DNA from: Caldilineaceae bacterium SB0661_bin_34
GTDB lineage: Bacteria; Chloroflexota; Anaerolineae; Caldilineales; Caldilineaceae
Assembly: GCA_009841145.1 (NCBI GenBank)
Contig: VXMJ01000071.1
Span: 1-64,000 of the forward strand
Direction: 5' to 3'
Length of the DNA stretch: 64,000 bases
Position 1 is the stretch's first letter, and each line of letters begins with the position of its first letter. The notes below the pieces were generated by a model that was not told the DNA's origin, did not search any database, and was given only the letters and a program-made list of their open reading frames with translations. The position numbers and the translations under genes are program-made. Below are positions 1 to 64,000 of this stretch, piece after piece.

Positions 1-415
1 TCCGCATGTGACGGTGCAGGAACGAGTCCTCGGTCCAGCGGTTCTGCTTCAGCAGTGAATACAGGCGGTGGCGTTCCTCTTCGTCGCCTTCCGTGCGGCG
101 CCAAACGGCCTTCTTGACCGGCACCTTGGCCGCTTCCCGGCAGGCATGGATGTCGCCCAGTGCGTCCAGCAGCGTGGCGCGCCCCAGACGGGCCGGCAAT
201 CCGTGCCAGTCGTACCCTTCGGCCATCCAGTCGTCGCGGATCTCGCGGGGCGACTGCTGTGCCGTGGACCACCCGCTGCAACGCTGCCAGGCATCACCCC
301 GCACGCGTCCACACAGGGCGGCGATTTCAACCAGGCGGTCGTACTTCGACCGGTTCAGAGCCCGGCTGTGCAGGATGCGCGTGACCTTGGTCGGCTTAGA
401 ACCTATCCGAGCCAT
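1..415 (-). CDS. tnpB: IS607-type TnpB (OrfB), 5' part only
   Basis: The reading frame opens with ATG at 415 and stays open for 138 codons to the window edge, so only the N-terminal part is visible. It resembles the N-terminal region of TnpB from actinobacterial-type IS607 elements: a Lys/Arg-rich start, a GRVRGDAWQR segment near residues 36-45, GLPARLG and a DIHACREAAKV stretch. The RuvC-like catalytic residues and the zinc finger of TnpB would lie beyond the edge. The start overlaps the tnpA stop by about 20 bases, which suggests translational coupling. TnpB proteins of this class are RNA-guided nucleases tied to transposon retention. The guide RNA and the right end of the element cannot be seen here. 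Confidence 0.75.
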   Translation of the reverse strand, partial: MARIGSKPTKVTRILHSRALNRSKYDRLVEIAALCGRVRGDAWQRCSGWSTAQQSPREIRDDWMAEGYDWHGLPARLGRATLLDALGDIHACREAAKVPVKKAVWRRTEGDEEERHRLYSLLKQNRWTEDSFLHRHMR

Positions 416-1022
416 CGTTGGCCGCCTCCCGGATCGGCTTGCGGTAGGCGCGCAACCCGTACAGACGACAGGAGAAGGCAGGCACGATGGACATCGGGTC
501 CGCCACCATCGCCTCCTGCGGCGACAGGCTCTCCTGGTTGACGACCGTGATGGTGCAGCCGTGTTGCATGGCGAAATGCTTGAACCAGTCGAGGCCAAAC
601 CGGGTCGGACGGTCCTTGTGGGCCATCGGCAGGTGGGCGATCCCCCTCTTCTCGATGCGCTCCCTCAGCGACAGGATTGCCTTGCGCTTGAAATGCAGGC
701 CGCCCCCGACATCCGACAGCCACTCGTCCACGGCCACGCCCGCATCCGGACCATACGTCTCCACCGCGGAAACCGGACGTTTCAGATCATCCTGTTGCCC
801 GCGGCGGGACACACGGCAGTAGACCACGGTCAAGCCCTGCGGGGCAACGTCGCCCCCGCTCGGGAACCGCAGTGCGTCGGCCTCGGTGTGGTACCGCCGC
901 CCGGTCGCAGTCCCGCGGGCCGGGAACGTGCCGTTGCGGTTCATGATGCGCAACGGGTGTGCCGGACGCCCCACGCGGGCACCAAACTGCGGGATACGGT
1001 AAATCTTGTCCACGTCAAACAT
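396..1022 (-). CDS. tnpA: IS607-family serine recombinase transposase TnpA
   Basis: The 208-residue protein has the two-part layout of IS607 TnpA. An N-terminal MerR-like winged helix (KIYRIPQFGARVGRP, about residues 5-20, then NRNGTFPARGTATGRRYH) is followed by a small serine recombinase domain starting at VVYCRVSRRGQQDDL, where the Ser after RV is the expected nucleophile. The ATG at 1022 was chosen because it begins exactly at the helix-turn-helix; a start 13 codons upstream would add only unrelated sequence. The gene overlaps tnpB. IS607 enzymes act as synaptic tetramers with little target specificity and leave no terminal inverted repeats, so the element's left end, somewhere in 1023-1080, cannot be fixed by eye. 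Confidence 0.85.
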   Translation of the reverse strand: MFDVDKIYRIPQFGARVGRPAHPLRIMNRNGTFPARGTATGRRYHTEADALRFPSGGDVAPQGLTVVYCRVSRRGQQDDLKRPVSAVETYGPDAGVAVDEWLSDVGGGLHFKRKAILSLRERIEKRGIAHLPMAHKDRPTRFGLDWFKHFAMQHGCTITVVNQESLSPQEAMVADPMSIVPAFSCRLYGLRAYRKPIREAANDGSDRF

Positions 1023-1080
1023 GGTGCTGTGCAACACAATACAAAATTGAAGGCTTATCAATACACCGGGCCCGATCCGG

Positions 1081-2172
1081 TCAGCGAGCCTGGTTCTCGG
1101 AAACAGACTGGCTGTTTCCCAACTTGATCACGGTACGCCAATGGATTTCCGGACGCTTCCAGTTGCGGATGCGCCAGATCCACCCCACCGGATATCCCGC
1201 CATCTTGGCCATGTCGCCCAGCACGCGAATCAAAGGCACCATGGACATGGCGGCCATCAGTTGCAGCGGCGTCATGCGGTATTGGCCAAGCTGTATGATC
1301 CGCGCCAACGGCCTGCGGCAATAGGCGGCAATCCCGGCTGTCAGACCCACCCAACCCAATCGTCGGCGCCAGGAACCGCCGCCGATGAGGGACAGCAGCA
1401 AGGGAATCAGCACGAGATAGGTCCCGTAGCGAATCGCATGGCGGCCGCGCCAAAGGTCGGCCTTGCCGTCGCCACGAGCATAGAGGTAGTACTGTTTGAA
1501 AAACGCCTTCAGGGACTCCCGAGGCGGAACCCGTACCACGGACAACTCGGCCAACGGCAGGCCCTTCACTCCGTCCGCCGCCAAATCCTCCATCCGGAGG
1601 TCGAACACCAAATCCTCGCAGTAGTCCAGCCACTCGGGAAAGCGACCGGCCTCTTGCCACGCCTGTCGCGTAAACAGCATTGAGCGACCGGCGGGAAGAA
1701 AGGTCTCGGGATCAACATCCCTCCTCAACGGCTGCGTGGTACCGGCCAGCGCCGTGTCCAGCACTCCTTTCACTTCCGGCAGGAAAAATCCGGCAACTCC
1801 TTGGACCGACGGCTCGCTGTCATGGGCTGCGAATGTTGCCACCAGCTGTTCCAGCCAGTCCGGTTCCGGCCGAATCCCGGCATCCGTGACCGCGATCAGG
1901 TCGTGGGTTGCGACCTCAATGGCACGGTTCCTTCCTTCGCTGATGTTGGCACCCTCGGCCACCAGCAGCGTCAACTGCGTGGCTGTGCCCTCCATGGACT
2001 GTTGCAACGCCCTGAGGCTGGACATCGTGTTATCGCTGCTGCCACCGTCACAGATCACGACTTCTGCCGGCACATGGGTTTGGTCCAGCAGCGCCGAGAT
2101 GACGGTCGGCAACGAACGACCTTCGTTGAGAACGGTCATAATGACCGACACATGCGGTGCTGTAGCGTTCAT
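1081..2172 (-). CDS. Family 2 glycosyltransferase, membrane anchored
   Basis: The 363-residue protein begins with a GT-A fold: VSVIMTVLNEG at residues 8-18, DGGSSDNT at about 42-49, and a TDAG variant of the DxD metal site at about 96-99. After the catalytic domain come two hydrophobic segments near residues 247-264 and 271-285, so it probably sits on the inner membrane. It should transfer a sugar from a nucleotide-sugar to a glycan or lipid acceptor, but donor and acceptor cannot be read from sequence. Its stop lies only about 60 bases from the IS607 tnpA start, so the element inserted at or just beyond its 3' end. The C-terminus looks complete, though a few terminal residues could derive from the junction. 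Confidence 0.8.
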   Translation of the reverse strand: MNATAPHVSVIMTVLNEGRSLPTVISALLDQTHVPAEVVICDGGSSDNTMSSLRALQQSMEGTATQLTLLVAEGANISEGRNRAIEVATHDLIAVTDAGIRPEPDWLEQLVATFAAHDSEPSVQGVAGFFLPEVKGVLDTALAGTTQPLRRDVDPETFLPAGRSMLFTRQAWQEAGRFPEWLDYCEDLVFDLRMEDLAADGVKGLPLAELSVVRVPPRESLKAFFKQYYLYARGDGKADLWRGRHAIRYGTYLVLIPLLLSLIGGGSWRRRLGWVGLTAGIAAYCRRPLARIIQLGQYRMTPLQLMAAMSMVPLIRVLGDMAKMAGYPVGWIWRIRNWKRPEIHWRTVIKLGNSQSVSENQAR

Positions 2173-2393
2173 TGGGTGCCTGCAGGTTGCCCTCTACGCA
2201 TCTCAATCGACGGAACCAAGGTGGATCCTAGGCTACAGTTTGGCACACAGGCATCCTTGGCTGCCGTCGGGCAAGCCACTTGGTTGCGGATGTTCACCCG
2301 ACCGCCCGCGGTGTGAGACAACCGCCGCACTTTCGGCCGAACCAAATCTCCGCTTCCCCACCTGACAACCGCTCAATTCCAACCCGACAACAT

Positions 2394-5243
2394 ATGAACC
2401 TGGACCAACTGGATTTGTTTGCCGAAGCCGTTGACAGAGAGCCGTTGGACCCGGTGCCGGCCAATCGCACCGTGTTTGCAGTGCTGGACCTGGAAACGAC
2501 CGGGCTGAGTCCGCGCGATGACAAGATCATCGAGGTAGGCGCCCTACGCTTTGGCTGGGAAACCTCCCTGGACACTCTGGATGCGGCCGATCGGCTTGAC
2601 ACATTGGTCAACCCGGGCATTCCGGTGCCTCGGGACGTAACTTCACTCACCGGCATTGCCGACGCGGATGTGGCCGACGCGCCGCCGATCGAACAGGTGG
2701 CTCCCAAAATCAGCGAGTTTCTGGCCACCGCCACCTGTTTCGTGGCCCACAAGGCGAGTTTCGAAACCTCGTTCCTGGCTGCGGCCGGCATTGACACGGA
2801 CCACATGCAGGTCCTGGACACCCGCGATCTGGTCGTGATGTGCCAGCCGTCCCTGATCACAACGTCGTTGCCGCGCGTGGCGCCATCCCTCAACCTGCCC
2901 GGCGGCGGCCACCGGGCCTTTGCCGACGCCCTGCAAACCGCCCAAATGCTGGCCCTGTTCCTGAACCGGAACTATCTGGGAGGCCTAAGCGACAACGTAC
3001 TCCTGACGATTCTGGGGCACACCCCCGAGACGTGGGGTCCCCGGCTGCTTTTTGTGGAGGAAGCCCTTGACCGCGGCATTGCCGACGCCCGGCCCCCCAG
3101 GCACCTGTACGCGGTGGACTTCGAACCCAAGTCGGGAAGCGCAAACATGGCGGCCAAATCCGCTGTGTCCATCCCCGACGCACAGTGCGAGGAGGCGGTC
3201 GCAACAGCCTTGGACGCCGGCCAGGCCCGGGTGCTCCCGGTAGTCCCGGATCCAGCCGCTACCCACGGCTTGGCCAAGGGGATATTGGCCTGGGCCGGCC
3301 AGGACGATCGCCGTGTGCTGGTCGCCGTACCCGCCCTGGCCGGTACCGGTGTTGTCGGGTCCCTGTGGGATGCAATCGAAGCCGTGGAAACCGGTCCAGC
3401 AGTGGCCTGTCTGATTGAACCCGAACGCCATGTGGACTTGCAACGCCTGGAAACCTGGCTGGCCGGACGGGTGCTGGACAACCGCCCCGCATCCAAGGAT
3501 TTTGGCGAGTCCAGGATGCTGGTGAAGCTCCTGAGTTGGATGACCCACATCGCCAGTTTCGGACGCCGGCAGCTTCGCTTTCTCAACCAGCATGACATGC
3601 CCATGCTGGCCCTGGACCAGAGTGTGCATTGGCCGGCCGTCAAGGGCGATGCCGATTCGGAGGTCGGGTCTCTGGCACCATCCGGAATTTCCAATCTGCC
3701 CGGCCACAACCACAACCTCGACGACGCCAACGTGGTTGTGGCGGACCATGCAACGGTCATCCACACTGCGTTGGAGGATCCGGAATTCGCCGGCGACTTC
3801 GACGCCATCGTAGTGGAGGATCTTTGGCATCTAGCGCGCATGGATGCCGAACGGGATCAGGAAACGCACACCTTGGGGGAACTCTCCCATCTGATGGACC
3901 GGGTGCAGGAGGCGTTCGGGGCGGATGCCGACACCTCGGCGGCCGCATGGCTGCCGGGCCGGTCCGACCTGACCATGTGTCTTCAGACCCTGGGCGATAT
4001 GCGCCGGACATCCACCAACACGCTCGCCCGCCTTGCCAATGTTGTGGCAGCAACCGCCTCGGAATTGCGGGAGCTGGACGGAAAGCGCGACAAGCGATGG
4101 CCTTCGGATCAGTCGCTCGACAGTTGCCGAATGGCCACGGCCTGGGGCGAGCTTGTCAATGAAGGCCAGACATTGATGGCTGCTCTCTCCAGGCTAACGG
4201 CCACACTCGACAATCTGCCCGGATTGTTCGGCAACGCCGCCGACAGCGATTCCCGCATATCGGGTTTGTGCTCCCAGGCCAGGCTGCTGAGCGCACAGAT
4301 CAAGCGGCTTGGGAACTTCCTCGAAGTGTTCCTGGCAAGGACGCTGACCACCGCCGAACCCAATGCTGTCTACTGGGTTACGGCCCGCAACGCCAATGCC
4401 GGCGACTACGAAACTGATCCGCTCGAACGGCTGGGGTTTAGCCGCACTGCGCTGCTGCCGTCTCAATTTCTGACGGAGGAACTGGAAACGCAAACCGACT
4501 CGCTCGTGTTGACGGCGCGTACCACTGCTTCGTGGGAGTTCGGAGATTTCGTAGCGGATCGCCTTGACATCGGAAACCTTCCGGTTGCGGTTCCGCCGTC
4601 GCCACCCCGGCGCGCAACGCTGCTGGTCGGTCCCACGGGACTGGACGCGACCAGGATCAACCAGATCCTCGCGGAACTGCTGGCCCGTCTCTATCCGCCC
4701 ACCGGCCGGTTCCTCACGGAAGGCTGCACGATCGTTGTACCGCCACCGGCCCGAACCGACGAGTCGGAGGCGGATCCGTTTCAGGGGATCAGCCAGGATC
4801 TGGTCCGTGTCGTCGCCGGCAACATGGCGCCGTTGGCGATCCGCCAAAAGCTTCTGCAGCCGGGACCGCACCTGTTGACCGGTTCCGTGCGCGACCTTGC
4901 ATCCCTTGACCTCGAATGCGTTGACGTCCGCCTGGTCGTGATCACACGCCTTCCCTTTCTCCCTTTCTCACATCCCGTCCAGGAGCAACTGGCCCGCAAA
5001 ATGAGCTCCGGCTACTCGAGCTTCATGGACTACACACTGCCGGAGTCGATTGCCACCGTCCAGCGCCTGGTCGACCTGACACAACATGCCTCGGGAGGCA
5101 AAGCAGCCGCCGTCCTCCTGGATCCCCGTGTGGAGGAGAAGCGATACGGGCCAGACTTCATGGACAAGGTCGCGTCCCATCGGACCTCCTCGCCGCCGGC
5201 ATCCCGCGTCGTGTCCACCGTACTGGACTGGTTGCAAGGATAG
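2394..5243 (+). CDS. DEDDh 3'-5' exonuclease fused to a degenerate DinG-type helicase domain
   Basis: The 949-residue protein carries a DnaQ-like exonuclease at residues 27-190: Exo I LDLETTG (D32, E34), Exo II AHKASFE (H119, with E124 where Asp is usual) and Exo III H173...D178. The rest follows the layout of Gram-positive-type DinG (XPD-like) helicases, but the ATPase motifs are gone. The Walker A position (about 284-292) reads VPDPAATHG, with no GxGKT. The DEAH position (475-478) reads EDLW, although the flanking VVADHAT and hydrophobic strand are kept. The C-terminal helicase lobe is recognisable (LPFLPFSHP, a YTLPESIA segment) but lacks the arginine-rich QGxGRxIR motif. I infer a nuclease with a structural, not motor, helicase body. 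ATG 2394 gives the family-like start; an upstream in-frame start at 2280 would add unrelated sequence. Confidence 0.8.
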   Translation: MNLDQLDLFAEAVDREPLDPVPANRTVFAVLDLETTGLSPRDDKIIEVGALRFGWETSLDTLDAADRLDTLVNPGIPVPRDVTSLTGIADADVADAPPIEQVAPKISEFLATATCFVAHKASFETSFLAAAGIDTDHMQVLDTRDLVVMCQPSLITTSLPRVAPSLNLPGGGHRAFADALQTAQMLALFLNRNYLGGLSDNVLLTILGHTPETWGPRLLFVEEALDRGIADARPPRHLYAVDFEPKSGSANMAAKSAVSIPDAQCEEAVATALDAGQARVLPVVPDPAATHGLAKGILAWAGQDDRRVLVAVPALAGTGVVGSLWDAIEAVETGPAVACLIEPERHVDLQRLETWLAGRVLDNRPASKDFGESRMLVKLLSWMTHIASFGRRQLRFLNQHDMPMLALDQSVHWPAVKGDADSEVGSLAPSGISNLPGHNHNLDDANVVVADHATVIHTALEDPEFAGDFDAIVVEDLWHLARMDAERDQETHTLGELSHLMDRVQEAFGADADTSAAAWLPGRSDLTMCLQTLGDMRRTSTNTLARLANVVAATASELRELDGKRDKRWPSDQSLDSCRMATAWGELVNEGQTLMAALSRLTATLDNLPGLFGNAADSDSRISGLCSQARLLSAQIKRLGNFLEVFLARTLTTAEPNAVYWVTARNANAGDYETDPLERLGFSRTALLPSQFLTEELETQTDSLVLTARTTASWEFGDFVADRLDIGNLPVAVPPSPPRRATLLVGPTGLDATRINQILAELLARLYPPTGRFLTEGCTIVVPPPARTDESEADPFQGISQDLVRVVAGNMAPLAIRQKLLQPGPHLLTGSVRDLASLDLECVDVRLVVITRLPFLPFSHPVQEQLARKMSSGYSSFMDYTLPESIATVQRLVDLTQHASGGKAAAVLLDPRVEEKRYGPDFMDKVASHRTSSPPASRVVSTVLDWLQG

Positions 5244-5266
5244 GTACCACAGGAGTTGTGTCCACG

Positions 5267-6397
5267 ATGCGTCCCAAAGTCATCCTGGACGCCGGTCCTG
5301 CCGTGCATCAGGCAGCCGGCCTCGGCAGATACGCTACGGAACTGGCCACCGCACTTTGGCGCGGCGAATCGCCTCGGACCGAACTGACCCTGTTCTACAA
5401 CGACCACAGCGGACACCGGCTTCCTGCTGCGCTGTCGGACGTGCCGTCCTCGCGGCTACCCATGGGCCAGTACCGCTGGCGGCTATCAGCGTTGGCGTCC
5501 CAGGTTGTGCACCGGCCGAACCTGCAGCGTCACCTGCCGCCCGGCGATGTCTACCACGCAACCGAACATCTGCTCCCCCGCATGGCACGGCGCACGGTCT
5601 TGACGGTCCACGATCTGATCTTCAGACATCTGCCGGAAACCCACACCTGGAGGAACCGGGCCTTTCTGGCCATGGCCATGCCGCTGTTCGCCCGCCGCGC
5701 CGACGCGATCATTGCCGTCAGCGAACAAACCAAGCGGGATGTCGTCACGGCCTATGGCGTGCCCGAGGCCAAGGTCGAAGTTATTCCCGAAGGCATCGAT
5801 CAGGACCTGTTCCAACCCGTCTGCACAGGTTGCGACCTCAGCCGAACGCTGCAGCAGCGCCATGGCGACTACCTGTTGATGGTCGGCACCTTGGAGCCGC
5901 GCAAGAATCATGCCGCCGCCGCGCGCGCCCTGGCCATCCTGAACCAACGCGGACGCAATCTTAATCTGGTGGTGGTCGGCGGATCGGGATGGAAGTTCAG
6001 CCCCTTTCACAAGCTGGTCGAGGAGCTGAATCTGGGCACCCGGGTCCACTTCGCGGGCCGGGTGCCGGACGCGGAACTGCCGGCCTACTACACCAACGCC
6101 CGCGTGCTGCTCCAGCCCAGCCTGTACGAAGGCTTCGGATTTCCAATCCTGGAAGCCATGGGATGCGCCACGCCAGTGGTGTCGTCCAACCGCAGCAGCC
6201 TGCCGGAATTGGCCGGCGACTGTGCTCTGCTGGTCGATCCGACAGAGCCGGCCGCCATCGCCCATGCCGTGGAACAGGTCCTCGACCAGCCGCGGCTTCG
6301 TTCCGAAATGATCCGCGGCGGCCGCAAACGGGCGGCAACCTTCACCTGGGCCGAAGCGGCCCGCCGGACCGTCGACATCTACCTGTCCCTGTTGTAA
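5267..6397 (+). CDS. GT4-family glycosyltransferase (GT-B fold)
   Basis: This protein of about 376 residues has GT4 hallmarks: an N-terminal GLGRYATEL glycine motif, an interdomain KVEVIPEGID stretch, VGTLEPRKN, and the nucleotide-sugar signature EGFGFPILEAMGCATPVV with the paired glutamates. These enzymes, often mannosyltransferases, act in the cytoplasm on lipid-linked or polysaccharide acceptors. An AGGAG at 5251-5255 sits 2 nt before a GTG (5258) and 11 nt before the ATG at 5267, so the ATG is preferred. The gene follows the exonuclease-helicase gene by 23 bases and runs convergently into galK with only 4 bases between stop codons. Confidence 0.85.
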   Translation: MRPKVILDAGPAVHQAAGLGRYATELATALWRGESPRTELTLFYNDHSGHRLPAALSDVPSSRLPMGQYRWRLSALASQVVHRPNLQRHLPPGDVYHATEHLLPRMARRTVLTVHDLIFRHLPETHTWRNRAFLAMAMPLFARRADAIIAVSEQTKRDVVTAYGVPEAKVEVIPEGIDQDLFQPVCTGCDLSRTLQQRHGDYLLMVGTLEPRKNHAAAARALAILNQRGRNLNLVVVGGSGWKFSPFHKLVEELNLGTRVHFAGRVPDAELPAYYTNARVLLQPSLYEGFGFPILEAMGCATPVVSSNRSSLPELAGDCALLVDPTEPAAIAHAVEQVLDQPRLRSEMIRGGRKRAATFTWAEAARRTVDIYLSLL

Positions 6398-6401
6398 CCG
6401 G

Positions 6402-7598
6402 CTACCAGTCGCCCGGGCCCAGGACTCGGGCGCCGGCCGAAGCTTCGCTCACGTATACATCAGGTACCGGATAGTGGGCGTCGGGAAACTCCCGCACCAG
6501 CAGGTCCGCCATGTCCTGCTCCGCGCCCTTGGCCACCAGGGCTACGGCACATCCGGCGAAGCCGGCCCCGGTCAACCGGGCGCCAAAGCAGCCCGGTGAC
6601 GACATCATCAGCGCCACCATGCGATCCAGGGCCGGACTGCTAACTTCATAGTCGTCCCGCAGACTCTCGTGACTGGCGAACATGTGGGTGCCGGCCTCGT
6701 CCAGACGGCCATCTTCCAGACAGGCCGCGGTATCCCTGGTCCTCTGGATTTCGGTCACGACATGCCGGGCCCGCCGGTACAGAACGTCCCGGCCCCCGGT
6801 CCGCAACGGTTCCAGGTCGGCCAACTCCAGATCGCGCCATCCAGACACGTGCGAATGCCCGATGCGAAGGCTGGCCAGGCCTTCGTCGCACTGTGCCCGG
6901 CGCTCGTTGTAGGCGCTGTCGACCAGGGAACGGCTGGCCTTGGTGTTGCCGATGACGAGCACCGCGTCCGCCGGCACCGCGATCAGGTCGTATGCCAGGC
7001 TCAGGCAGTCAAGCAGCATGAGGTGTCCGGGTTCCGCCAGGACGGAGATGAACTGATCCATGATTCCGCAGTTCATGCCGACAAAGTCGTTTTCCGCCCG
7101 TTGCGCCAGTTGTGCCAACCGCTTCCCTGTCAGTTCCAAACCCGCGAGCCGACGAAGAGCCGTGCCGACGGCCACCTCCACGGCCGCGGAACTGCTCAGG
7201 GCATTTCCGATGGGCACATCGCTGGCGAGCACCATGTCCGCACCGGTCAGATCAAATCCATCCTCCCGGAGGGACCAAGCCATCCCGGCCGGGTAGTTCA
7301 GCCATGTCGGCCTCAATCTGGCGGCCGGCCGCAAGTCGGCTAGGCTGAACTCCCCGGTTTCATGGAAGGACACGGCACGCACGCGGACGCAGCCATCCCC
7401 TCGGGGCGCAGCAGCCACGCAGGCATTGAACCCGATGGCCGCCGGCAGGACGAAACCATCGTTGTAGTCCACGTGATCGCCAATCACGTTGACTCGGCCA
7501 GGGGCCATGGCCAGGAGTTTCGGCGTGCGCCCGCCGAAGACCTCGGAAAATACGGACAGGGCTTGTTGGGCGGGAGGTGGCAGCGTTGCGTCAGGCAT
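6402..7598 (-). CDS. galK: Galactokinase (GHMP family)
   Basis: The 398-residue protein should phosphorylate alpha-D-galactose at C1 with ATP, the first Leloir pathway step. Visible motifs are the galactokinase signature PGRVNVIGDHVDYN (residues 33-46), the GHMP ATP loop GNALSSSAAVEVAVG (131-145) and NCGIMDQFI with the expected catalytic Asp. The residue that is Glu in most galactokinases (GEHTDY) is Asp here, a conservative change that might affect sugar preference. Length matches the family. It lies 15 bases downstream of the Trm9-like methyltransferase on the same strand, so the two may be co-transcribed. No other Leloir genes are nearby. Confidence 0.9.
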   Translation of the reverse strand: MPDATLPPPAQQALSVFSEVFGGRTPKLLAMAPGRVNVIGDHVDYNDGFVLPAAIGFNACVAAAPRGDGCVRVRAVSFHETGEFSLADLRPAARLRPTWLNYPAGMAWSLREDGFDLTGADMVLASDVPIGNALSSSAAVEVAVGTALRRLAGLELTGKRLAQLAQRAENDFVGMNCGIMDQFISVLAEPGHLMLLDCLSLAYDLIAVPADAVLVIGNTKASRSLVDSAYNERRAQCDEGLASLRIGHSHVSGWRDLELADLEPLRTGGRDVLYRRARHVVTEIQRTRDTAACLEDGRLDEAGTHMFASHESLRDDYEVSSPALDRMVALMMSSPGCFGARLTGAGFAGCAVALVAKGAEQDMADLLVREFPDAHYPVPDVYVSEASAGARVLGPGDW

Positions 7599-7613
7599 GG
7601 TCGGCAGAAATTG

Positions 7614-8363
7614 TCAGGAACGCGTGTAGACAGAGTACAGGTTCAGGTGGCCATCCACACCGTCCGCCCGACGATGGAACAGGTTGCGGCATCCCGCATG
7701 TTCGCCCAACCAATCCATTTCCGCAGCGGTCGTTTCGTGCACGTAGCGCATGGCGCGCCGCCCCCGGCGCCAGGCAACCAGACGATCGCCTTCCTCCACA
7801 TCGGTCTCCGTCAGTCCAGCATCGGCCCAGTCCAAGAACTTGGCGCGTTCCCGCGGAGATCGCGACGGCTGCCAATTGCTTAACACCAGCAATCCACCAG
7901 ACCGGAGGCATGAACCAAAACCTGCCATCGCGCGGCGCCGGAGTTCCAGTCCGGGCAGATGGTGGAGGGTGGCAAGGCACAGGACCAGATCGTATTGAAC
8001 GGTGGCAGGCAACCGGTCAGGCCATGCGTCCAACGCCAGATCGGCCTCCACGAAGTCCAGTATCGGAACGGGAACCGCCAGCCGGCCGGCCCGGCCTGCG
8101 GCGAACTGCAGCATCGACCGATTGGAGTCCAGCCCGGTATACCGGGCCAGGGACAACAAGCCATGCAGCCAAACCAGGATGCGCCCGTTGCCGCATCCCG
8201 CGTCGAGAACGGCTGCCGGATGGCGGGCATGCCGCGCCAGCAGGTCGCTGCACGACAGCAACCCGGGCCACACCTGTCGACGGGTCTGGTCAAAGTCCTG
8301 CACTGAGCTTATGTAAAATTGACGGTTTAGGTCCAGCAGTCGGTCCCGAACTTCAGGCAACAC
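7614..8363 (-). CDS. Trm9/ALKBH8-like SAM-dependent methyltransferase
   Basis: This is a class I methyltransferase of about 249 residues. It starts with the pattern typical of Trm9-type tRNA methyltransferases, NRQFY...FDQTRRQVWPG (residues 13-34). SAM motif I is VLDAGCGNGR (52-61), motif II GLDSNRSML, and LCLATLHHLPG carries the family's double His. The C-terminus ends with GDRLVAWRRG, RYVHETTAAEMDWL and NLYSVYTR, again the Trm9 order. Eukaryotic Trm9 methylates the cm5U34 made by Elp3 into mcm5U, and here an elp3 gene stands divergently next door. GTG 8363 was chosen because a GGGGGAAG ribosome site precedes it and it begins at the conserved region; an upstream frame to 8489 would run across the intergenic region into elp3. 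Substrate assignment is inference. Confidence 0.72.
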   Translation of the reverse strand: MLPEVRDRLLDLNRQFYISSVQDFDQTRRQVWPGLLSCSDLLARHARHPAAVLDAGCGNGRILVWLHGLLSLARYTGLDSNRSMLQFAAGRAGRLAVPVPILDFVEADLALDAWPDRLPATVQYDLVLCLATLHHLPGLELRRRAMAGFGSCLRSGGLLVLSNWQPSRSPRERAKFLDWADAGLTETDVEEGDRLVAWRRGRRAMRYVHETTAAEMDWLGEHAGCRNLFHRRADGVDGHLNLYSVYTRS

Positions 8364-8384
8364 CGATTCTTCCCCCGGGTGCGG

Positions 8385-8393
8385 TGCTATAAT
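8385..8393 (+). promoter_or_regulatory. Extended -10 promoter for elp3
   Basis: TATAAT at 8388-8393 is preceded by TG plus one base, a perfect extended -10 element, about 70 bases before the elp3 ATG. No good -35 is visible, as is common for this promoter class. It lies in the roughly 100-base divergent gap between the methyltransferase GTG and elp3. Confidence 0.5.
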
Positions 8394-8463
8394 CCTGCGC
8401 CTTGGTGCACTGGGCAACAGCTTCGATCGCGTCGTCCGACCGGCAACTCCCGTCCGTTTTCCC

Positions 8464-10185
8464 ATGCCAGTCCGGCGCATTCTGCCCACCGAAGAAATTC
8501 CGGTCCAGGTACGCGACCGAACCGAGGAGTGGCGTCGGCAGCGGTTGGATTTTGATCCGGCCGAACACGCGTCTGCCCTTGTCTACATCTTCAGTGCGAT
8601 TGGGCAGGTCAAGGAAGACGACTGGGACGACCAGTCCTCGCTGCGGTTTATTTTGAGCCAAGTGCCCAAGGACGGTTCCGGATTCTATTCCAAGTCGAAT
8701 CTGGTTGCCGGCTACCGGTGGATGGTGGAGCAGGGGGACCTGGACGAGGATCCCGACCTCCTGCGCCGGATTCGCATGAAGCCGATGCGCACGGCCAGCG
8801 GAGTGGCGCCCGTAACCGTCCTGACGGCTCCCGCCGGTTGTCCCTCCGCCTGCATCTTCTGCCCCGACGACGTGCGGATGCCCAAGAGCTACATCCACGA
8901 CGAGCCGGGGTGCCAACGGGCCGAACAGGACGGCTTTGACCCCTTTCGCCAGACACTGGGCCGCATCCAGGGGTTTGAAAGCATTGGCCACACGGCCGAC
9001 AAGGTTGAACTGCTGATCCTGGGCGGCACCTGGAGCGCCTATTCGCGCGAATACCGCAACTGGTACGTTCAGCGGTGCCTGGACGCCATGAACTGTGGCG
9101 ACGGGTCGCACCATGCCCAAAGCCCATCCCTGGCCGTGGCGCTCGAACGTAACGTCTCCGCGCGGCACCGCAACGTCGGGCTGGTCGTCGAGACCCGACC
9201 GGACTGGATCACCCCGGACGAAATCCGCCATTTGCGCTCCCTGGGAGTCACAAAGGTCCAGATTGGGGTCCAGAGCCTCGACGACCGCATTCTCGAACTC
9301 AACAACCGGGGCCATACTGTGGCGGAAGTGCGCAGGGCCCTGGACCTGTTGCGGACTGCCGGATTCAAGTTGCATCTGCACTGGATGCCCAACCTGCACG
9401 GAGCCACGCCGGAATCCGATCGGCGCGACTTCCGCCGCTTCTTCAGCGACCGGTCCATATGTCCGGACGAGATGAAAATCTATCCCTGCTCGCTGATCGC
9501 GGGCACGGAACTCCACCGACTGTGGCAGCAGGGGCTATACCGTCCCTACACCGAAACGGAACTGGTGGATCTGCTGGCGGATGTCAAGCCGACCATCCCG
9601 CCCTATACGCGCATCAACCGACTGTTCAGGGATATTCCGGCACACCACATCCAAGCGGGAGTCCGAACCAGCAACCTGCGCGAAGTGGTGCAGCGCGAAC
9701 TGGCGCGGCGTGGCACCCCGTGCGGCTGTATCCGCTGCCGCGAAATCAGCCAGGCGCAAGTGGACCCGGATCGGCTGTCCATCGAGACCACACGGTACCG
9801 GACAACGCTTACGGAAGAGTTTTTCATTGCCTGCACCACGCCGGACCCGGAACCGGACCGCAGCGCCAGGCTGGTCGGTTTCCTGCGGCTCAGCCACATC
9901 CGGGAACCCGGCACGGGCAGCCATGCATTTCTGGACGAACTTTGCGGCGCCGCCATGATCAGGGAGGTCCACGTCTACGGAATGGCCCAGGGGCTCGGCC
10001 GGGGCCGGGCGGGAGCCGCCCAGCACGCCGGTGTCGGCCACCGCCTCCTGAACGAGGCTGCGCGCCTCAGCGCGGATTGCGGTTTCGACCGGCAGAGCGT
10101 GATCGCGGCCACCGGAACCCGTGGGTACTACGCGGCACGGGGATTCCGCCAAGGCGAACTGTACATGCACCGCGATCTGAACTGA
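8464..10185 (+). CDS. elp3: Elp3-type tRNA uridine(34) carboxymethyl synthase (radical SAM-GNAT)
   Basis: The 573-residue protein has the full Elp3 layout. A radical SAM core holds the Fe-S cysteines C126, C130 and C133 (APAGCPSACIFCPDD), followed by PKSY...EPGCQRA and the FDP motif. A C-terminal GNAT acetyltransferase domain follows (VHVYGMAQGLG, QHAGVGHRLL, GTRGYYAARGFRQG). Elp3 uses SAM radical chemistry and acetyl-CoA to add a carboxymethyl group to C5 of wobble uridine in tRNA; single-subunit bacterial and archaeal versions are known, including from Chloroflexota (Dehalococcoides). The tRNA-binding basic N-terminus is present (MPVRRILPTEE). It stands alone as a catalytic subunit, with no Elongator partners, and diverges from a Trm9-like gene. 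Confidence 0.92.
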   Translation: MPVRRILPTEEIPVQVRDRTEEWRRQRLDFDPAEHASALVYIFSAIGQVKEDDWDDQSSLRFILSQVPKDGSGFYSKSNLVAGYRWMVEQGDLDEDPDLLRRIRMKPMRTASGVAPVTVLTAPAGCPSACIFCPDDVRMPKSYIHDEPGCQRAEQDGFDPFRQTLGRIQGFESIGHTADKVELLILGGTWSAYSREYRNWYVQRCLDAMNCGDGSHHAQSPSLAVALERNVSARHRNVGLVVETRPDWITPDEIRHLRSLGVTKVQIGVQSLDDRILELNNRGHTVAEVRRALDLLRTAGFKLHLHWMPNLHGATPESDRRDFRRFFSDRSICPDEMKIYPCSLIAGTELHRLWQQGLYRPYTETELVDLLADVKPTIPPYTRINRLFRDIPAHHIQAGVRTSNLREVVQRELARRGTPCGCIRCREISQAQVDPDRLSIETTRYRTTLTEEFFIACTTPDPEPDRSARLVGFLRLSHIREPGTGSHAFLDELCGAAMIREVHVYGMAQGLGRGRAGAAQHAGVGHRLLNEAARLSADCGFDRQSVIAATGTRGYYAARGFRQGELYMHRDLN

Positions 10186-10231
10186 CGGCAGCCAGTCCGG
10201 ACCTATTGCCCGACCCTTCGACGCCTGCCTC

Positions 10232-11032
10232 GTGACCCGTCCGACACAGTTGCCGCGCCCCGACCTGGTGGCCGTCATCCTGACATTGGACGAGGCGCCC
10301 GAGATTGCGGCCTGCATCCGTTCACTCGCGGCGTGGTGTCCTCGGATTCTGGTACTCGACTCCGGCAGCCGGGACGGCACGGTGGCGATAGCCGGTGCCA
10401 TGGGGGCCGGTGTCTGTGCACGTCCCTTCGACGACTACGCGAGCCAGCGCCAGGCCGCCCTGGACATGGTCGCCGCGGAATGGGTGTTGTTCGTGGATGC
10501 CGATGAAAGGGTCCCGCGTGCACTGGGCGAGGAAATTCTGGCCGTCGTTCGGGACGGTTGCAATGAGGATGACCTGGCCGCGGCGCGGATCCCTCGCTCC
10601 AACATCATCATGGAGCACACCATGCAGGCCGGCGGTTTCCATCCCGACTTCCAACTCCGGCTACTGCGCAGGGGTCGGGCCTCCTACAAGGAAGCCGCCA
10701 GGGTCCACGAGGAGGCTCGGGTGGACGGGCGGGTGGTGTCGCTGGCCGAACCCCTGCTCCACTACAACTACGCCAGCTGGCAGGAATTCCATAGTCGGCA
10801 GCGTGCCTACATCCGACTGGCCGCCTTGGATGCGGAACCGCCCCCCGGCCTGCCGCTGCTGCGCATCCTCAGCCGGGGCTGGCATACGTTTCGCTGGCGG
10901 TTTGTTCACCTGGAGGGTTGGAGGGACGGCCCATTGGGGTTGTGGTTGGCCCTGTGGCTTGCTTGGTACTACGGATGCCTGCCGGTGCTGCTCGCCCTGC
11001 TCCGGCCCGCCCGCGAGACTCCTCCGGCTTGA
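10232..11032 (+). CDS. Family 2 glycosyltransferase, WaaE/KdtX-like
   Basis: The 266-residue protein starts at a GTG 46 bases after elp3. It shows LVAVILTLDEAPEIAACI (a strand-loop typical of the WaaE/KdtX group, which has 'TLDE' or 'TLNE'), LDSGSRDGT, and the metal site WVLFVDADERVP. The conserved EEARVDGRV and LLHYNYASWQEFHSRQ stretch is also seen in this group. C-terminal hydrophobic segments (about 230-255) suggest membrane association. It probably adds a sugar to a cell-envelope glycolipid or polysaccharide. Donor and acceptor are unknown. Confidence 0.82.
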   Translation: MTRPTQLPRPDLVAVILTLDEAPEIAACIRSLAAWCPRILVLDSGSRDGTVAIAGAMGAGVCARPFDDYASQRQAALDMVAAEWVLFVDADERVPRALGEEILAVVRDGCNEDDLAAARIPRSNIIMEHTMQAGGFHPDFQLRLLRRGRASYKEAARVHEEARVDGRVVSLAEPLLHYNYASWQEFHSRQRAYIRLAALDAEPPPGLPLLRILSRGWHTFRWRFVHLEGWRDGPLGLWLALWLAWYYGCLPVLLALLRPARETPPA

Positions 11033-11273
11033 ATGGGACGGGTCGGTTGTGCCGTATTCCGTTTGGCACTCAGTAGAACCAGGCTTGTCCACTCTTGTTC
11101 ACGGGTCCTTGAGGTTCCCAACGGGATCGCCTCTCGCCGTGCAGCTTCCCCTGTGCCACGGGACGGCCGGTGGCGGTGGCTATGTCCGCTCTTGATCCGA
11201 CAGGCAGACTGTACCAAAGCTTGCTTCTACTCACTGCGTCCCGTTTCCACCACACACGAGACCCATTCGCCGT

Positions 11274-12011
11274 ATGGCTCACATTCTGATTATCGAAGAC
11301 GAACCCGACCTGCTGCACACCTGGGCCTACTACCTGGAACAGGGCGGCCACAGGGTCACGGCCGTCATGGACGGAGCCACCGCCAACGACATGGCGCGCG
11401 ACGTCAGTCCCGACCTCATTATTCTGGACCTGCACCTCGTACACAACCAGGAGAACGAACCGGTGCGCGGCATGGACATCCTACGGGAACTGAGAGCCGT
11501 CTCCAACGTGCCCGTTCTGATTGTCACGGGCAACTTCACGGACCAGCTGGACCGGGTCCTGGGATTTCGCCTGGGTGCCGACGACTACCTGATCAAGGGC
11601 AACTTCGGCGTGCAGGAACTCATCGCCCGCGTGGAATATCAGCTGGCCCGACACAGCGCCAACCGGCGCGACGCCGAACCGCAAGCCGCGGAACACGACC
11701 ACAGCGTCCTGGCCGCGGGCAACCTGAAGCTGGACCGTGATCGGCAAATCGTGACCCGTGGCAATCGGCAAATCGACCTGTCGCCCCAAGAATTCAAGGT
11801 GCTGCTTTGCCTGATGCTGAATCGGCGCCGCAACATGACCTTTGTCGCCATCTGGCGCCACTGCTGGGGGGATTCCACCGCGGACATGGCCTCCATCCGC
11901 AACAACATCCGGATCCAGGTTTCCGGAATTCGACGCAAGCTGCACGACACCCGTGCCGCCAACCCGTTGATCGTCAGCATCCGCGGTGTGGGCTACTGCT
12001 TCCGCGGTTGA
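11274..12011 (+). CDS. OmpR/PhoB-type response regulator
   Basis: The 245-residue protein has a receiver domain (residues 1-125) with the acidic pair E8/D9, phospho-acceptor D52 in LIILDLHL, T85 and K108, and a winged-helix DNA-binding domain (about 148-245) with the SPQEFKVLLCLMLN start and the GVGYCFRG end typical of OmpR proteins. About nine extra residues follow the phospho-acceptor (HNQENEPVRG), which is unusual for a receiver. It is 18 bases upstream of the histidine kinase and surely forms a pair with it. The target genes are unknown. The pst phosphate operon begins only about 4 kb away, so a PhoB-like role is possible but not shown. Confidence 0.9.
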   Translation: MAHILIIEDEPDLLHTWAYYLEQGGHRVTAVMDGATANDMARDVSPDLIILDLHLVHNQENEPVRGMDILRELRAVSNVPVLIVTGNFTDQLDRVLGFRLGADDYLIKGNFGVQELIARVEYQLARHSANRRDAEPQAAEHDHSVLAAGNLKLDRDRQIVTRGNRQIDLSPQEFKVLLCLMLNRRRNMTFVAIWRHCWGDSTADMASIRNNIRIQVSGIRRKLHDTRAANPLIVSIRGVGYCFRG

Positions 12012-12029
12012 CAGCAGACGACCGGCCAC

Positions 12030-13517
12030 GTGGGCTATTCCTTCGCTTCGCGACTGCTCCGATACGGCACCGCGGTCGCCGCCGTTCTTTGGACAGTCTG
12101 GTTCCTGATTGCCAGCCCGGCCATTCCGTCGCCGGAGTTCTTTGCGTCCCTGGCCCTGGCCCTGGTGCCCACCGTGGCCGCCTGGCTGACCGCCCGGACC
12201 TACCAGCGGGAACTCTGGTTCCAAGCCGGCAAGCGACTGGCGGAACGTTCCGGGGAGACGGGCACAAAGGATCGGCCGCTGACGGATCCGCTGCGGCCGT
12301 CTTGGCTGCAGCGCCAGATGGAGGAAATTTTGGCTGACGCAGCTGTCGGTGAAACGGTGCTGCAAGATCAGAACCGGGCTTTGGCACACATGCTGGACAT
12401 CCTGGCCAACGGTTTGGTCACGGCATCGCCCAGCGGATTGGTCCACGACGTCAGCCCGGGAGCCGCCCGGTTCTGGAATGTAGCCGCGACCTGGAGACAA
12501 CAGCTTCTGCACGTTGATGCCGTGTTTCACCGGCGGCCGGCGGTATACGACTCCTGGCGGGAGTCCGTGCAGTCCCGGATGCCGCTGGCAGTCAACTGCG
12601 AGTTCGATGACAGCAAGGAATCGCTTCTGGTGATTCACCAACCGGTCATCGGACGGGACGGAGAACGACTCTGGCACACGGCCTGCCTCGACACCAGCGA
12701 GCTAACACGCAGCCGCATGATCCGCAGGGACTTTATCGGCAACCTGTCCCACGAAATGCGCAACGCGCTGGCCAAGATGCGGGCCAACGTTGAGATGATC
12801 GAGGCGACACGGCACGGGGTCGAACCACTCGGAATCGCAGGCGGGCGTACGTCGCCCGAGAACAGGTTGTTGGCCACCATCGGCGAGATGCATGCACTGC
12901 AGGAAGGTCTCATGGACCTGTACATGATCGAGACCGGCCTCAACCCGGTGTCTCCCAGCTCCACGCACCTGCCCACGTTCCTCGCCGACTTCTGCGACAG
13001 TGCCGAAGCGGAAATCCTGGCCAGCGACCTTGTGCTGCGCCTGGATCGGGTGGCAGACCTGAGTCTGCCTGTCGATCAGCCAAAGATTTCACGGGTCCTC
13101 ACCAACCTGGTGCACAACGCGATTAAGTTCACACCGTCCGGCGGCACCGTCAGCATTGCGGCCGAAACCGGACCGCTGCCGCATGCGGATCCCACCTTCC
13201 AGATGGGTTTGCCGTCCAGCCTGTCGGGAGCCGAACGGGCCCGGCTGGCTCCGGTTCGCATGGTCATGATCCGGGTTCGGGACTCCGGACCCGGCATTCC
13301 CCTGATATCCATCGCCCGGGTGTTCGAACGGCTCAATCAGCTTGAGGACGGCCAGGAGCCCACAGGCACGGGCCTGGGTCTGTCGCTCGCCTGGCACACG
13401 ATGCGCGCCCACGGCGGCCTGATATGGGGGCAGAACAACCAGCCAGGACCCGGCATCACCTTTACCATCGCCCTGCCCCTGCCGGACACGGACGGCGCGG
13501 CTACACGGTCAAATTGA
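12030..13517 (+). CDS. Sensor histidine kinase
   Basis: The 495-residue kinase starts at GTG and has two N-terminal membrane helices (about 12-30 and 36-56) with almost no periplasmic loop, so it probably senses a membrane or cytoplasmic cue. A PAS-like region (about 115-225) precedes the HisKA domain with phospho-acceptor H241 in NLSHEMRNAL, and the ATPase domain shows an N box (TNLVHNAIKF), a G1 box (DSGPGIP) and a G2 box (GTGLGLSLA). A two-helix sensor without an extracellular domain resembles PhoR-type kinases, but this is a weak argument. Its 3' end overlaps the convergent PAP2-like gene by 17 bases. Confidence 0.9.
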   Translation: MGYSFASRLLRYGTAVAAVLWTVWFLIASPAIPSPEFFASLALALVPTVAAWLTARTYQRELWFQAGKRLAERSGETGTKDRPLTDPLRPSWLQRQMEEILADAAVGETVLQDQNRALAHMLDILANGLVTASPSGLVHDVSPGAARFWNVAATWRQQLLHVDAVFHRRPAVYDSWRESVQSRMPLAVNCEFDDSKESLLVIHQPVIGRDGERLWHTACLDTSELTRSRMIRRDFIGNLSHEMRNALAKMRANVEMIEATRHGVEPLGIAGGRTSPENRLLATIGEMHALQEGLMDLYMIETGLNPVSPSSTHLPTFLADFCDSAEAEILASDLVLRLDRVADLSLPVDQPKISRVLTNLVHNAIKFTPSGGTVSIAAETGPLPHADPTFQMGLPSSLSGAERARLAPVRMVMIRVRDSGPGIPLISIARVFERLNQLEDGQEPTGTGLGLSLAWHTMRAHGGLIWGQNNQPGPGITFTIALPLPDTDGAATRSN

Positions 13518-14172
13518 GCGGGTTGGCGGACATCAGCCACATGAACAGAAACACCATCGACACCCCGATCAGAATCCCTACCAGGGTTTGACCCAGATCG
13601 TGGAAGCGCAGGTGCAGACGCGCCCACACAACCAACGGCAGCAACAGCAAAAGCGGCAGGTAGGCGGGACCCACATCCAGCAGAAAATAAAGGGCCGAAA
13701 GGACCAACGACACCGCCAGCGAATGGAGGCTGACCTTCCACCGGATGGTGATGGCCCAGAACACGGCAAAACAGGCGGCGGCGGCGACATCGGTATAGAC
13801 GTGGGATCCGAGGCCCTTCCACCGCCACATGACGAGGCCAACCACGGCCACCCCCGCGATGGTCATGCCCAGCGGCAACACCCGGTCCGCCCTGCGGTTC
13901 AGTTCAAGGTCAAGCTCCTTGCCCTGAATCCGCAGAATGGTCCAATAGGCGGAGAACAGGGCTGCCAGCGCCCCCAGGTGAATCCCGGCAAACACGAGAC
14001 TGGGGCCGTCCCGCGCCAGGGACCACGGCAGGAAGAACACCAGGGACATCAAAATCAACGGGTTCAGGGCATAGGACACCGCCCAGGCCAGCGTGTCCTG
14101 CCAGGTGTGGCTGTCCGGAGCGACCGTCGGCGGCGTCACAGCGGCCGCGGACGGTCTCGAATTAGGAGCCAT
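13501..14172 (-). CDS. PAP2-like polytopic membrane protein
   Basis: The 223-residue protein has about six hydrophobic helices. The second half carries the remains of the type 2 phosphatidic acid phosphatase signature: KVSLHSLAVS (SGH-like position) and WARLHLRFHDLGQTLVGI, where the His matches the catalytic His of motif 3. The first motif (KxxxxxxRP) is only partly visible as NRRADRVLPL. It could dephosphorylate a lipid phosphate or isoprenyl phosphate, or be an inactive relative. The ATG at 14172 overlaps the stop of the aldo/keto reductase by 11 bases, which argues for translational coupling and for this start over the upstream in-frame codon. Confidence 0.6.
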   Translation of the reverse strand: MAPNSRPSAAAVTPPTVAPDSHTWQDTLAWAVSYALNPLILMSLVFFLPWSLARDGPSLVFAGIHLGALAALFSAYWTILRIQGKELDLELNRRADRVLPLGMTIAGVAVVGLVMWRWKGLGSHVYTDVAAAACFAVFWAITIRWKVSLHSLAVSLVLSALYFLLDVGPAYLPLLLLLPLVVWARLHLRFHDLGQTLVGILIGVSMVFLFMWLMSANPLNLTV

Positions 14173-15172
14173 GGCCCACCGCTGCGGCCCTGCGTTCGCG
14201 CATGCCGGCTTCCATGGACTTGGGGTAGCGGGACCGAAGCCGGGAAATCTTGTCCAATCGCGCTTGGCTCTCGGCATCAAGATCAAGGTCCAAGGATCCC
14301 ACCGAGTCCTCAAACTGGCCCAAGGTGCGGCATCCCACCACGCAACTGGCCACAGCCGGCTGCAACATGGCCCACCTCAAGGCAACCCTGGCCGGTGTTG
14401 CGCCGATCAACGCGGCCACGTCGCACAACGCTTCCAGGATCTGATCGGCTTCGGCCGCGAAGTAGACGGAGGGAAAGGCCCATCCGTCCGCGGATCGGGT
14501 CCCTTCAAGCGAGCGCTGGCCCGCTCGGTACTTGCCTGTGAGAAATCCCCCCGCCAACGGCGACCAGGTCACGATGCCCACGTCCTGGGCCAAGCAGGCG
14601 GGGACCAGTTCCTCCTCGATGTCGCGGACCACCAAGCTGTATTGCAGCTGGTTGGCTTGGAACCGCTGCCATCCGTAGCGCGCACTCAGGCCCAAGGCGG
14701 CGGTCATGCGCCAAGCCTCGTAGTTGCTGCAGGCGATGTAGCGCACCTTGCCCTGCCAAACCAGATCGTCCAGGGCCGACAACATTTCCTCAAGCGGTGT
14801 CTCTTCGTCCACATGGTGGATGTAGAGCAGATCGATCCAATCGGTCCGTAGTCGGCCGAGACTGGCCTCCACACTTTGCAGGATGTGCCGGCGCGACATG
14901 CCGGAATCGTTGATTCCGGGCCCCATGGGATTGAAGAACTTGGTGGCGACCACCAAGTCCTGCCGCCGCGTGCCCAAGAGCTCCCCCAGCATCGACTCGG
15001 AGCGGGAATCGGCATAGCTGTTGGCCGTGTCCAGGAAGTTGACGCCGCACGCGAGCGCGGCGTCCAGGATTGATGTTGCCTCCGCGTGATCCGTGGACTG
15101 GCCGAAGGTCATGGTGCCCAAGCAAAGTTCCGACACCTGGAGCCCGGAAGCTCCAAGCCGGTTGTAATTCAT
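14162..15172 (-). CDS. Aldo/keto reductase
   Basis: The 336-residue TIM-barrel oxidoreductase of the YghZ/Tas-like group shows SELCLGTMTFG at the start, the FLDTANSYADSRSE stretch with catalytic Asp and Tyr, a catalytic Lys in VVATKFFNPMG, and DWIDLLYIHHVDEETPLEE with the His. The C-terminal NADPH-binding loop is visible as VVGCRTLGQFEDSVG. These enzymes reduce sugar aldehydes, ketones or related carbonyls. The gene starts within the ATGA overlap with the upstream COG4091 dehydrogenase and overlaps the PAP2-like gene downstream, so the three form one transcription unit. The physiological substrate is unknown. Confidence 0.88.
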   Translation of the reverse strand: MNYNRLGASGLQVSELCLGTMTFGQSTDHAEATSILDAALACGVNFLDTANSYADSRSESMLGELLGTRRQDLVVATKFFNPMGPGINDSGMSRRHILQSVEASLGRLRTDWIDLLYIHHVDEETPLEEMLSALDDLVWQGKVRYIACSNYEAWRMTAALGLSARYGWQRFQANQLQYSLVVRDIEEELVPACLAQDVGIVTWSPLAGGFLTGKYRAGQRSLEGTRSADGWAFPSVYFAAEADQILEALCDVAALIGATPARVALRWAMLQPAVASCVVGCRTLGQFEDSVGSLDLDLDAESQARLDKISRLRSRYPKSMEAGMRERRAAAVGHGS

Positions 15173-16548
15173 GTCCTACTCCCCTGGAGGCCGGATCGCC
15201 GGTCCTGTTCGGCACGCAGGCGGTGCAACAGCGTGGGCGGCGGCATGTCGACGTCCTGTCTGGCAATTGCGGCACCCTGGGCCACCGGCCGCCGCAGCCG
15301 CGCCCCGGCGCACAAGCCCAGGGGCAAGAGCCCTTGAGCGGCAGCCACGTCGGCTCTTTCGCTGAGGCCCACCACTGTGTATCCGCCACCGCCGTCCAGT
15401 TCGGTTCCCGCCTTGAGATCGGTCTTGGCCACCGTGATCACGTCGGCCACAGGCAGCGGGGCCGGCTTGCCCGTTGCTTCACCCATCAACACGGCACGCA
15501 TGATGGTCAGGGGCGCGGTCACGGCCACGAGGTGATACGGACGCCATAGCAGAAAGGTGTCGCCGTTCCCGCCGCAGAAGCCCATGTAATCCAGCAGGTC
15601 CTCCTGCACATAGGCATGCTCTGCGCGAAAGACGGCAAACACGCCCATGCCCAAGCCGTTGGTCAAGGGTACGCCAGTCTCCGGATCCACGGAGTTGGCC
15701 AGTTCCACCACCCCCTCGCGGCCCAGTATCCCACCCCCTGCGCGTCCGCAGTACACGGCGGGGATCTGTTCCCGGTTGACGGACCGTTCATGCATACCGC
15801 GCACATCGGGCACCAGTCCTGTCATGTTGGCCAGCGCAGTCATCTCGACCTGGGCCTTGGTACCATCCCTGAACGAGTTGTACATGCGCGTGTTGATGGT
15901 CCGCCGCGCCATTTGCTCGTCGGTAAACCCAAACCGCTCCTGGACCGTGTCCGGGGTGCCCGCCCGGTCGGCGGCGTGCATGATGGTCCCGCGCCCGGCG
16001 GCCACGACTTCGAATCCCAACAGGCGCGCCCAGTTGACCAGATTCATGATGGCACCCGGCTGGTCACCGTCCACCAGCGTGTACACCAGGCCCTTGGAGT
16101 CGGCACGTCGGCGCAATATGGACCCTATGGTCGTGTCCGCTTCCACATTCACCATCACCACGTGCTTACCATGCTCGATGGCCGTGGTGGCGATCAGGGC
16201 ACCGGCCAAGGGGGAACCGGTGGCGTCCACCACCAGCTCGATGAGTTCGCTCCTGGCAAGCTCCGCGCCGTCGGCCAGCACACAAGGATGTCCGTTGCGG
16301 ATACAGTCGTCCACGGCGGAGGCGCTCTCAACCTCCTGCACCGCTTGTTCGGGCACCCCGGCTGCCGTCCAGGCATGCCGCGCGTGGTCGGGATCCACGT
16401 CGGCTACGCCACCCACATTGATGCCGTCAATGGACGCTAACTGGACCGCCAATCCAGTGCCGAACTTGCCAGCGCCCACGATCCCGATCTGAACAGGGCC
16501 GTCGTTGAACAAACGGCCTCGCAGCAGATTTTGGAGCAGTGTGTACAT
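15169..16548 (-). CDS. COG4091-type NAD(P)-dependent dehydrogenase with C-terminal SAF domain
   Basis: The 459-residue protein has a Rossmann nucleotide site VQIGIVGAGKFGTG (about 19-32), a homoserine-dehydrogenase-like core (VVDATGSPLAG, HGKHVVMVNVEADTTIG, LVYTLVDGDQPGAIM) and a C-terminal SAF domain (about 370-440) of the type seen in sialic acid synthase and antifreeze proteins. This matches the predicted 'homoserine dehydrogenase with SAF domain' group. Members are often found in pathways for unusual sugar acids. True homoserine dehydrogenase activity is doubtful because no threonine-pathway genes are near. The ATGA overlap with the aldo/keto reductase points to consecutive or linked redox steps. 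Confidence 0.78.
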   Translation of the reverse strand: MYTLLQNLLRGRLFNDGPVQIGIVGAGKFGTGLAVQLASIDGINVGGVADVDPDHARHAWTAAGVPEQAVQEVESASAVDDCIRNGHPCVLADGAELARSELIELVVDATGSPLAGALIATTAIEHGKHVVMVNVEADTTIGSILRRRADSKGLVYTLVDGDQPGAIMNLVNWARLLGFEVVAAGRGTIMHAADRAGTPDTVQERFGFTDEQMARRTINTRMYNSFRDGTKAQVEMTALANMTGLVPDVRGMHERSVNREQIPAVYCGRAGGGILGREGVVELANSVDPETGVPLTNGLGMGVFAVFRAEHAYVQEDLLDYMGFCGGNGDTFLLWRPYHLVAVTAPLTIMRAVLMGEATGKPAPLPVADVITVAKTDLKAGTELDGGGGYTVVGLSERADVAAAQGLLPLGLCAGARLRRPVAQGAAIARQDVDMPPPTLLHRLRAEQDRRSGLQGSRT

Positions 16549-16759
16549 CAGGTCGGCTCAGGTCCCGCGCAAGGGCTGTCGCCCGATATCCAGAGCAGAA
16601 CTCCTCGGTGCCAGCCCCACGTCAGCAAAGCCAGGCACGCCCTGGGCCAAGCGACACGGTGGCCGCCCGGCGCGTTTCGGGTTTCTGCGGCGGGCCGTGC
16701 GCCATTCTACCTGAGCAGGGACCGGCCGCCATCGTTCCGCCGATGGATGTGCGACGGGA

Positions 16760-17194
16760 TCAGGGTTGGGCCTGTTCCCACAACTCGTCCAGCCGATCCA
16801 CCAGTTCGCGCCGGATCCGGTCCCGGGTCCGGCGGAAGGCATTGCGCTTGGCATCGCCGGCTCCGATTGCATGGGAAGGATCGGGCAGGGGATAGTGCAC
16901 CACCGCGCCTTCTCCCAGCCACACCGGACACTTCTGCGCAGCATTGTCGCAGACGGTCACCACCAAATCTGGTCCGGCATCCCTGAATTCGTCCAGGTGC
17001 TTGGAACGGAGTGTACTGGTTGGCACACCGCTTTCTTGCAGGACCGCCCGGGCCTGCGGGTGCACTCCCGCCGAGGATGGCGCCACCCCCGCGGACACGG
17101 CTTGCCACTCCCCGGGACGAACATGGTTGGTCAAGGCTTCCGCCAACTGGCTGCGCGCCGAATTGCCGGTGCAGATGAACAGAACGGTCTTCAC
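16760..17194 (-). CDS. arsC: Thioredoxin-coupled arsenate reductase (LMW-PTPase fold)
   Basis: The 144-residue protein has the CX5R loop of low-molecular-weight tyrosine phosphatases (C8 TGNSAR) and a second pair, C82 and C89 (VCDNAAQKCP), spaced and numbered as in Staphylococcus pI258 ArsC, where they relay the disulfide to thioredoxin. The general acid region LPDPSHAIG is present. It should reduce arsenate to arsenite in the cytoplasm. It is the last gene of the phosphate uptake operon, 37 bases after phoU, which makes sense because Pst systems also import arsenate. No arsenite exporter is visible in the window. Confidence 0.85.
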   Translation of the reverse strand: MKTVLFICTGNSARSQLAEALTNHVRPGEWQAVSAGVAPSSAGVHPQARAVLQESGVPTSTLRSKHLDEFRDAGPDLVVTVCDNAAQKCPVWLGEGAVVHYPLPDPSHAIGAGDAKRNAFRRTRDRIRRELVDRLDELWEQAQP

Positions 17195-17231
17195 GCGCAG
17201 ACTCCGGGTTTGCGGGATCGGGAATCGCCGG

Positions 17232-17897
17232 CTACTGGGAGAAGCTGATCATTCGGGAGTATTCCTGGACATCCCGGGCCACCATGCAAACCAGATCCGC
17301 GAAGCGCTCGACTTCACGCGTGGCTCTGATGTACTCGTACAGAGTAGCGATCAAGTCTTCGTCGCTCGTCTCGGCCATGTGCCTGAACAGCTCCTCCTTG
17401 ACTGTTCGGTCCAGCTCATCCACTTCGTCGTCGGCGGCAATGACCCGATCAATCTGCTCCAAGTCTCCCTGCTCCCAGGCCGAAAAGGTGGCATCGTGCA
17501 TTTGCCTGGCCTTGTCGTGCATCAGGGCCAGGCCGTGCGGCAAGGGGCACGGCGGCTTGTCCATCACCCGGCGCGATGAACGGGCCAGGCCCTTGGCCTG
17601 CTGGCCCATGCGCTCCAAGTCCAACGCCACGTTGTAGTAGACAATGATGCGGCGCAGATCGTGGGCCACCGGCTGCTGTCGCGACAACAGGGTGAAGCAG
17701 CCCCGTTCGATTTCAGAACGCTTGTCGCGCATCTCCTCGTCGATGGCGTACACCGCTTCAACCGCGTCCGGATCGCGATCGGCCAGCGCCTGGAACCCCA
17801 GATCGAACTCCTCCCGCACCACCGCCGACATGATGTACAGCCGACTGCGCAGGTCGGAGAGTTGGTTGTCAAAGGTGCGTCGGATGGAGTCCGCCAT
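17232..17897 (-). CDS. phoU: Phosphate uptake regulator PhoU
   Basis: The 221-residue protein is a two-domain, all-helical PhoU protein. Each half carries the metal-binding helix pattern: DLRRIIVYYNVALDLERMG (about residues 80-98) and the second half YEYIRATREVERFADLV. PhoU links the Pst transporter to the PhoR kinase and restrains phosphate uptake when phosphate is plentiful. It lies 14 bases after pstB. Length and order match classic pst operons. Confidence 0.93.
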   Translation of the reverse strand: MADSIRRTFDNQLSDLRSRLYIMSAVVREEFDLGFQALADRDPDAVEAVYAIDEEMRDKRSEIERGCFTLLSRQQPVAHDLRRIIVYYNVALDLERMGQQAKGLARSSRRVMDKPPCPLPHGLALMHDKARQMHDATFSAWEQGDLEQIDRVIAADDEVDELDRTVKEELFRHMAETSDEDLIATLYEYIRATREVERFADLVCMVARDVQEYSRMISFSQ

Positions 17898-17911
17898 GAT
17901 GTCAATCCTGC

Positions 17912-18715
17912 CTAGCCGAAGCGGCCAGTGATGTAGTCGTTGGTGCGGGGCTCCTCCGGGCTGTCGAAGATGCGATCCGTGGGGCCGACCTCGACCAGTT
18001 CGCCGGTGCGTGTTTCAGGGATCACCGAGAAGAAGGCGGTGTAGTCCGACACGCGAGCCGCCTGCTGCATGTTGTGGGTCACAACAACGATGGTGTACTG
18101 GGCAGCCAGGTCCCGCATGAGTTCCTCGATGTGCAAGGTGGCAATCGGGTCGAGGGCCGAACAGGGTTCGTCCATCAGGACGATATCGGGCTGGACCGCA
18201 ATCGCCCTCGCGATGCAGAGGCGTTGCTGCTGGCCGCCGGACAGCGACAACCCGCTTTGGTTAAGTTTGTCCTTGACTTCGTCCCATAGCACTACCCGGC
18301 GCAGACATGCCTCCACCAGCTGTTCCATATCACCCTTGAACCCGTGGATGCGCGGTCCCCAAGCCACGTTCTCAAAAATGCTCTTGGGGAACGGATTGGG
18401 TTTCTGGAACACCATGCCGATGCGGCGGCGCACTTCGACTGGGTCCACGTCCGGACCGTAGATGTCCACGCCGCGATAGTGGACCGAACCCTCGACGCGG
18501 GCCGTATCGACCAGGTCGTTCATGCGGTTGAAGGTGCGGAGGATTGTGCTCTTGCCGCAGCCGGACGGGCCGATCATGGCGGTGATGCGGTGGGTTGGAA
18601 CCTCCAGACTGACATCCGACACCGCGTGGAAATCGCCGTACCAGACCTGCAGGTGGGATGCCGTCAGTGCGTAGCCGCCGCCTGCAGTGGTCCCGTTGAC
18701 GTGCGAAACAACCAT
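17912..18715 (-). CDS. pstB: Phosphate ABC transporter ATPase PstB
   Basis: The 267-residue ABC ATPase has Walker [10 protein letters not shown] (49-57), a Q-loop with the PstB-typical [11 protein letters not shown], signature LSGGQ (158-162) and Walker B VLMDEP (179-184), followed by the D-loop SALD and the H-loop [10 protein letters not shown]. It energises the PstCA channel for high-affinity phosphate import. It begins 6 bases after pstA. Confidence 0.96.
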
Positions 18716-18721
18716 GGCTCC

Positions 18722-20338
18722 CTACATCCGTTGAGATTCGGCGCGGTTGCGCAACAGCACTGCGGTTGCGTTTGTCACCAGCAGCAATGCCAGCAACACC
18801 AGGATGGCAGCGGCCGCGATGTTGCGAAACTCCGCTTGAGGCCGCGCCGTCCATTGATAGATTTGGATTGGCAGCACGGTGAATTTCGCGAACGGGCTGG
18901 TCGGATCGACCGAGATGAAGGTGGCCGCTCCGATTACGACCAGGGGTGCGGTTTCGCCGAGCGCCCGCGATACGGCCAGGATGGCGCCGGTCAGGATGGC
19001 GGGAACAGCCATCGGCAGGACGTGCCAGCGAACACACTGCCAGCGGGTACAGCCCACACCGTAGGCAGCCTCGCGCAGGGAATCCGGTACAGCCCGGATC
19101 GCCTCCTGTCCGTTGATGATGATGACCGGCAAAATCAACAGTCCCAGAGTCAGGCCGGCCGACAGAATCGTGCGGCCGCTGGCTTCATCCGCCGACACGG
19201 TGCCAAACAGCGAGCCGCTGGTGATTTGGGTGAGAGCGCGCACGAAAATCACCAGGCCCAACATGCCGTAGATGATTGACGGTACCCCTGCCAGGTTGTT
19301 GATGTTGGTTTCGACAATCCTGCCGAACCAATTGCGGGTGGAAAACTCCTCCAGATAGATCGCCGCACCAATGCCCAAGGGCACGGAGAAGCAGATGGTG
19401 ATGGCGATGACCCACAGCGACCCCAACAGCGCTGTGCGAATTCCCGAAATGGCCGCGTTGGCGGATTGGGGGCGCACCAGAAAACCGGGCGTCAGCCAGC
19501 TGTGGAAACTGGCAACGGCACCCTCCACATCTGCGAATGCCTTGATTTCGGCTGGTTGCACCAGGGATTCCCGCAGGTTGAAGGTCGCCAGGACCTCCGG
19601 CTCCTTGACCCGCTCCTCCACCAGCGACAGGAGGTTGGCGCGACTGCGCTCGGCCATCGGTTCGTCGCGGCCATAGCGTCGGATCAAGCCGGCCGACAGG
19701 TGGGTTTCCAGAACCGACAGGAGTTCGGCCGCACCCAGGCTGTCCAGAGTTGGCAGATCCTGGCGCGCGGCCCAGCGGCTCAGGATGCCGTCTTCGTCGA
19801 CGACCAACACCAATGAAACGCTCTCGGCGGGCCAACTCGAGACCAAGTCGGACCAGCGGCTGCCTTCGGGCAGAAGTTTCAGCAACAAGGTTTCATCAAG
19901 TTCCAGCAGGAACTCGTTGTCCTCGGACACCAGTGCGATCAAGGCCAATTTGGCATGTTGATCCCCGATTGGCACTGTCCGATAGCCATCCGGCACGGCC
20001 GGCACCAGGTTGGGCGTCAGCACCACCACGGCATTCGGATTGCCGGCCACCTCCTTCAAGGCATCCACCCGCCGTTCCGCGTGGGTGATGTGGGATCGCT
20101 CCAGCAGGACAATCAGCTGATCGCTTAACTGATCACGCACCACCACGTATCCCCAAGTGCTGTTGACCACGTTGTACAGGAGCGTGGTCAACACCAGCAG
20201 GCCAAAGACCGTGGAACACCGGATAGCCACGCGCCAAGCCCAACCCCTGCTTCGGCGCCGACGGGTATGGGATGCCTCCTCCGCACCCTCCGGCCAGCCG
20301 GCCGCGCCAGCCGTGGCCTTGTCGGCGAAGACACCCAT
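18722..20338 (-). CDS. pstA: Phosphate ABC transporter permease PstA, long form
   Basis: This permease is 538 residues, whereas most PstA proteins are about 280-300. The extra sequence sits between the first membrane helix (about 41-58) and the core permease domain (about 300-525) and forms a soluble stretch of roughly 230 residues, presumably periplasmic. Comparable long forms occur in Pseudomonas-type PstA. The core has the EAA-loop DSLREAAYGVGCTRWQC and the helices of the MetI-like fold. It shares a TGATG overlap with pstC, implying coupled translation. Confidence 0.92.
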   Translation of the reverse strand: MGVFADKATAGAAGWPEGAEEASHTRRRRSRGWAWRVAIRCSTVFGLLVLTTLLYNVVNSTWGYVVVRDQLSDQLIVLLERSHITHAERRVDALKEVAGNPNAVVVLTPNLVPAVPDGYRTVPIGDQHAKLALIALVSEDNEFLLELDETLLLKLLPEGSRWSDLVSSWPAESVSLVLVVDEDGILSRWAARQDLPTLDSLGAAELLSVLETHLSAGLIRRYGRDEPMAERSRANLLSLVEERVKEPEVLATFNLRESLVQPAEIKAFADVEGAVASFHSWLTPGFLVRPQSANAAISGIRTALLGSLWVIAITICFSVPLGIGAAIYLEEFSTRNWFGRIVETNINNLAGVPSIIYGMLGLVIFVRALTQITSGSLFGTVSADEASGRTILSAGLTLGLLILPVIIINGQEAIRAVPDSLREAAYGVGCTRWQCVRWHVLPMAVPAILTGAILAVSRALGETAPLVVIGAATFISVDPTSPFAKFTVLPIQIYQWTARPQAEFRNIAAAAILVLLALLLVTNATAVLLRNRAESQRM

Positions 20339-21336
20339 CAGTCGTACCGCTCCCTGAAGCGGCGCGCGATGGCGCGGCTGAAAATGTTGAGGCCCAACGT
20401 CATTAAAAACAGCAGGAGGCCGATGGCGAACAGGCTGTCATAGTCCAGCGAGTCGTAGCTGATGTCGCCTCCGGAGATGCGGACGATGTGACCCGTCATC
20501 GTTTCGGCAGACTGGAAGAGGTTCAGGGCCTTCAAGCCGCCCAGCGCCTCCCCCCAGCCGGCGAAGTTGCGGGGTCCTGCCCCAGCTGCCACGGCAACAA
20601 TCATCGTTTCGCCCACGGCACGGGACATGGCCACGATGAAGGCCGCGGAGATACCGGACAGAGCAGCCGGAACAACCACGCGCACGGAGGTCTCCAGCCT
20701 AGTGGCACCCAAGCCGACAGCTGCTTCGCGCAGTGCCACGGGTACCGCCCGCAAGGCGTCCTCGCTCATGGACGTCACGGTCGGCAACACGAGAACCCCG
20801 ATCACCAGCCCTGCCGATGCAATGTTGAAAATTTCAACTACTTCTATTCCAAACAGATTGCGCAGGATTGGGGTAACGAATGTCAGCGCAAAATAGCCGT
20901 AGACCACAGTTGGGATTCCGGCCAAAACCTCCAGAACGGGTTTGAGAATACGGCGCGCCCGGGCGTCTGCATACTCGCTTAGATAAATGGCAATGAGGAG
21001 TCCCAGGGGCAGGGCCAGGGCCATGGCGATCAGGCTGGCCCCCATGGTGGCGTTGACGAGCGGCCAAATGCCGAACTGAAGGGTCTGAGGCTGCCAGGTC
21101 CAGCTGGTCAGGAACTCCGTCAGTCGGACTTCCGGCCGCCGGAAGAAAAGGAGGGCCTCCTGTCCCAGCATGTACACAATGCCGATTGTCGTGAGGATCG
21201 AGATGGCGCCACACAACCAGAGCGCGCCATGCATGAACTGCTCAAACGGTCGGCGGCGCCTGGCCAGTTCCTTCCGGACACCCACCTCCATGCCAAGGCC
21301 ACCGGTCAGGAGTTCGGCTCCAGGTTTTACGCTCAT
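20338..21336 (-). CDS. pstC: Phosphate ABC transporter permease PstC
   Basis: The 332-residue permease has an N-terminal cytoplasmic stretch, a first helix (about 40-60), and the MetI-like core. The core includes IYLSEYADARARRILKP, VLAGIPTVVYGYFAL (typical of PstC) and the EAA loop VALREAAVGLGATRLET. ATG 21336 is chosen since the upstream open frame has no family similarity and runs across the pstS-pstC spacer. The product forms the membrane channel with PstA. Confidence 0.94.
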   Translation of the reverse strand: MSVKPGAELLTGGLGMEVGVRKELARRRRPFEQFMHGALWLCGAISILTTIGIVYMLGQEALLFFRRPEVRLTEFLTSWTWQPQTLQFGIWPLVNATMGASLIAMALALPLGLLIAIYLSEYADARARRILKPVLEVLAGIPTVVYGYFALTFVTPILRNLFGIEVVEIFNIASAGLVIGVLVLPTVTSMSEDALRAVPVALREAAVGLGATRLETSVRVVVPAALSGISAAFIVAMSRAVGETMIVAVAAGAGPRNFAGWGEALGGLKALNLFQSAETMTGHIVRISGGDISYDSLDYDSLFAIGLLLFLMTLGLNIFSRAIARRFRERYD

Positions 21337-21388
21337 GGATGCTCGCACCCAGTCCCAGGAACAGTCAGCGCAGATCGTAACAAAGGGA

Positions 21389-21422
21389 GGGGCGGATTGG
21401 CTCCGCCGGAACCGACCGCCCC
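21389..21422 (-). promoter_or_regulatory. Alternative hairpins in the pstS-pstC spacer
   Basis: GGCGGA (21391-21396) can pair with TCCGCC (21402-21407) around a 5-base loop, or GGGGCGG (21389-21395) with CCGCCCC (21416-21422). These two structures exclude each other. The site is just downstream of pstS, where a hairpin could protect the binding-protein mRNA or cause partial termination before pstC. There is no U tract. Confidence 0.35.
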
Positions 21423-21469
21423 ATGGGCTACCGTCAAATTGTGTTTGAAAACGGTATCCAGCAGCCGTC

Positions 21470-22474
21470 CTACTCCTGCATGGCCATCTTCCAGCCATCG
21501 ATCGCCGTCTGCATGTCGGTTGCGGAGGCCGGGAAATAACCCACATCCACGATTTCCTCGTTCACGTAGCTGAGTACGAAGTTGAGGAAGTCGGCTACCT
21601 GCTGCTTCTCATGGAAAATGCTGGCGGTCGTGTACATGAACAGGGGACGGGCCAACGGGTAGGATGCGTTGTCCACGTTGTCGGCGGTGGCTTCCACACC
21701 GTTGATGGACAGAACCTTCAAGGTGTCGGCGTTTTCCTGGTAGAAGGCGTAACCAAAGTAGCCAATGGCAAAGGAGCTGCCCAGCACGCCCTGTACCAGG
21801 ACGTTGTCATCCTCGCTCAACTGAAGTTCGGACGCAGCCAGGATCGGTTCCGGGTTCTTGTCAAACACCTCTTCCACGAAGTAGTCGAATGTGCCGCTGT
21901 CGGTACCCGGGCTGAAGCGCTGGATGGGTTCGCTGGGCCAGTCCGCGTTCACGTCCGACCAGTTGGCCGCCGTGGAGAAGATCATGGCCAATTCCTCCAT
22001 GGATACGTCCGTCAGGAAGTCGTTCTCACCGCTAACGACAATCGCCAGAGCATCGGTGCCCACACGCAGTTCGATGGGAGCGCGTTCGATGGCATTGCAA
22101 CTCTCCACTTCGCTGTCCTTGATGGGGCGCGAAGCGTTGGAAACGTCAGTCTCGCCGGCTACACAGAAGCGCTCGAAGCCGGCACCGCTACCGATGCTGG
22201 AGATCGAGATGCTGCCGTCATAGCCCTCGTCCACGAACCGTTCCGCCATGCGTTCGGCGAGAGGGTACACCGTAGAACTACCGGCAATGATGATCTCTCC
22301 CGTGACAGCCATGGGATCAACCATCGGAAGACCGGCGGGCCCCATTTCCATCGGTTCTTCCTCGGCAACCGGCGCCTCCTCGGATTCCGGCTCGGGTGCC
22401 ACAGCCGGTCGGGATCCACAGGCGGCCAGCATCGCTACCAGCAACAACAGGGCTACGACCAACTGTTTGCGCAT
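21470..22474 (-). CDS. pstS: Phosphate-binding lipoprotein PstS
   Basis: The 334-residue protein has a lipoprotein signal peptide ending in LAAC (Cys19), a Pro/Glu-rich linker, and a type II periplasmic binding fold with phosphate-binding patterns GSSTVYPLAERMAE, GSGAGFERFC and GTDSGTFDYFVEEVF. It binds phosphate outside the membrane and delivers it to PstCA. ATG 22474 has a GGAGAG ribosome site 5 bases upstream. It is the first gene of the pstSCAB-phoU-arsC operon, so the main, probably phosphate-controlled promoter should lie in 22475-22650. I could not make out a convincing Pho box there. Confidence 0.93.
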   Translation of the reverse strand: MRKQLVVALLLLVAMLAACGSRPAVAPEPESEEAPVAEEEPMEMGPAGLPMVDPMAVTGEIIIAGSSTVYPLAERMAERFVDEGYDGSISISSIGSGAGFERFCVAGETDVSNASRPIKDSEVESCNAIERAPIELRVGTDALAIVVSGENDFLTDVSMEELAMIFSTAANWSDVNADWPSEPIQRFSPGTDSGTFDYFVEEVFDKNPEPILAASELQLSEDDNVLVQGVLGSSFAIGYFGYAFYQENADTLKVLSINGVEATADNVDNASYPLARPLFMYTTASIFHEKQQVADFLNFVLSYVNEEIVDVGYFPASATDMQTAIDGWKMAMQE

Positions 22475-22957
22475 TTGATCTCTCCAATGAGAAGCGGTTG
22501 GATACACCGGGAGTATGTCGGCTTTCCGGCCCACATGCGCGCAAGGTTTGGCAAGTTAATTAGTGGACTTTCACAAACCGGGATGGCCGCTTCGCTGGTG
22601 GACAGCCCGAAGTTCCAGCCGATCGGAGCATGGAGCCTGTGAAAGAGCAGCCTGTCCTTACGGTGCCGATGCCGAATCCCCAGAAACCGATGCAGCTTGG
22701 CTCAAACCCTTGCGATACCGGGGCAGCGCCGAACTTGCACCGTGAACGCACAAGAGACCAGCCCACTGTCCGGTATGACGTTGCGCTTCCAAACGCGCCT
22801 GCCGCAGAAGTCATCGTCCAAGGCAAAACGATCCTGCCCAAGGCATTTGGTCGCATGGTCCCGATGGCCTACGCTATAATCGGCCGTCCGAGCATTCAGT
22901 GCCCAATCGTCTTACTGGTCCGCCCTTGAGGCGTCGTTCACCCTTTTCCGATCCGAC
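22475..22957. other. Divergent intergenic region, pstS / sugar ABC operon
   Basis: This spacer must hold the promoters of both operons. On the plus strand TATAAT at 22875-22880 lies about 78 bases before the first permease ATG, without a clear -35. On the minus strand the pstS side is AT-richer around 22555-22565. No gene is convincing here. Confidence 0.4.
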
Positions 22958-23857
22958 ATGGCCGCCAAGCTGTCCGGTTTGCAACGCAAGGAAGAACTGG
23001 CAGGTTACCTGTTCATCCTGCCCAACCTGATCGGTTTCCTGGTCTTCCTGGTTTTCCCAATTCTGGCTGCGATCTACCTCACCTTCACCGAATGGGAGTT
23101 GAGCGCGCCCCCCACCTTCGCCGGCTTGGCAAATTTCCGGGCCATGATCGGCGACGACATTTTCCTCAAGGCATTCGGCAACACCTTCTACTACGCTTTC
23201 GTAGCCGTTCCCACCGGGGTCTTCCTGGCGTTTGTCCTGGCACTGGGTGTCAACCGGCCCATGCGAGGGGTGTTTGCCTTTCGGCTCATTTACTTCCTGC
23301 CACACGTCACCCTGACCGTGGCCGCCGCCATCGTCTGGGCCTGGATCTATCACCCGGAATTCGGGATCATCAACTACCTGCTCAGCCTGATTGGCATCCA
23401 GGGCCCCAACTGGCTTTTCAACAGCAAGTCCGCCATGCCCGCCCTGATCATCATGAGCAACTGGAAGGGCATCGGCTACGCAATGCTGATTTTCCTGGCA
23501 GGGCTGCAGGGCGTTCCGGCCGAGCTGTACGAGGCGGCCGTGATGGACGGTGCCAACGGTTGGTACAGGCTGGTCAAGATCACGATCCCCATGCTGTCGC
23601 CGACAACATTTTTTGTGCTGACCACCTCGTTCATCGGCGCTTTCCAAGGCTTCGACCAGTTCTACATCATGACCAACGGAGGACCGTCGTTTGCCACCAC
23701 GACCCTGGTCCTGCACATCTTCAACAACGGCTTCCGCTACTTCAAGATGGGCTACGCCTCTTCCATGGCCTTCGTGCTGTTCCTCTGTATTCTGTTCATC
23801 ACGCTGATTCAGTGGACCTCCGCCAAAACCTGGGTGCACGGGTTTACGCAGGACTGA
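22958..23857 (+). CDS. Sugar ABC transporter permease, MalF/UgpA type
   Basis: The 299-residue protein has six predicted membrane helices and the cytoplasmic EAA loop EAAVMDGANGWYRLVKITIP that contacts the ATPase. It belongs to the carbohydrate uptake 1 (CUT1) permeases that work as heterodimers with a MalG-type partner, encoded 32 bases downstream. No ATPase gene is in the operon, which is usual for CUT1 systems that share a common MsmK-like ATPase. The cargo is probably an oligosaccharide or glycoside. Confidence 0.9.
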   Translation: MAAKLSGLQRKEELAGYLFILPNLIGFLVFLVFPILAAIYLTFTEWELSAPPTFAGLANFRAMIGDDIFLKAFGNTFYYAFVAVPTGVFLAFVLALGVNRPMRGVFAFRLIYFLPHVTLTVAAAIVWAWIYHPEFGIINYLLSLIGIQGPNWLFNSKSAMPALIIMSNWKGIGYAMLIFLAGLQGVPAELYEAAVMDGANGWYRLVKITIPMLSPTTFFVLTTSFIGAFQGFDQFYIMTNGGPSFATTTLVLHIFNNGFRYFKMGYASSMAFVLFLCILFITLIQWTSAKTWVHGFTQD

Positions 23858-23889
23858 TCACCTAGCCCGAGCCAACTGCCACAACTCCC

Positions 23890-24795
23890 ATGAAAGCCGA
23901 AGCCGTCCAACCCGAACGGATTGCCGTCCCGGCCGGCACGCGGTCGATGGCCGGCCTGGGCCGCAGAACCCAGACGCTGCTCGTTGACGTGGTGGCATGG
24001 GCCGGCCTGCTCGTTGGCAGCATCATCTTCATCCTGCCGTTCTTCTGGATGGTCTCCAGTTCCTTCAAGGAATTCGGCGGCCTGTTCAACTTTCCACCCA
24101 CGTTCATCCCGAGCACGTGGCAGTGGACAAATTACCTTGAGATTTGGCGGCGGCTGCCGTTCCACCTGTTCTTCCGCAACAGCTTCTTCGTCTCCTCCCT
24201 GGAGACGGCCGGGGTCCTGTTCACCTCGTCCCTGGCCGGCTACGCGTTCGCCCGCCTGCGGTTCCGCCACCGGGACACCATCTTCCTGATCTACCTCTCC
24301 ACGATGATGGTGCCGTTTGCGGTCCGGATGATCCCGCTGTTCGTGCTGATGCGTACATTCCAGTGGGTGGACCAGTTGCAGGCCCTAATCATCCCGGGCA
24401 TGTTCAGCGCTTGGGGTACGTTCCTGATGCGGCAGTTCATGCTCACCATTCCCAGGGAACTTGAGGACGCCGGCCTGATCGACGGCGCCAGCTTCTTCCA
24501 GATCTACTACCGCATCATCCTGCCGCTCACCGGGCCGGCCTTGGCCACCCTGGGCATCTTCACCTTCATGGACAGCTGGAACGCCTTTCTCTGGCCGCTG
24601 ATCATCATCAGCAGCATGGAAAAGAAGACGATTTCGCTGGGCATGGCGGCCTTCCGGGGCATGACCGCCATGAGAACCCCCTGGCACCTTGTGATGGCCG
24701 CATCGGTCGTCAGTGTCCTGCCGATCATGGTGCTGTTCCTGGTCGGCCAGAAATACTATGTGCGTGGCATTGTCACCACCGGACTGAAAGGTTAG
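23890..24795 (+). CDS. Sugar ABC transporter permease, MalG/UgpE type
   Basis: The 301-residue partner permease has an extended cytoplasmic N-terminus, six helices, the EAA loop EDAGLIDGASFFQIYYRIIL and the C-terminal YYVRGIVTTGLKG that is characteristic of MalG-type proteins. It pairs with the permease encoded just upstream to form the membrane channel. Its stop is followed after 9 bases by a lipoprotein gene. Confidence 0.9.
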   Translation: MKAEAVQPERIAVPAGTRSMAGLGRRTQTLLVDVVAWAGLLVGSIIFILPFFWMVSSSFKEFGGLFNFPPTFIPSTWQWTNYLEIWRRLPFHLFFRNSFFVSSLETAGVLFTSSLAGYAFARLRFRHRDTIFLIYLSTMMVPFAVRMIPLFVLMRTFQWVDQLQALIIPGMFSAWGTFLMRQFMLTIPRELEDAGLIDGASFFQIYYRIILPLTGPALATLGIFTFMDSWNAFLWPLIIISSMEKKTISLGMAAFRGMTAMRTPWHLVMAASVVSVLPIMVLFLVGQKYYVRGIVTTGLKG

Positions 24796-24804
24796 CGAAA
24801 ATCC

Positions 24805-25332
24805 ATGGCCGCCGTTCCGCGCATCATCTGGCCCCTGTTTCTCTGCCTCGCTGCGGCACTGGTAGCCGCGGCATGCGGAGGCGGCGACGGCGCCGAAGCG
24901 GCGGATGCCGACGCGATCGACCTGAGCGCGACCATCGAAGGTGATGGTTGGAAGGTCAACCTAGCCGATGCTCCGGAAAAGCACCTGATCCTGGGCAAGG
25001 GCAATATCACCTATCAAGCCGAGGACGGGAACATCTATCTCCTCGTGTTCCTTGATCTCTCCAATACGGGAACAGTCCTCAAGGTTGTGGACCGTAGCCT
25101 GCTCCAAGTCAGGGACGCGGCTGGCAACGAGTACAGTGCCAGCATCTCGGCCCATCAGGTTGCATACCTGGAACAGGATGGGAGCAAGGAGGGTTACTCC
25201 ATTGTGTTGGACAGCCCCCTGCAACCGGGCAAGAGCCGCCGCGGCGTGGTCACCTTCCTGGTCCCGGACAGTGCCACAGGCCTGCAGCTCATGTTCAGGG
25301 GCTTCGACGGAACCATTGCACTCGGATTTTGA
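24805..25332 (+). CDS. Lipoprotein with DUF4352-like domain
   Basis: The 175-residue protein has a lipoprotein signal peptide (hydrophobic residues 8-24, then LVAAACGGG with the lipid-carrying Cys). The mature part looks like an immunoglobulin-like beta sandwich of the DUF4352 kind: YLLVFLDLSNTGT, LLQVRDAAGNEY, LQPGKSRRGVVTFLVP. Such domains are usually extracytoplasmic and of unknown role. Its position between the permeases and the solute-binding protein, with short spacers, suggests an accessory role in the sugar uptake system, but this is context only. Confidence 0.65.
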   Translation: MAAVPRIIWPLFLCLAAALVAAACGGGDGAEAADADAIDLSATIEGDGWKVNLADAPEKHLILGKGNITYQAEDGNIYLLVFLDLSNTGTVLKVVDRSLLQVRDAAGNEYSASISAHQVAYLEQDGSKEGYSIVLDSPLQPGKSRRGVVTFLVPDSATGLQLMFRGFDGTIALGF

Positions 25333-25401
25333 CGCGCTCCCCCTTGGGAGCTCTGCCCTAGTTTTGACAACGTCCGTTTTTTGAACCGGGAGGTAGTGAC
25401 G

Positions 25402-26838
25402 ATGGACGAGAAGAGAAGGTACCTGCTGAGCCGGAGGCGTTTCCTGCAGGTGGGTGCCGCAGCTTCGACTGTGGCACTGGCCGCCTGCGTGGCCCCCACG
25501 GCACCGGCGGCGGAGGACATGGCCGCGGGTGAAGCGGTCGATTCCGAAGCCGCGGCCCGTTGGCTCACCGGTATGGGTGACCGGGATGCAACCGGGGACT
25601 TCAAGATCATGAGCTGGGAGGATGAAGGAGAGATCCGGAAGTTCCTGCTCCACATCAACGAGTTCTTCGACGCCTTCTATCCGGGCCTGGAGCCCGAGGT
25701 GGAGTGGGGCATCCCATGGGGCGAGTACTGGACCAAGCTCCCGACCCTGATGGCGGCGGGCACCCCGCCCGACATGGCCTGGCAGCACCAGTCCCGCGGT
25801 CAGGTATTCCCGTCCAAGGGCTGGTCGGTCGACCTGACCGACTACCTGAACGCCTATCCGCCCGATGGCTGGCCGGACGACTGGTGGGAGGCTTCGGTCA
25901 AGACCATGAGCTGGAACGGCACGGTCTACGCCATCCCCTACGATTGGGCCACGATCGGCATCTACGCCAACCGAGGTCTTCTGGACGACGTCGTGGGCGG
26001 CTATCCGGCCGATCCGGACTGGACGTGGAACGACTTCGTGGAAACCGCGATTGCCGTCACCGGCGAGGACGACAATGGCATGCCCGTCTGGGGCGCCAAC
26101 ATTGGTCCCGGAGCCAGCACGGTTTGGAACATAGCCCAGGCCTTCGGCGGCTGGTACTTCAACGACGACATGTCGGAGGCCAGCTTCACCAATGACGGCG
26201 TGGTCACGGCGGCGAATCTGCTGTGGGACTTGCGCTGGAAGCACCGTGCCATGCCAACCCCCGAAGACACGCAGTCGATGGGCCTGACCAGCGAGTTCGC
26301 GTTCGCCTCCGGGCGCGTTGCGATGCACCGGGCGCTGAACGACACTGCCTTCCGCATGGAAGAGGCCATCTCGGGCACCGACAACCCGTTCCCCTGGGGC
26401 GTCTACGCCTGGCCGCGGGGCCCCGAAGGCCGAGTGGCCTTCGCCGGCAACTCCGGCTGGTTCGTGCCGACCGGCTCCCGCTATCCGGACACCGCCTACG
26501 AGTTGATCCGCTACGGCCTGTCCAACCCGGACCTGCTGCCGACCACCGGGGTCATGGGCAGCATGATCGTGTCCCGCAAGTCCTTCTGGGAATGGGGCCT
26601 GCCGCAGGGTGAGACCGCGGAGTTGATCCCGAACTTCCAGAATGTCTTCGTGGACATTCCGGCCGAGAACCAGAGCACGTTCCCCTACTGGCCCGGATAC
26701 CAGGAATGGGACGCCATCTGGCTCAAGCACATGGATCCGATCTTCACCGAGGGTCAGGAAGGGCTGGAAGAGGCCCTGCAGGCCCTTGAGGACGAGACCA
26801 ACGAGTTCCTGGCAGCCGAAATGGAAGCCAGTTCCTAG
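25402..26838 (+). CDS. Extracellular sugar-binding protein, Tat-exported lipoprotein
   Basis: The 478-residue protein begins with a twin-arginine motif SRRRFLQ (residues 10-16), a hydrophobic stretch and a lipobox LAAC (Cys29), so it is probably folded before export and then anchored to the membrane. The mature part matches family 1 extracellular solute-binding proteins (MalE-like), with many surface aromatic residues expected for sugar stacking. ATG 25402 is preceded by GGGAGG at a good distance. It closes the operon and is followed by a strong terminator. It should deliver the sugar to the two permeases upstream. Confidence 0.88.
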   Translation: MDEKRRYLLSRRRFLQVGAAASTVALAACVAPTAPAAEDMAAGEAVDSEAAARWLTGMGDRDATGDFKIMSWEDEGEIRKFLLHINEFFDAFYPGLEPEVEWGIPWGEYWTKLPTLMAAGTPPDMAWQHQSRGQVFPSKGWSVDLTDYLNAYPPDGWPDDWWEASVKTMSWNGTVYAIPYDWATIGIYANRGLLDDVVGGYPADPDWTWNDFVETAIAVTGEDDNGMPVWGANIGPGASTVWNIAQAFGGWYFNDDMSEASFTNDGVVTAANLLWDLRWKHRAMPTPEDTQSMGLTSEFAFASGRVAMHRALNDTAFRMEEAISGTDNPFPWGVYAWPRGPEGRVAFAGNSGWFVPTGSRYPDTAYELIRYGLSNPDLLPTTGVMGSMIVSRKSFWEWGLPQGETAELIPNFQNVFVDIPAENQSTFPYWPGYQEWDAIWLKHMDPIFTEGQEGLEEALQALEDETNEFLAAEMEASS

Positions 26839-26861
26839 TATCCTCGTTGCCGAGGTAACAG

Positions 26862-26895
26862 GAGAGGGGTCCCGGTCGGGACCCCTCTCTTGATT
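26862..26895 (+). terminator. Rho-independent-type terminator of the sugar ABC operon
   Basis: A perfect 12-bp stem (GAGAGGGGTCCC at 26862-26873 with its complement at 26878-26889) around a GGTC loop is followed by TTGATT. It starts 24 bases after the binding-protein stop. The T tract is short, but the stem is very strong. Confidence 0.75.
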
Positions 26896-26936
26896 CCCGT
26901 AGCCCCGCGATCACAGTCGCAGGTCAGCCATCGACC

Positions 26937-28205
26937 ATGCCTCAACCTGCCCCTGAAATTCCCGACGCGCAATCGCGACCCGGCCCTCGGGCACGGCGCA
27001 TCCAAGTCATCGACTCGCTGCGGGGCTTTGCCCTGCTGGGCATTCTGATCATGAACATGATCTCCTTCGCGAACCCTGACTGGATCCTGTTCAATCCCAC
27101 GGTGCACGGTTCGTTTGAGGGGGTTGAGAAGTGGATTTGGGTAGTGTCGCACATCCTCGCCGACCAGAAGTTCATGACCATCTTCTCGCCCCTGTACGGC
27201 GCTGGCATCCTGCTGTTCACAGCCAACCTGGAGAAAAGGGGCATGAGGCCCACCGGTGTGTTCCTGCGCCGGTCCCTGTGGCTGCTGGTCTTCGGCCTGC
27301 TGCACTATGGTCTGCTGTGGGACGGGGACATCCTGATTCTCTATGCGCTTTCCGGCATGGCCGTGTACTGGCTGAGAAATCGATCCGCGGTGTTCCTGGC
27401 CATAGCCGGCCTGGCGATGATTGCCGTCCATGCCGTTCTAATTCTTGGCGCGGGACTCGCGATGCCCTTCATGCCCGAGAGTGAAGTGGCGGCTCTGTAT
27501 GCCGAATACGCGCCGCCCGCGGACGTAATCAAGGACGACATTGCCCTGCGTCAGGAACCCTATCCGGTGCAGGTCCGGCACCGGCTCGCAGCCGCACCCG
27601 AGGAGGCGGTGATTTTGATTTTGGTGTGGGGCTTTTGGAGGGCAGCGGGACTCATGCTCATTGGCATGGCCGCCTGGAAGCTTCGGTTGTTCACGGCCGA
27701 ACGGTCCGACCGGACCTACATTGGCATGGCAACGGTCGGCCTGCTCGTGGGTCTCCCGATTGTGTCGTTTGGCGTCTGGGACAGAATCCGAGTGGGTTGG
27801 GACGCGGCCCACGCCTTCTATGGCGGTGGCTACCAGTACAACTACTGGGCCAGCATTCTGGTGAGTGCCGGCTACATAGGTGCCGTCATGCTGATGGAAC
27901 GGCGGGACTGGCTGCCTGGATTGCGCCGGCGCCTCGCCGCGGTGGGCCGCATGGCCTTCACCAACTACATCATGCACACCGTTATCTGCGTGGCCGTCTT
28001 CCAGGGATTTGGTGGGGGCCTATACGGAACGACCAGCCGTCTGGAACAGACCGTCTTCATCCTAGGCGTGTGGGTGTTGCAGCTCATCCTTTCCCTGTGG
28101 TGGCTGGACCGGTTCCGCTACGGTCCCCTGGAGTGGCTGTGGCGCTCGCTCACCTACAGTCGCATGGAACCGTTCCATAGAAGCACAGGCGGGGCACAAG
28201 GATAG
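26937..28205 (+). CDS. DUF418 (YeiB-like) membrane protein
   Basis: The 422-residue protein opens with RRIQVIDSLRGFALLGILIMNM, the conserved start of YeiB/DUF418 proteins, and has about ten hydrophobic helices. The C-terminal DUF418 domain (about 260-410) includes GRMAFTNYIMHTVI and a WLDRFRYGPLEWLWRSLTY ending that defines the family. The function is unknown; family members are often placed near transporters and have been suggested to move small molecules or acyl groups. It starts 98 bases after the sugar ABC operon, beyond the terminator. Confidence 0.85.
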   Translation: MPQPAPEIPDAQSRPGPRARRIQVIDSLRGFALLGILIMNMISFANPDWILFNPTVHGSFEGVEKWIWVVSHILADQKFMTIFSPLYGAGILLFTANLEKRGMRPTGVFLRRSLWLLVFGLLHYGLLWDGDILILYALSGMAVYWLRNRSAVFLAIAGLAMIAVHAVLILGAGLAMPFMPESEVAALYAEYAPPADVIKDDIALRQEPYPVQVRHRLAAAPEEAVILILVWGFWRAAGLMLIGMAAWKLRLFTAERSDRTYIGMATVGLLVGLPIVSFGVWDRIRVGWDAAHAFYGGGYQYNYWASILVSAGYIGAVMLMERRDWLPGLRRRLAAVGRMAFTNYIMHTVICVAVFQGFGGGLYGTTSRLEQTVFILGVWVLQLILSLWWLDRFRYGPLEWLWRSLTYSRMEPFHRSTGGAQG

Positions 28206-28217
28206 CCCCGACAGCAT

Positions 28218-28660
28218 GAGACTGTCTTCGACGAGAAACCCCAATTGCAGGCACTGCAGCGCACTCTGGCGGGGCTGCCCGCGACGGCCGGCCGCTGCCA
28301 CCCACACCCATAACCATATCCACCTCGGCACCCTCTTGCTGATGGCGGTCCTGAACCTCGATACGGGCAAGGTCTACTACGCCTGCACCAGCTAAAACAC
28401 GACGCTTACCACCCATCAGGCGCATCTTGTCCCGGACAACTATTTACCACTCACATCGCAAGGTGCGGGTCTGGCAGGAGACCCACCCTCGCTTCCACTT
28501 CACTCCCACCTACGCCTCCTGGCTGAACTCGGTCGAGTACTGGTTCAGCATCCTGCAACGCCAAGTGCTGGTCCACGGCTCCTTCGACAGCGTGAAGGCG
28601 TTGCAGGCGATCTTGGACCACAACCGCCACGCTATGCCCCCACAGCAGGAAACTACCGCC
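28218..28660 (+). pseudogene. IS630-family transposase remnant
   Basis: Pieces of an IS630 transposase are spread over more than one frame. Near 28224 VFDEKPQLQALQRTLAGLPA matches the DEKTQIQAL region with the first catalytic Asp. Around 28340 MAVLNLDTGKVYYA matches the 'ALDVATGKV' strand. From about 28457 the frame HPRFHFTPTYASWLNSVEYW and the FSILQRQVL...GSFDSVKALQ stretch match the last catalytic Glu region. The 5' part is missing and at least two frameshifts are present, so the element is dead. Confidence 0.8.
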
Positions 28661-28786
28661 GTCGCCATCCTGGCCGCCTTGCTCAGATCCGCAGAACTTA
28701 CGAATTGGTGCACAAGGGTCCCATACGGAGTACATCCCTTGGTAACGACTGTTCATTTCACCGGTACTGTCAGGAATACTTGCTTA

Positions 28787-28814
28787 TATAATATAACTTG
28801 CGCAAATGCGCAAG
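28787..28814 (+). promoter_or_regulatory. Promoter -10 with adjoining palindromic operator of the AbiE-like pair
   Basis: A consensus -10 (TATAAT, 28787-28792) is followed after four bases by an 8-bp inverted repeat, CTTGCGCA (28797-28804) and TGCGCAAG (28807-28814), spaced by AA. The palindrome covers the expected transcription start, a good place for repression by the winged-helix antitoxin encoded next. The -35 is weak. Confidence 0.6.
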
Positions 28815-28833
28815 GAATGGTATAAAAGCAATC

Positions 28834-29895
28834 ATGAAAGTCCCACGCGAAACCCTAGCCATCCGGCAAGCAGCAGAGCGCCTCGCGGACATCTTGGGCA
28901 CCCCCGAGCTGGCTGAGGATACCAAGTTCGAAGTTCGCACAAATGACGGTCATAGGTGGGATGCTGTCTTCTCAATTCGGGGTCATTCCTTCGTGCTGGA
29001 ATGGAAGAGGTCGGGCTCCCTAGGCCCAGTCGCTAATGCAATTCGTCAACTGAGGATGGCCCAAAGGAGCTTTCCCCATGAGGTGATTCCGCTCCTGGCA
29101 GTCCCTTACATGGGGGAGGCAGCACAGAAGCGTTGCGCACAGGCCGAACTTCCCTGGCTGGACCTATCGGGAAACGCCAGGATCATCGTTCCCGGCATCT
29201 TCTATCAGAACCTAGGACATCCCAACCGGTTCCGCCGACCCGGACGGCCGGAGAGCGCTTTCGGACCAAAGGGCTCTCGAATCACAAGACGGTTGCTCAT
29301 GGAGCCTTCCAAGGCTGTGCGACAGCGCGTGATTGCGTCCAGCACCGGCTTGAATGAGGGACATACAAGCCGCGTCGTAGGCAAGCTCCTGGAATCCGGT
29401 CTCATTGAACGGGCAGCAGACGGCATCCGTGCCGTCGACCCGGGGACGCTGCTGGACGCTTGGCGGGAAGAGTACAGGTTTGACAGGCATGATGTGATCC
29501 GGGGCCACATTTCAGCTGGGGACGGTAATTCGCTGACCCATTCCATCGCCAAAATCCTGTCCGAGGCTGACGCACCCTATGCGGCGACAGCGCTCGCCGC
29601 AGCGTGGTTGTGGACACGACACGCGGGATTCCGTCTTTCAACCGTGTACCTCACAAGCCACCCGTCGGCGGGGCTAAAGAAGGCTCTCGGATTCCGGGAA
29701 GAACCCAGAGGAGCGAACACCTGGTTGGTGGTAACCAACGATGAAGGCGTCCTCGATGGAGCGGAGTTCATCGACGGCATACGCTGTGTCCATCCGGTAC
29801 AGGCATATCTCGACTTGAAGGACCATCCCGAAAGGGCGCCGGAGGCCGCCGTAGAGATCCGGCGGAAACTCTTGCGAGGCTACGATGAACTCTAA
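28834..29895 (+). CDS. AbiEi-family antitoxin-like protein (nuclease-like fold plus winged helix)
   Basis: The 353-residue protein belongs to the large AbiEi-annotated group. Its N-terminal part has a PD-(D/E)XK-like pattern, D43 in RWDAVF and E56-W-K58 in FVLEWKRSG. The diagnostic LDLSGN motif is at 109-114. A winged helix follows (about 148-200, SRVVGKLLESGLIERA) and then VDPGTLLDAW. AbiEi proteins repress their own operon and neutralise the AbiEii nucleotidyltransferase toxin. The toxin-like gene overlaps the 3' end by 11 bases. ATG 28834 fits a transcription start near 28799 and a short leader. The region is AT-richer than the housekeeping genes around it, suggesting transfer. Confidence 0.78.
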   Translation: MKVPRETLAIRQAAERLADILGTPELAEDTKFEVRTNDGHRWDAVFSIRGHSFVLEWKRSGSLGPVANAIRQLRMAQRSFPHEVIPLLAVPYMGEAAQKRCAQAELPWLDLSGNARIIVPGIFYQNLGHPNRFRRPGRPESAFGPKGSRITRRLLMEPSKAVRQRVIASSTGLNEGHTSRVVGKLLESGLIERAADGIRAVDPGTLLDAWREEYRFDRHDVIRGHISAGDGNSLTHSIAKILSEADAPYAATALAAAWLWTRHAGFRLSTVYLTSHPSAGLKKALGFREEPRGANTWLVVTNDEGVLDGAEFIDGIRCVHPVQAYLDLKDHPERAPEAAVEIRRKLLRGYDEL

Positions 29896-30727
29896 GCCAT
29901 CGAGCCGTGACGGGTATGACGTCGAGCAGTTGGACCGTGTCCGCCAGACATGCATCCATATGGCAACCAAGCTGGGTGACCTTCTTGACGAAATCGTTGT
30001 GATCGGCGGACTGGTTCCCTATCTCCTCATCGACCAAGAGAACCTGCCGTCAGGCTTGGAACCCCATGCAGGCACCATGGACCTGGATATGGGCCTAGTC
30101 TTGGCCATCTTGAATCGGGAGCGCTATCGAGAACTGGGCATCAGATTGAGAGACGCGGGATTCCAACCGGATGTCAATGACCAGGGAAACAGGAAATTCC
30201 AGTCCTGGACTACCGGCGGGGCCCATCCTGTAGAGGTGGACTTCCTGATTCCTCACACCGATGAAATGGATAAGGGAAATAGGATCCTCCACATCGAATG
30301 CGACTTGGCCGCCATTGTCACGCCAGGTCTCGAATTGGCCTTCCAAGACCGGTGCCGGAAAGAGCTGTCCGGCACTACTCCTTCAGGTGCATGGGCCACC
30401 CGAAACATTCCAGTATGCGGTCCGGGCGCCTTCACCGTCCTCAAGGCCCTTGCCTTTCACAACAGAACAGCGAACAAAGACGCTTACGACCTCTTCTACG
30501 TATGGAGTGGGATTGGCATCCCCAAGGTTGCAGAGCATCTGGCTGTCCTCCTGCCCAACCCCTACATCGACGATGCACTGTCCGTTATCGAAACGGACTT
30601 CTGTAACCACGACGGGCTTGGCCCAATAACGACGGCGCGGTTCATCACCCAGGGACTTGACGATGACGTTCAAGCGGATGTCGTCGGCCTCGCTCAAGAG
30701 CTTCTCCGTTCCATGGGGCAACTGTGA
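29885..30727 (+). CDS. AbiEii-like nucleotidyltransferase (putative toxin)
   Basis: The 280-residue protein has the core of AbiEii/MenT-type nucleotidyltransferases: VVIGGLVPYLL (GG at 41-42) and GTMDLDMGLVL with the metal-binding D66-x-D68, then a third-carboxylate strand in VEVDFLIPH and a C-terminal helical part beginning at FTVLKALAFHNRTANKDAYDL, the conserved K...K.DxxDL signature. Related toxins (MenT) add nucleotides to tRNA acceptor stems or otherwise modify RNA; this one is untested. The start overlaps the antitoxin-like gene, as in type IV AbiE loci. It ends beside a serine recombinase fragment. Confidence 0.75.
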   Translation: MNSKPSSRDGYDVEQLDRVRQTCIHMATKLGDLLDEIVVIGGLVPYLLIDQENLPSGLEPHAGTMDLDMGLVLAILNRERYRELGIRLRDAGFQPDVNDQGNRKFQSWTTGGAHPVEVDFLIPHTDEMDKGNRILHIECDLAAIVTPGLELAFQDRCRKELSGTTPSGAWATRNIPVCGPGAFTVLKALAFHNRTANKDAYDLFYVWSGIGIPKVAEHLAVLLPNPYIDDALSVIETDFCNHDGLGPITTARFITQGLDDDVQADVVGLAQELLRSMGQL

Positions 30728-31000
30728 CACCCCCACTCTCGACGCACAGCGCTTTGAGGCGATGGTGGGAGTGAAGGTTCGGGAGAACCTGCTCACGGAC
30801 TCCAGCATCCGGGAGTCGGTCAGGCTGGTGGGCGAGGAGATGGGCGGCATCGCCCGCGAGCAGCGCCGGAAGCTGGAGACCATAAAGGCGGAGCTTGGGG
30901 GCGTGAAGCGCAGGCTGGAACGGTCCCATGACTTGGCGGAGACCGCCGACCTGGACATCCTGTCCCCCAAGGCCAAGCCCCTCCTGCAGGCGGCGCGTCG
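30721..31000 (+). pseudogene. Serine recombinase C-terminal fragment
   Basis: From about 30721 the plus frame reads CDTPTLDAQRFEAMV, then NLLTDSSIRESVRLV and a long coiled coil (REQRRKLETIKAELGGVKRR, LERSHDLAET). This is the C-terminal coiled-coil region of large serine recombinases that follows the zinc ribbon. The catalytic N-terminal domain, the recombinase domain and the zinc ribbon are absent, and the frame continues into unrelated sequence to 31109. It is the remains of an integrative element next to the AbiE-like pair. The remaining 31001-31497 shows no recognisable gene. Confidence 0.72.
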
Positions 31001-31497
31001 GCATCGGGCAAAAATACGCCCTATTATTGATTTCGACCACTGGCTCCTGAGTCCGCCACCCTGTACGGGACCCTCCGACCTGCCCTTCCTGAATCTGTGC
31101 CTGGAGTAAGGCCTGGGCGGCACCAAAACACACCTGCCGCGACGGCAGACTGAGGCCATGGTGGGAGCCGTCACCCCGCCATGGGCACGGCATCGGACCC
31201 TCGTTTGTGATCCAACCCTCCGGTTTCCGAACCGAATGGGGCGAGCCGACAGCACCGTAACAGGGTCGTGTCCCTGAACGGTCTCGCCGATCCCGCCTTG
31301 GAGGTGGTATGGCAGCTCCGGCTGGTACAGGTTCCGTGGTCCCGCCAACGGCCGTTGGCGGGCCTCGAACTGTGACGCGCCACCACGTGTCGGGCCAATC
31401 GGCCGCTACCGTTCCTAAACCCGTCCCGCATTCACCGTCCTACCATACGCCCCCGACACTTTTTTGGTACGTACGGGATTGCAAATCGTGCGGGCCG

Positions 31498-32349
31498 CTA
31501 CTCGCCGCGTTTGAAGGCGGGCCCAGTAACCTTCCAGGGATCAAAGTCGGCTTTCCCGGCACAGATTGCGAACAAGTGCGTCACATCGTGGCGTACGTTT
31601 TCCAGAAGCTGATCCACGTCCAGATCCAATTCCGGAGTCTCGTACGCGGTGCCGCCGCCGAAGGCCGACAGCACTTCCAGATCGGATTGCAGTGTGAGCC
31701 CCGCAACACATGTGCGTGCAGAACCAAGCAGATCCTCGAACTTGTGCTCGTGCGGATATCGTCTGCCGTGTGCGGCAATCACGGCCTTGAGCGCATGTTC
31801 GAGTGCGCGTTGCGCCTGTTCGCCGATGGCTTTGTCCCACTCCAGGGAATCCTCATACGAGTCAACCCCCAGGCGGTACACGTTCATCAAGGTTGTGAGG
31901 TGGCTGCGGGCGTGCCAGGCCCGTTCCATTGATTCCCGCCTTCGGTGTTCCGGCAGATTGGGTTCCCCGGGTTCGGACGGTGGTCGATAGAACTCTCCCA
32001 TCGGCGTAATCCCTTCCCTGGCCGCATGGGCGGCCACATGGTTGATGCCGTGCTGCATGAAGTCGAAGTGGTCGGCCGCCAGCGGCGTGATGTCGACGCT
32101 GACGGAGTGGCCGTACTCGTCGACCGTCGCATCCCGCGCGGCCTGCACGCAGGGCAGGAAGACATCGCTTCGGGTCTTGGTGGTTTCGTACACCACAACC
32201 AGATCGAGGTCGGATTCAGGCCGGAAATCGCCACGGGCGCGTGAACCGAACAGGATCACCTGTTCGACACCCTCGACCTGTTCGACGACCTGTGCCACAC
32301 GGCAGGCGTGCGCGTCGTGGGCATTCGTCTGTGCAGCAACCTGGTTCAT
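31498..32349 (-). CDS. Fused minimal nucleotidyltransferase-HEPN protein
   Basis: The 283-residue protein joins two domains that usually occur as separate antitoxin and toxin. Residues about 15-95 form a pol-beta-like nucleotidyltransferase with the full GSX10DXD motif (G35 S36 ... D47, D49). Residues about 140-270 form a helical HEPN domain with R253-x4-H258 (RHDVTH), the RNase motif of HEPN toxins. In MNT-HEPN systems the MNT protein AMPylates and silences the HEPN RNase. Here both are in one chain, so control might be in cis, or the protein could be an aminoglycoside-type nucleotidyltransferase relative. ATG 32349 is the start nearest the conserved domain. Confidence 0.75.
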   Translation of the reverse strand: MNQVAAQTNAHDAHACRVAQVVEQVEGVEQVILFGSRARGDFRPESDLDLVVVYETTKTRSDVFLPCVQAARDATVDEYGHSVSVDITPLAADHFDFMQHGINHVAAHAAREGITPMGEFYRPPSEPGEPNLPEHRRRESMERAWHARSHLTTLMNVYRLGVDSYEDSLEWDKAIGEQAQRALEHALKAVIAAHGRRYPHEHKFEDLLGSARTCVAGLTLQSDLEVLSAFGGGTAYETPELDLDVDQLLENVRHDVTHLFAICAGKADFDPWKVTGPAFKRGE

Positions 32350-32396
32350 GGGTCGATTATAGAGGGCTTTCCGTACCGTTAAGTTTCGTTGCATTA

Positions 32397-34052
32397 TTAG
32401 GCCCTGCCTACAACGATCGAACCACCGTCAAATCCCAACAATCCGGCCGCGATTGGCTTGGCGTCGTCCACGGAGGCGACGATTTGTGCGGACGGAATCC
32501 GTTCCAACACATTCAAGGCCTCCAACGTAGCGGCTGCATCGCCGTCCAACCCCGTCACGATGCAGTCCGTGTCTTCATCCAGCGCGGTGTCGATCAGTTG
32601 TTCGATGACCAAGGCCGCACTGTCGTCCACATAGTGGGTATCGGTGAAGTCAAGGATTACGACTTCGTGTTCCTGAACATCCAGGCTGATGACTTTGATA
32701 AGCCTGGTTGCGGACGCCACCGTGAAAGTGCCGTTGAGCCGGACCAATCCGACATGGGCCGAGAAGGGATCATCATCCACATCGGTCCCCGTGATGCCAA
32801 AGAAGGTTTGGTTGAGCAGCGGAACCGACACCACGCTGTCGAGTTCCAGCCGTTCAAACTGAAGGGCACTCGCGAAACCGGCCGCAATCAGGCCGAACGC
32901 CACCGCGGTTACCAGATCCACAAATACCGTCAATCCGAGTGTCACCACCATCACGATCAGATGTTCCCGCCGCACCTTGTGCAGCCGCTTCATGAAGCGC
33001 CAGTCGACGATGTCCCAACCGACCTTGAGCAGGATTCCGGCCAGGGCGGCATGGGGAATCACCGATACATACTTGCCGAGCCCCATGACCAATGCCAGCA
33101 GCAGACCTGACCGCAACATGCCGGACAGACCGGAGCTTCCGCCCGCACGCAGGTTCACGACCGTGCCGGGGGTCGAACCAGCCCCGGGAACACCACCAAT
33201 GAGGCCGGCCGCGAAATTGCCGATGCCCTGTCCGATCAGTTCCCGATTGGGGTTGTGTTGGGTGCGGGTCATCGCGTCGGCCACCAGTGAGGTGAGCAGG
33301 CTGTCGATGGATCCCAGCAGGGCCAATGTAATCGCCGGCGCAATGGATCCGATGAGAAGGTCGGGCGACAACACTGGCCATTGGATTTGGGGCAGACCGG
33401 TCGGTACTTCCCCAATCACCGGGGTGCCCCGCAGCCAAACGATCGCCAACAGCGTGCCCACCGCCAACGCGGCCAAGGGCGGGGGCACGTACTTCCGCGC
33501 CCGTTCCGGCAACGCCACGGCCACCACCAGGGACGCGGCACCGATGGCCAGGGACTTGGGGTCGAAGTTGCGAATGGCCTCGGGCCACACGCGGATGGCT
33601 CCGACCGGTCCGCCCTCGGCCACGGCCCAGCCCAGGAATGGCAATGTCTGAACCACCATGATGATGATCCCGACGCCGGACATGAAGCCTGAGACCACCG
33701 AATAGGGTGTGAAGGACACAAAGCGTCCAATCCTGAACACCCCGAGCAGGATCTGAATGGCTCCTGCCATGAGGATGATGATGATGGCCTGGGTGAGGTT
33801 TTCGGCGTGCATGACCATGATGGCAGCCATCAATACGGTCATGGAACCGGTTGGTCCCGAAATTTGGGATCGGGTTCCACCGAACATGGACGCGAAGAAC
33901 CCGACGGCAATGGCGCCGTACAGTCCGGCCAAGGCACCCAAGCCCGATGCAACACCGAAGGCCAGGGCAATGGGCAAGCCAACGACGGTCGAGGTCAAAC
34001 CGCCAAAGAAGTCTCCCTTCAGGTTCTTCAGATCGAAGTTCAGGACGCTCAT
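32397..34052 (-). CDS. SulP family anion transporter with STAS domain, copy 1
   Basis: The 551-residue SLC26/SulP protein starts with GDFFGGLTSTVVGLPIALAF (residues 13-32), the first helix of the family, and has the ISGPTGSM substrate-site loop (64-71), about 12-14 membrane spans and a C-terminal STAS domain (about 440-551; VILDFTDTHYVDDSAALVIE). SulP proteins carry sulfate, bicarbonate or dicarboxylates; the substrate cannot be told from sequence. It lies downstream of a close paralogue on the same strand. Both align from this ATG and both are 551 residues long, which supports the start. Confidence 0.9.
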   Translation of the reverse strand: MSVLNFDLKNLKGDFFGGLTSTVVGLPIALAFGVASGLGALAGLYGAIAVGFFASMFGGTRSQISGPTGSMTVLMAAIMVMHAENLTQAIIIILMAGAIQILLGVFRIGRFVSFTPYSVVSGFMSGVGIIIMVVQTLPFLGWAVAEGGPVGAIRVWPEAIRNFDPKSLAIGAASLVVAVALPERARKYVPPPLAALAVGTLLAIVWLRGTPVIGEVPTGLPQIQWPVLSPDLLIGSIAPAITLALLGSIDSLLTSLVADAMTRTQHNPNRELIGQGIGNFAAGLIGGVPGAGSTPGTVVNLRAGGSSGLSGMLRSGLLLALVMGLGKYVSVIPHAALAGILLKVGWDIVDWRFMKRLHKVRREHLIVMVVTLGLTVFVDLVTAVAFGLIAAGFASALQFERLELDSVVSVPLLNQTFFGITGTDVDDDPFSAHVGLVRLNGTFTVASATRLIKVISLDVQEHEVVILDFTDTHYVDDSAALVIEQLIDTALDEDTDCIVTGLDGDAAATLEALNVLERIPSAQIVASVDDAKPIAAGLLGFDGGSIVVGRA

Positions 34053-34229
34053 GTCAGTCTGGGTGCCCTGGGCATGTGGTGGCCTGCCAGCGGACACATC
34101 GTTGCAGGCCTGGAAGGGAGCGGCGCTACTTGCGGCAAGCGCAAACCGGCCCCTTTCCAACGCGGGACCGGGGCGTTGCGCGGTTGTCGGCCACAACCGC
34201 GATAGGGCTCAGGCCATCGCTGCTTCACC

Positions 34230-35885
34230 CTAACCCGCATGTACATCGGACTCCTGAACCTCAAAACCAAGCAGCCCGGCCGCGATCGGCCTGGCGTCTT
34301 CCACGGCGGCAACAATCTGTGCGGACGGAACCCGTTGCAGGACATTCAAGGCGGCCAACGTTGCAGCCGCATCGCCGTCCAACCCCGTCACGATGCAGTC
34401 CGTGTCGTCATCCATCGCCGTGTCAATCAATTGTTCGATGACCAGGGCCGCACTGTCGTCCACGTAGTTGGTATCGGTGAAGTCGAGGATTACGACTTCG
34501 TGCTCCTGAACGTCCTGGCTGATGACGTTAATCAGCTTGGCCGAGGACGCAACGGTGAAGCTGCCGTTGAGTTGCACCATCCCGACATGCGCCGCGAAGG
34601 GATCCGCGTCCACCCGGGTCCCGGTGGTTCCGAAAAAGGTTTGATCGAGCAGCGGCACCGACACCACACTATCGAGCTCCAACCTTTCGAACTGGCGGGA
34701 ACTGGCCATGCCCGCCGCAATCAGACCGATGGCCACCGCCGTCACCAGGTCCACGAAGACAGTCAGGCCGAGCGTTAGCACCATGACGACAAGATGTTCC
34801 GGCCGTACCTTGTGCAGGCGCTTCATGAAACGCCAGTCAACGATGTCCCAGCCAACCTTGAGCAGGATTCCCGCCAGGGCCGCATGAGGAATGACGGACA
34901 CGTACTTGCCGAGCCCCATGACCAATGCCAGGAGGAGGCCGGACCGAATCATTCCCGACAACCCGGTGCGCCCTCCGGCGCGCAGGTTGACCACCGTTCC
35001 GACCGTTGAACCGGCCCCGGGCACGCCGCCGATGAGGCCGGACATCAGGTTGCCGATGCCCTGTCCGATCAGTTCCCGATCCGGGTTGTGGCGCGTGCGG
35101 GTCATGGCGTCGGCCACCAGCGAGGTGAGCAGGCTGTCGATGGATCCCAGCAGCGCCATTGTGATCGCCGGCGAAATGGACTTGGCAAGCATGTCAAGCG
35201 CTCCCACAGGCCACTGGATTTGGGGCAGGCCGGTCGGAACGTCCCCAATGACCGGCGTGCCGCGCAACCAGACCATCGCCAGCAATGTGCCCACTGCCAG
35301 CGCGGCCAGGGGCGGCGGCACATACTTCCGGGCCCTGTCCGGCAGGGCCACCGCCACCACCAGCGATGCGGCCCCGATGGCCAGGGCCTTGGGATCGAAA
35401 TCCCGGAGCACCGCGGGCCAGGTGCGAATGGCGCCGATCGGGCCGCCCTCGGCCACGGCCCAACCCAGAAAAGGCAAGGTCTGCACCGTCATGATGATGA
35501 TGCCGACCCCGGACATGAAGCCGGAGATTACCGAATACGGAGTGAAGGACACAAAGCGCCCGATCTTGAAGATGCCGAGCAGGATCTGAATCACACCTGC
35601 CAGTACGACGATGGCAAAGGCCTGTGCCAGGTTCTCGGCATGCGTGGCCACGACGGCCGACATGACGATGGCCATGGGGCCGGTCGGACCCGAGATTTGA
35701 GACCGCGTACCCCCGAAGAACGCCGCGAAGAATCCGACTGCGATGGCACCGTACAGGCCGGCCAAGGCACCCAAACCCGATGCGACACCGAAAGCCAAGG
35801 CGATCGGCAATCCAACGACCGTGGAAGTCAAGCCGCCGAAGATGTCGCCTCTCAGGTTCTTGAAATCGAAGTTTAGGAAGTTCAC
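34230..35885 (-). CDS. SulP family anion transporter with STAS domain, copy 2
   Basis: This 551-residue paralogue is nearly the same as the next gene downstream in both its membrane part (GDIFGGLTSTVVGLPIALAF, ISGPTGPM) and STAS domain (ILDFTDTNYVDDSAALVIE). Its start aligns with the other copy's ATG but is GTG here. Similarity between the copies continues at least 90 bases upstream of the start codons in the same frame, so either an untranslated leader was duplicated or translation starts further up (for example ATG 36035 here, TTG 34196 in the other copy). Substrate is unknown; differences cluster in a few helices and the STAS tail. Confidence 0.88.
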   Translation of the reverse strand: MNFLNFDFKNLRGDIFGGLTSTVVGLPIALAFGVASGLGALAGLYGAIAVGFFAAFFGGTRSQISGPTGPMAIVMSAVVATHAENLAQAFAIVVLAGVIQILLGIFKIGRFVSFTPYSVISGFMSGVGIIIMTVQTLPFLGWAVAEGGPIGAIRTWPAVLRDFDPKALAIGAASLVVAVALPDRARKYVPPPLAALAVGTLLAMVWLRGTPVIGDVPTGLPQIQWPVGALDMLAKSISPAITMALLGSIDSLLTSLVADAMTRTRHNPDRELIGQGIGNLMSGLIGGVPGAGSTVGTVVNLRAGGRTGLSGMIRSGLLLALVMGLGKYVSVIPHAALAGILLKVGWDIVDWRFMKRLHKVRPEHLVVMVLTLGLTVFVDLVTAVAIGLIAAGMASSRQFERLELDSVVSVPLLDQTFFGTTGTRVDADPFAAHVGMVQLNGSFTVASSAKLINVISQDVQEHEVVILDFTDTNYVDDSAALVIEQLIDTAMDDDTDCIVTGLDGDAAATLAALNVLQRVPSAQIVAAVEDARPIAAGLLGFEVQESDVHAG

Positions 35886-36039
35886 GTCGTTCCGGGTTCC
35901 CTGGCAAGACAACTGTCTTCCGCAGGATGCATCGTTGAAGGTCTGAAAGGAACTGGCGCTTCTTGCGGCAAGTGCAGACTGGCTCCATGCGCCGACCAAG
36001 CCGCGGGTGGTGGATGAACACGACCGGAGAACCATTCGG

Positions 36040-36810
36040 GCTTCGGCCCCGACAACACACCTGTGTTTTGGATCGTAATACACAGGCAGACGCGCCGGAT
36101 TTCGCATGTCGAACTAGCCCGAGCACTTGCAAAATCACCGATCAGCCGAGTTGTAGAGCCGGACACTACGCACCGTGTCTGTTCCAGACTGGCCACAGCC
36201 CGATCGGCAGGTCCGAGATCGAATACTGCCTACCTGCCTACCACCGTATTTGATACAGCATTCGCAGGGAGTCCATCTCGATTGAAGCAGTCCCGGGAGC
36301 GTCGTGCCGCTGTAGGCCATGATCCAAGCGAAACCCCCATTGCAGATCGTCCAGCCTATCGATGGGCCGCTCCGCCGTTAGACCAAGGCGGGGATGTGCC
36401 AAAGATGCCGGTCGAGGTCCAGATACCCCGCGTAGACCACCATCCAGCAACTGATCGCCGTTCGTATGGCAGTTGTACTCCGTACAGAACCGATGACTTC
36501 CATGGTCAAGATGGCAACCTGTCTCCAGACCGACCTGAATATCGCGAAGAACACTCGGCAGCCAAGCGGGGTCGGGTTGGGCTGATGCGCTCGAAATCGG
36601 ACGCGTCAGGATGATGCTGGGTACCGCCTCCGAATTGGGTGAGAGCCGGGCATCGGCCCACAAGGTCAGGACCTGAGCAACTTCGGAGTCCGAAGCCGAC
36701 ACTTGCCAACCATGCATGGTTATTGGGGATGCTGCGATCCGAGCCGGGGCAGGGTGATACGATCCGAACAGGGCAACGGCATGGGGTTGTCCAGTCTTCC
36801 AGGAGGCAGT
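36040..36810. other. Gap with no convincing gene
   Basis: This roughly 770-base stretch separates the SulP pair from the HEPN pair. I see no gene with family resemblance, no transposase remnant and no strong hairpin. It should hold the promoters for the minus-strand SulP genes and for the plus-strand pair starting at 36811. Confidence 0.5.
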
Positions 36811-37119
36811 GTGACTACCAAAGCGGAAGTGTTCGCTGTTGAAATCAGACAGATGCTTGACGAACGCTTCGGGGACGAATTCAAGTTCGGTCCGATTGTG
36901 GTTTGGACCGATCAGGATGACGACATCTCCTTCCTCCGAACTTACATTGTGTTCGAAGGCGACGTGCATAAACTTGATCCCGCAAAGATATTGCCTATGG
37001 AGAGGCATCTCTGGACCCGGGCCGCCGAGTTGGGATACCCGGGGGTTCCCCTCCATTCGTACGTTTTGAAGTCGGAGTGGCCGGATCTGTTGCGCTCTCT
37101 CCAAAAGGCTTGGGAGTAA
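36811..37119 (+). CDS. Small partner protein of a HEPN-type two-gene unit
   Basis: The 102-residue protein starts at GTG, four bases after a perfect AGGAGG at 36801-36806. It has alternating strands and helices (FGPIVVWTD, YIVFEGD), an LDPAKIL turn and a C-terminal LHSYVLKSEWPDLL stretch. Proteins with this PVxSFxxKSEW-like ending recur upstream of HEPN-domain genes with RAVSTAYYALFHALAR, as here. Function is unknown. An antitoxin role is likely from gene order (small first gene, TAATG overlap with the next). Confidence 0.6.
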   Translation: MTTKAEVFAVEIRQMLDERFGDEFKFGPIVVWTDQDDDISFLRTYIVFEGDVHKLDPAKILPMERHLWTRAAELGYPGVPLHSYVLKSEWPDLLRSLQKAWE

Positions 37120-37625
37120 TGTCTCCGAACAGACTGTTGCGGCTTGCCCAGCGTTTGGCAGAAGGTGCACATGGCACAAGGCCAGGCCGACCCGATCCGG
37201 TTGAATTACAACGGGCTGTCAGTACGATCTACTACGCGTTGTTCCACGCTTTGGCACGGTGCGTGGCCGATACCCTGACAGCAAAATCGAGGACCGCACG
37301 AAGCCAGCCAGCCTGGGTTCAAGCCTACCGTGCAATAAGTCACGGGAATGTCAAGAATCAGTGCATGAAACAAAGTCACATCAAGCTTTTCCCATCCGAG
37401 ATCCAGGACTTTGCGAGGCTCTTCGTCGATATGCAATACCACCGCGAAGCAGCAGACTATGATCCGACCGCGTCTTTTTCCAGAGCCCAAGTGATCCTGT
37501 GGGTGGAACGGGCAGAATATGCACTCACAGCCTTCAATCAAGTTGTCAACAAGGATCGGCAGGCGTTTGCGGTTTATGTCGCGTTGCCGTTTCGCGGCGG
37601 CAAGCCCACCAGGGTTCGAAGTTAG
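37119..37625 (+). CDS. HEPN-domain protein
   Basis: The 168-residue helical protein contains ELQRAVSTIYYALFHALARC (residues 29-48), the conserved first helices of a HEPN family. The classical R-x4-6-H motif is not obvious; the closest pattern is R71-AIS-H75. A second helix pair ends with AQVILWVERAEYALTAF. HEPN proteins act as RNases or RNA-binding partners in toxin-antitoxin and defence modules. The start codon shares one base with the stop of the upstream small gene, so the two proteins are made together. Confidence 0.68.
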   Translation: MSPNRLLRLAQRLAEGAHGTRPGRPDPVELQRAVSTIYYALFHALARCVADTLTAKSRTARSQPAWVQAYRAISHGNVKNQCMKQSHIKLFPSEIQDFARLFVDMQYHREAADYDPTASFSRAQVILWVERAEYALTAFNQVVNKDRQAFAVYVALPFRGGKPTRVRS

Positions 37626-37849
37626 AACCCGGGAGCCCCGGTTGGTTCTCCTCCAACCACGCTGAGGTCCCCAACCGCGACTTTGCACTGCCCCGGATCC
37701 ACTTGCCACATGAACCCATGAACCGGGGCTCAAGTCGATTGGGCCCGACAGATCTTGTCTCGCACAAGGTAACGGACACTTGGGAGGCAGACGGCGTGCC
37801 CGTTAGGACGGACACGAGCACCTTCGATCACACCCCTTCCCTGCCCTAT

Positions 37850-38962
37850 TCAGTGCTGCCAGGTTCGGGAATCCGGAACCTCAAGCCACATACCGTCCCG
37901 AGCTATCGACTCCTGACTGATCAGGCCGGGCAACGTCATGTCCATGGCTGTGTGAATGTCAATGCGGCATTGTCGTTCCCCGCGGACGACCGCGATGAAA
38001 TCCTCCAGCACGAAGTGGTCTCCCCCACCGTGTCCGGACTTCACGGCTTCCGAAGATGCCTGACGCCACACATCGGGCAGGAATCTCCCTTCAAGTTCTC
38101 TCAAGTCCATCCACTCCCTGTTTCCATCATCCAATGCCGACAGCCAAACTCGGTTGACCTCCGAATCCACACGCGCTGATTCGTATGCGCCTTCCGTCCC
38201 CTGAAGCTGGAAGTTGTGCATGGCGTGAGGCCGGGTCGACACCATGTCCACGCGAATCTTGATCAGGGCCCCCCGCCTGGTTTTGGCCAGCATGACGCAT
38301 GTGTCCTGGTTTTCGTAGAGATCACCCCTCGGATCCCGGTAATGGTGGCCGCTCCCCCGGCAACACACGCTCACCACCTGGTCGCCGGGCATCCACCGCA
38401 GAATGGGTCCCAGACTGTGGGTGCCGTAGGTAATGCCGTCAACTCCAGTCTGCCAACGACGTCGCCACTTCGTGATTTCGTTGAGGTCTTTCAGATCATG
38501 CAGGTACTCGCCCTCCGCGTAGTAGACCGTCCCGAACAGGTCCTGTGCGACCAATGCCTCGATTAGCATGTTGGCTTTGGTGTAGCAGTAGTTCTCGGAA
38601 AGCATATAGGTGGCCGAGGACCTTTCCTGGGCCCCCACCAATTCCCGGCACTCTTCTACGGAGACGGCAGCCACCACTTCGCTGAGCACATGGATGTTGC
38701 GGTCCAAGGCCTGCACTGCCTGGGACGCGTGCAGTTGCATGGGTGTGCCCAGAATCACGGCGTCCAGCTCCGCTTCACTCAGCATCCGGTCATAGTCCAT
38801 ATAGGGCTCGGCACCAATGGAGGCCGCCGCTGGGACCAGTCTCCTTTCATCGATGTCGCACACCGCCTGAACCCGGGCATGGGGATGTCCCTCTACCGCG
38901 GCCGCCAAGTTGCCGCCTCTGCCCAGGAAGCCGGCTATGCCGACCTTGATTGTGTCTCTCAT
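37850..38962 (-). CDS. Gfo/Idh/MocA-family oxidoreductase
   Basis: The 370-residue protein has an N-terminal Rossmann fold beginning IKVGIAGFLGRGGNLAAA (glycine-rich NAD(P) site), an EAELDAVILGTPMQLHASQA strand-helix, and a C-terminal beta-sheet domain typical of the glucose-fructose oxidoreductase family. The usual EKP catalytic motif is replaced by SEVVAA (about 100-105), so its chemistry may differ. Likely substrates are sugars, inositols or their derivatives. The frame is open upstream to 39193, but ATG 38962 starts right at the Rossmann strand. No sugar operon is directly attached. Confidence 0.82.
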   Translation of the reverse strand: MRDTIKVGIAGFLGRGGNLAAAVEGHPHARVQAVCDIDERRLVPAAASIGAEPYMDYDRMLSEAELDAVILGTPMQLHASQAVQALDRNIHVLSEVVAAVSVEECRELVGAQERSSATYMLSENYCYTKANMLIEALVAQDLFGTVYYAEGEYLHDLKDLNEITKWRRRWQTGVDGITYGTHSLGPILRWMPGDQVVSVCCRGSGHHYRDPRGDLYENQDTCVMLAKTRRGALIKIRVDMVSTRPHAMHNFQLQGTEGAYESARVDSEVNRVWLSALDDGNREWMDLRELEGRFLPDVWRQASSEAVKSGHGGGDHFVLEDFIAVVRGERQCRIDIHTAMDMTLPGLISQESIARDGMWLEVPDSRTWQH

Positions 38963-39498
38963 GACCCAGTCCGCTCCTTCCAGTAAGGGCTCGAACAGCA
39001 ACAGTGACCTGCAAAAGCAGCCATCATCAATCATGCAGCCTGTGGCAAACAGCCCGTTGTCGGCATACTTTGGATGGTCTGCAGAGAACTGTCGCAACGG
39101 AGGCAAGGCGCGGATTCGGCGACACTTGCAATCTCGATTGCGATACGGAGCAGTAATGCAAGCAATGCAGATGTTTCTGGACGGGTCAGGCACAGGTGTT
39201 GTGCACTTTCGGCATCGGTCCAGGTTGCCGAGACTGGCATGCAGGCAATCACGAGATCGATCCTCCAGCCGAGGCGATCAACCCGAGGATGCCGTTGTGC
39301 GTTGTTCCATGCAAACACGTGACAATTCGGGATCACCAGCGGGTCAACACATCGGCAGCGGAGTGGGGATCGTATTCGTCAGAATACGCGCATCCATCCC
39401 ACTCCGTAGTCAGCCTTGGAGCACTGTGTTAACGGGCTGATCCCGGAACGTCAGCAATTCTTGGGACTGTGAGCCCGGGGTGACCGGGACGGTGGGGA
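38963..39498. other. Gap with no convincing gene
   Basis: A 536-base region lies upstream of the Gfo/Idh gene and downstream of the Uma2 gene, both on the minus strand. Small open frames exist but show no domain or codon signal. It probably contains the Gfo/Idh promoter. Confidence 0.5.
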
Positions 39499-40707
39499 TT
39501 AGTCGGTGTCCGTGGGTACGCGGAGGTGGTCTCGCCAGCGGTCGGGCTCCACCGCGATTGCCAGCACGCGCGCTTCGACATCCGTCGGCAAGCCGTTGGC
39601 TGCCCAGTGCTGTGCCACCCGCGCCACCGCCCCGGGATACGCGGCTTCCGGCAAAGCCCGTTCCAACAACTGCAACAGGGCCTCAACGCGGCCCTCGGCG
39701 CGGCTTGTGAGCAAGGCAGCCGCCTGATCGATCGCGCGGTCGCGCCAGCGTCCCGTGGCCGACTCGTGCCACTGAAAGGACACCCGCGCCTCCGGCTCCG
39801 GCCGCAACAGGCGCAAAGATGTTCCACAGACTTCGCTGTGCACGGGCTCCAAGACCTCGGCCGCCCCGTCGGTACCGGACGGAAACGAAGCCGGGTTCTG
39901 CCCGCCGTCTGCCTGCAGGTAGTCTCCATTCCGTAGACGGTACAGTGTCAGCCGCGCCGGCCGGGCAGGCAAGTCTCCACCATCCGGCCGGCCGGGCTCC
40001 AGAATCAGGTATTCGCGCACGCCGAGAGCCCTGTACAGTTCCCGCTTGCCGCCTCGATCTCGGGCCGCGGTGCTCGGCGAGGCGATTTCAACGATCAGTT
40101 CCGGTACCGGATGGTCGGTATCCACGCGCAACACACGGGACTTAGGCAACTGCCCGTCGTCCCAACCTTCCGGCAACACCGCCAAATCCGGCTGTACCTT
40201 GGTCTGCACAGCACCGCCCTCCGTGCGCAGCCCCGCCGCCCGCCCCAGTGCCTTGGGGTAGTGGTAGTTCGGTTCGTCGAGGATGCGGCCGGGCTCCAAG
40301 ACATCACCCAAGATATCCTTCCCGGCCTCGATTAGGGCCCGGTGCTCGGAAGGAGGCGGCATCAGAAACCCCTCCTCGTCGAACACACACCAGTGAAGAT
40401 GGTTTCCGTCCCAACAGTAGTCGGGATCCGTGGTCCACTCATCTTCATATTCGTGGCCCTCGTCGTAGACGTAGTCGGGATCGTAGTGGGGCAGAGTCGC
40501 CAAGTGTGTCCGCCATGCCGCGGGGTGTTGGATGCGGTCGATCGCGCGCCGGCGACGCGCGCCCTGTGCTGCGTCCGGCGTGGTGTCGCCGCGCGTCGGC
40601 GGCACGCGCCAATCCCGATGGGTCCAGCGCGGCATCGAAGCCGGATCGGGAACCCGGTCCCTGTCGGAAGAGGGTGCTCGTTCCCGTACAACCATGTCGG
40701 GGGTCAT
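39499..40707 (-). CDS. Uma2-family (DUF820) endonuclease-like protein, extended
   Basis: The 402-residue protein contains a Uma2 restriction-fold domain (about 110-260): QPDLAVLPEGW with the metal Asp, PELIVEIASPSTAARDRGGK with the E-I-x-SPS motif and Lys, and YRALGVREYLILEPG. Most Uma2 proteins are about 190-230 residues. Here a roughly 100-residue N-terminal part rich in acidic and aromatic residues (YDPDYVYDEGHEYEDEW) and a roughly 130-residue helical C-terminal tail with a leucine-rich segment are added. Uma2 proteins are very common in Chloroflexota and Cyanobacteria, but their role is unresolved. Confidence 0.82.
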   Translation of the reverse strand: MTPDMVVRERAPSSDRDRVPDPASMPRWTHRDWRVPPTRGDTTPDAAQGARRRRAIDRIQHPAAWRTHLATLPHYDPDYVYDEGHEYEDEWTTDPDYCWDGNHLHWCVFDEEGFLMPPPSEHRALIEAGKDILGDVLEPGRILDEPNYHYPKALGRAAGLRTEGGAVQTKVQPDLAVLPEGWDDGQLPKSRVLRVDTDHPVPELIVEIASPSTAARDRGGKRELYRALGVREYLILEPGRPDGGDLPARPARLTLYRLRNGDYLQADGGQNPASFPSGTDGAAEVLEPVHSEVCGTSLRLLRPEPEARVSFQWHESATGRWRDRAIDQAAALLTSRAEGRVEALLQLLERALPEAAYPGAVARVAQHWAANGLPTDVEARVLAIAVEPDRWRDHLRVPTDTD

Positions 40708-40907
40708 GACGTGCGTGCTCCTAATATGAGGTGCCCGGTAGGGACCATTATCAACGAAACTGCAACCGTACCGTAGGCATTGGAGCCGGGCACCGGTGCG
40801 AATCTCCGTTCACCGTGCTGAACAGCCGACGCCGCTTCCGGGCAGAAGGTGGCAGGGACTACGCGAACGCGGTTCGCCCCCGATGTGCCGATTTCCCAGT
40901 ACAATCC

Positions 40908-42203
40908 ATGCGGATTGATGAAACTGCGTTGGGTCAAGGGCATCCGTTGCAACACTCGGTAGACATCAAGACGCTGGGCAGGTCCGCGGTGCTCGGTGCG
41001 GCCTCCAATGTCCTGGCCCTGGCTTCCGTGATTGGAATCCTCTACCTTGGTTTTGCCGTCGTGGGAGTGTTCTACGGCTTGGCCAACACATTGGCACGAG
41101 CCGGATCCGAACTCGGAGCCCTGACGGACAAGACCACCAGTGAACTGGTCCTGGAAAGCCTGGGCGGAACATTCAGCAACGCGGTCAACGGTTTGGTTGC
41201 GGCTTGGCCGGCGTTCATCGTCTTCGCCGTCCTGGGCATTGTCGCCGCCACCGGCTGGTTCCTGAGCGGCTCACTCACGGAAACCCGGCGCTGGTTCGTC
41301 AGTTTCGGCGTCATGGCAGGCGTCATCGGTGCGACCGCAACCGTCTGGATGATGCTTCAGCGCAACCAGATACAGATTTGGATCGCCGAGTCTCCGGAGC
41401 TATTCCGTTGGCGAGAAGTGCTCATGCGCTCCATCGGCACCGACATCTCCGTGATGCTGGTGTTCAGCTTGCTCGTGGCCGCCCCAATCTGGATGGCTTG
41501 GCGCTGGTGGTTTGAGCGGCTGGTGCAACGGCGCACGCGCCACCCGGCACCGAACACGCCACTGCCTTCGGCACTGCCAAACTTGAACCAACCAAGGTGG
41601 GCAACGGGAACACCGTTCGGCAGGCAGCCGCATCCGGCTGGAACCGGTGCCGCGGATCCCTATCGGTCGCTCCTACTGTCCCGGCCATTCCTGCTTGGAG
41701 CCTCGGTTTTGTTTTTGTTGCTGTCCGCTGCGGTGCTGTTGTTGAACTCGCAGTACAAGCAGTCAACCCTGCGCCTTGAGCACGGTGCCTTTGTCCTGAC
41801 GCGGGTCGATCCCGTCAGCAGCGATACGCTGTTTCTCGACCCCGATGCCAGGAAAATTAGGATCGTCAATGTCAACGGCGAAGGCAACGTGACCGTCCGG
41901 CTGACATCGGCGGAATCGAATACTGCGGCCTTGGAGCCCGTGATGGACTGGTCGTTCACCCGGCGCAACGACCAGGAGTACTTTTACAAGGAATTTCCAT
42001 TGACCGGCTTGACTCCGGGTGCCTACAGGTTGGAGTTCGAACAGATCAAGGGCTGGGGATGGTACGAGTGGACACTGAGCCAAGGCACCACGCAGGACAG
42101 CACGATTCTGTCACTGGCGATGGGAATTGTGTTGGCCAGTGCCTTGGTAACAGCTGGACTATTACTCATTAGCGGCATCCTGGCAGTACACCGCCGTTTC
42201 TGA
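40908..42203 (+). CDS. Uncharacterised polytopic membrane protein
   Basis: The 431-residue protein has four hydrophobic helices in the first half (starting near residues 33, 96, 128 and 178), a Pro-rich cytoplasmic linker (about 210-250), a fifth helix (about 258-278), an external beta-rich domain (about 280-395; FVLTRVDPVSSDTLF, MDWSFTRRNDQEYFYKEF) and a last helix at the C-terminus. The layout resembles the DUF5671-type membrane proteins of Chloroflexota, but the match is loose. ATG 40908 was picked as the closest start to the first helix. It stands alone between Uma2 and a convergent oxidoreductase. Confidence 0.6.
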   Translation: MRIDETALGQGHPLQHSVDIKTLGRSAVLGAASNVLALASVIGILYLGFAVVGVFYGLANTLARAGSELGALTDKTTSELVLESLGGTFSNAVNGLVAAWPAFIVFAVLGIVAATGWFLSGSLTETRRWFVSFGVMAGVIGATATVWMMLQRNQIQIWIAESPELFRWREVLMRSIGTDISVMLVFSLLVAAPIWMAWRWWFERLVQRRTRHPAPNTPLPSALPNLNQPRWATGTPFGRQPHPAGTGAADPYRSLLLSRPFLLGASVLFLLLSAAVLLLNSQYKQSTLRLEHGAFVLTRVDPVSSDTLFLDPDARKIRIVNVNGEGNVTVRLTSAESNTAALEPVMDWSFTRRNDQEYFYKEFPLTGLTPGAYRLEFEQIKGWGWYEWTLSQGTTQDSTILSLAMGIVLASALVTAGLLLISGILAVHRRF

Positions 42204-42233
42204 TGCGACCGCGAGCTGTACCTCAAGGCTTGT

Positions 42234-42254
42234 CAGCCCTGTAGACCAGGGCTG
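42234..42254. terminator. Hairpin between convergent genes
   Basis: CAGCCCTG (42234-42241) pairs with CAGGGCTG (42247-42254) around a 5-base loop, 31 bases after the membrane-protein stop. There is no T tract on either strand, so terminator function is only likely from position. The rest of 42204-42525 shows no gene. Confidence 0.4.
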
Positions 42255-42525
42255 CCCGCGTGGGCCCGGCCGTCCACCTTGCGCTGATCCAGCATCAAGC
42301 CGCGCACCGCTCATCCAAACGCTGCCCCGGCATCGGGTCGACACCGTCCGCGGACCGAGACCAGTGACTGCACCCTGGAAACTCAGCCGGAAACCCCTGT
42401 ATGGGCAGAGGGCCAGCGGCAGCGTGGACGACCTGAGCCAAGTCAATATGCAGGGCAGCAGGGGATGGCGGCGCCTAGCCCGGCGACGACCTCTTCCTTG
42501 TCGGGACGCCAGACGCTGCGTATGT

Positions 42526-44073
42526 TCAGCGGCCCAGATCCCCCAGTACGACGTGGGCTGCGTTGTGTCCTGGCGCACCCGTAACCTCGCCGCCGGGATG
42601 AGTCCCGGCGCCGCATAGGTATAAGCCCTCGACCGGTGTCCGGTAGTCGGACCACCCAGGCAGCGGACGTCGTGACATCATCTGCTGAGGGATCATGTCA
42701 AGATGCCTTATGTTTCCGTCCGTAAGGCCGACGCGCTCCTCAATGTCCTCCGGAGTCAGCAGGACCCAGTCGATGATCGCGTCCCTGAAATTCGGGGCAT
42801 ACGTGCACACCTCGTCGATGAGGCGCTCCCCGAACGGCTGGCGCATCTCCTGCCACGAGCCATCCCGCACGTGGGACGGCACGAAGTAGACCCACAGCGA
42901 CAGCACGTGGCAGCCCTCCGGGGAGACCGTCTTGTCGTACACAGTGGGGATTTGGAGGTGGATGATGGGCGTGTCGGGCACCCGACCGTTCTTGGCCTCG
43001 TGCCAGCTGTTCTCACACTGGTCAATCGTGGGGCAAAGAGTAATCATCGCCAAGTGCTCCGGGTTGTACCCGGAGCCAAGGTGGCCGGAAAGGTCGGGCA
43101 GTTCTTTCAGGGCGCACAGAAACTTGGCGGAAGCCGCCCGCGTCTTAAGCCCTCTCACCTCATTGATGAACTCCTCATTAACGTCCGTCTCACCCAAGAG
43201 CTTGAGGAAGGTCCGCTTCGGGTCGGCGTTCGACAGGACAACGTCGGCCTCAATTACCTCACCGTCTTCGAGCTCGACGCCTGTGGCCCTGCCGCCGTTC
43301 GTCAGAATGCGCCTCACTGCCGCGCCCGTCCTGATTGACACGCCCGACGCCTCTGCGGAGCGGGCCAGCGACTGGGTGATGGAACCCATGCCGCCGCGTA
43401 CGATTCCGTAATTCTCAGTGTCTGGCCGGAAGGCGCTGAAACGATAGAGTGCGGTGATGTAAGCGCTGCCGGGGGCGCTTATGTCTCCCATGTCGACCGC
43501 CCCGGTGGTTACCGATGTCTTGATTTCGTCCGACACGAAGTAACGGTCAATCAGGTCCCTTAGCGGGACGGTCAGTAGAGTCTCCAGGAGCTCTTCCTCA
43601 CCCTCCTGACGGAACCTCTCGGTGAGCTGGGCGAGCGAAGGAGGAGGGCCGAGGTAGTAGTCGCTGAGTATCCGAACGGCACGGTGCCAAAAGCCGGCCC
43701 ATTCGGGCCAGGCATCGGCATCCTCCGGCGACAGCGCCCGGATTTCCTCGGCGGTTTTTTCGTCGTCGTGCCAGAGAGTCATTACTTTCCCGTTCGGGAA
43801 GGGGTGGACACGCGACGGGTCAATAGGATAGACGTGAAAGCCGTACTTGCGCATCTCCAAGTCGTCGATCACCTTCTTTTGGAGGATGTGGCAGATGTAG
43901 GAACAAGTGGAGATCTTGTAGCCCGGAAACCACTCCTCAGTCACCACGGCGCCACCAACGATGTCCCTACGCTCCAATACCTGGACGTTTAGCCCAGCCC
44001 TTCCCAGGTAACCTGCAGCGACCAGGCCGTTGTGCCCCCCGCCAACGATTACAACCCTCGCCTGATTGCCCAT
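42526..44073 (-). CDS. PYROXD2/phytoene-desaturase-like FAD oxidoreductase
   Basis: The 515-residue flavoprotein has an N-terminal dinucleotide-binding motif VVIVGGGHNGLVAAGYLGRA followed by the ERRDIVGGA ribose-binding stretch, a central GGMGSITQSLA region, and a C-terminal FAD-binding LYLCGAGTHPGGEVTGAPGH. This last motif marks the group that includes human PYROXD2 and carotenoid isomerase or desaturase relatives. The substrate is unknown. ATG 44073 directly precedes the FAD site. It is a single-gene unit flanked by an IS5 remnant, so it may belong to the accessory region. Confidence 0.86.
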   Translation of the reverse strand: MGNQARVVIVGGGHNGLVAAGYLGRAGLNVQVLERRDIVGGAVVTEEWFPGYKISTCSYICHILQKKVIDDLEMRKYGFHVYPIDPSRVHPFPNGKVMTLWHDDEKTAEEIRALSPEDADAWPEWAGFWHRAVRILSDYYLGPPPSLAQLTERFRQEGEEELLETLLTVPLRDLIDRYFVSDEIKTSVTTGAVDMGDISAPGSAYITALYRFSAFRPDTENYGIVRGGMGSITQSLARSAEASGVSIRTGAAVRRILTNGGRATGVELEDGEVIEADVVLSNADPKRTFLKLLGETDVNEEFINEVRGLKTRAASAKFLCALKELPDLSGHLGSGYNPEHLAMITLCPTIDQCENSWHEAKNGRVPDTPIIHLQIPTVYDKTVSPEGCHVLSLWVYFVPSHVRDGSWQEMRQPFGERLIDEVCTYAPNFRDAIIDWVLLTPEDIEERVGLTDGNIRHLDMIPQQMMSRRPLPGWSDYRTPVEGLYLCGAGTHPGGEVTGAPGHNAAHVVLGDLGR

Positions 44074-44427
44074 GACAGTCTCCTGTAGTCTGTGTTTCGG
44101 AAATCCTAGCAAACTCAGGAGCATGCCTGGAAGTCCCATCATGCACCCAGTTTTGTAGGGTTCGAAAGTGGGAGACCGTGGAGGCTCCGGAAATCGGACA
44201 AATCCACCTTTCGGAATAGACAGGGAACTGCGTTCCGGTCTGTGCTCCCAAACAGCCCAACGGGCCCCCTCATCGTGGACTTCATCCTGGTGCCTGCCCA
44301 TCCCGAACGCCAACGGGTCCTGCCCGATTCGCCTGCCGCCGCTGCGGTGCCTGTACCAAGTGCCGCAACGGTACCTATCGGCGGCACCTGGTCGTCCTCG
44401 GCCGACTAGCGGGCCCGGCTGTACGTG

Positions 44428-45630
44428 TGGTGCGTCAGCTACCGGGGGTTGTCGGCGGTGCTCGCGGCCCTGGAACGACTCTCGCCGGAGTTCGACCGCA
44501 TGTATGCCCGGGTGGACCGGACCTCAGTGCCGCCGGAGCGGCTGCCGAGGCGTCGCGGTTGATAGCCCTGTACTCGGTGCGCAGCGAGCGCGCCTGCTGC
44601 GAGGAACTCGCATACAACCTGCCCTGTCGCCGGTTCCTGGACATGGACCTGATGGAGCGCAGCTTCGATGCCGCCGTCTTCACCCAGAACCGACAGCGGT
44701 GGCTGGCGCACGACGCGGGCCGGGCCCTGTTCGACGAGATGGTGTGGGCAGCCGACGGGGAAGGGCTGCTGTCGGACGAGCACGTCAGCGTGGACGGGAC
44801 CCTGATCGAGGCCGCGGCCAGTCGCAAGAGCTTCCGGTCCAAGGAGGAACCGCCACCGCCGTCGGATGACGATCCGGGCAACCTGTCCGTGGACTTCCGG
44901 AGGAAGTGCCGCCGCAACGAGACGCATGCCGGCACCCACGGACTCCGAGGCGCGCCTGCTGCGCAAGGGGCAGGACCAGGAGGTCCGGCCAGCCTTCCCG
45001 GGCCCTGCCCTGAGGGAGAACTACCACGGTCTGCTGATGGACTTCACGGTCAGTCATGCCACCGGCACAGCCAAGCGGGATGCGGTACCGGATCTCCTGG
45101 ACGGGCTCTGGGTACAGGGTTACCGCCCGCGCATGCTTGGGGCCGACCGCGGCTACGACACCAAGGACTGTGTGCGGGCAACGGGGACCCTGCCTGTGGC
45201 CCGGAAGAAGCAGCACTCGGCCATCGACAGTCGCATGACGCGCCATGCCGGCTATGCGGTGAACCTGCGCCTCCGCAAGCGAGTGGAGGAGGTCTTCGGC
45301 TGGATGAAGACGGTGGGCAGTTGCCGGCACACCCGCTACCGGGGCGAGGACCGTACCGGCCTAACCGGCTACCTGGTGGCGACCGCCTACCACCTGGTCC
45401 GCATGGCCAAGTTCCTACCCGAGCCGGAGACCGTGACCGGGCCGCCCGGGTGGGCCACCGAGGGCTCTGCGCACCCGCCAAGGATGCCACGGGGCCTGCG
45501 GGGCCCACGAAACCCGCGCGGGGCACCGCACCGGCAGTTCCAGGGCCCCGCAGAACCACCTAAACTTCGATTCCGCACACCTTTGGGGTTGCTGATGGCA
45601 TCCAAAACCTATTCTTCAGCAGCCTGCTAG
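44428..45630 (+). pseudogene. Frameshifted IS5-family transposase
   Basis: The remnant spans three frames. From 44430 SAVLAALERLSPEFDRMYAR continues to a stop near 44560. The reading then resumes as RLIALYSVRSERACCEELAY, FLDMDLMERSFDAAVFT and SVDGTLIEAAASRKSFR with the first catalytic Asp. After a second shift near 44935 it becomes DSEARLLRKGQ, LGADRGYDTKDC and EEVFGWMKTVG, with the second Asp and the Glu. The N-terminus is missing. Two frameshifts make the copy inactive, though the DDE residues are all still readable. No terminal repeats could be assigned. The stretch from 44074 to here carries no other gene. Confidence 0.85.
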
Positions 45631-45678
45631 AGACCGGTTCCGTGTAGCCGGCACACAACGATCCTGACTCAGCCCAGT

Positions 45679-46473
45679 CTACAGGTCATCCGGGTTCATG
45701 GCATCCGGCCCGAACAGCACCGGATAATCCCGACTCTCGGTGGATACGGTAGCGGTCTCCATGTAGCAAACGCTGAAGGCCCGGCGGGCAATGTCGGTGC
45801 TGTTGACTCCCGAACGGTGCGGCAGGTGGTTGTGGAGGAGCAGGACCTCCCCCGCCTCCAAGGTCAAGGGTTCGGTCTCAAATGCCTCCGTCAGATCCTC
45901 CACCTGTGCTTCGGTCAGAAAGCCGGACCCGTCGGACGGATTGATCAGTTCGTTGTGCCGTCCGGGTGTAACCCACATGCAGCCGTTCTCCACCGTGGCC
46001 GGATCCAGCGCCGTCCAGATCGTGATCAGTGGATCGCGGTCCAGCGATGTCCACCGATCCTGGTGCCAGGCCAAGTCGGTGCCTTCATGGGCGGGTTTGT
46101 TCATGAACATCGCGCGGTAGGAGGACACCGGCGTGCCCAGGCCATAGGCCCGTTCACAGATGTGTTTGAACAGGGGTCGTTGCATGTACCGCAAGAACAG
46201 CACATCAAACTCGAGATCCTGGATTTTGCGGTAGGAAAGTGTGGCCAGCTTGTGTCCCTTGGACTGGGGTCCCGGCTGATCGGACACACCAGGCACCGAG
46301 TCCAGCTGCATCAACATGCGGTCGTACGGCACATCGGCGGTGCCCATCATGATCTCGTCGATCCGCCGTTGCATCGCTGCGAGATCCTCCGGTTCCAGCA
46401 CCGGTCCCAAACGCACGTACCCCTGTTCCTTGAACCTAGACCACTGTGCATCCGTAATGCCATTCCGCATCAT
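45679..46473 (-). CDS. Phytanoyl-CoA dioxygenase (PhyH) family protein
   Basis: The 264-residue Fe(II)/2-oxoglutarate oxygenase has the facial triad H137-x-D139 (LAWHQDRW) and a distal His in LPHRSGVN (H219), with the 2-oxoglutarate-binding Arg expected about ten residues later (R230/R231). The double-stranded beta helix core and length fit the family. An AGGAGA site seven bases upstream supports ATG 46473. It follows the second sugar ABC transporter on the same strand, 85 bases downstream, so it may hydroxylate or cleave the imported compound. Such genes are common beside sugar ABC transporters in this type of genome. Confidence 0.85.
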   Translation of the reverse strand: MMRNGITDAQWSRFKEQGYVRLGPVLEPEDLAAMQRRIDEIMMGTADVPYDRMLMQLDSVPGVSDQPGPQSKGHKLATLSYRKIQDLEFDVLFLRYMQRPLFKHICERAYGLGTPVSSYRAMFMNKPAHEGTDLAWHQDRWTSLDRDPLITIWTALDPATVENGCMWVTPGRHNELINPSDGSGFLTEAQVEDLTEAFETEPLTLEAGEVLLLHNHLPHRSGVNSTDIARRAFSVCYMETATVSTESRDYPVLFGPDAMNPDDL

Positions 46474-46558
46474 GCGATTCTCTCCTGCCGGTGGCGCACC
46501 GGCCGGCTGTCTGAAGGGATCCCGGACGGAGTAACGGGCTTGTCCGGCCAAGGGTTGG

Positions 46559-47455
46559 CTATCCCTTGACCCCCGTCATGACAATGCCCTGAATGAAGTA
46601 GCGCTGGGCGATGAAGAAAATGATGATGGTCGGCATCACCGCGACCAGGGCGGCTGCCATCATGTCCTGGATGTTGGACCGCATGTAGCCCTCGAAGAGC
46701 CTGAGACCCAGGGCCACCGTGTACTTGTCGACCTGCTGGAGGTATACGAGCGGGTGCAGGAAGTCGTTCCAGGTAAACGTGAACTGGTAGATGGCGGAGA
46801 CCCCCATCACCGGCAGCGACAGCGGGATGTGGATGCGCCCGTAGATTCCCAGCCAGCCGCAGCCGTCAATCTTGGCGGCATCGTCCATTTCCTGCGGGAT
46901 GGTCATGAAGAACTGACGCATCAGGAACACGTGGAACGGCGGCGCGAACCAGTTGGGAACGATCAGCGGAAGCACGGTGTTGATCCAGCCCAGCTGCACA
47001 AACAGCAGGTAGGTGGGAATCAGCTTGATGTGCTCCGGCAGCATCATCGTGGACAGGACCACGATGAACAGCAGGTTGCGGAAGGGAAAGCGCAGACGGG
47101 CAAAGCCGAAGCCCACGAAGGAAGCCGAAAGGACAACTCCGGCCGAACTGAGCACCGACACGATGGCACTGTTCCCGAACCACCGTGCAAACGGAAACGG
47201 CCCCACGAACGGCGCCCGGAAGTTGACGAAGTTGATCGAGTCCGGAATCCACTGGGGCGGGAACAGGTTGACCTGGTAGGGCGGCATTACCGCCGTCCGA
47301 ATCATCCAGTAGAACGGGATGGCGAAGATCACCGCGCCCCACAGCACCACGATGTAGAGCAGCACGCGCCAGAGAATCACCCCGACGTTGTAGTGGCGCT
47401 GCCGCTGTAACGGCAGAGCCACCGATTCCGTGATGGTGGCAGTGTTTTCGGCCAT
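46559..47455 (-). CDS. Sugar ABC transporter permease, MalG/UgpE type (second system)
   Basis: The 298-residue permease has a long cytoplasmic N-terminus, six helices, the EAA loop MDDAAKIDGCGWLGIYGRIH and the characteristic ending YFIQGIVMTGVKG. It is 3 bases downstream of its MalF-type partner. It belongs to the CUT1 class. As in the first system, no ATPase gene is nearby, so a shared ATPase elsewhere must power it. Confidence 0.9.
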   Translation of the reverse strand: MAENTATITESVALPLQRQRHYNVGVILWRVLLYIVVLWGAVIFAIPFYWMIRTAVMPPYQVNLFPPQWIPDSINFVNFRAPFVGPFPFARWFGNSAIVSVLSSAGVVLSASFVGFGFARLRFPFRNLLFIVVLSTMMLPEHIKLIPTYLLFVQLGWINTVLPLIVPNWFAPPFHVFLMRQFFMTIPQEMDDAAKIDGCGWLGIYGRIHIPLSLPVMGVSAIYQFTFTWNDFLHPLVYLQQVDKYTVALGLRLFEGYMRSNIQDMMAAALVAVMPTIIIFFIAQRYFIQGIVMTGVKG

Positions 47456-47458
47456 GGC

Positions 47459-48424
47459 TCAGCGCTCGTACTGGACCCAGCTGCTGCTCGACCGGATGGC
47501 GAACAACACAAACACCAGGATGGCTAGGAACAGGGCCCACGCCTGCGCCGAGGCGTAGCCGAAGCGGAACTGGCTGAATCCCGTGTTGTACAGGTGCAGC
47601 ACCATGGTCAACGTGGCATTGTTGGGGCCGCCCTGGGTCATGATCAGCACCTGTGTGAACACCTGCCACGAGGCAATGATGTTCAACACCACGTTGAACA
47701 GGATGGTAGGCGTCAGCAGAGGGATCGTGATTGAGAAGAACTGACGGATCGGCCCCGCCCCGTCAATCTTGGCAGCCTCGTAGAGCGCGGTGGGAATCCC
47801 GCGCAGGCCCGCCAGGAAAATCAGCATTGCCCCACCCGCGCCCCAGAGGGCCATGATGATCACGGAGGGCATGGCCCAGTCCTGGCTGAAAACCCAGCGG
47901 GGTGCCACCAACGGGGTTTCCAGGGACAGGAAATCGCTGATCCGGAACAGAATCGGATTGAGGATGGAGTTCAGCAGGCCGATGTCCGGCTGATACAGCC
48001 ACTTGAAGAGGATCGCCACGGCCGCCCCGGCCACCACGGACGGCAGGTAGTAGACGGTCCGCCAGAAACTCTGGCCCTTGATGTTCTGGTTGAGCAATAC
48101 CGCAATCAGAAGCGCCAGGGTGGTGCTCAGGGGCACCATGATGAAGGCGTAATAGGCCGTGTTGAACATGGCCTTGCGGACCAGCACGTCCGTGAACACG
48201 GCCTGGAACCACTTGAATCCCACCACCTCCCAAACCTGGAGCAGGTCCGTCCGGTAGAAGCCGAACACCAGGGATGTGATCATCGGTCCCAGCGTGAAAA
48301 CCAGGAAGCCGATGATCCAGGGAGATATGAAGAAAAAGCCGAAAAGGGCCTCGCGCTTTTCCGGCGTCCACTTGCGCCTCGCCGCGCGGGCACCCGCGTC
48401 GGCCGCAGGATTGAGGGTTGCCAT
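47459..48424 (-). CDS. Sugar ABC transporter permease, MalF/UgpA type (second system)
   Basis: The 321-residue permease has an N-terminal basic stretch, six helices and the EAA loop YEAAKIDGAGPIRQFFSITI. ATG 48424 was chosen because the upstream frame enters a palindrome and has no family similarity. It pairs with the MalG-type gene immediately downstream and is separated from the solute-binding protein gene by 106 bases containing a perfect 32-bp palindrome. Confidence 0.9.
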   Translation of the reverse strand: MATLNPAADAGARAARRKWTPEKREALFGFFFISPWIIGFLVFTLGPMITSLVFGFYRTDLLQVWEVVGFKWFQAVFTDVLVRKAMFNTAYYAFIMVPLSTTLALLIAVLLNQNIKGQSFWRTVYYLPSVVAGAAVAILFKWLYQPDIGLLNSILNPILFRISDFLSLETPLVAPRWVFSQDWAMPSVIIMALWGAGGAMLIFLAGLRGIPTALYEAAKIDGAGPIRQFFSITIPLLTPTILFNVVLNIIASWQVFTQVLIMTQGGPNNATLTMVLHLYNTGFSQFRFGYASAQAWALFLAILVFVLFAIRSSSSWVQYER

Positions 48425-48472
48425 CGACAGGGCTCGGGCCCGCCTCGTCAGTCGCCAAGTTCCGTGGGGGCG

Positions 48473-48504
48473 GGCCGGCATTCGGGCATGCCCGAATGCC
48501 GGCC
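48473..48504. repeat. Perfect 32-bp palindrome between binding-protein and permease genes
   Basis: The 16-base arm 48473-48488 (begins GGCCGGCATTCG) is the exact reverse complement of 48489-48504, with no spacer. Transcribed, it would fold into a very stable stem. In ABC operons such structures after the binding-protein gene protect its mRNA or cut read-through, so the binding protein is made in excess over permeases. Confidence 0.85.
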
Positions 48505-48530
48505 TCGTCTACCCATTGAGATTTACGGAC

Positions 48531-49934
48531 CTAGCCGAGTGCCGCCATGGCACCGCCCAGGTCCTCTATGGCGATTTCACCGGCATTGAACCGGTTGACA
48601 ATGTCCGCATGCTGAACAATCAGGTCGACCGGAGCCTCGTTCAACAACATCACTTGATCAAACGCGGGTTTGAGGATGGTGTCCTTGCAGGTGAAGTCGT
48701 TGGCAAACATCTCCTCCGGACCGCCCAGCGACGCAGCAATGGAGGAGGTGAAGACATCAATATCGATGTCGCCAAACCGTTCGTCCCGATCAATCAAGGC
48801 CGCCTGAAACTCCGGCAGGACGCTGATGCGGGACGGCTGCTTGGTGCCCCACTTGGCGTACAGCTTGCCGTAGAACGGGCTGGTGAGCCACTTCAGCGTC
48901 TCCCAGCTTTCGTCCGGATGATCCGTCTTGTTCCAGATCATCGTGCCGTCCACCGACTGGTGGGTGGTGATTTCCGACGGTCCCATCGGCAGCGGCGCCA
49001 CATCCCAGCGGAAGGTCGCGTTGCGCATGGTGGCACCCAGGCTCCAGGGCCCCATCTCCATCATGGAAATGCGTCCGCTCTCGAACAACTGGTTGACGCC
49101 CATGCCGATGTCGGAACCATAGGCGAAAATCTGGCTGTCCCAGATGATGCTGTGAATGTAGTGCAGGGCATCGACGGCCGCCGGCTCGCCCAGGCCGCAA
49201 AGCTTGTTGTCGTCCGGGTTGACCATATTGGCGCCGAAACCGCGGATCCAGTACTGGGAAAGCCAATTGGCGTTCATGCCGTAGTTCGAGGTTGCCCAGC
49301 TGATGGGCTGTCCGGGTTCGCGGGAGACAAAGTTCTCGCCAATGGCCACGTAGTCTTCGTGGTTCCAGGCACCCCACTCGTGTGGAGGCGTGTCAACCCC
49401 CATGTCCTCGAACATGTCGATGTTGTAGTACAGGGCCATGGTGCCGGTGAAGCGCGGCATCAGGTGGATGTCGCCCTGCTCGTCCACCCACGGATCGAAC
49501 TGTCCTTCGTAGTAGTCGTCGAGATCGACCTCGTCGGCATCCCGGTCGATGTAGGCCTGCAGGTTCAGGGTTTCACCCTTCTGCACAAAGAAGGTGGAGC
49601 TCCAACAACAGAACTCGATCAGGTCGGGGGCATCGCCGGCCACCATCTGGGCAAGCACGCCCTCGCGCAGGTTCACGCCGCCCGGCTGGGGCAGGAACTC
49701 GACCTCGATGTCGGGATTGTTGGCCTTGAACTCGGGATAGAACTCCGACCACAACTCCTGTACGCCCTCGGCTTCCTGAAGCTCGCGGGACTGGTAACGA
49801 AGGTTTACCACCTCGGCGGTGGCACCCGTACCAACGGCGGCCTCCTCAGCGGCGGGTGCACAGGCGGCCAGAGCCAGGCCGGCTGCTCCCAGGCCGGTAA
49901 ACCGGATGAACTGTCTTCGGCTAACTCTCTGCAC
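48531..49934 (-). CDS. Extracellular solute-binding protein, Tat-type lipoprotein (second system)
   Basis: The 467-residue protein starts at GTG, six bases after a GGAGG site, and begins with a twin-arginine SRRQFIRF motif, a hydrophobic stretch and the lipobox LAAC. The mature part is a family 1 sugar-binding protein (two-lobed, MalE-like) with YIDRDADEVDLDDYYEG and many surface Trp residues. It is the first gene of the transport unit that continues with two permeases and the PhyH dioxygenase. A TIM-barrel isomerase gene ends 130 bases upstream on the same strand. Confidence 0.88.
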   Translation of the reverse strand: MQRVSRRQFIRFTGLGAAGLALAACAPAAEEAAVGTGATAEVVNLRYQSRELQEAEGVQELWSEFYPEFKANNPDIEVEFLPQPGGVNLREGVLAQMVAGDAPDLIEFCCWSSTFFVQKGETLNLQAYIDRDADEVDLDDYYEGQFDPWVDEQGDIHLMPRFTGTMALYYNIDMFEDMGVDTPPHEWGAWNHEDYVAIGENFVSREPGQPISWATSNYGMNANWLSQYWIRGFGANMVNPDDNKLCGLGEPAAVDALHYIHSIIWDSQIFAYGSDIGMGVNQLFESGRISMMEMGPWSLGATMRNATFRWDVAPLPMGPSEITTHQSVDGTMIWNKTDHPDESWETLKWLTSPFYGKLYAKWGTKQPSRISVLPEFQAALIDRDERFGDIDIDVFTSSIAASLGGPEEMFANDFTCKDTILKPAFDQVMLLNEAPVDLIVQHADIVNRFNAGEIAIEDLGGAMAALG

Positions 49935-50064
49935 GGGTATCCTCCATGACAATCAGTCGCGCGCCGACACCGCGCGGTGCCCGGTCGCACAGGAAATATT
50001 CGGCTGGTACACAGCACCCTCGAATTTTACACCAGCAACCTCGCCAAAACCGCCGCCGTCCCTG

Positions 50065-50979
50065 TCATTCCAGCGGAATGCCCTCGTCTTGGCAGATGTC
50101 CGACAGGTACTCGACCGACAGTTCAACCTCGCGGGCAAAGGCATCGGTGGCCACGCCGTCGTTGGCGCCGGCGGTACCCGGCACATCCTCCAGCTCGATG
50201 GAAATCACCCCGTCGAAGCCCACATCGTGCATCGCCACCATCACCGCCCTCCAATCGATCTTGCCCTTGCCCGGGCGCCAGTGGGCATTGGTGGTGCCAT
50301 CGTTGTCCGAGAAGTGGGCGTGGAACAGGCGATCACCCAGTTCATACACCGCCTGCTCGGAGATTTCACCGGACGGAAAGAGGTGGCTGGGATCAAAGTT
50401 CATGCCCAGGGCAGGGGAACCGACGCTGTCGATCAGGCGCAGCATGGAACCCGTGTTGCGAACCCAGCGATAGGGATGGGGTTCCAAAGCCCAGCGCACG
50501 CCGTTTTCCTCGGCAATCTCGCAGCAACGGGCCGTGGTCTCGACATAGGCGTTCCAGTTGGCGTTCCAGTCCAGGCCGCGGGGCAGAGCCACACCCCACT
50601 CCTGGGCCGTGGGCTTGTCCATGATGCGCGGCATGTCCAGGTTGAATGCGTTGGGCGATACCGAATTCACCATGTCCGTGCCCAGGGCCCGGGCCGTGTC
50701 CACCATTGCCCGGAAGTGCTCGACCGCACCGTCCCGGTCCTTCTGGTCCTCCGACGCCAAGCCGCGGGGGGTGGAGACGAATTCGGACAATTCAAGGCCC
50801 AGATCGTCCAGGAGTGTCCGCAGATGCCGAATGGTGTCAAGGGTGTAGTAGCTGTCCAGCACTTCCCGCCGCCAGGCAATGAGTTCCGCGGCCTTGAGAC
50901 CGCAGGCGGCAATCGTGCGCAATCCATCGTCGTACGGAGGTTGCCAGTTGAAGGTCCATACACTGCCACCAAACTTCAT
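50065..50979 (-). CDS. Sugar phosphate isomerase/epimerase-like TIM-barrel protein
   Basis: The 304-residue protein belongs to the xylose-isomerase-like TIM barrel family (IolE/IolI, ketohexose epimerase relatives). Metal-ligand positions are visible in VRWALEPHPYRW (Glu), LGMNFDPSHL (Asp, His), FHAHFSDND (His) and ISIELEDV (Glu). The AAGGAG site before ATG 50979 fixes the start. It precedes the solute-binding protein, so it probably converts the imported sugar or polyol or a product of it. The exact reaction is unknown. Confidence 0.85.
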   Translation of the reverse strand: MKFGGSVWTFNWQPPYDDGLRTIAACGLKAAELIAWRREVLDSYYTLDTIRHLRTLLDDLGLELSEFVSTPRGLASEDQKDRDGAVEHFRAMVDTARALGTDMVNSVSPNAFNLDMPRIMDKPTAQEWGVALPRGLDWNANWNAYVETTARCCEIAEENGVRWALEPHPYRWVRNTGSMLRLIDSVGSPALGMNFDPSHLFPSGEISEQAVYELGDRLFHAHFSDNDGTTNAHWRPGKGKIDWRAVMVAMHDVGFDGVISIELEDVPGTAGANDGVATDAFAREVELSVEYLSDICQDEGIPLE

Positions 50980-51088
50980 GGCTACTTGCTCCTTTGTGCG
51001 GTTGTCCGGGTGTTGGTCCGCTGAAGTATAAAGGGGGACAGACTTCCCGACGGCCGCCGCCACTGTTCTCTCCATACGAGGTGTCGAC

Positions 51089-52246
51089 ATGGATCACTCC
51101 GAAAACCTGCACAGGTACTTCAGCAACGCCAAACCCGCCATGCTGGAGGCCATCCGGACTCTGGTGGAGATGGAATCGCCCAGCACCGACATCGACCGGC
51201 TGGACCGGTGCGCGGACCACCTGCGTTCCGTGTTCGCACCGGTTGTCGACCAAGCCGAGATCATCCCCGTTCGCGATGGCGGCAATCACCTGCGCTGTGA
51301 ACTGCAGGCCAAGCGGGAAATTCTGCCGCCGATACTGGTGCTGACGCACTTCGACACGGTCTGGCCCGTGAGAACCCTGGAACGCATGCCGTTTCGGGAG
51401 GCTCCGGACGGCAGAGCCTACGGACCTGGCATCTTCGACATGAAGAGCAGCCTGGCCATGATGGAGCACATTTTCAGGGCTTTCAGGGAACTGGACATCG
51501 ACCCGGGGCGGAACGTTGTATTGCTGGCGACGGCAGATGAGGAAATCGGCAGTGCGACTTCCCGGCAACTCATCGAGGATGAGGCCCGCCAGATGGATTG
51601 TGTACTGGTTCTTGAGGCACCGTTGCCCGGCGGGGTCCTCAAAACCGCCCGCAAGGGCAGCCGGCACATCGACGTTCACATCAAGGGCATCCCCGCCCAC
51701 GCCGGAATCGAAATCGAGAAGGGAGTTTCCGCCATCGAGGAGGCCGCCCATCAAATCCTGGCCATTCAGGCCATGACGGACCTGGAAACAGGATTGACAG
51801 TCAACGCCGGCGTCCACCAGGGCGGCACGCGTTCCAACGTGGTGGCACCCCATGCCGACATCCAGATTGATGTGCGTGCCTGGCGGGACGCGGATCTGCG
51901 GGATGCAGAGGACCAACTACGAAATCTGCGTCCGCGGCTGCAAGGGACATCCATCGATGTGGTCAGCGCCCGATCACGCCCTCCGCTGGAGGAAACCGCA
52001 ACCAAGGACGTCTTTGCCAAGGCCCGGACCATTGCGGCGAGCCTGGACATGGAACTGGTCGCGGGCCGCACCGGCGGCGGTAGCGACGGCAACCTAACCG
52101 GAGCCCTGGGGGTGCCGACGTTGGACGGTCTGGGGGTGCCCGGAGCCGGAGCCCACGCCGACCACGAACACATCGAGACCGATCAGCTCGTTTCCCGCAC
52201 CTGGCTTCTGTCGGAATTGATCCTGGGGCTTGCCGTCGGAGACTGA
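51089..52246 (+). CDS. M20-family metallopeptidase, glucarpidase-like
   Basis: The 385-residue protein has M20 zinc ligands in order: LTHFDTVWP (His), GPGIFDMKSSLAMM (bridging Asp), ATADEEIGS (catalytic and ligand Glu), LVLEAPLPGG (Glu/Asp position) and a C-terminal HADHEHIETDQL (His). A dimerisation lid domain lies between. The pattern is closest to carboxypeptidase G2-type enzymes, which remove C-terminal Glu from folates and small peptides. It is transcribed divergently from the TIM-barrel gene with about 109 bases between. The last 64 bases overlap the convergent recombinase gene. Confidence 0.88.
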   Translation: MDHSENLHRYFSNAKPAMLEAIRTLVEMESPSTDIDRLDRCADHLRSVFAPVVDQAEIIPVRDGGNHLRCELQAKREILPPILVLTHFDTVWPVRTLERMPFREAPDGRAYGPGIFDMKSSLAMMEHIFRAFRELDIDPGRNVVLLATADEEIGSATSRQLIEDEARQMDCVLVLEAPLPGGVLKTARKGSRHIDVHIKGIPAHAGIEIEKGVSAIEEAAHQILAIQAMTDLETGLTVNAGVHQGGTRSNVVAPHADIQIDVRAWRDADLRDAEDQLRNLRPRLQGTSIDVVSARSRPPLEETATKDVFAKARTIAASLDMELVAGRTGGGSDGNLTGALGVPTLDGLGVPGAGAHADHEHIETDQLVSRTWLLSELILGLAVGD

Positions 52247-53229
52247 CCGTCCCCGAAGGCCTCTCGGTGGGCATCCTGCACCGCGCTGTCCGCCAACTTC
52301 GCGTAAATCCTGGTGGTTACCGGACTGGCATGCCCCAAGGCCGTCTGGGTCACAGCCAGATCGGAGGTGGCCCGGTACATCCGCGTGCCGAAATAATGCC
52401 GCAGCGCGTGCGGAGTGACATCTTTCAAGTCCAGGCCCGCGCGCCGGGCAAGTTTGCGGAACATCCGCTGTACCGCCCCCGTGCTCAACGGAAGCACCTC
52501 CGTACCCGCCCGGCGGTCGTGCCGTGCAAACACCGGCTGGTCGCCCAACGGGCCGCGATAGGTCAATCCGGCGCTGTGGCGCTGCCGCAGATACTCTGTG
52601 GTTGACTGCCAGGCAAAGGCAGCAAAGAACACCTTCCGCGTACGGCCCCTCTTACCGGTGACCCACGCGGAACTGTCCACCTCGTCAAGTTCGCGTGTTC
52701 GGAGCGCCACCAGCTCGCCGACCCGCATGCCTGTTGACAAGAGGGTTTCCAGGATTGCCGTATTGCGAGCCGCGGCCAGACGCTCGCGCGGGTCCGCACC
52801 GGTCGACGGCAGCTGTCGGGCCACCAGCAGCAATTCGTTCAGTTCCGGATCGTCCGGCGGATGCGGGACCAGTTCGGGAGGTTTCTGGTTGCGCCGAAGC
52901 CGGCGCATTCCCTCCTGCAAACGGGCATAGTCGCTGCTGGCAATGGGCTGAAGATCCCGAACCTGCAGCCATGCGATGAAACTCATGATCGCGGACAGAT
53001 AGGTCAACAGCGTGCGCCGGTTAACGCCCTGCATGTCGGTGAGCCAACTGGCCCAACCAAGCACCAAGCTCGCTTGCAGGATCTCCAGTTCCTGGACCTC
53101 CGGATCCAGATCGTTCGCCAACAGATACTCCCGAAATCGATTGAGACCCGTCCGGTAGGTGCGGCGGGTCAACGGCGAACCGGCGGCGGCATCCGTCAGG
53201 AACCACTCGATATGGGCGTGGATGGTCAT
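52183..53229 (-). CDS. Tyrosine recombinase/integrase (XerC/D-like)
   Basis: The 348-residue protein has an N-terminal SAM-like core-binding domain (about 5-95) and a catalytic domain with the full set: R169 in GMRVGELVAL, H274 and R277 in HALRHYF, H300 in LGHASP and nucleophile Y309 in TTRIYAKL. A basic GKRGRTRKV beta-hairpin holds the catalytic Lys. It could resolve chromosome dimers or be the integrase of an integrated element. It lacks an N-terminal arm-type DNA-binding domain, which points to a Xer-like role. It overlaps the 3' end of the convergent peptidase gene by 64 bases. Confidence 0.88.
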   Translation of the reverse strand: MTIHAHIEWFLTDAAAGSPLTRRTYRTGLNRFREYLLANDLDPEVQELEILQASLVLGWASWLTDMQGVNRRTLLTYLSAIMSFIAWLQVRDLQPIASSDYARLQEGMRRLRRNQKPPELVPHPPDDPELNELLLVARQLPSTGADPRERLAAARNTAILETLLSTGMRVGELVALRTRELDEVDSSAWVTGKRGRTRKVFFAAFAWQSTTEYLRQRHSAGLTYRGPLGDQPVFARHDRRAGTEVLPLSTGAVQRMFRKLARRAGLDLKDVTPHALRHYFGTRMYRATSDLAVTQTALGHASPVTTRIYAKLADSAVQDAHREAFGDGQSPTASPRINSDRSQVRETS

Positions 53230-53729
53230 ACCGCGTAGTGTAGAACACCGCGCGGGGCGATTCAGGTCCGGAACCATCCTTGGGCAGGATCCCGCCGAAC
53301 AGGTTGAATTCCCAAGTCCGTGCCGGGCAGTGTGAGCCGCGCAGATTGGGCAGACGGAACGGCAGCTGGATTGCGCCCTTCAGCAACCTTGCAATCCGAA
53401 GAGGGTCTTGCCAAGCTCCGCGGGGCTTGCGGGGAGGCAACGGTTCGCCCGTTCCCCGCGTCTGCCGGGCGGCTTTACCTGTCTCGACCACCATGCTTCC
53501 CCGCAAGTGACAGGTTTCGGGCATGGCCGCAGATTTCAGTCTGACGCCATCCCTCGGACTGGTGCCACCAACACACCCCGAACTGCACGCGCCCTGGAAG
53601 GATGCCAAGGCGCGGACCATGGGAATCGAAAAATCGAAAACGGACCGCTGTGATACGATTCGAGTTCCTCACCGGTTGCGCCGCGAGCATGAATCCGTCG
53701 AACTTCGCAGCATTCAAAGGATCTGGTGA
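53230..53729. other. Gap upstream of the recombinase
   Basis: This 500-base stretch contains an open minus-strand frame (53021-53620) with a Pro/Arg-rich segment (GEPLPPRKPRGAWQDPLRI) that overlaps the recombinase 5' end. Family resemblance is lacking, so I do not call it a gene. A recombination site such as dif or att could lie here, but none is recognisable. Confidence 0.4.
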
Positions 53730-55064
53730 ATGAGCCTCAGAAATCTCTTCTCAGACCGCCGGAAGCAGGGGCAACCCTCGGATCCGGAACTTGCGTCGGA
53801 TCCGGTGCTTCAGGCGAACCCTGAACCAGCAACCGCACAAAACACAGGTATGCAAGTGGAACCTTCATCCGTCAATCTGGCCTCGCACTACGGTGTGGCC
53901 ATCGATTCGATGCTTCCCCAAGGGGCTGGCCGATATTGGAAAGTACGGCAGGTCCGGCACTTGTCCCCCGAGGAAAACCAAGGGCGGCACCATATCTTTG
54001 TCCAGGCCCATTTCCATCCGGACAGCACGTCCGACGAGGTCTTGTTCCTAGTCGAATGGGAAGACGGTAGTCAGGAATACAAGTTGCGCCGAAGCCGCCG
54101 CGAATCAATTGGCCACGTTGCCATGTTTACCTGGCAGGTTTGCAATGTGCAGATGCTGGGCGCACCCAGCGAAGTCGTATCAGGCCTGACGGCCAACCAC
54201 CCGGACGAATTGCTGGAGGACGGTACCCGCAGCGGCAACACGCTCTTCCACCATTCCTTCCAGATCGAGTTCGAGGAAGTCATCGAGGAAACCGAAGAAA
54301 GCATCATCCACGGCCTCGTGTCCAACGGAGTTGGACTTACCTTGAGGCTGGTGTCCGACAACGAAATCCTCGGAGAGGGAACCATTCCCCGCAGTGGTTC
54401 CTATCGGTTCAAGTCAATTCCGGCCGGCGACTGCGTCCTTCAGGTAATCGATCCCGATAGTGGCGACCTGGTCGTCGAGTCGCAGATCGTTGAACTGGAC
54501 GGCAGCAATGAAATCGAGTTGGACCTGGATGTCCCGGAGGCACCCGCGGCCAGTGAACCAGCTCCGGCGGCACCGGCAACCGAATCCCCGGAGAGCCCGA
54601 CACCGGCCTTGGACAACAGCCTGCCACCGACCCCGGTTCCCAGTGCCGAACCGTTGACTCCCGCCGTGCCGCCCGCCCCGGTGGCGTCTTCATCAGCCGA
54701 CTTGCCGGCTGTTCCGGCCGCACCGCCTGTCCAGCCCGTTGCGCCTGCCCAACCAGCAGCACCGTTGCAGGCCGCAGGCGTTCTGTCGGTCAAGACCATC
54801 GATCACTACATTCTGTTCGGGCCTAGAGAACACTTTGCAACCAAGGTGTACCTGCCGCTGTTGGTCGGCGAACTGACGGCCACCGGCGCAACGTTCGGCT
54901 TCAGTGCGGACGAAGCCGTCCATGCACGACGCGTCACCATTTTGGCCAGTCCGGACGTTGTGGGTCCGGAAGTCGACCAGAACCTGCAGCTACAGGGCAC
55001 GGTGGTGCAGCGAGCCTACGGGGATCTCGCTACGATCCGGGCGGCAATCGGGTTGGCAACGTAG
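53730..55064 (+). CDS. Uncharacterised protein with Pro/Ala-rich linker
   Basis: The 444-residue protein has no signal peptide. It begins with a charged, low-complexity stretch (1-40), followed by a beta-rich domain (about 48-150; FVQAHFHPDSTSDEVLFLVE), a second beta sandwich resembling a carboxypeptidase-regulatory-like (CarboxypepD_reg) repeat (about 190-265; TLRLVSDNEILGEGTIPRSG, GDCVLQVIDP), a Pro/Ala-rich linker (about 268-352) and a C-terminal alpha/beta domain (about 353-444; TIDHYILFGP, VTILASPDVVGPEVDQ). I do not recognise a function. It is alone on its strand between convergent neighbours. Confidence 0.6.
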   Translation: MSLRNLFSDRRKQGQPSDPELASDPVLQANPEPATAQNTGMQVEPSSVNLASHYGVAIDSMLPQGAGRYWKVRQVRHLSPEENQGRHHIFVQAHFHPDSTSDEVLFLVEWEDGSQEYKLRRSRRESIGHVAMFTWQVCNVQMLGAPSEVVSGLTANHPDELLEDGTRSGNTLFHHSFQIEFEEVIEETEESIIHGLVSNGVGLTLRLVSDNEILGEGTIPRSGSYRFKSIPAGDCVLQVIDPDSGDLVVESQIVELDGSNEIELDLDVPEAPAASEPAPAAPATESPESPTPALDNSLPPTPVPSAEPLTPAVPPAPVASSSADLPAVPAAPPVQPVAPAQPAAPLQAAGVLSVKTIDHYILFGPREHFATKVYLPLLVGELTATGATFGFSADEAVHARRVTILASPDVVGPEVDQNLQLQGTVVQRAYGDLATIRAAIGLAT

Positions 55065-55083
55065 AGTCCCGGGATCGGAAGGT

Positions 55084-58000
55084 TCACACTCGGTTGACAT
55101 CCTGATTCGGCTCGACCCACAGCTTGACGCCCAATGCCTCCAGTTGAACGGGCAGGTTCCCGTTCTCCGGGTCCAGTTGCATGGGTTCGGGGTACCTGAA
55201 TCCTGTTGACAACCCGTTCACACTGACGATCAGATCCACTGTCCAGCGGTCCGGCCCTTGGGCCGCGTTCAACGTATCGTTGAGTTTTCGCACCGCGGCC
55301 ACCTGTGCGTCCGCGGGCTTTCCCTCGTCCAGCCGTAGATGAAGGGCCACGCGGCCGGCCTCCGCCTGCATGTCTGCAGGGACGTCGGCCTGATCGTGGC
55401 GGTCCAACTCGGTCGGAGGCGCGGTGGCAGTGCTTTCGCGTGCAGTCGGCTCCGACGCCAACAGAACTTCGTCCGATTCGACGATCTCTTGCCGGGGTTC
55501 CGGCAAAGGTACGGCCGGTTTGGATGGTGTTTCGTTAACAACGACCGTCTCGGCCGGCCGCCCCGCCGGTTCGGAAGTGTCCGGCAGTTCGTCGCCCCAC
55601 CCGTCGGGAGCAGGCGACGCGGGTGATCGCCGGTCAGCGGGGCGTTCCTTGGCCTGATAGTCCGTCAGATCCGAGTAGGTCCTCACCTGCTCCAGGTGAA
55701 GCGACTGTTCGTCCCGCGCCTGGTTGTAGCTGAGTTTGCCGTCGCACAGCAACTGGATGCCCTCCACGACGGTGCGGGCGAGTCGGCGCCAGGCATCCGG
55801 AAAGGCGACACATGGCAACTCGCCGTGGGCATCCTCAAGCGTGATGAATGCCATCGCATCGCCCTTCTTGGTCCTGATGGTACGCACCTCTCGGACCAGG
55901 CCAACAATTTTGATGGACCGCGCCTTTTGCCTAACCGTCGTATCTCCCACGGCCTTGGCGGTCGTTACCAGGGTGAAGTGATCCTTGAGACGGTTGTACA
56001 AATCCGTCACAGGGTGCGTGCTGCTCAACGACACACCCAGCAATTCCTTCTCGACACCCAAGTACTCAACCATCTCCGCCGGCGACGGTTCCGCCTCGGC
56101 CAGAACCACAGGCGGTGGTCTGACCGCCTCTTCATCGTCTCCAAACAGGCTGTTCTGCCCCTCCAAACCGGCGCTGTGGGCTACTTTTGACCGCGTCATC
56201 ATGGCGTCCATGGCGTCCATCAGCTGTTTGCGGTTCCCCCAACGATCCAGGACCCCGGCCTGAATCAGGGTCTCGACCGAACGGCGGGAAAATGCGTGGA
56301 GGTCACACACCTCGCAGAATTCGTCCAGACTGGCGAATCCGTCCGGTGGCCTGGGAGCAACAATTTCGCTTGCCACCCCCTCGCTGGAGATCCCCTTGAC
56401 GGCAGCCAGGCCGAAGCGAATGGTGGAACCCTCGGGCACCGGAAAGTCGAAATTCGACTGGACAGAGGTGGGGGAATCTGTGCCATCCCGAAGGTGCGGC
56501 CGCACCTCGATGGTGAATTCATGGCTGCTTTGGTTGATATCCGGCGCCGCCACCTGAATCCCCATCCGCTGGCAGTCGCTGATGATGCGGGTCACCTTAT
56601 CCGGTTTGTTCCGCTCCACGAGCAGCATGGCCAGCATGTATTCCTGGGGATGGTTGGCCTTGAGCCACGCGGTCTGGACCGTGATCTTGGCGTAGTCGGC
56701 AGCGTGGCTCTTGTTGAAACCGTATCCGGCAAACAACTCGATGTCCTGCCAGATTTCGTCTGCGACCTTCTCACCGATGCCATTGGCAGCGCATCCCGTG
56801 ATGAATCCTGCCCGGGACTCGTCGATCTTCTTGCGTTCCTTCTTGCTGATCGCAATCCGCACCAAATCGGCTTCGGCGGCCGTGTAATTCGCCAACTCCT
56901 GAATAATCCGGATAATTTGTTCCTGATAGACAATGATGCCGTAGGTTTCGGCCAGAATCGGTTCCAACTCCGGATGCTTGTACGCCACTGAAACCTCTCC
57001 GTGCATCCGACGGTTGTACAGGTCGATGTAGTCCATCGGGCCGGGCCGATAGAGTGACAGGGCCGCGATGATGTGCACGTACCGGGTCGGCCGCATGGAG
57101 CGCAGCGTGTCCTGGAACCCCTCCGATTCAACCTGGAACACCCCCGCTGTTTCACCGCTGGACAGCAGTTCAAACGCCCGTTCCGTACCTTCCCCCTCAT
57201 AGGGAATGGTGTCGATGTCCCACTCCTCCCCGTGATACTCCTTGATCAGCCGGCAGGCCTCCCGCATCACCGTCAACGTGCTGAGGCCGAGGAAGTCGAC
57301 CTTCAGGAGGCCTATCGATTCCAGGACCGGAAACTCGTACTGTGTCACGTACTCCGAGATGGTGTTGCGACCGCGCTTCAGCGGGGTGTAGTGCCACAGC
57401 TCCTTCTCGGACATGATCACCGCCGCCGCGTGGATGCTCTCGGTGCGCGCCACCCCCTCCAGTTCCGGGGCGACATGCATCAACTCGGCCAGCGGTTCGC
57501 TCTGGGCGGCCGCCGCCACGTCGGGGTCGTGGGCTTCGTGCCGCAGGTCGAGCAGTTCCTTTAGCTTGGCCGCGCCCAACCCGGACGGAATCATCCGGGC
57601 CATGCGATCGACATCCCCCAGGTCAACGCCCAGGACCCGGCCCACATCCCGGACGGCGGCCCGCGACTTCATGCGCCCGAAGGTCACGATCTGGGCCACG
57701 TGATCCTTGCCGTACCGATCGATGGCGTACTGAATCATCTGTTCCCGCTGGTCGTCGGGAAAGTCCAGGTCGAAGTCCGGCATGGTCAGACGACCGGGAT
57801 TGAGAAAACGCTCGAATATCAGGTCGTACTTGAGGGGGTCGACGCTCGTGATCCCAAGCGCACGGGCCACAATCGAACCGGCTCCCGAACCCCGCACGTT
57901 GAACCAGATGTTCTCCGCCTGAGCGTACTGGCAAATATCGGCCACGATCAGGAAGTAGGCCTCCAGCTGCATGTTGAAGATCATGTCCAGCTCGGCCCGC

Positions 58001-59025
58001 AGGCGGTCCTGGGCGGTACTTTCCTCCGGACGGCCTGCATACAGCTTCCGCAAACCCGTAGCGGTCAACTCCTCCAAATAGGATTTGTCCGTCTCGAATC
58101 CCTCCGGCAGCGGGAACCTGGGCATGTGATAGGCATCGTCCTCCGGATTCACGCGGCACATCTCGGCAATCTCGATGGTCCGGTCAAACACGTCGCGGGG
58201 AAGATCCACCTTGTTGCGGAAAGCATCCTCCATCTGGCTGCGGGTCCGGAGGAAATAGCTGTCTCCGGTCATGCGCATCCGCTTGGCATCGCTCCGCCTG
58301 CTGCCCGTCTGAACACAAAGCAGGACATCCTGGTACTTGCCGTCGGACTCGCACGCGTAGTGCACGTCGTTGCTGGCAATCATCTTCAGATCGAATTGTT
58401 TGGCCAGGCGCAACAGGCCCTTGTTGACGACATCCAGTTCCGGGATGTCGTGCCCTTCCAGTTCCAGGAAAAACCGCTCCTTGGTGAAGGTCTCCACATA
58501 CCACGCCGTACGCTCCGCGGCCTCTTCATCGCGCCCGTGGGACAGCAGCCAGGGGATTTCTGCCGACAGGCAGCCGGACGTGCAGATCAGGCCTTCGCTC
58601 AACTCCCGGAGACGGTCGTGATCCACCCTGGGCTTGTGGTAGAAACCCTCCAAATGGGCCTCGGTGCACAGTTTGAGCAGGTTGCGGTAGCCGGTTTCGT
58701 TCTGGGCCAGCAAGAGCAGGTGGTGGCGCTGGGAATCCAGGGACTTGTCCCGACCGCCCATGGGCCGACCCCACTTGGTCAGGTAGGCCTCGATGCCCAA
58801 CACCGGGTGGATGCCGTGCCCCCGACAGGTCCGGTGGAAGTCGATGGCGCCATGCATGACGCCGTGGTCGGTCAGCGCCAAGGACGGCTGTCCCAATTCG
58901 GCTGCGCGTCCCACCAGCCGATCCAGGCTGTTCAGGCCGTCCAGGAGGGAATATTCGGAGTGGGTGTGAAGGTGGACGAAGGAATCAGACACGGAACACG
59001 GCTCCGATTGAAAGTTGAACAACAT
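55084..59025 (-). CDS. dnaE: DNA polymerase III alpha subunit
   Basis: At 1313 residues it is longer than the roughly 1160 of E. coli. It has a PHP domain (FVHLHTHSEYSLLDGL, 16-31; LTDHGVMHGA), the polymerase palm with catalytic PDFDLDF (416-422; D417, D419, D421), a helix-hairpin-helix region, and an OB fold (IRTKKGDAMAFITLEDAHGE). A Pro/Ser/Glu-rich linker then leads to a small C-terminal domain (about 1225-1305), probably for tau or clamp contact. PHP-domain residues are well kept, so it may hold its own 3'-5' nuclease. ATG 59025 touches the stop of the alcohol dehydrogenase gene, suggesting coupling. GTG 58992, with an upstream GGAG, would give a more usual N-terminus. Confidence 0.95.
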   Translation of the reverse strand: MLFNFQSEPCSVSDSFVHLHTHSEYSLLDGLNSLDRLVGRAAELGQPSLALTDHGVMHGAIDFHRTCRGHGIHPVLGIEAYLTKWGRPMGGRDKSLDSQRHHLLLLAQNETGYRNLLKLCTEAHLEGFYHKPRVDHDRLRELSEGLICTSGCLSAEIPWLLSHGRDEEAAERTAWYVETFTKERFFLELEGHDIPELDVVNKGLLRLAKQFDLKMIASNDVHYACESDGKYQDVLLCVQTGSRRSDAKRMRMTGDSYFLRTRSQMEDAFRNKVDLPRDVFDRTIEIAEMCRVNPEDDAYHMPRFPLPEGFETDKSYLEELTATGLRKLYAGRPEESTAQDRLRAELDMIFNMQLEAYFLIVADICQYAQAENIWFNVRGSGAGSIVARALGITSVDPLKYDLIFERFLNPGRLTMPDFDLDFPDDQREQMIQYAIDRYGKDHVAQIVTFGRMKSRAAVRDVGRVLGVDLGDVDRMARMIPSGLGAAKLKELLDLRHEAHDPDVAAAAQSEPLAELMHVAPELEGVARTESIHAAAVIMSEKELWHYTPLKRGRNTISEYVTQYEFPVLESIGLLKVDFLGLSTLTVMREACRLIKEYHGEEWDIDTIPYEGEGTERAFELLSSGETAGVFQVESEGFQDTLRSMRPTRYVHIIAALSLYRPGPMDYIDLYNRRMHGEVSVAYKHPELEPILAETYGIIVYQEQIIRIIQELANYTAAEADLVRIAISKKERKKIDESRAGFITGCAANGIGEKVADEIWQDIELFAGYGFNKSHAADYAKITVQTAWLKANHPQEYMLAMLLVERNKPDKVTRIISDCQRMGIQVAAPDINQSSHEFTIEVRPHLRDGTDSPTSVQSNFDFPVPEGSTIRFGLAAVKGISSEGVASEIVAPRPPDGFASLDEFCEVCDLHAFSRRSVETLIQAGVLDRWGNRKQLMDAMDAMMTRSKVAHSAGLEGQNSLFGDDEEAVRPPPVVLAEAEPSPAEMVEYLGVEKELLGVSLSSTHPVTDLYNRLKDHFTLVTTAKAVGDTTVRQKARSIKIVGLVREVRTIRTKKGDAMAFITLEDAHGELPCVAFPDAWRRLARTVVEGIQLLCDGKLSYNQARDEQSLHLEQVRTYSDLTDYQAKERPADRRSPASPAPDGWGDELPDTSEPAGRPAETVVVNETPSKPAVPLPEPRQEIVESDEVLLASEPTARESTATAPPTELDRHDQADVPADMQAEAGRVALHLRLDEGKPADAQVAAVRKLNDTLNAAQGPDRWTVDLIVSVNGLSTGFRYPEPMQLDPENGNLPVQLEALGVKLWVEPNQDVNRV

Positions 59026-60090
59026 CTAATGAGGAGATGACGGAGCGGCGTCGGACGCCTCGTCGAAGACCACGATGGTTTTGGTGCCCCGCCCGGTGCG
59101 GACCCGGTCCACTGCCGTCACGATGTCGTCAAGCCGGCAATGATGCGAGACAATCGAATTGACGGGATCCGGATCCTCCTGCAGCCGGGTCCAGGCTTCC
59201 CGGAAGTCCTGCACGGACGACGCGAAGGTTCCGGTCAAGGTTATTTCCCCGTAGTGCAGCCAACGGGGATCCACCGTCATCATATCGCCGCGCGGAGTGC
59301 CTCCGAAGACGTTGAGGATACCGCCCGGACGCACATAATCGAAGGACTGGCAGACCGCGTCCACGAAACCCACGGCGGCAATCACGATGTCGGCTCCAAG
59401 GCCTTCGGTTGCCTCCAGCACGCCTTCCCGGATCGAGTCGCGTTCGGGATTGAGGGCCGCCTGTGCCCCCAGCCGCCGAGCATGTTCCAAACGTTCCGCA
59501 TTCATGTCCACAGCCACAACCTCGGCTCCCAGTCGCCGGCTGGCGTATACGTGCAGCAGGCCCATCGGCCCGCAGCCCACCACCACCACGGAACTGCCCT
59601 CTCCCGTACTGCATTGGCGTGCGGCCGCCAAGACGCAGGACAAGGGCTCGATCAGGGTGGCCGTGGCATACGGAGTGTCTCCGATGTCCACCAAGCCGCC
59701 CAGGGACAGCACTTCGGAAGGCACGGCCAGATATTCGGCGAAAGCTCCGTCGGCACCGCGGCCCAGGCCGTACTCGCGGAGGCAAAGGCTGTGGCGTCCG
59801 GCCATGCAGTAGAAGCATCCGCCACAGGCCGCGATGGGGTACACCGCCACTCGTTGGCCCACCTGCCAGTCATCCACGTCGGTTCCGGTCTCGACAATCA
59901 GACCGGCAACTTCATGGCCTAGGATTGCCGGAACGGTTCGGGGCGGACTCAGGCCGGCCAAGGTCTTGACATCCGTGCTGCAAACCCCGGCGGCACCCAC
60001 CCGCACCAACACCTGCGCGGGCTCAATCTCCGGCATCGGCACCTCGTCGATGCGGATGTCGTTCAGGCCGTGCACCACTGCCGCCTTCAT
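59026..60090 (-). CDS. Zinc-dependent medium-chain alcohol/sorbitol dehydrogenase
   Basis: The 354-residue MDR enzyme has catalytic zinc ligands in AGVCSTDVKTL (Cys) and LGHEVAG (His-Glu), the structural zinc loop with four Cys (CGGCFYCMAGRHSLC), and the NAD site VVVVGCGPMGLLHV. It resembles sorbitol/threonine dehydrogenases. Its ATG overlaps the TrpF-like stop (ATGA) and its stop abuts the DnaE start, so it is in the middle of a compact operon. The substrate is unknown. Confidence 0.88.
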   Translation of the reverse strand: MKAAVVHGLNDIRIDEVPMPEIEPAQVLVRVGAAGVCSTDVKTLAGLSPPRTVPAILGHEVAGLIVETGTDVDDWQVGQRVAVYPIAACGGCFYCMAGRHSLCLREYGLGRGADGAFAEYLAVPSEVLSLGGLVDIGDTPYATATLIEPLSCVLAAARQCSTGEGSSVVVVGCGPMGLLHVYASRRLGAEVVAVDMNAERLEHARRLGAQAALNPERDSIREGVLEATEGLGADIVIAAVGFVDAVCQSFDYVRPGGILNVFGGTPRGDMMTVDPRWLHYGEITLTGTFASSVQDFREAWTRLQEDPDPVNSIVSHHCRLDDIVTAVDRVRTGRGTKTIVVFDEASDAAPSSPH

Positions 60091-60773
60091 CCCACCGCCT
60101 CCCCGTTGGGTTCCAAGGCATGCCAGGCCGCCAGCAGTTCGGCCAGACGCTTCGGATCGCGGCGGCCCACCTGTCGCTCAACCCCACTGCACAGGTCAAC
60201 GCCGTCCGGTCCGGTCTGCCGGACAGCTTCATGCAGGTTTCCGGCATGGATGCCTCCGGCAAGCATTATGGGGACCTCCCGAATCCCGGCCATCCAGTCG
60301 GCCATACGACCCCAGTCCCCGACGCGGCCGGTCCCGCCAAATCGCACCCCGTCCTCCCCTGCCACCTGGGAATCGAGCACCAGCCTGTCCGCTCCGGCCC
60401 TCACATAAGCCGCGGGTGATGCCTGGACCGCCACAGCAGGCAGGTGCACCGCCTTCCAGACTTCACAATCGACGGTTGCCCTCACCCGGGCAACCTCCGC
60501 CGGCGATTCGGCACATTGCAGCTGAATGGCAAACGGCCGCACATGTTCGACGACCATTGCCACAAGACCGGGTGACGGTTCGCAGAGGAGGACCACCACA
60601 TCCCGATCCGTTGCCGTGCGGATGGCGGCCGCCTGTTCGACACTCAGCGAGCGTGGCGAAAAATCAGCTTCCACCACGATGCCGCACCACCGGACGGCGG
60701 TGCCGTTCAGCAGGGCGGCGTCCGCGGGGCTGGTCGTGCCGCAGACCTTGAGTTCAAGGGGGCGCCCGGTCAC
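60087..60773 (-). CDS. Divergent phosphoribosylanthranilate isomerase (TrpF)-like protein
   Basis: The 228-residue TIM barrel starts at a GTG that overlaps the upstream gene's stop (GTGA). It keeps the TrpF catalytic Cys (KVCGTT, C11) and Asp (LVLDSQ, D134), FSPRS with R41, the phosphate-binding GGTG (147-150) and the C-terminal LAGGI...GVDLCSGVE segment. But the usual QLHG motif reads QLQC (84-87), and the middle of the protein is divergent. TrpF isomerises N-(5-phosphoribosyl)-anthranilate. No other trp genes are present, and its partner here is a beta-RFAP-synthase-like gene, so it may act on another phosphoribosyl-aminobenzoate. Confidence 0.75.
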   Translation of the reverse strand: MTGRPLELKVCGTTSPADAALLNGTAVRWCGIVVEADFSPRSLSVEQAAAIRTATDRDVVVLLCEPSPGLVAMVVEHVRPFAIQLQCAESPAEVARVRATVDCEVWKAVHLPAVAVQASPAAYVRAGADRLVLDSQVAGEDGVRFGGTGRVGDWGRMADWMAGIREVPIMLAGGIHAGNLHEAVRQTGPDGVDLCSGVERQVGRRDPKRLAELLAAWHALEPNGEAVG

Positions 60774-61762
60774 AGCAGAACCCGGCAACCGTGATTGTCC
60801 GCCCTGGTAATGAAGGCCGGCTTCCCTCCCAGGGCCGTCAGCCAAGGATCCAAGTCGTTCTTGAGAGGCGCCAGGTCCCGGCCAAAACTGAACACAACAG
60901 GCCCCCAACTGCTCATGCCGACCCCCCGGGCATCCAAATCACGCAGCCGGTCCATGCATTCCTGGACGACAGGCAGCTGCGTCCGGACTTCCGCCACCTT
61001 GAACCCCAGCCCTTGATAGGCCTCGAGTCCGTCACAGAACTCGTCCAGATCCTCCTCCAACACGGCAGGGGCGATCCGAGTCAGAAGCAGGCGGCACATC
61101 ACGTCCACTTCATGGTCGGGTACGGGGCACACCTGATGGAACAATGCCAGTTCCTGCTTGCCACTTATGTCAAGTCCGGGTGGCTGGGCAATGAGAATTT
61201 CCCAGGTTGCGGGAAACGGCTCCTGCATCAGCACCGGAGGCGGCGGGGCCGCCGCGGCGCCGGAGGGCTCAAACTCCTGCTTGGACCGCGGGCCGCGCCT
61301 GAATCGATGCCCACCGTCCAACACGAAACCGCCGCCGTCCATGACTGCGGTGCCAATGCCGGACGTGCCGCCCCGCCCCATGCGGAGGGCCAGATCCGCG
61401 GCGGATACGGCGTGTCCTGCCAATAGGCAGAGAGCCCGGGCGGCACCCACCAGCAGCTGCGTTGAACTGCCGAAACCCGAGTGGGCGCCCGGTCGCGCGA
61501 GCACTTCAACCTTGGCTCCCGGAAGCCCGAAGTCCTTCCGCACTGCAGCCAAACCGGCCTCCATCCGCTCCCTGAGTCGGTCGTCCAAGTTGCCGGGACA
61601 CACATCCAGCTCGTCCGACCATGCGACTTTGATGACGGAAGCCGGTTCCTGGATGGCCAATCCAATACCACCGTCCACGCGGCCATGCGATCCGTTCATG
61701 TCCAGCAAACCGAAGTGAAGGCGAGCCGGCAGGCGGCAGGTCAATGCGCGGATGTCCGACAT
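60770..61762 (-). CDS. Beta-ribofuranosylaminobenzene 5'-phosphate synthase-like GHMP protein
   Basis: The 330-residue protein has the family start LPARLHFGLLDMNGSHGRVD (residues 11-30) followed by GGIGLAI, the GHMP loop HSGFGSSTQLLVG (94-106) and the C-terminal GVGMSSWGPVVFSF. Beta-RFAP synthase (MptG) joins 4-hydroxybenzoate or 4-aminobenzoate with PRPP in methanopterin synthesis in archaea and methylotrophs. An Ala/Pro-rich insertion at about 172-182 is unusual. It is the first gene of the unit, and its stop overlaps the TrpF-like start. No other methanopterin genes are in the window, so the product is open. Confidence 0.78.
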   Translation of the reverse strand: MSDIRALTCRLPARLHFGLLDMNGSHGRVDGGIGLAIQEPASVIKVAWSDELDVCPGNLDDRLRERMEAGLAAVRKDFGLPGAKVEVLARPGAHSGFGSSTQLLVGAARALCLLAGHAVSAADLALRMGRGGTSGIGTAVMDGGGFVLDGGHRFRRGPRSKQEFEPSGAAAAPPPPVLMQEPFPATWEILIAQPPGLDISGKQELALFHQVCPVPDHEVDVMCRLLLTRIAPAVLEEDLDEFCDGLEAYQGLGFKVAEVRTQLPVVQECMDRLRDLDARGVGMSSWGPVVFSFGRDLAPLKNDLDPWLTALGGKPAFITRADNHGCRVLL

Positions 61763-61904
61763 GCTCGCGGAAAGCCAGGAATCAGGGGATGGGAACGCCC
61801 ATTATACTTTCGCAGCCCCGCTTCACCCTGTGCCACAAGGACAGCCGACAACGGGTCGTGGGCGGAAACCGGGCCACCGACAGCCACCTATGTGCCAACC
61901 CGTG

Positions 61905-62447
61905 ATGAGCGTTTCAGATCCGAAATCCGCCCCCCAATCAATGGACCTGACAGAGGTTGGACAACAAGTGTCGGCAGCTCTGGTTCATGTCACCGAACAA
62001 CTGGATATCGAACTCGCCAGCGTGACCATCGTCAAGGTGGAACACAAGCTGTGGCCGGACGCCAGCCTTGGCATCCCCGAGCCGGGCGGCGCATATGTCC
62101 AGGTATTGACCCCCGGCTGCATCATGCAGATGCAGGCTGGCGACCGGACCCTTACGGTGCACACCGGCCCCGGGCCGACCGTCAAGCTGCAGGGGATCCC
62201 CACCGCGACGGAGTTCAACGAGGATGTGCCCGTTGTGGCATCCGCCATGCTGAACCTGGCAACCATGGAGGGCCTGCGGTTCTCGGATGTCCAGCTGGTT
62301 GGTGTGCAAACCGAACACAACCCGGCCATGGACTGCATCCGTCTAACCGTCACACTTGAGGCGGCAGGTCGTCGGTATGTATGGACAGGTCCCGAAACCG
62401 GACCACTGGAACTGTTGGGCCAACCAGCGGGACCAAAAGATGACTGA
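61905..62447 (+). CDS. Protein with a WPDASLG-motif domain of unknown function
   Basis: The roughly 180-residue protein contains LWPDASLGIPEPGGAYVQV (about residues 47-65), a pattern repeated in many uncharacterised Chloroflexota and cyanobacterial proteins (WPDxSLGxPxPGxxYxQ), followed by MQAGDRTLTVHTG. A second beta-rich part (about 100-170) ends LEAAGRRYVWTGPE. No signal peptide is visible, unlike many relatives that are lipoproteins. The start is uncertain: ATG 61890, 61905 or 61941 are all possible and none has a good ribosome site. It is divergent from the beta-RFAP-synthase-like gene and convergent with tdk, 11 bases away. Confidence 0.6.
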   Translation: MSVSDPKSAPQSMDLTEVGQQVSAALVHVTEQLDIELASVTIVKVEHKLWPDASLGIPEPGGAYVQVLTPGCIMQMQAGDRTLTVHTGPGPTVKLQGIPTATEFNEDVPVVASAMLNLATMEGLRFSDVQLVGVQTEHNPAMDCIRLTVTLEAAGRRYVWTGPETGPLELLGQPAGPKDD

Positions 62448-62458
62448 CCGCGTGGGTT

Positions 62459-63049
62459 TCAGGGCCGCCTAATGATCTTTCCGGGAACACTGTGACAGTG
62501 TGAACACCGGGCCTCGTAGGATTCCTTGCCGCCAATCAGGATCAGCGGCGAGTCGATGCGGGCCGGCTGCCCGTTGATAAGGCGCTGGGTCCGCGAAGCC
62601 CGACGTTTGCACACGATGCAGATCGCGTGCATCTTGGTGACGTCGGCGGCCACCGCCATCAGACGCGGCATGGGGCGGAACGGGTTGCCTCGGTAGTCCT
62701 GGTCAAGGCCGGCGGCCACCACGCGCTTGCCCCAGTGCGCCAGATAGATGCACACATCGACTAGGCGATCGTCAAAGAAATGGGCCTCGTCGACACCCAC
62801 GACGTTGGATCCGGGTTCCACCTTGGCCAGCAAGTCCAAGGCGTCATCGGCGTTGGTTGCACCTTGACTGGGGGTGCCGTCATGCGTGACCACGCTGTCC
62901 GAACTGTAGCGATCGTCAATCACGGGCTTGAACAACTGGGTGCGCTGTCCGGCTACCCGGGCCAGGCGCAGGCGCCGCAGCAGTTCCTCGGTCTTACCGC
63001 TGAACATGGAGCCGCAAATGACTTCGATGTCACCCTTGCGCCTTGGCAT
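62459..63049 (-). CDS. tdk: Thymidine kinase, type II
   Basis: The 196-residue protein has the P-loop GSMFSGKT (13-20), the Asp-Glu-Ala-His Walker B VVGVDEAHFFDD, the lasso loop and a four-Cys zinc site (CIVCKRRASRTQRL and CSHCH). It phosphorylates thymidine or deoxyuridine with ATP for nucleotide salvage. Length and all motifs are normal. The start matches the family (MPRRKGDIEVICG). Confidence 0.95.
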   Translation of the reverse strand: MPRRKGDIEVICGSMFSGKTEELLRRLRLARVAGQRTQLFKPVIDDRYSSDSVVTHDGTPSQGATNADDALDLLAKVEPGSNVVGVDEAHFFDDRLVDVCIYLAHWGKRVVAAGLDQDYRGNPFRPMPRLMAVAADVTKMHAICIVCKRRASRTQRLINGQPARIDSPLILIGGKESYEARCSHCHSVPGKIIRRP

Positions 63050-63790
63050 AGCAGATTCCTTGAATCGTCACGCGCCCAATTTGAACATACGTGACAATCG
63101 CACCCGACATCAATCAGGGATCAGGGCGATTGCATCCAAATTGGGTGGGCTGACCGCGCGGGTTGAGGGATGACTTCAAGAGCAGGTTTCGAAACCTGGC
63201 TTGGGGGAATTACCTCATGGACGCCGTGATGCCTCAGCCGCTGGTTGAGATCCTGGAACAATCAGGGATCTGCATGCCGAGCGGACCCACCTACACAACC
63301 TGACGGGACATCCTGATGCTATCGGTTTCCTACGGCACGGACCGGTTCGTGGACATCGTCATCTTCAGCCGGCTCAACAAGGCTTGGCGGTGCAGCTTCC
63401 TAACACTGCCAAACGGGAGCCCCTCGCGCGACACCCGTTGACTCATTCGAAAAAACGCGTTTGTATAGTGTTTGGCAGATTGCAGCGAACGGCTGCAACC
63501 CCTACCTCGACGCAACCAACGCGTGTCCGTAGTCCGGACTCGAGGAGTTCGGCAAACAGGCCGGAGAGTTGCCGAGCCAGACACGGCCACGCCAGTTCTG
63601 AATGGCAACAGCGGTGTCCCGTAAACGGGGAACAACCACAGCTTTATCGAACAGCTTGCTCGGTGGGAGGCGTCAATCTGCCGTCGCCCACCGTACCCAA
63701 GGCCCCTGTTGGCTGCTCCGGGCCGCAATGCCTCAGCGTTGGCAACACCGCCGCGTGACGGCAACCCGGCCGCCCGCAGGTACCTGAGAC
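63050..63790. other. Gap with promoter-like sequence but no clear gene
   Basis: In this 741-base stretch an isolated plus-strand block (63315-63440) reads like decayed coding sequence (DRFVDIVIFSRLNKAW). TTGACT (63438-63443) and TATAGT (63464-63469) form a promoter-like pair, but with a 20-base spacer, longer than ideal. A hairpin TTGCAGC/GCTGCAA follows (63480-63498). No open frame downstream is convincing. Confidence 0.4.
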
Positions 63791-64000
63791 CTACTCAGCC
63801 TGAATTTCTTGGCGCACCGCCTCGCGGGCCGCCTCCACATCGTCACCGCGTGCCCGCGCCCGGCGGACAGCCTGCTCCTCGGCTTCGCGGGCGGACACGA
63901 TCGCCTGCCTGGACTGGTCCATGTCCTGCTTGATCTGCAAGCGCTTCATGAACCGTTCAACCTGGCCGGCCGTGTCGATGATCCGCTGCTCACCGGTGTA
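63791..64000 (-). CDS. 3' end of an unidentified gene
   Basis: The last 69 codons of a minus-strand gene enter from the window edge and stop with TAG at 63791-63793. The visible part is one long charged helix, probably a coiled coil (QVERFMKRLQIKQDMDQS, REAEEQAVRRARARGDD, AREAVRQEIQAE). No family can be named from this piece. Codon composition looks like a real gene (GC-rich third positions). Confidence 0.55.
   Translation of the reverse strand, partial: YTGEQRIIDTAGQVERFMKRLQIKQDMDQSRQAIVSAREAEEQAVRRARARGDDVEAAREAVRQEIQAE

Follow-up and report, generated by a model that had tools for sequence, protein, structure and literature searches.

Does a bacterial elp3 gene, together with the methyltransferase gene that lies beside it on the opposite strand, encode a pathway to the modified wobble nucleoside mcm5U34? 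Elp3 makes cm5U34 in tRNA, and Trm9 methylates the carboxylate to give mcm5U34 (PMC5372719, PMC6367351). Both enzymes are employed in this way by fungi and animals, and probably by archaea too. Of this group of U34 modifications, a review from 2020 assigns to bacteria only cmnm5U, mnm5U and nm5U (PMC7694415), and a review from 2017 states that the methyltransferases partnered by Trm112 have no detected bacterial relatives (PMC5372719). The gene pair is found in the window, by which we mean the whole 64,000-nucleotide stretch analysed from Caldilineaceae bacterium SB0661_bin_34 (contig VXMJ01000071.1). An earlier note, made from the sequence alone, had proposed a possible bacterial mcm5U34 pathway of Elp3 and a Trm9-like enzyme, encoded divergently and about 100 bases apart. 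The arrangement held: both open reading frames are where the note had placed them, separated by 100 bp. The features of the locus are listed in Table 1.

Table 1. Features of the elp3–methyltransferase locus (positions are those of the window).
Feature	Position	Strand	Remarks
Trm9-like class I SAM methyltransferase (P0001), 249 aa	7614..8363	-	GTG start at 8363, stop at 7614; ORF intact
HLNLY, residues 239-243	7635..7649	-	N241 would correspond to Sc N271
Two-stranded lid, strands 193-198 and 204-209	7734..7787	-	DSSP on the model; contains W198 and R206 (= Sc R241)
LHHL, residues 133-136	7956..7967	-	H134 aligns with Sc Trm9 H115; H135 invariant
SAM-binding motif I DAGCGNGR, residues 54-61	8181..8204	-	
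FDQTR, residues 24-28	8280..8294	-	R28 aligns with Sc Trm9 R29; conserved in 48/48 and 18/18
Divergent intergenic region, 100 bp	8364..8463	.	Nearly identical in two congeners
Elp3 (P0002), 573 aa	8464..10185	+	Radical SAM and acetyltransferase domains; ATG start at 8464
CPSACIFC, radical-SAM cluster cysteines	8839..8862	+	CxxxCxxC as in D. mccartyi Elp3; aligned with solved structures
CGCIRC	9721..9738	+	Matches the zinc-site cysteine motif of bacterial and archaeal Elp3; aligned with solved structures
QHAGVG in the acetyltransferase domain, motif for acetyl-CoA binding	10021..10038	+	Aligned with solved Elp3 structures

The plus-strand gene of the pair encodes a genuine Elp3. Its product scores 468.4 bits against TIGR01211 over residues 95-571, where the cut-off of the curated model is 350, and its closest matches in the PDB are an archaeal Elp3 (E 3e-101) and the Elp3 of D. 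mccartyi (E 3e-95). The zinc cysteine motif of Elp3 has been described previously (PMC6367351). The QHAGVG motif is one that we take to bind acetyl-CoA, as is generally known of GNAT domains. Approximately 95 N-terminal residues (8464-8745) precede the part that aligns with the solved archaeal Elp3, and with the D. mccartyi structures the alignment does not begin until residue 106. While the identity of the gene is shown, the formation of cm5U34 in tRNA by this Elp3 is inferred, with no assay behind it. Elsewhere in the window, a DinG-like open reading frame of 987 residues (2280-5243, plus strand) contains an exonuclease domain of the RNase T type together with a weak helicase C-terminal match.

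The methyltransferase is less easily named. It matches general methyltransferase models alone, and none of the curated family models gave a name above cut-off, either for this protein or for the fully listed member of the Dehalococcoidia family discussed below. The motifs that the earlier note had read in the order known from Trm9 are all present, including, in addition to those in Table 1, DRLVAWRRG (residues 193-201) and MRYVHE (residues 205-210). R28, H135, W164, W198, R206 and Y207 are invariant in 38 near-complete orthologues, and all of these but Y207 are present throughout a wider set of 48 sequences (48/48), hence the motifs are not a product of chance. One detail had to be corrected: the counterpart of RYVH in yeast Trm9 is RYYH, the second tyrosine of which is Sc Y243, a residue that matters for activity. 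The AF2 model is very confident (pLDDT 96.5, pTM 0.93). Two of its strands, 193-198 and 204-209, sit where the Trm9 sequence has its lid; in YlTrm9 this two-stranded lid covers the active site (PMC5372719). The placement of the strands over the active site of the window protein is taken from sequence position, not from coordinates.

Strong evidence for a functional link comes from conservation of the pair. Orthologues of the window methyltransferase were called in 61 related genomes at E below about 1e-14, versus 1e-8 and weaker for other methyltransferases, and were found in 44 of them. Elp3 is present in 46, a count that includes two genomes (G007 and G019) in which elp3 is truncated at the end of a contig and stays under the cut-off. 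All 44 genomes with the methyltransferase also encode Elp3, 44/46 genomes with Elp3 also encode the methyltransferase, and 15 have neither (Fisher p 2e-12, uncorrected for relatedness). The two genes are located on one contig and are divergent in 40/44 genomes, and lie on separate contigs in the other four (G010, G016, G054 and G055). The elp3 gene of G001 is interrupted by the end of its contig. The two exceptions, G045 (locus L161) and G057 (locus L162), encode Elp3 without a Trm9-like methyltransferase adjoining it or clearly elsewhere, and cm5U or ncm5U might be the end points there.

The same arrangement recurs among 80 loci taken from named genomes of Caldilineaceae, Anaerolineales and other Anaerolineae. 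Both genes are contained in 57 of these loci and are divergent in every case (57/57), with a median gap of 171 bp. In the remaining 23 loci, either the sequence is too short or the flank, of up to 5 kb, contains no Elp3. These pair counts are likewise uncorrected for shared ancestry. In a sample of 201 genomes across the phylum, all strong orthologues of the methyltransferase (19/19) occur together with Elp3, and all belong to the class of the window. None of the whole genomes sampled was found to have an orthologue without also having Elp3. Conservation of the gene pair, which the earlier note had offered as a check on its proposal, was thus strongly confirmed in both co-occurrence and divergent arrangement. 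Both are shown, and they make it very likely that the methyltransferase is a functional partner of Elp3, a conclusion resting on genomic evidence only.

A referee may object that the methyltransferase belongs with its other neighbour. A galactokinase gene, galK (6402-7598, minus strand), is encoded on the same strand and starts 16 bp downstream of the methyltransferase stop, galK is found near the methyltransferase in 14/80 loci, and the top Foldseek matches of the model are sugar N-methyltransferases. It could be argued from this that the enzyme methylates a sugar or another small molecule and lies beside elp3 by accident. However, the galK link is mainly a feature of Caldilineaceae-type loci, whereas the Elp3 link is class-wide and recurs in Dehalococcoidia, and the absence of any orthologue without Elp3 in the sampled whole genomes also speaks against it. 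We regard this explanation as very improbable.

Elp3 is also distributed in a way that bears on its role. Across the 201 genomes Elp3 was found in 38 and MnmG in 83, and no genome has both, versus 15.7 expected by chance. Among the 61 relatives MnmG is over the cut-off in nine and MnmE is found in nine, and neither occurs in any of the 46 genomes with Elp3. This mutual exclusion is shown, and since neither MnmG nor MnmE ever shares a genome with Elp3, Elp3 seems to replace MnmE/MnmG. In four genomes (G039, G044, G046 and G060), and also in G030, which is 74% complete, neither Elp3 nor MnmG was above the cut-offs. At the limits used, G041 encodes MnmE but no clear MnmG, and G043 encodes MnmG but no MnmE.

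The earlier note had considered a methyl ester step as not established in bacteria. This has to be qualified, as CmoM is known to convert cmo5U34 to mcmo5U (PMC10516636), and a CmoM-type enzyme acting on cmo5U34 instead of cm5U34 is a further alternative. CmoM also forms a methyl ester on a wobble uridine, where R26 and R209 act on the base and the side chain it carries (PMC10516636), and the model of the window protein matches its fold (VIA-align Z 19.9). Against this, no match to CmoB, which makes cmo5U, was found in the window's own genome, and the linked gene is Elp3 rather than CmoA or CmoB. There is very little to recommend this alternative.

Elsewhere in the phylum, weak matches to the window methyltransferase were found adjoining Elp3 in further families, and these led to a second version of the pair. 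In all of the 18 loci examined (L143-L160) a methyltransferase is divergent from elp3; in L146, for example, the methyltransferase occupies 1397-2074 on the minus strand and elp3 2098-3486 on the plus strand. One of the families involved, that of G067, is identified as Dehalococcoidaceae because the crystallised Elp3 of D. mccartyi and that of G067 are nearly identical. The remaining families are inferred to be Dehalococcoidia, an inference that rests on G067 and on the close relationship of their Elp3 and methyltransferases. In sequence, the resemblance of this second methyltransferase to Trm9 is clear. A profile of the 18 sequences has yeast Trm9 (5cm2) as its top match in the whole PDB (E 5.7e-22), in an alignment extending through RYYHL of the lid; hhalign gives 99.6% for the family against Trm9, and the two are joined in a quick tree (SH-aLRT 91). 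The neighbour of elp3 in Dehalococcoidia is a good bacterial Trm9 candidate, its function being inferred.

The window family itself is more diverged than this Dehalococcoidia partner, too diverged to be placed. In hhalign its best match is the Dehalococcoidia family (178.7 vs 68-153 for 20 controls), and its score against a single Trm9 sequence, 117.6, falls inside the control range. A quick tree with controls did not join it to Trm9, with the backbone unresolved, and a clade of the window family, the Dehalococcoidia family and Trm9 was neither rejected nor shown in an AU test (p 0.44). The single window sequence reaches Trm9 only at E 0.035 in a phmmer search of the PDB; the family profile finds Trm9 at rank 8 (E 1e-8). 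Among the leading matches of this profile, Trm9 is the only one that aligns through the lid region (profile 38-221), the others stopping at or before 172. Structure searches gave a similar picture. In Foldseek, where the sugar N-methyltransferases are the best matches, 5cm2 is at rank 22 (TM 0.81, normalised by 5cm2 length). In VIA-align, Z is about 20-22 for METTL6, the glycine N-methyltransferases and CmoM alike, and 5cm2 is not among the 50 best-ranked rows. Neither the sequence nor the fold alone places the window methyltransferase nearer to Trm9 than to the other methyltransferases of class I. Whether close homologues group with unrelated small-molecule methyltransferases, which the earlier note had said would refute its proposal, has a split answer: the Dehalococcoidia partner groups with Trm9 and the window family cannot be placed. 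Fold comparison was dropped as a diagnostic for Trm9, the fold being common to many methyltransferases.

More specific information comes from single residues. Mutation of R29, H115, R241, Y243 or N271 in Sc Trm9 cripples tRNA binding and activity (PMC5372719). The corresponding residues of the window protein are R28, H134, R206, V208 and N241. In 48 window-type sequences the equivalents of catalytic R29 and R241 are kept throughout (48/48 each) and that of H115 in 40/48, with glutamine in the other 8/48; the lid tryptophan of Trm9 is also kept (W198). The conservation of these residues is shown. The position of Y243, of which the alanine mutant is impaired in Sc Trm9, has no tyrosine in any of the 48 sequences (V, C, A or I instead). 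At the position of N271, where the strand alignment is unsure, N is found in 21, G in 17, S in 8 and A in 2. In the Dehalococcoidia partner set the equivalents of R29, H115 and R241 are each present in 18/18, and Y243 has its tyrosine in 17/18. Six Trm9 signature positions are kept in all window-type (48/48), Dehalococcoidia-type (18/18) and Trm9 (2/2) sequences, compared with at most 4/6 in 20 control methyltransferases. These positions were partly picked with the compared groups in view, and the comparison is descriptive. The yeast Trm9 sequence used here was shortened and served as a lead, and its R29 and H115 match the published numbers; the Y. lipolytica Trm9 sequence was taken from PDB search output.

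Another possibility is that the methyltransferase acts with Elp3 on the anticodon loop and makes another product, such as a different cm5U derivative, a methylated base close to U34 (METTL6-like m3C32) or a 2'-O-methylation. In support of this, Y243 is not conserved and N271 varies in the window family, the tRNA methyltransferase METTL6 comes first by VIA-align (Z 22.3), and ncm5U accumulates in yeast trm9 mutants, showing that other routes from cm5U exist (PMC3110198). On the other hand, the Dehalococcoidia partner, which has the equivalent place next to elp3, resembles Trm9 in the PDB profile search and keeps R29, H115, R241 and mostly Y243, and VIA-align differences of less than 1 in Z are ties within a common fold. 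We consider another product unlikely. That the enzyme targets a translation protein or Elp3 itself, with the linkage being regulatory, is more doubtful still: it is supported by the shared divergent promoter region alone, and against it stand the Trm9-type lid and residues and the lack of any pointer to a protein substrate.

Eukaryotic Trm9 depends on Trm112 as its partner. A Trm112p domain match of 33.9 bits was found in the window's own genome. A clear short Trm112 was not found in seven other genomes bearing the pair (G009, G011, G021, G025, G028, G031 and G032), nor in Dehalococcoidaceae. In such genomes the enzyme may be independent of Trm112, or a short gene may have been missed.

Taken together, it is likely that Elp3 and the neighbouring methyltransferase constitute a bacterial cm5U34 to mcm5U34 pathway that replaces MnmE/MnmG. 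The proposal of the earlier note is supported to this extent, with function still inferred: cm5U as the substrate, the methyl ester as the product and tRNA as the target are all inferences without biochemical data. In the proposed pathway, Elp3 would use radical SAM chemistry and acetyl-CoA to place a carboxymethyl group onto C5 of U34, forming cm5U34. The methyltransferase, with R28 and R206 positioning the cm5U34 nucleotide, would then methylate the carboxylate with SAM as the donor, as yeast Trm9 does, giving the methyl ester mcm5U34. MnmA, which is encoded elsewhere in the window's own genome, would probably add the 2-thio group in some tRNAs, giving mcm5s2U34. The pathway would stand in for MnmE/MnmG, absent from these genomes. 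Evidence against an mcm5U product consists of the missing Y243, the variable N271, the two genomes with Elp3 only, the gaps in Trm112 and the galK neighbour.

A bolder reading is also possible, namely that the Anaerolineae methyltransferase is not a true Trm9 orthologue and took over, or was independently recruited for, the step after Elp3. Such an enzyme might work without Y243 and perhaps without Trm112. If so, bacteria would have two solutions for the cm5U methyl ester, that of Dehalococcoidia being of Trm9 type and that of Anaerolineae distinct from it.

No description of the elp3–methyltransferase pair was found in the literature searched on Trm9 and mcm5s2U in Dehalococcoides and the Chloroflexi, a search of titles and abstracts with most subscription papers outside its scope. 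If the mcm5U34 pathway is real, part of the Chloroflexota decodes by means of a wobble chemistry that has been regarded as belonging to eukaryotes and archaea, instead of that of MnmE/MnmG. The Elp3 of Dehalococcoides is a structural model for Elongator, and its natural downstream enzyme seems to be encoded next door. Furthermore, a small and perhaps Trm112-free Trm9 would make a simple system for study.

Among known systems, the window methyltransferase shares with Trm9-Trm112 and the ALKBH8 methyltransferase domain a partnership with Elp3, here inferred from genomes, and the class I fold, and with Trm9, the one of the two compared by sequence, the equivalents of R29, H115 and R241, the lid tryptophan and the two-stranded lid. 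It differs from Trm9-Trm112 in its bacterial host, in lacking Y243, in an unconserved N271, in a similarity that remains at a generic level and in having no Trm112 partner shown. In Sulfolobus solfataricus Elp3 and a putative Trm9 are clustered, and this archaeal pair resembles the window pair in that a gene of Trm9 type lies near one for a single-subunit Elp3 (PMC5372719); the window pair, in contrast, is bacterial, divergent and in place of MnmE/MnmG. CmoM of E. coli is a bacterial enzyme of similar fold that forms a methyl ester on the wobble uridine, but its substrate is cmo5U, it has no link to Elp3, and no CmoB was found in the window's genome. MnmE-MnmG modifies the same atom as Elp3, C5 of U34. 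Its chemistry, however, is unrelated, and in neither the 61- nor the 201-genome sample does it ever share a genome with Elp3. The Dehalococcoidia pair has the same divergent arrangement and provides the closest hhalign relative of the window family, but its methyltransferase is clearly Trm9-like in sequence and shorter, at about 210-230 aa.
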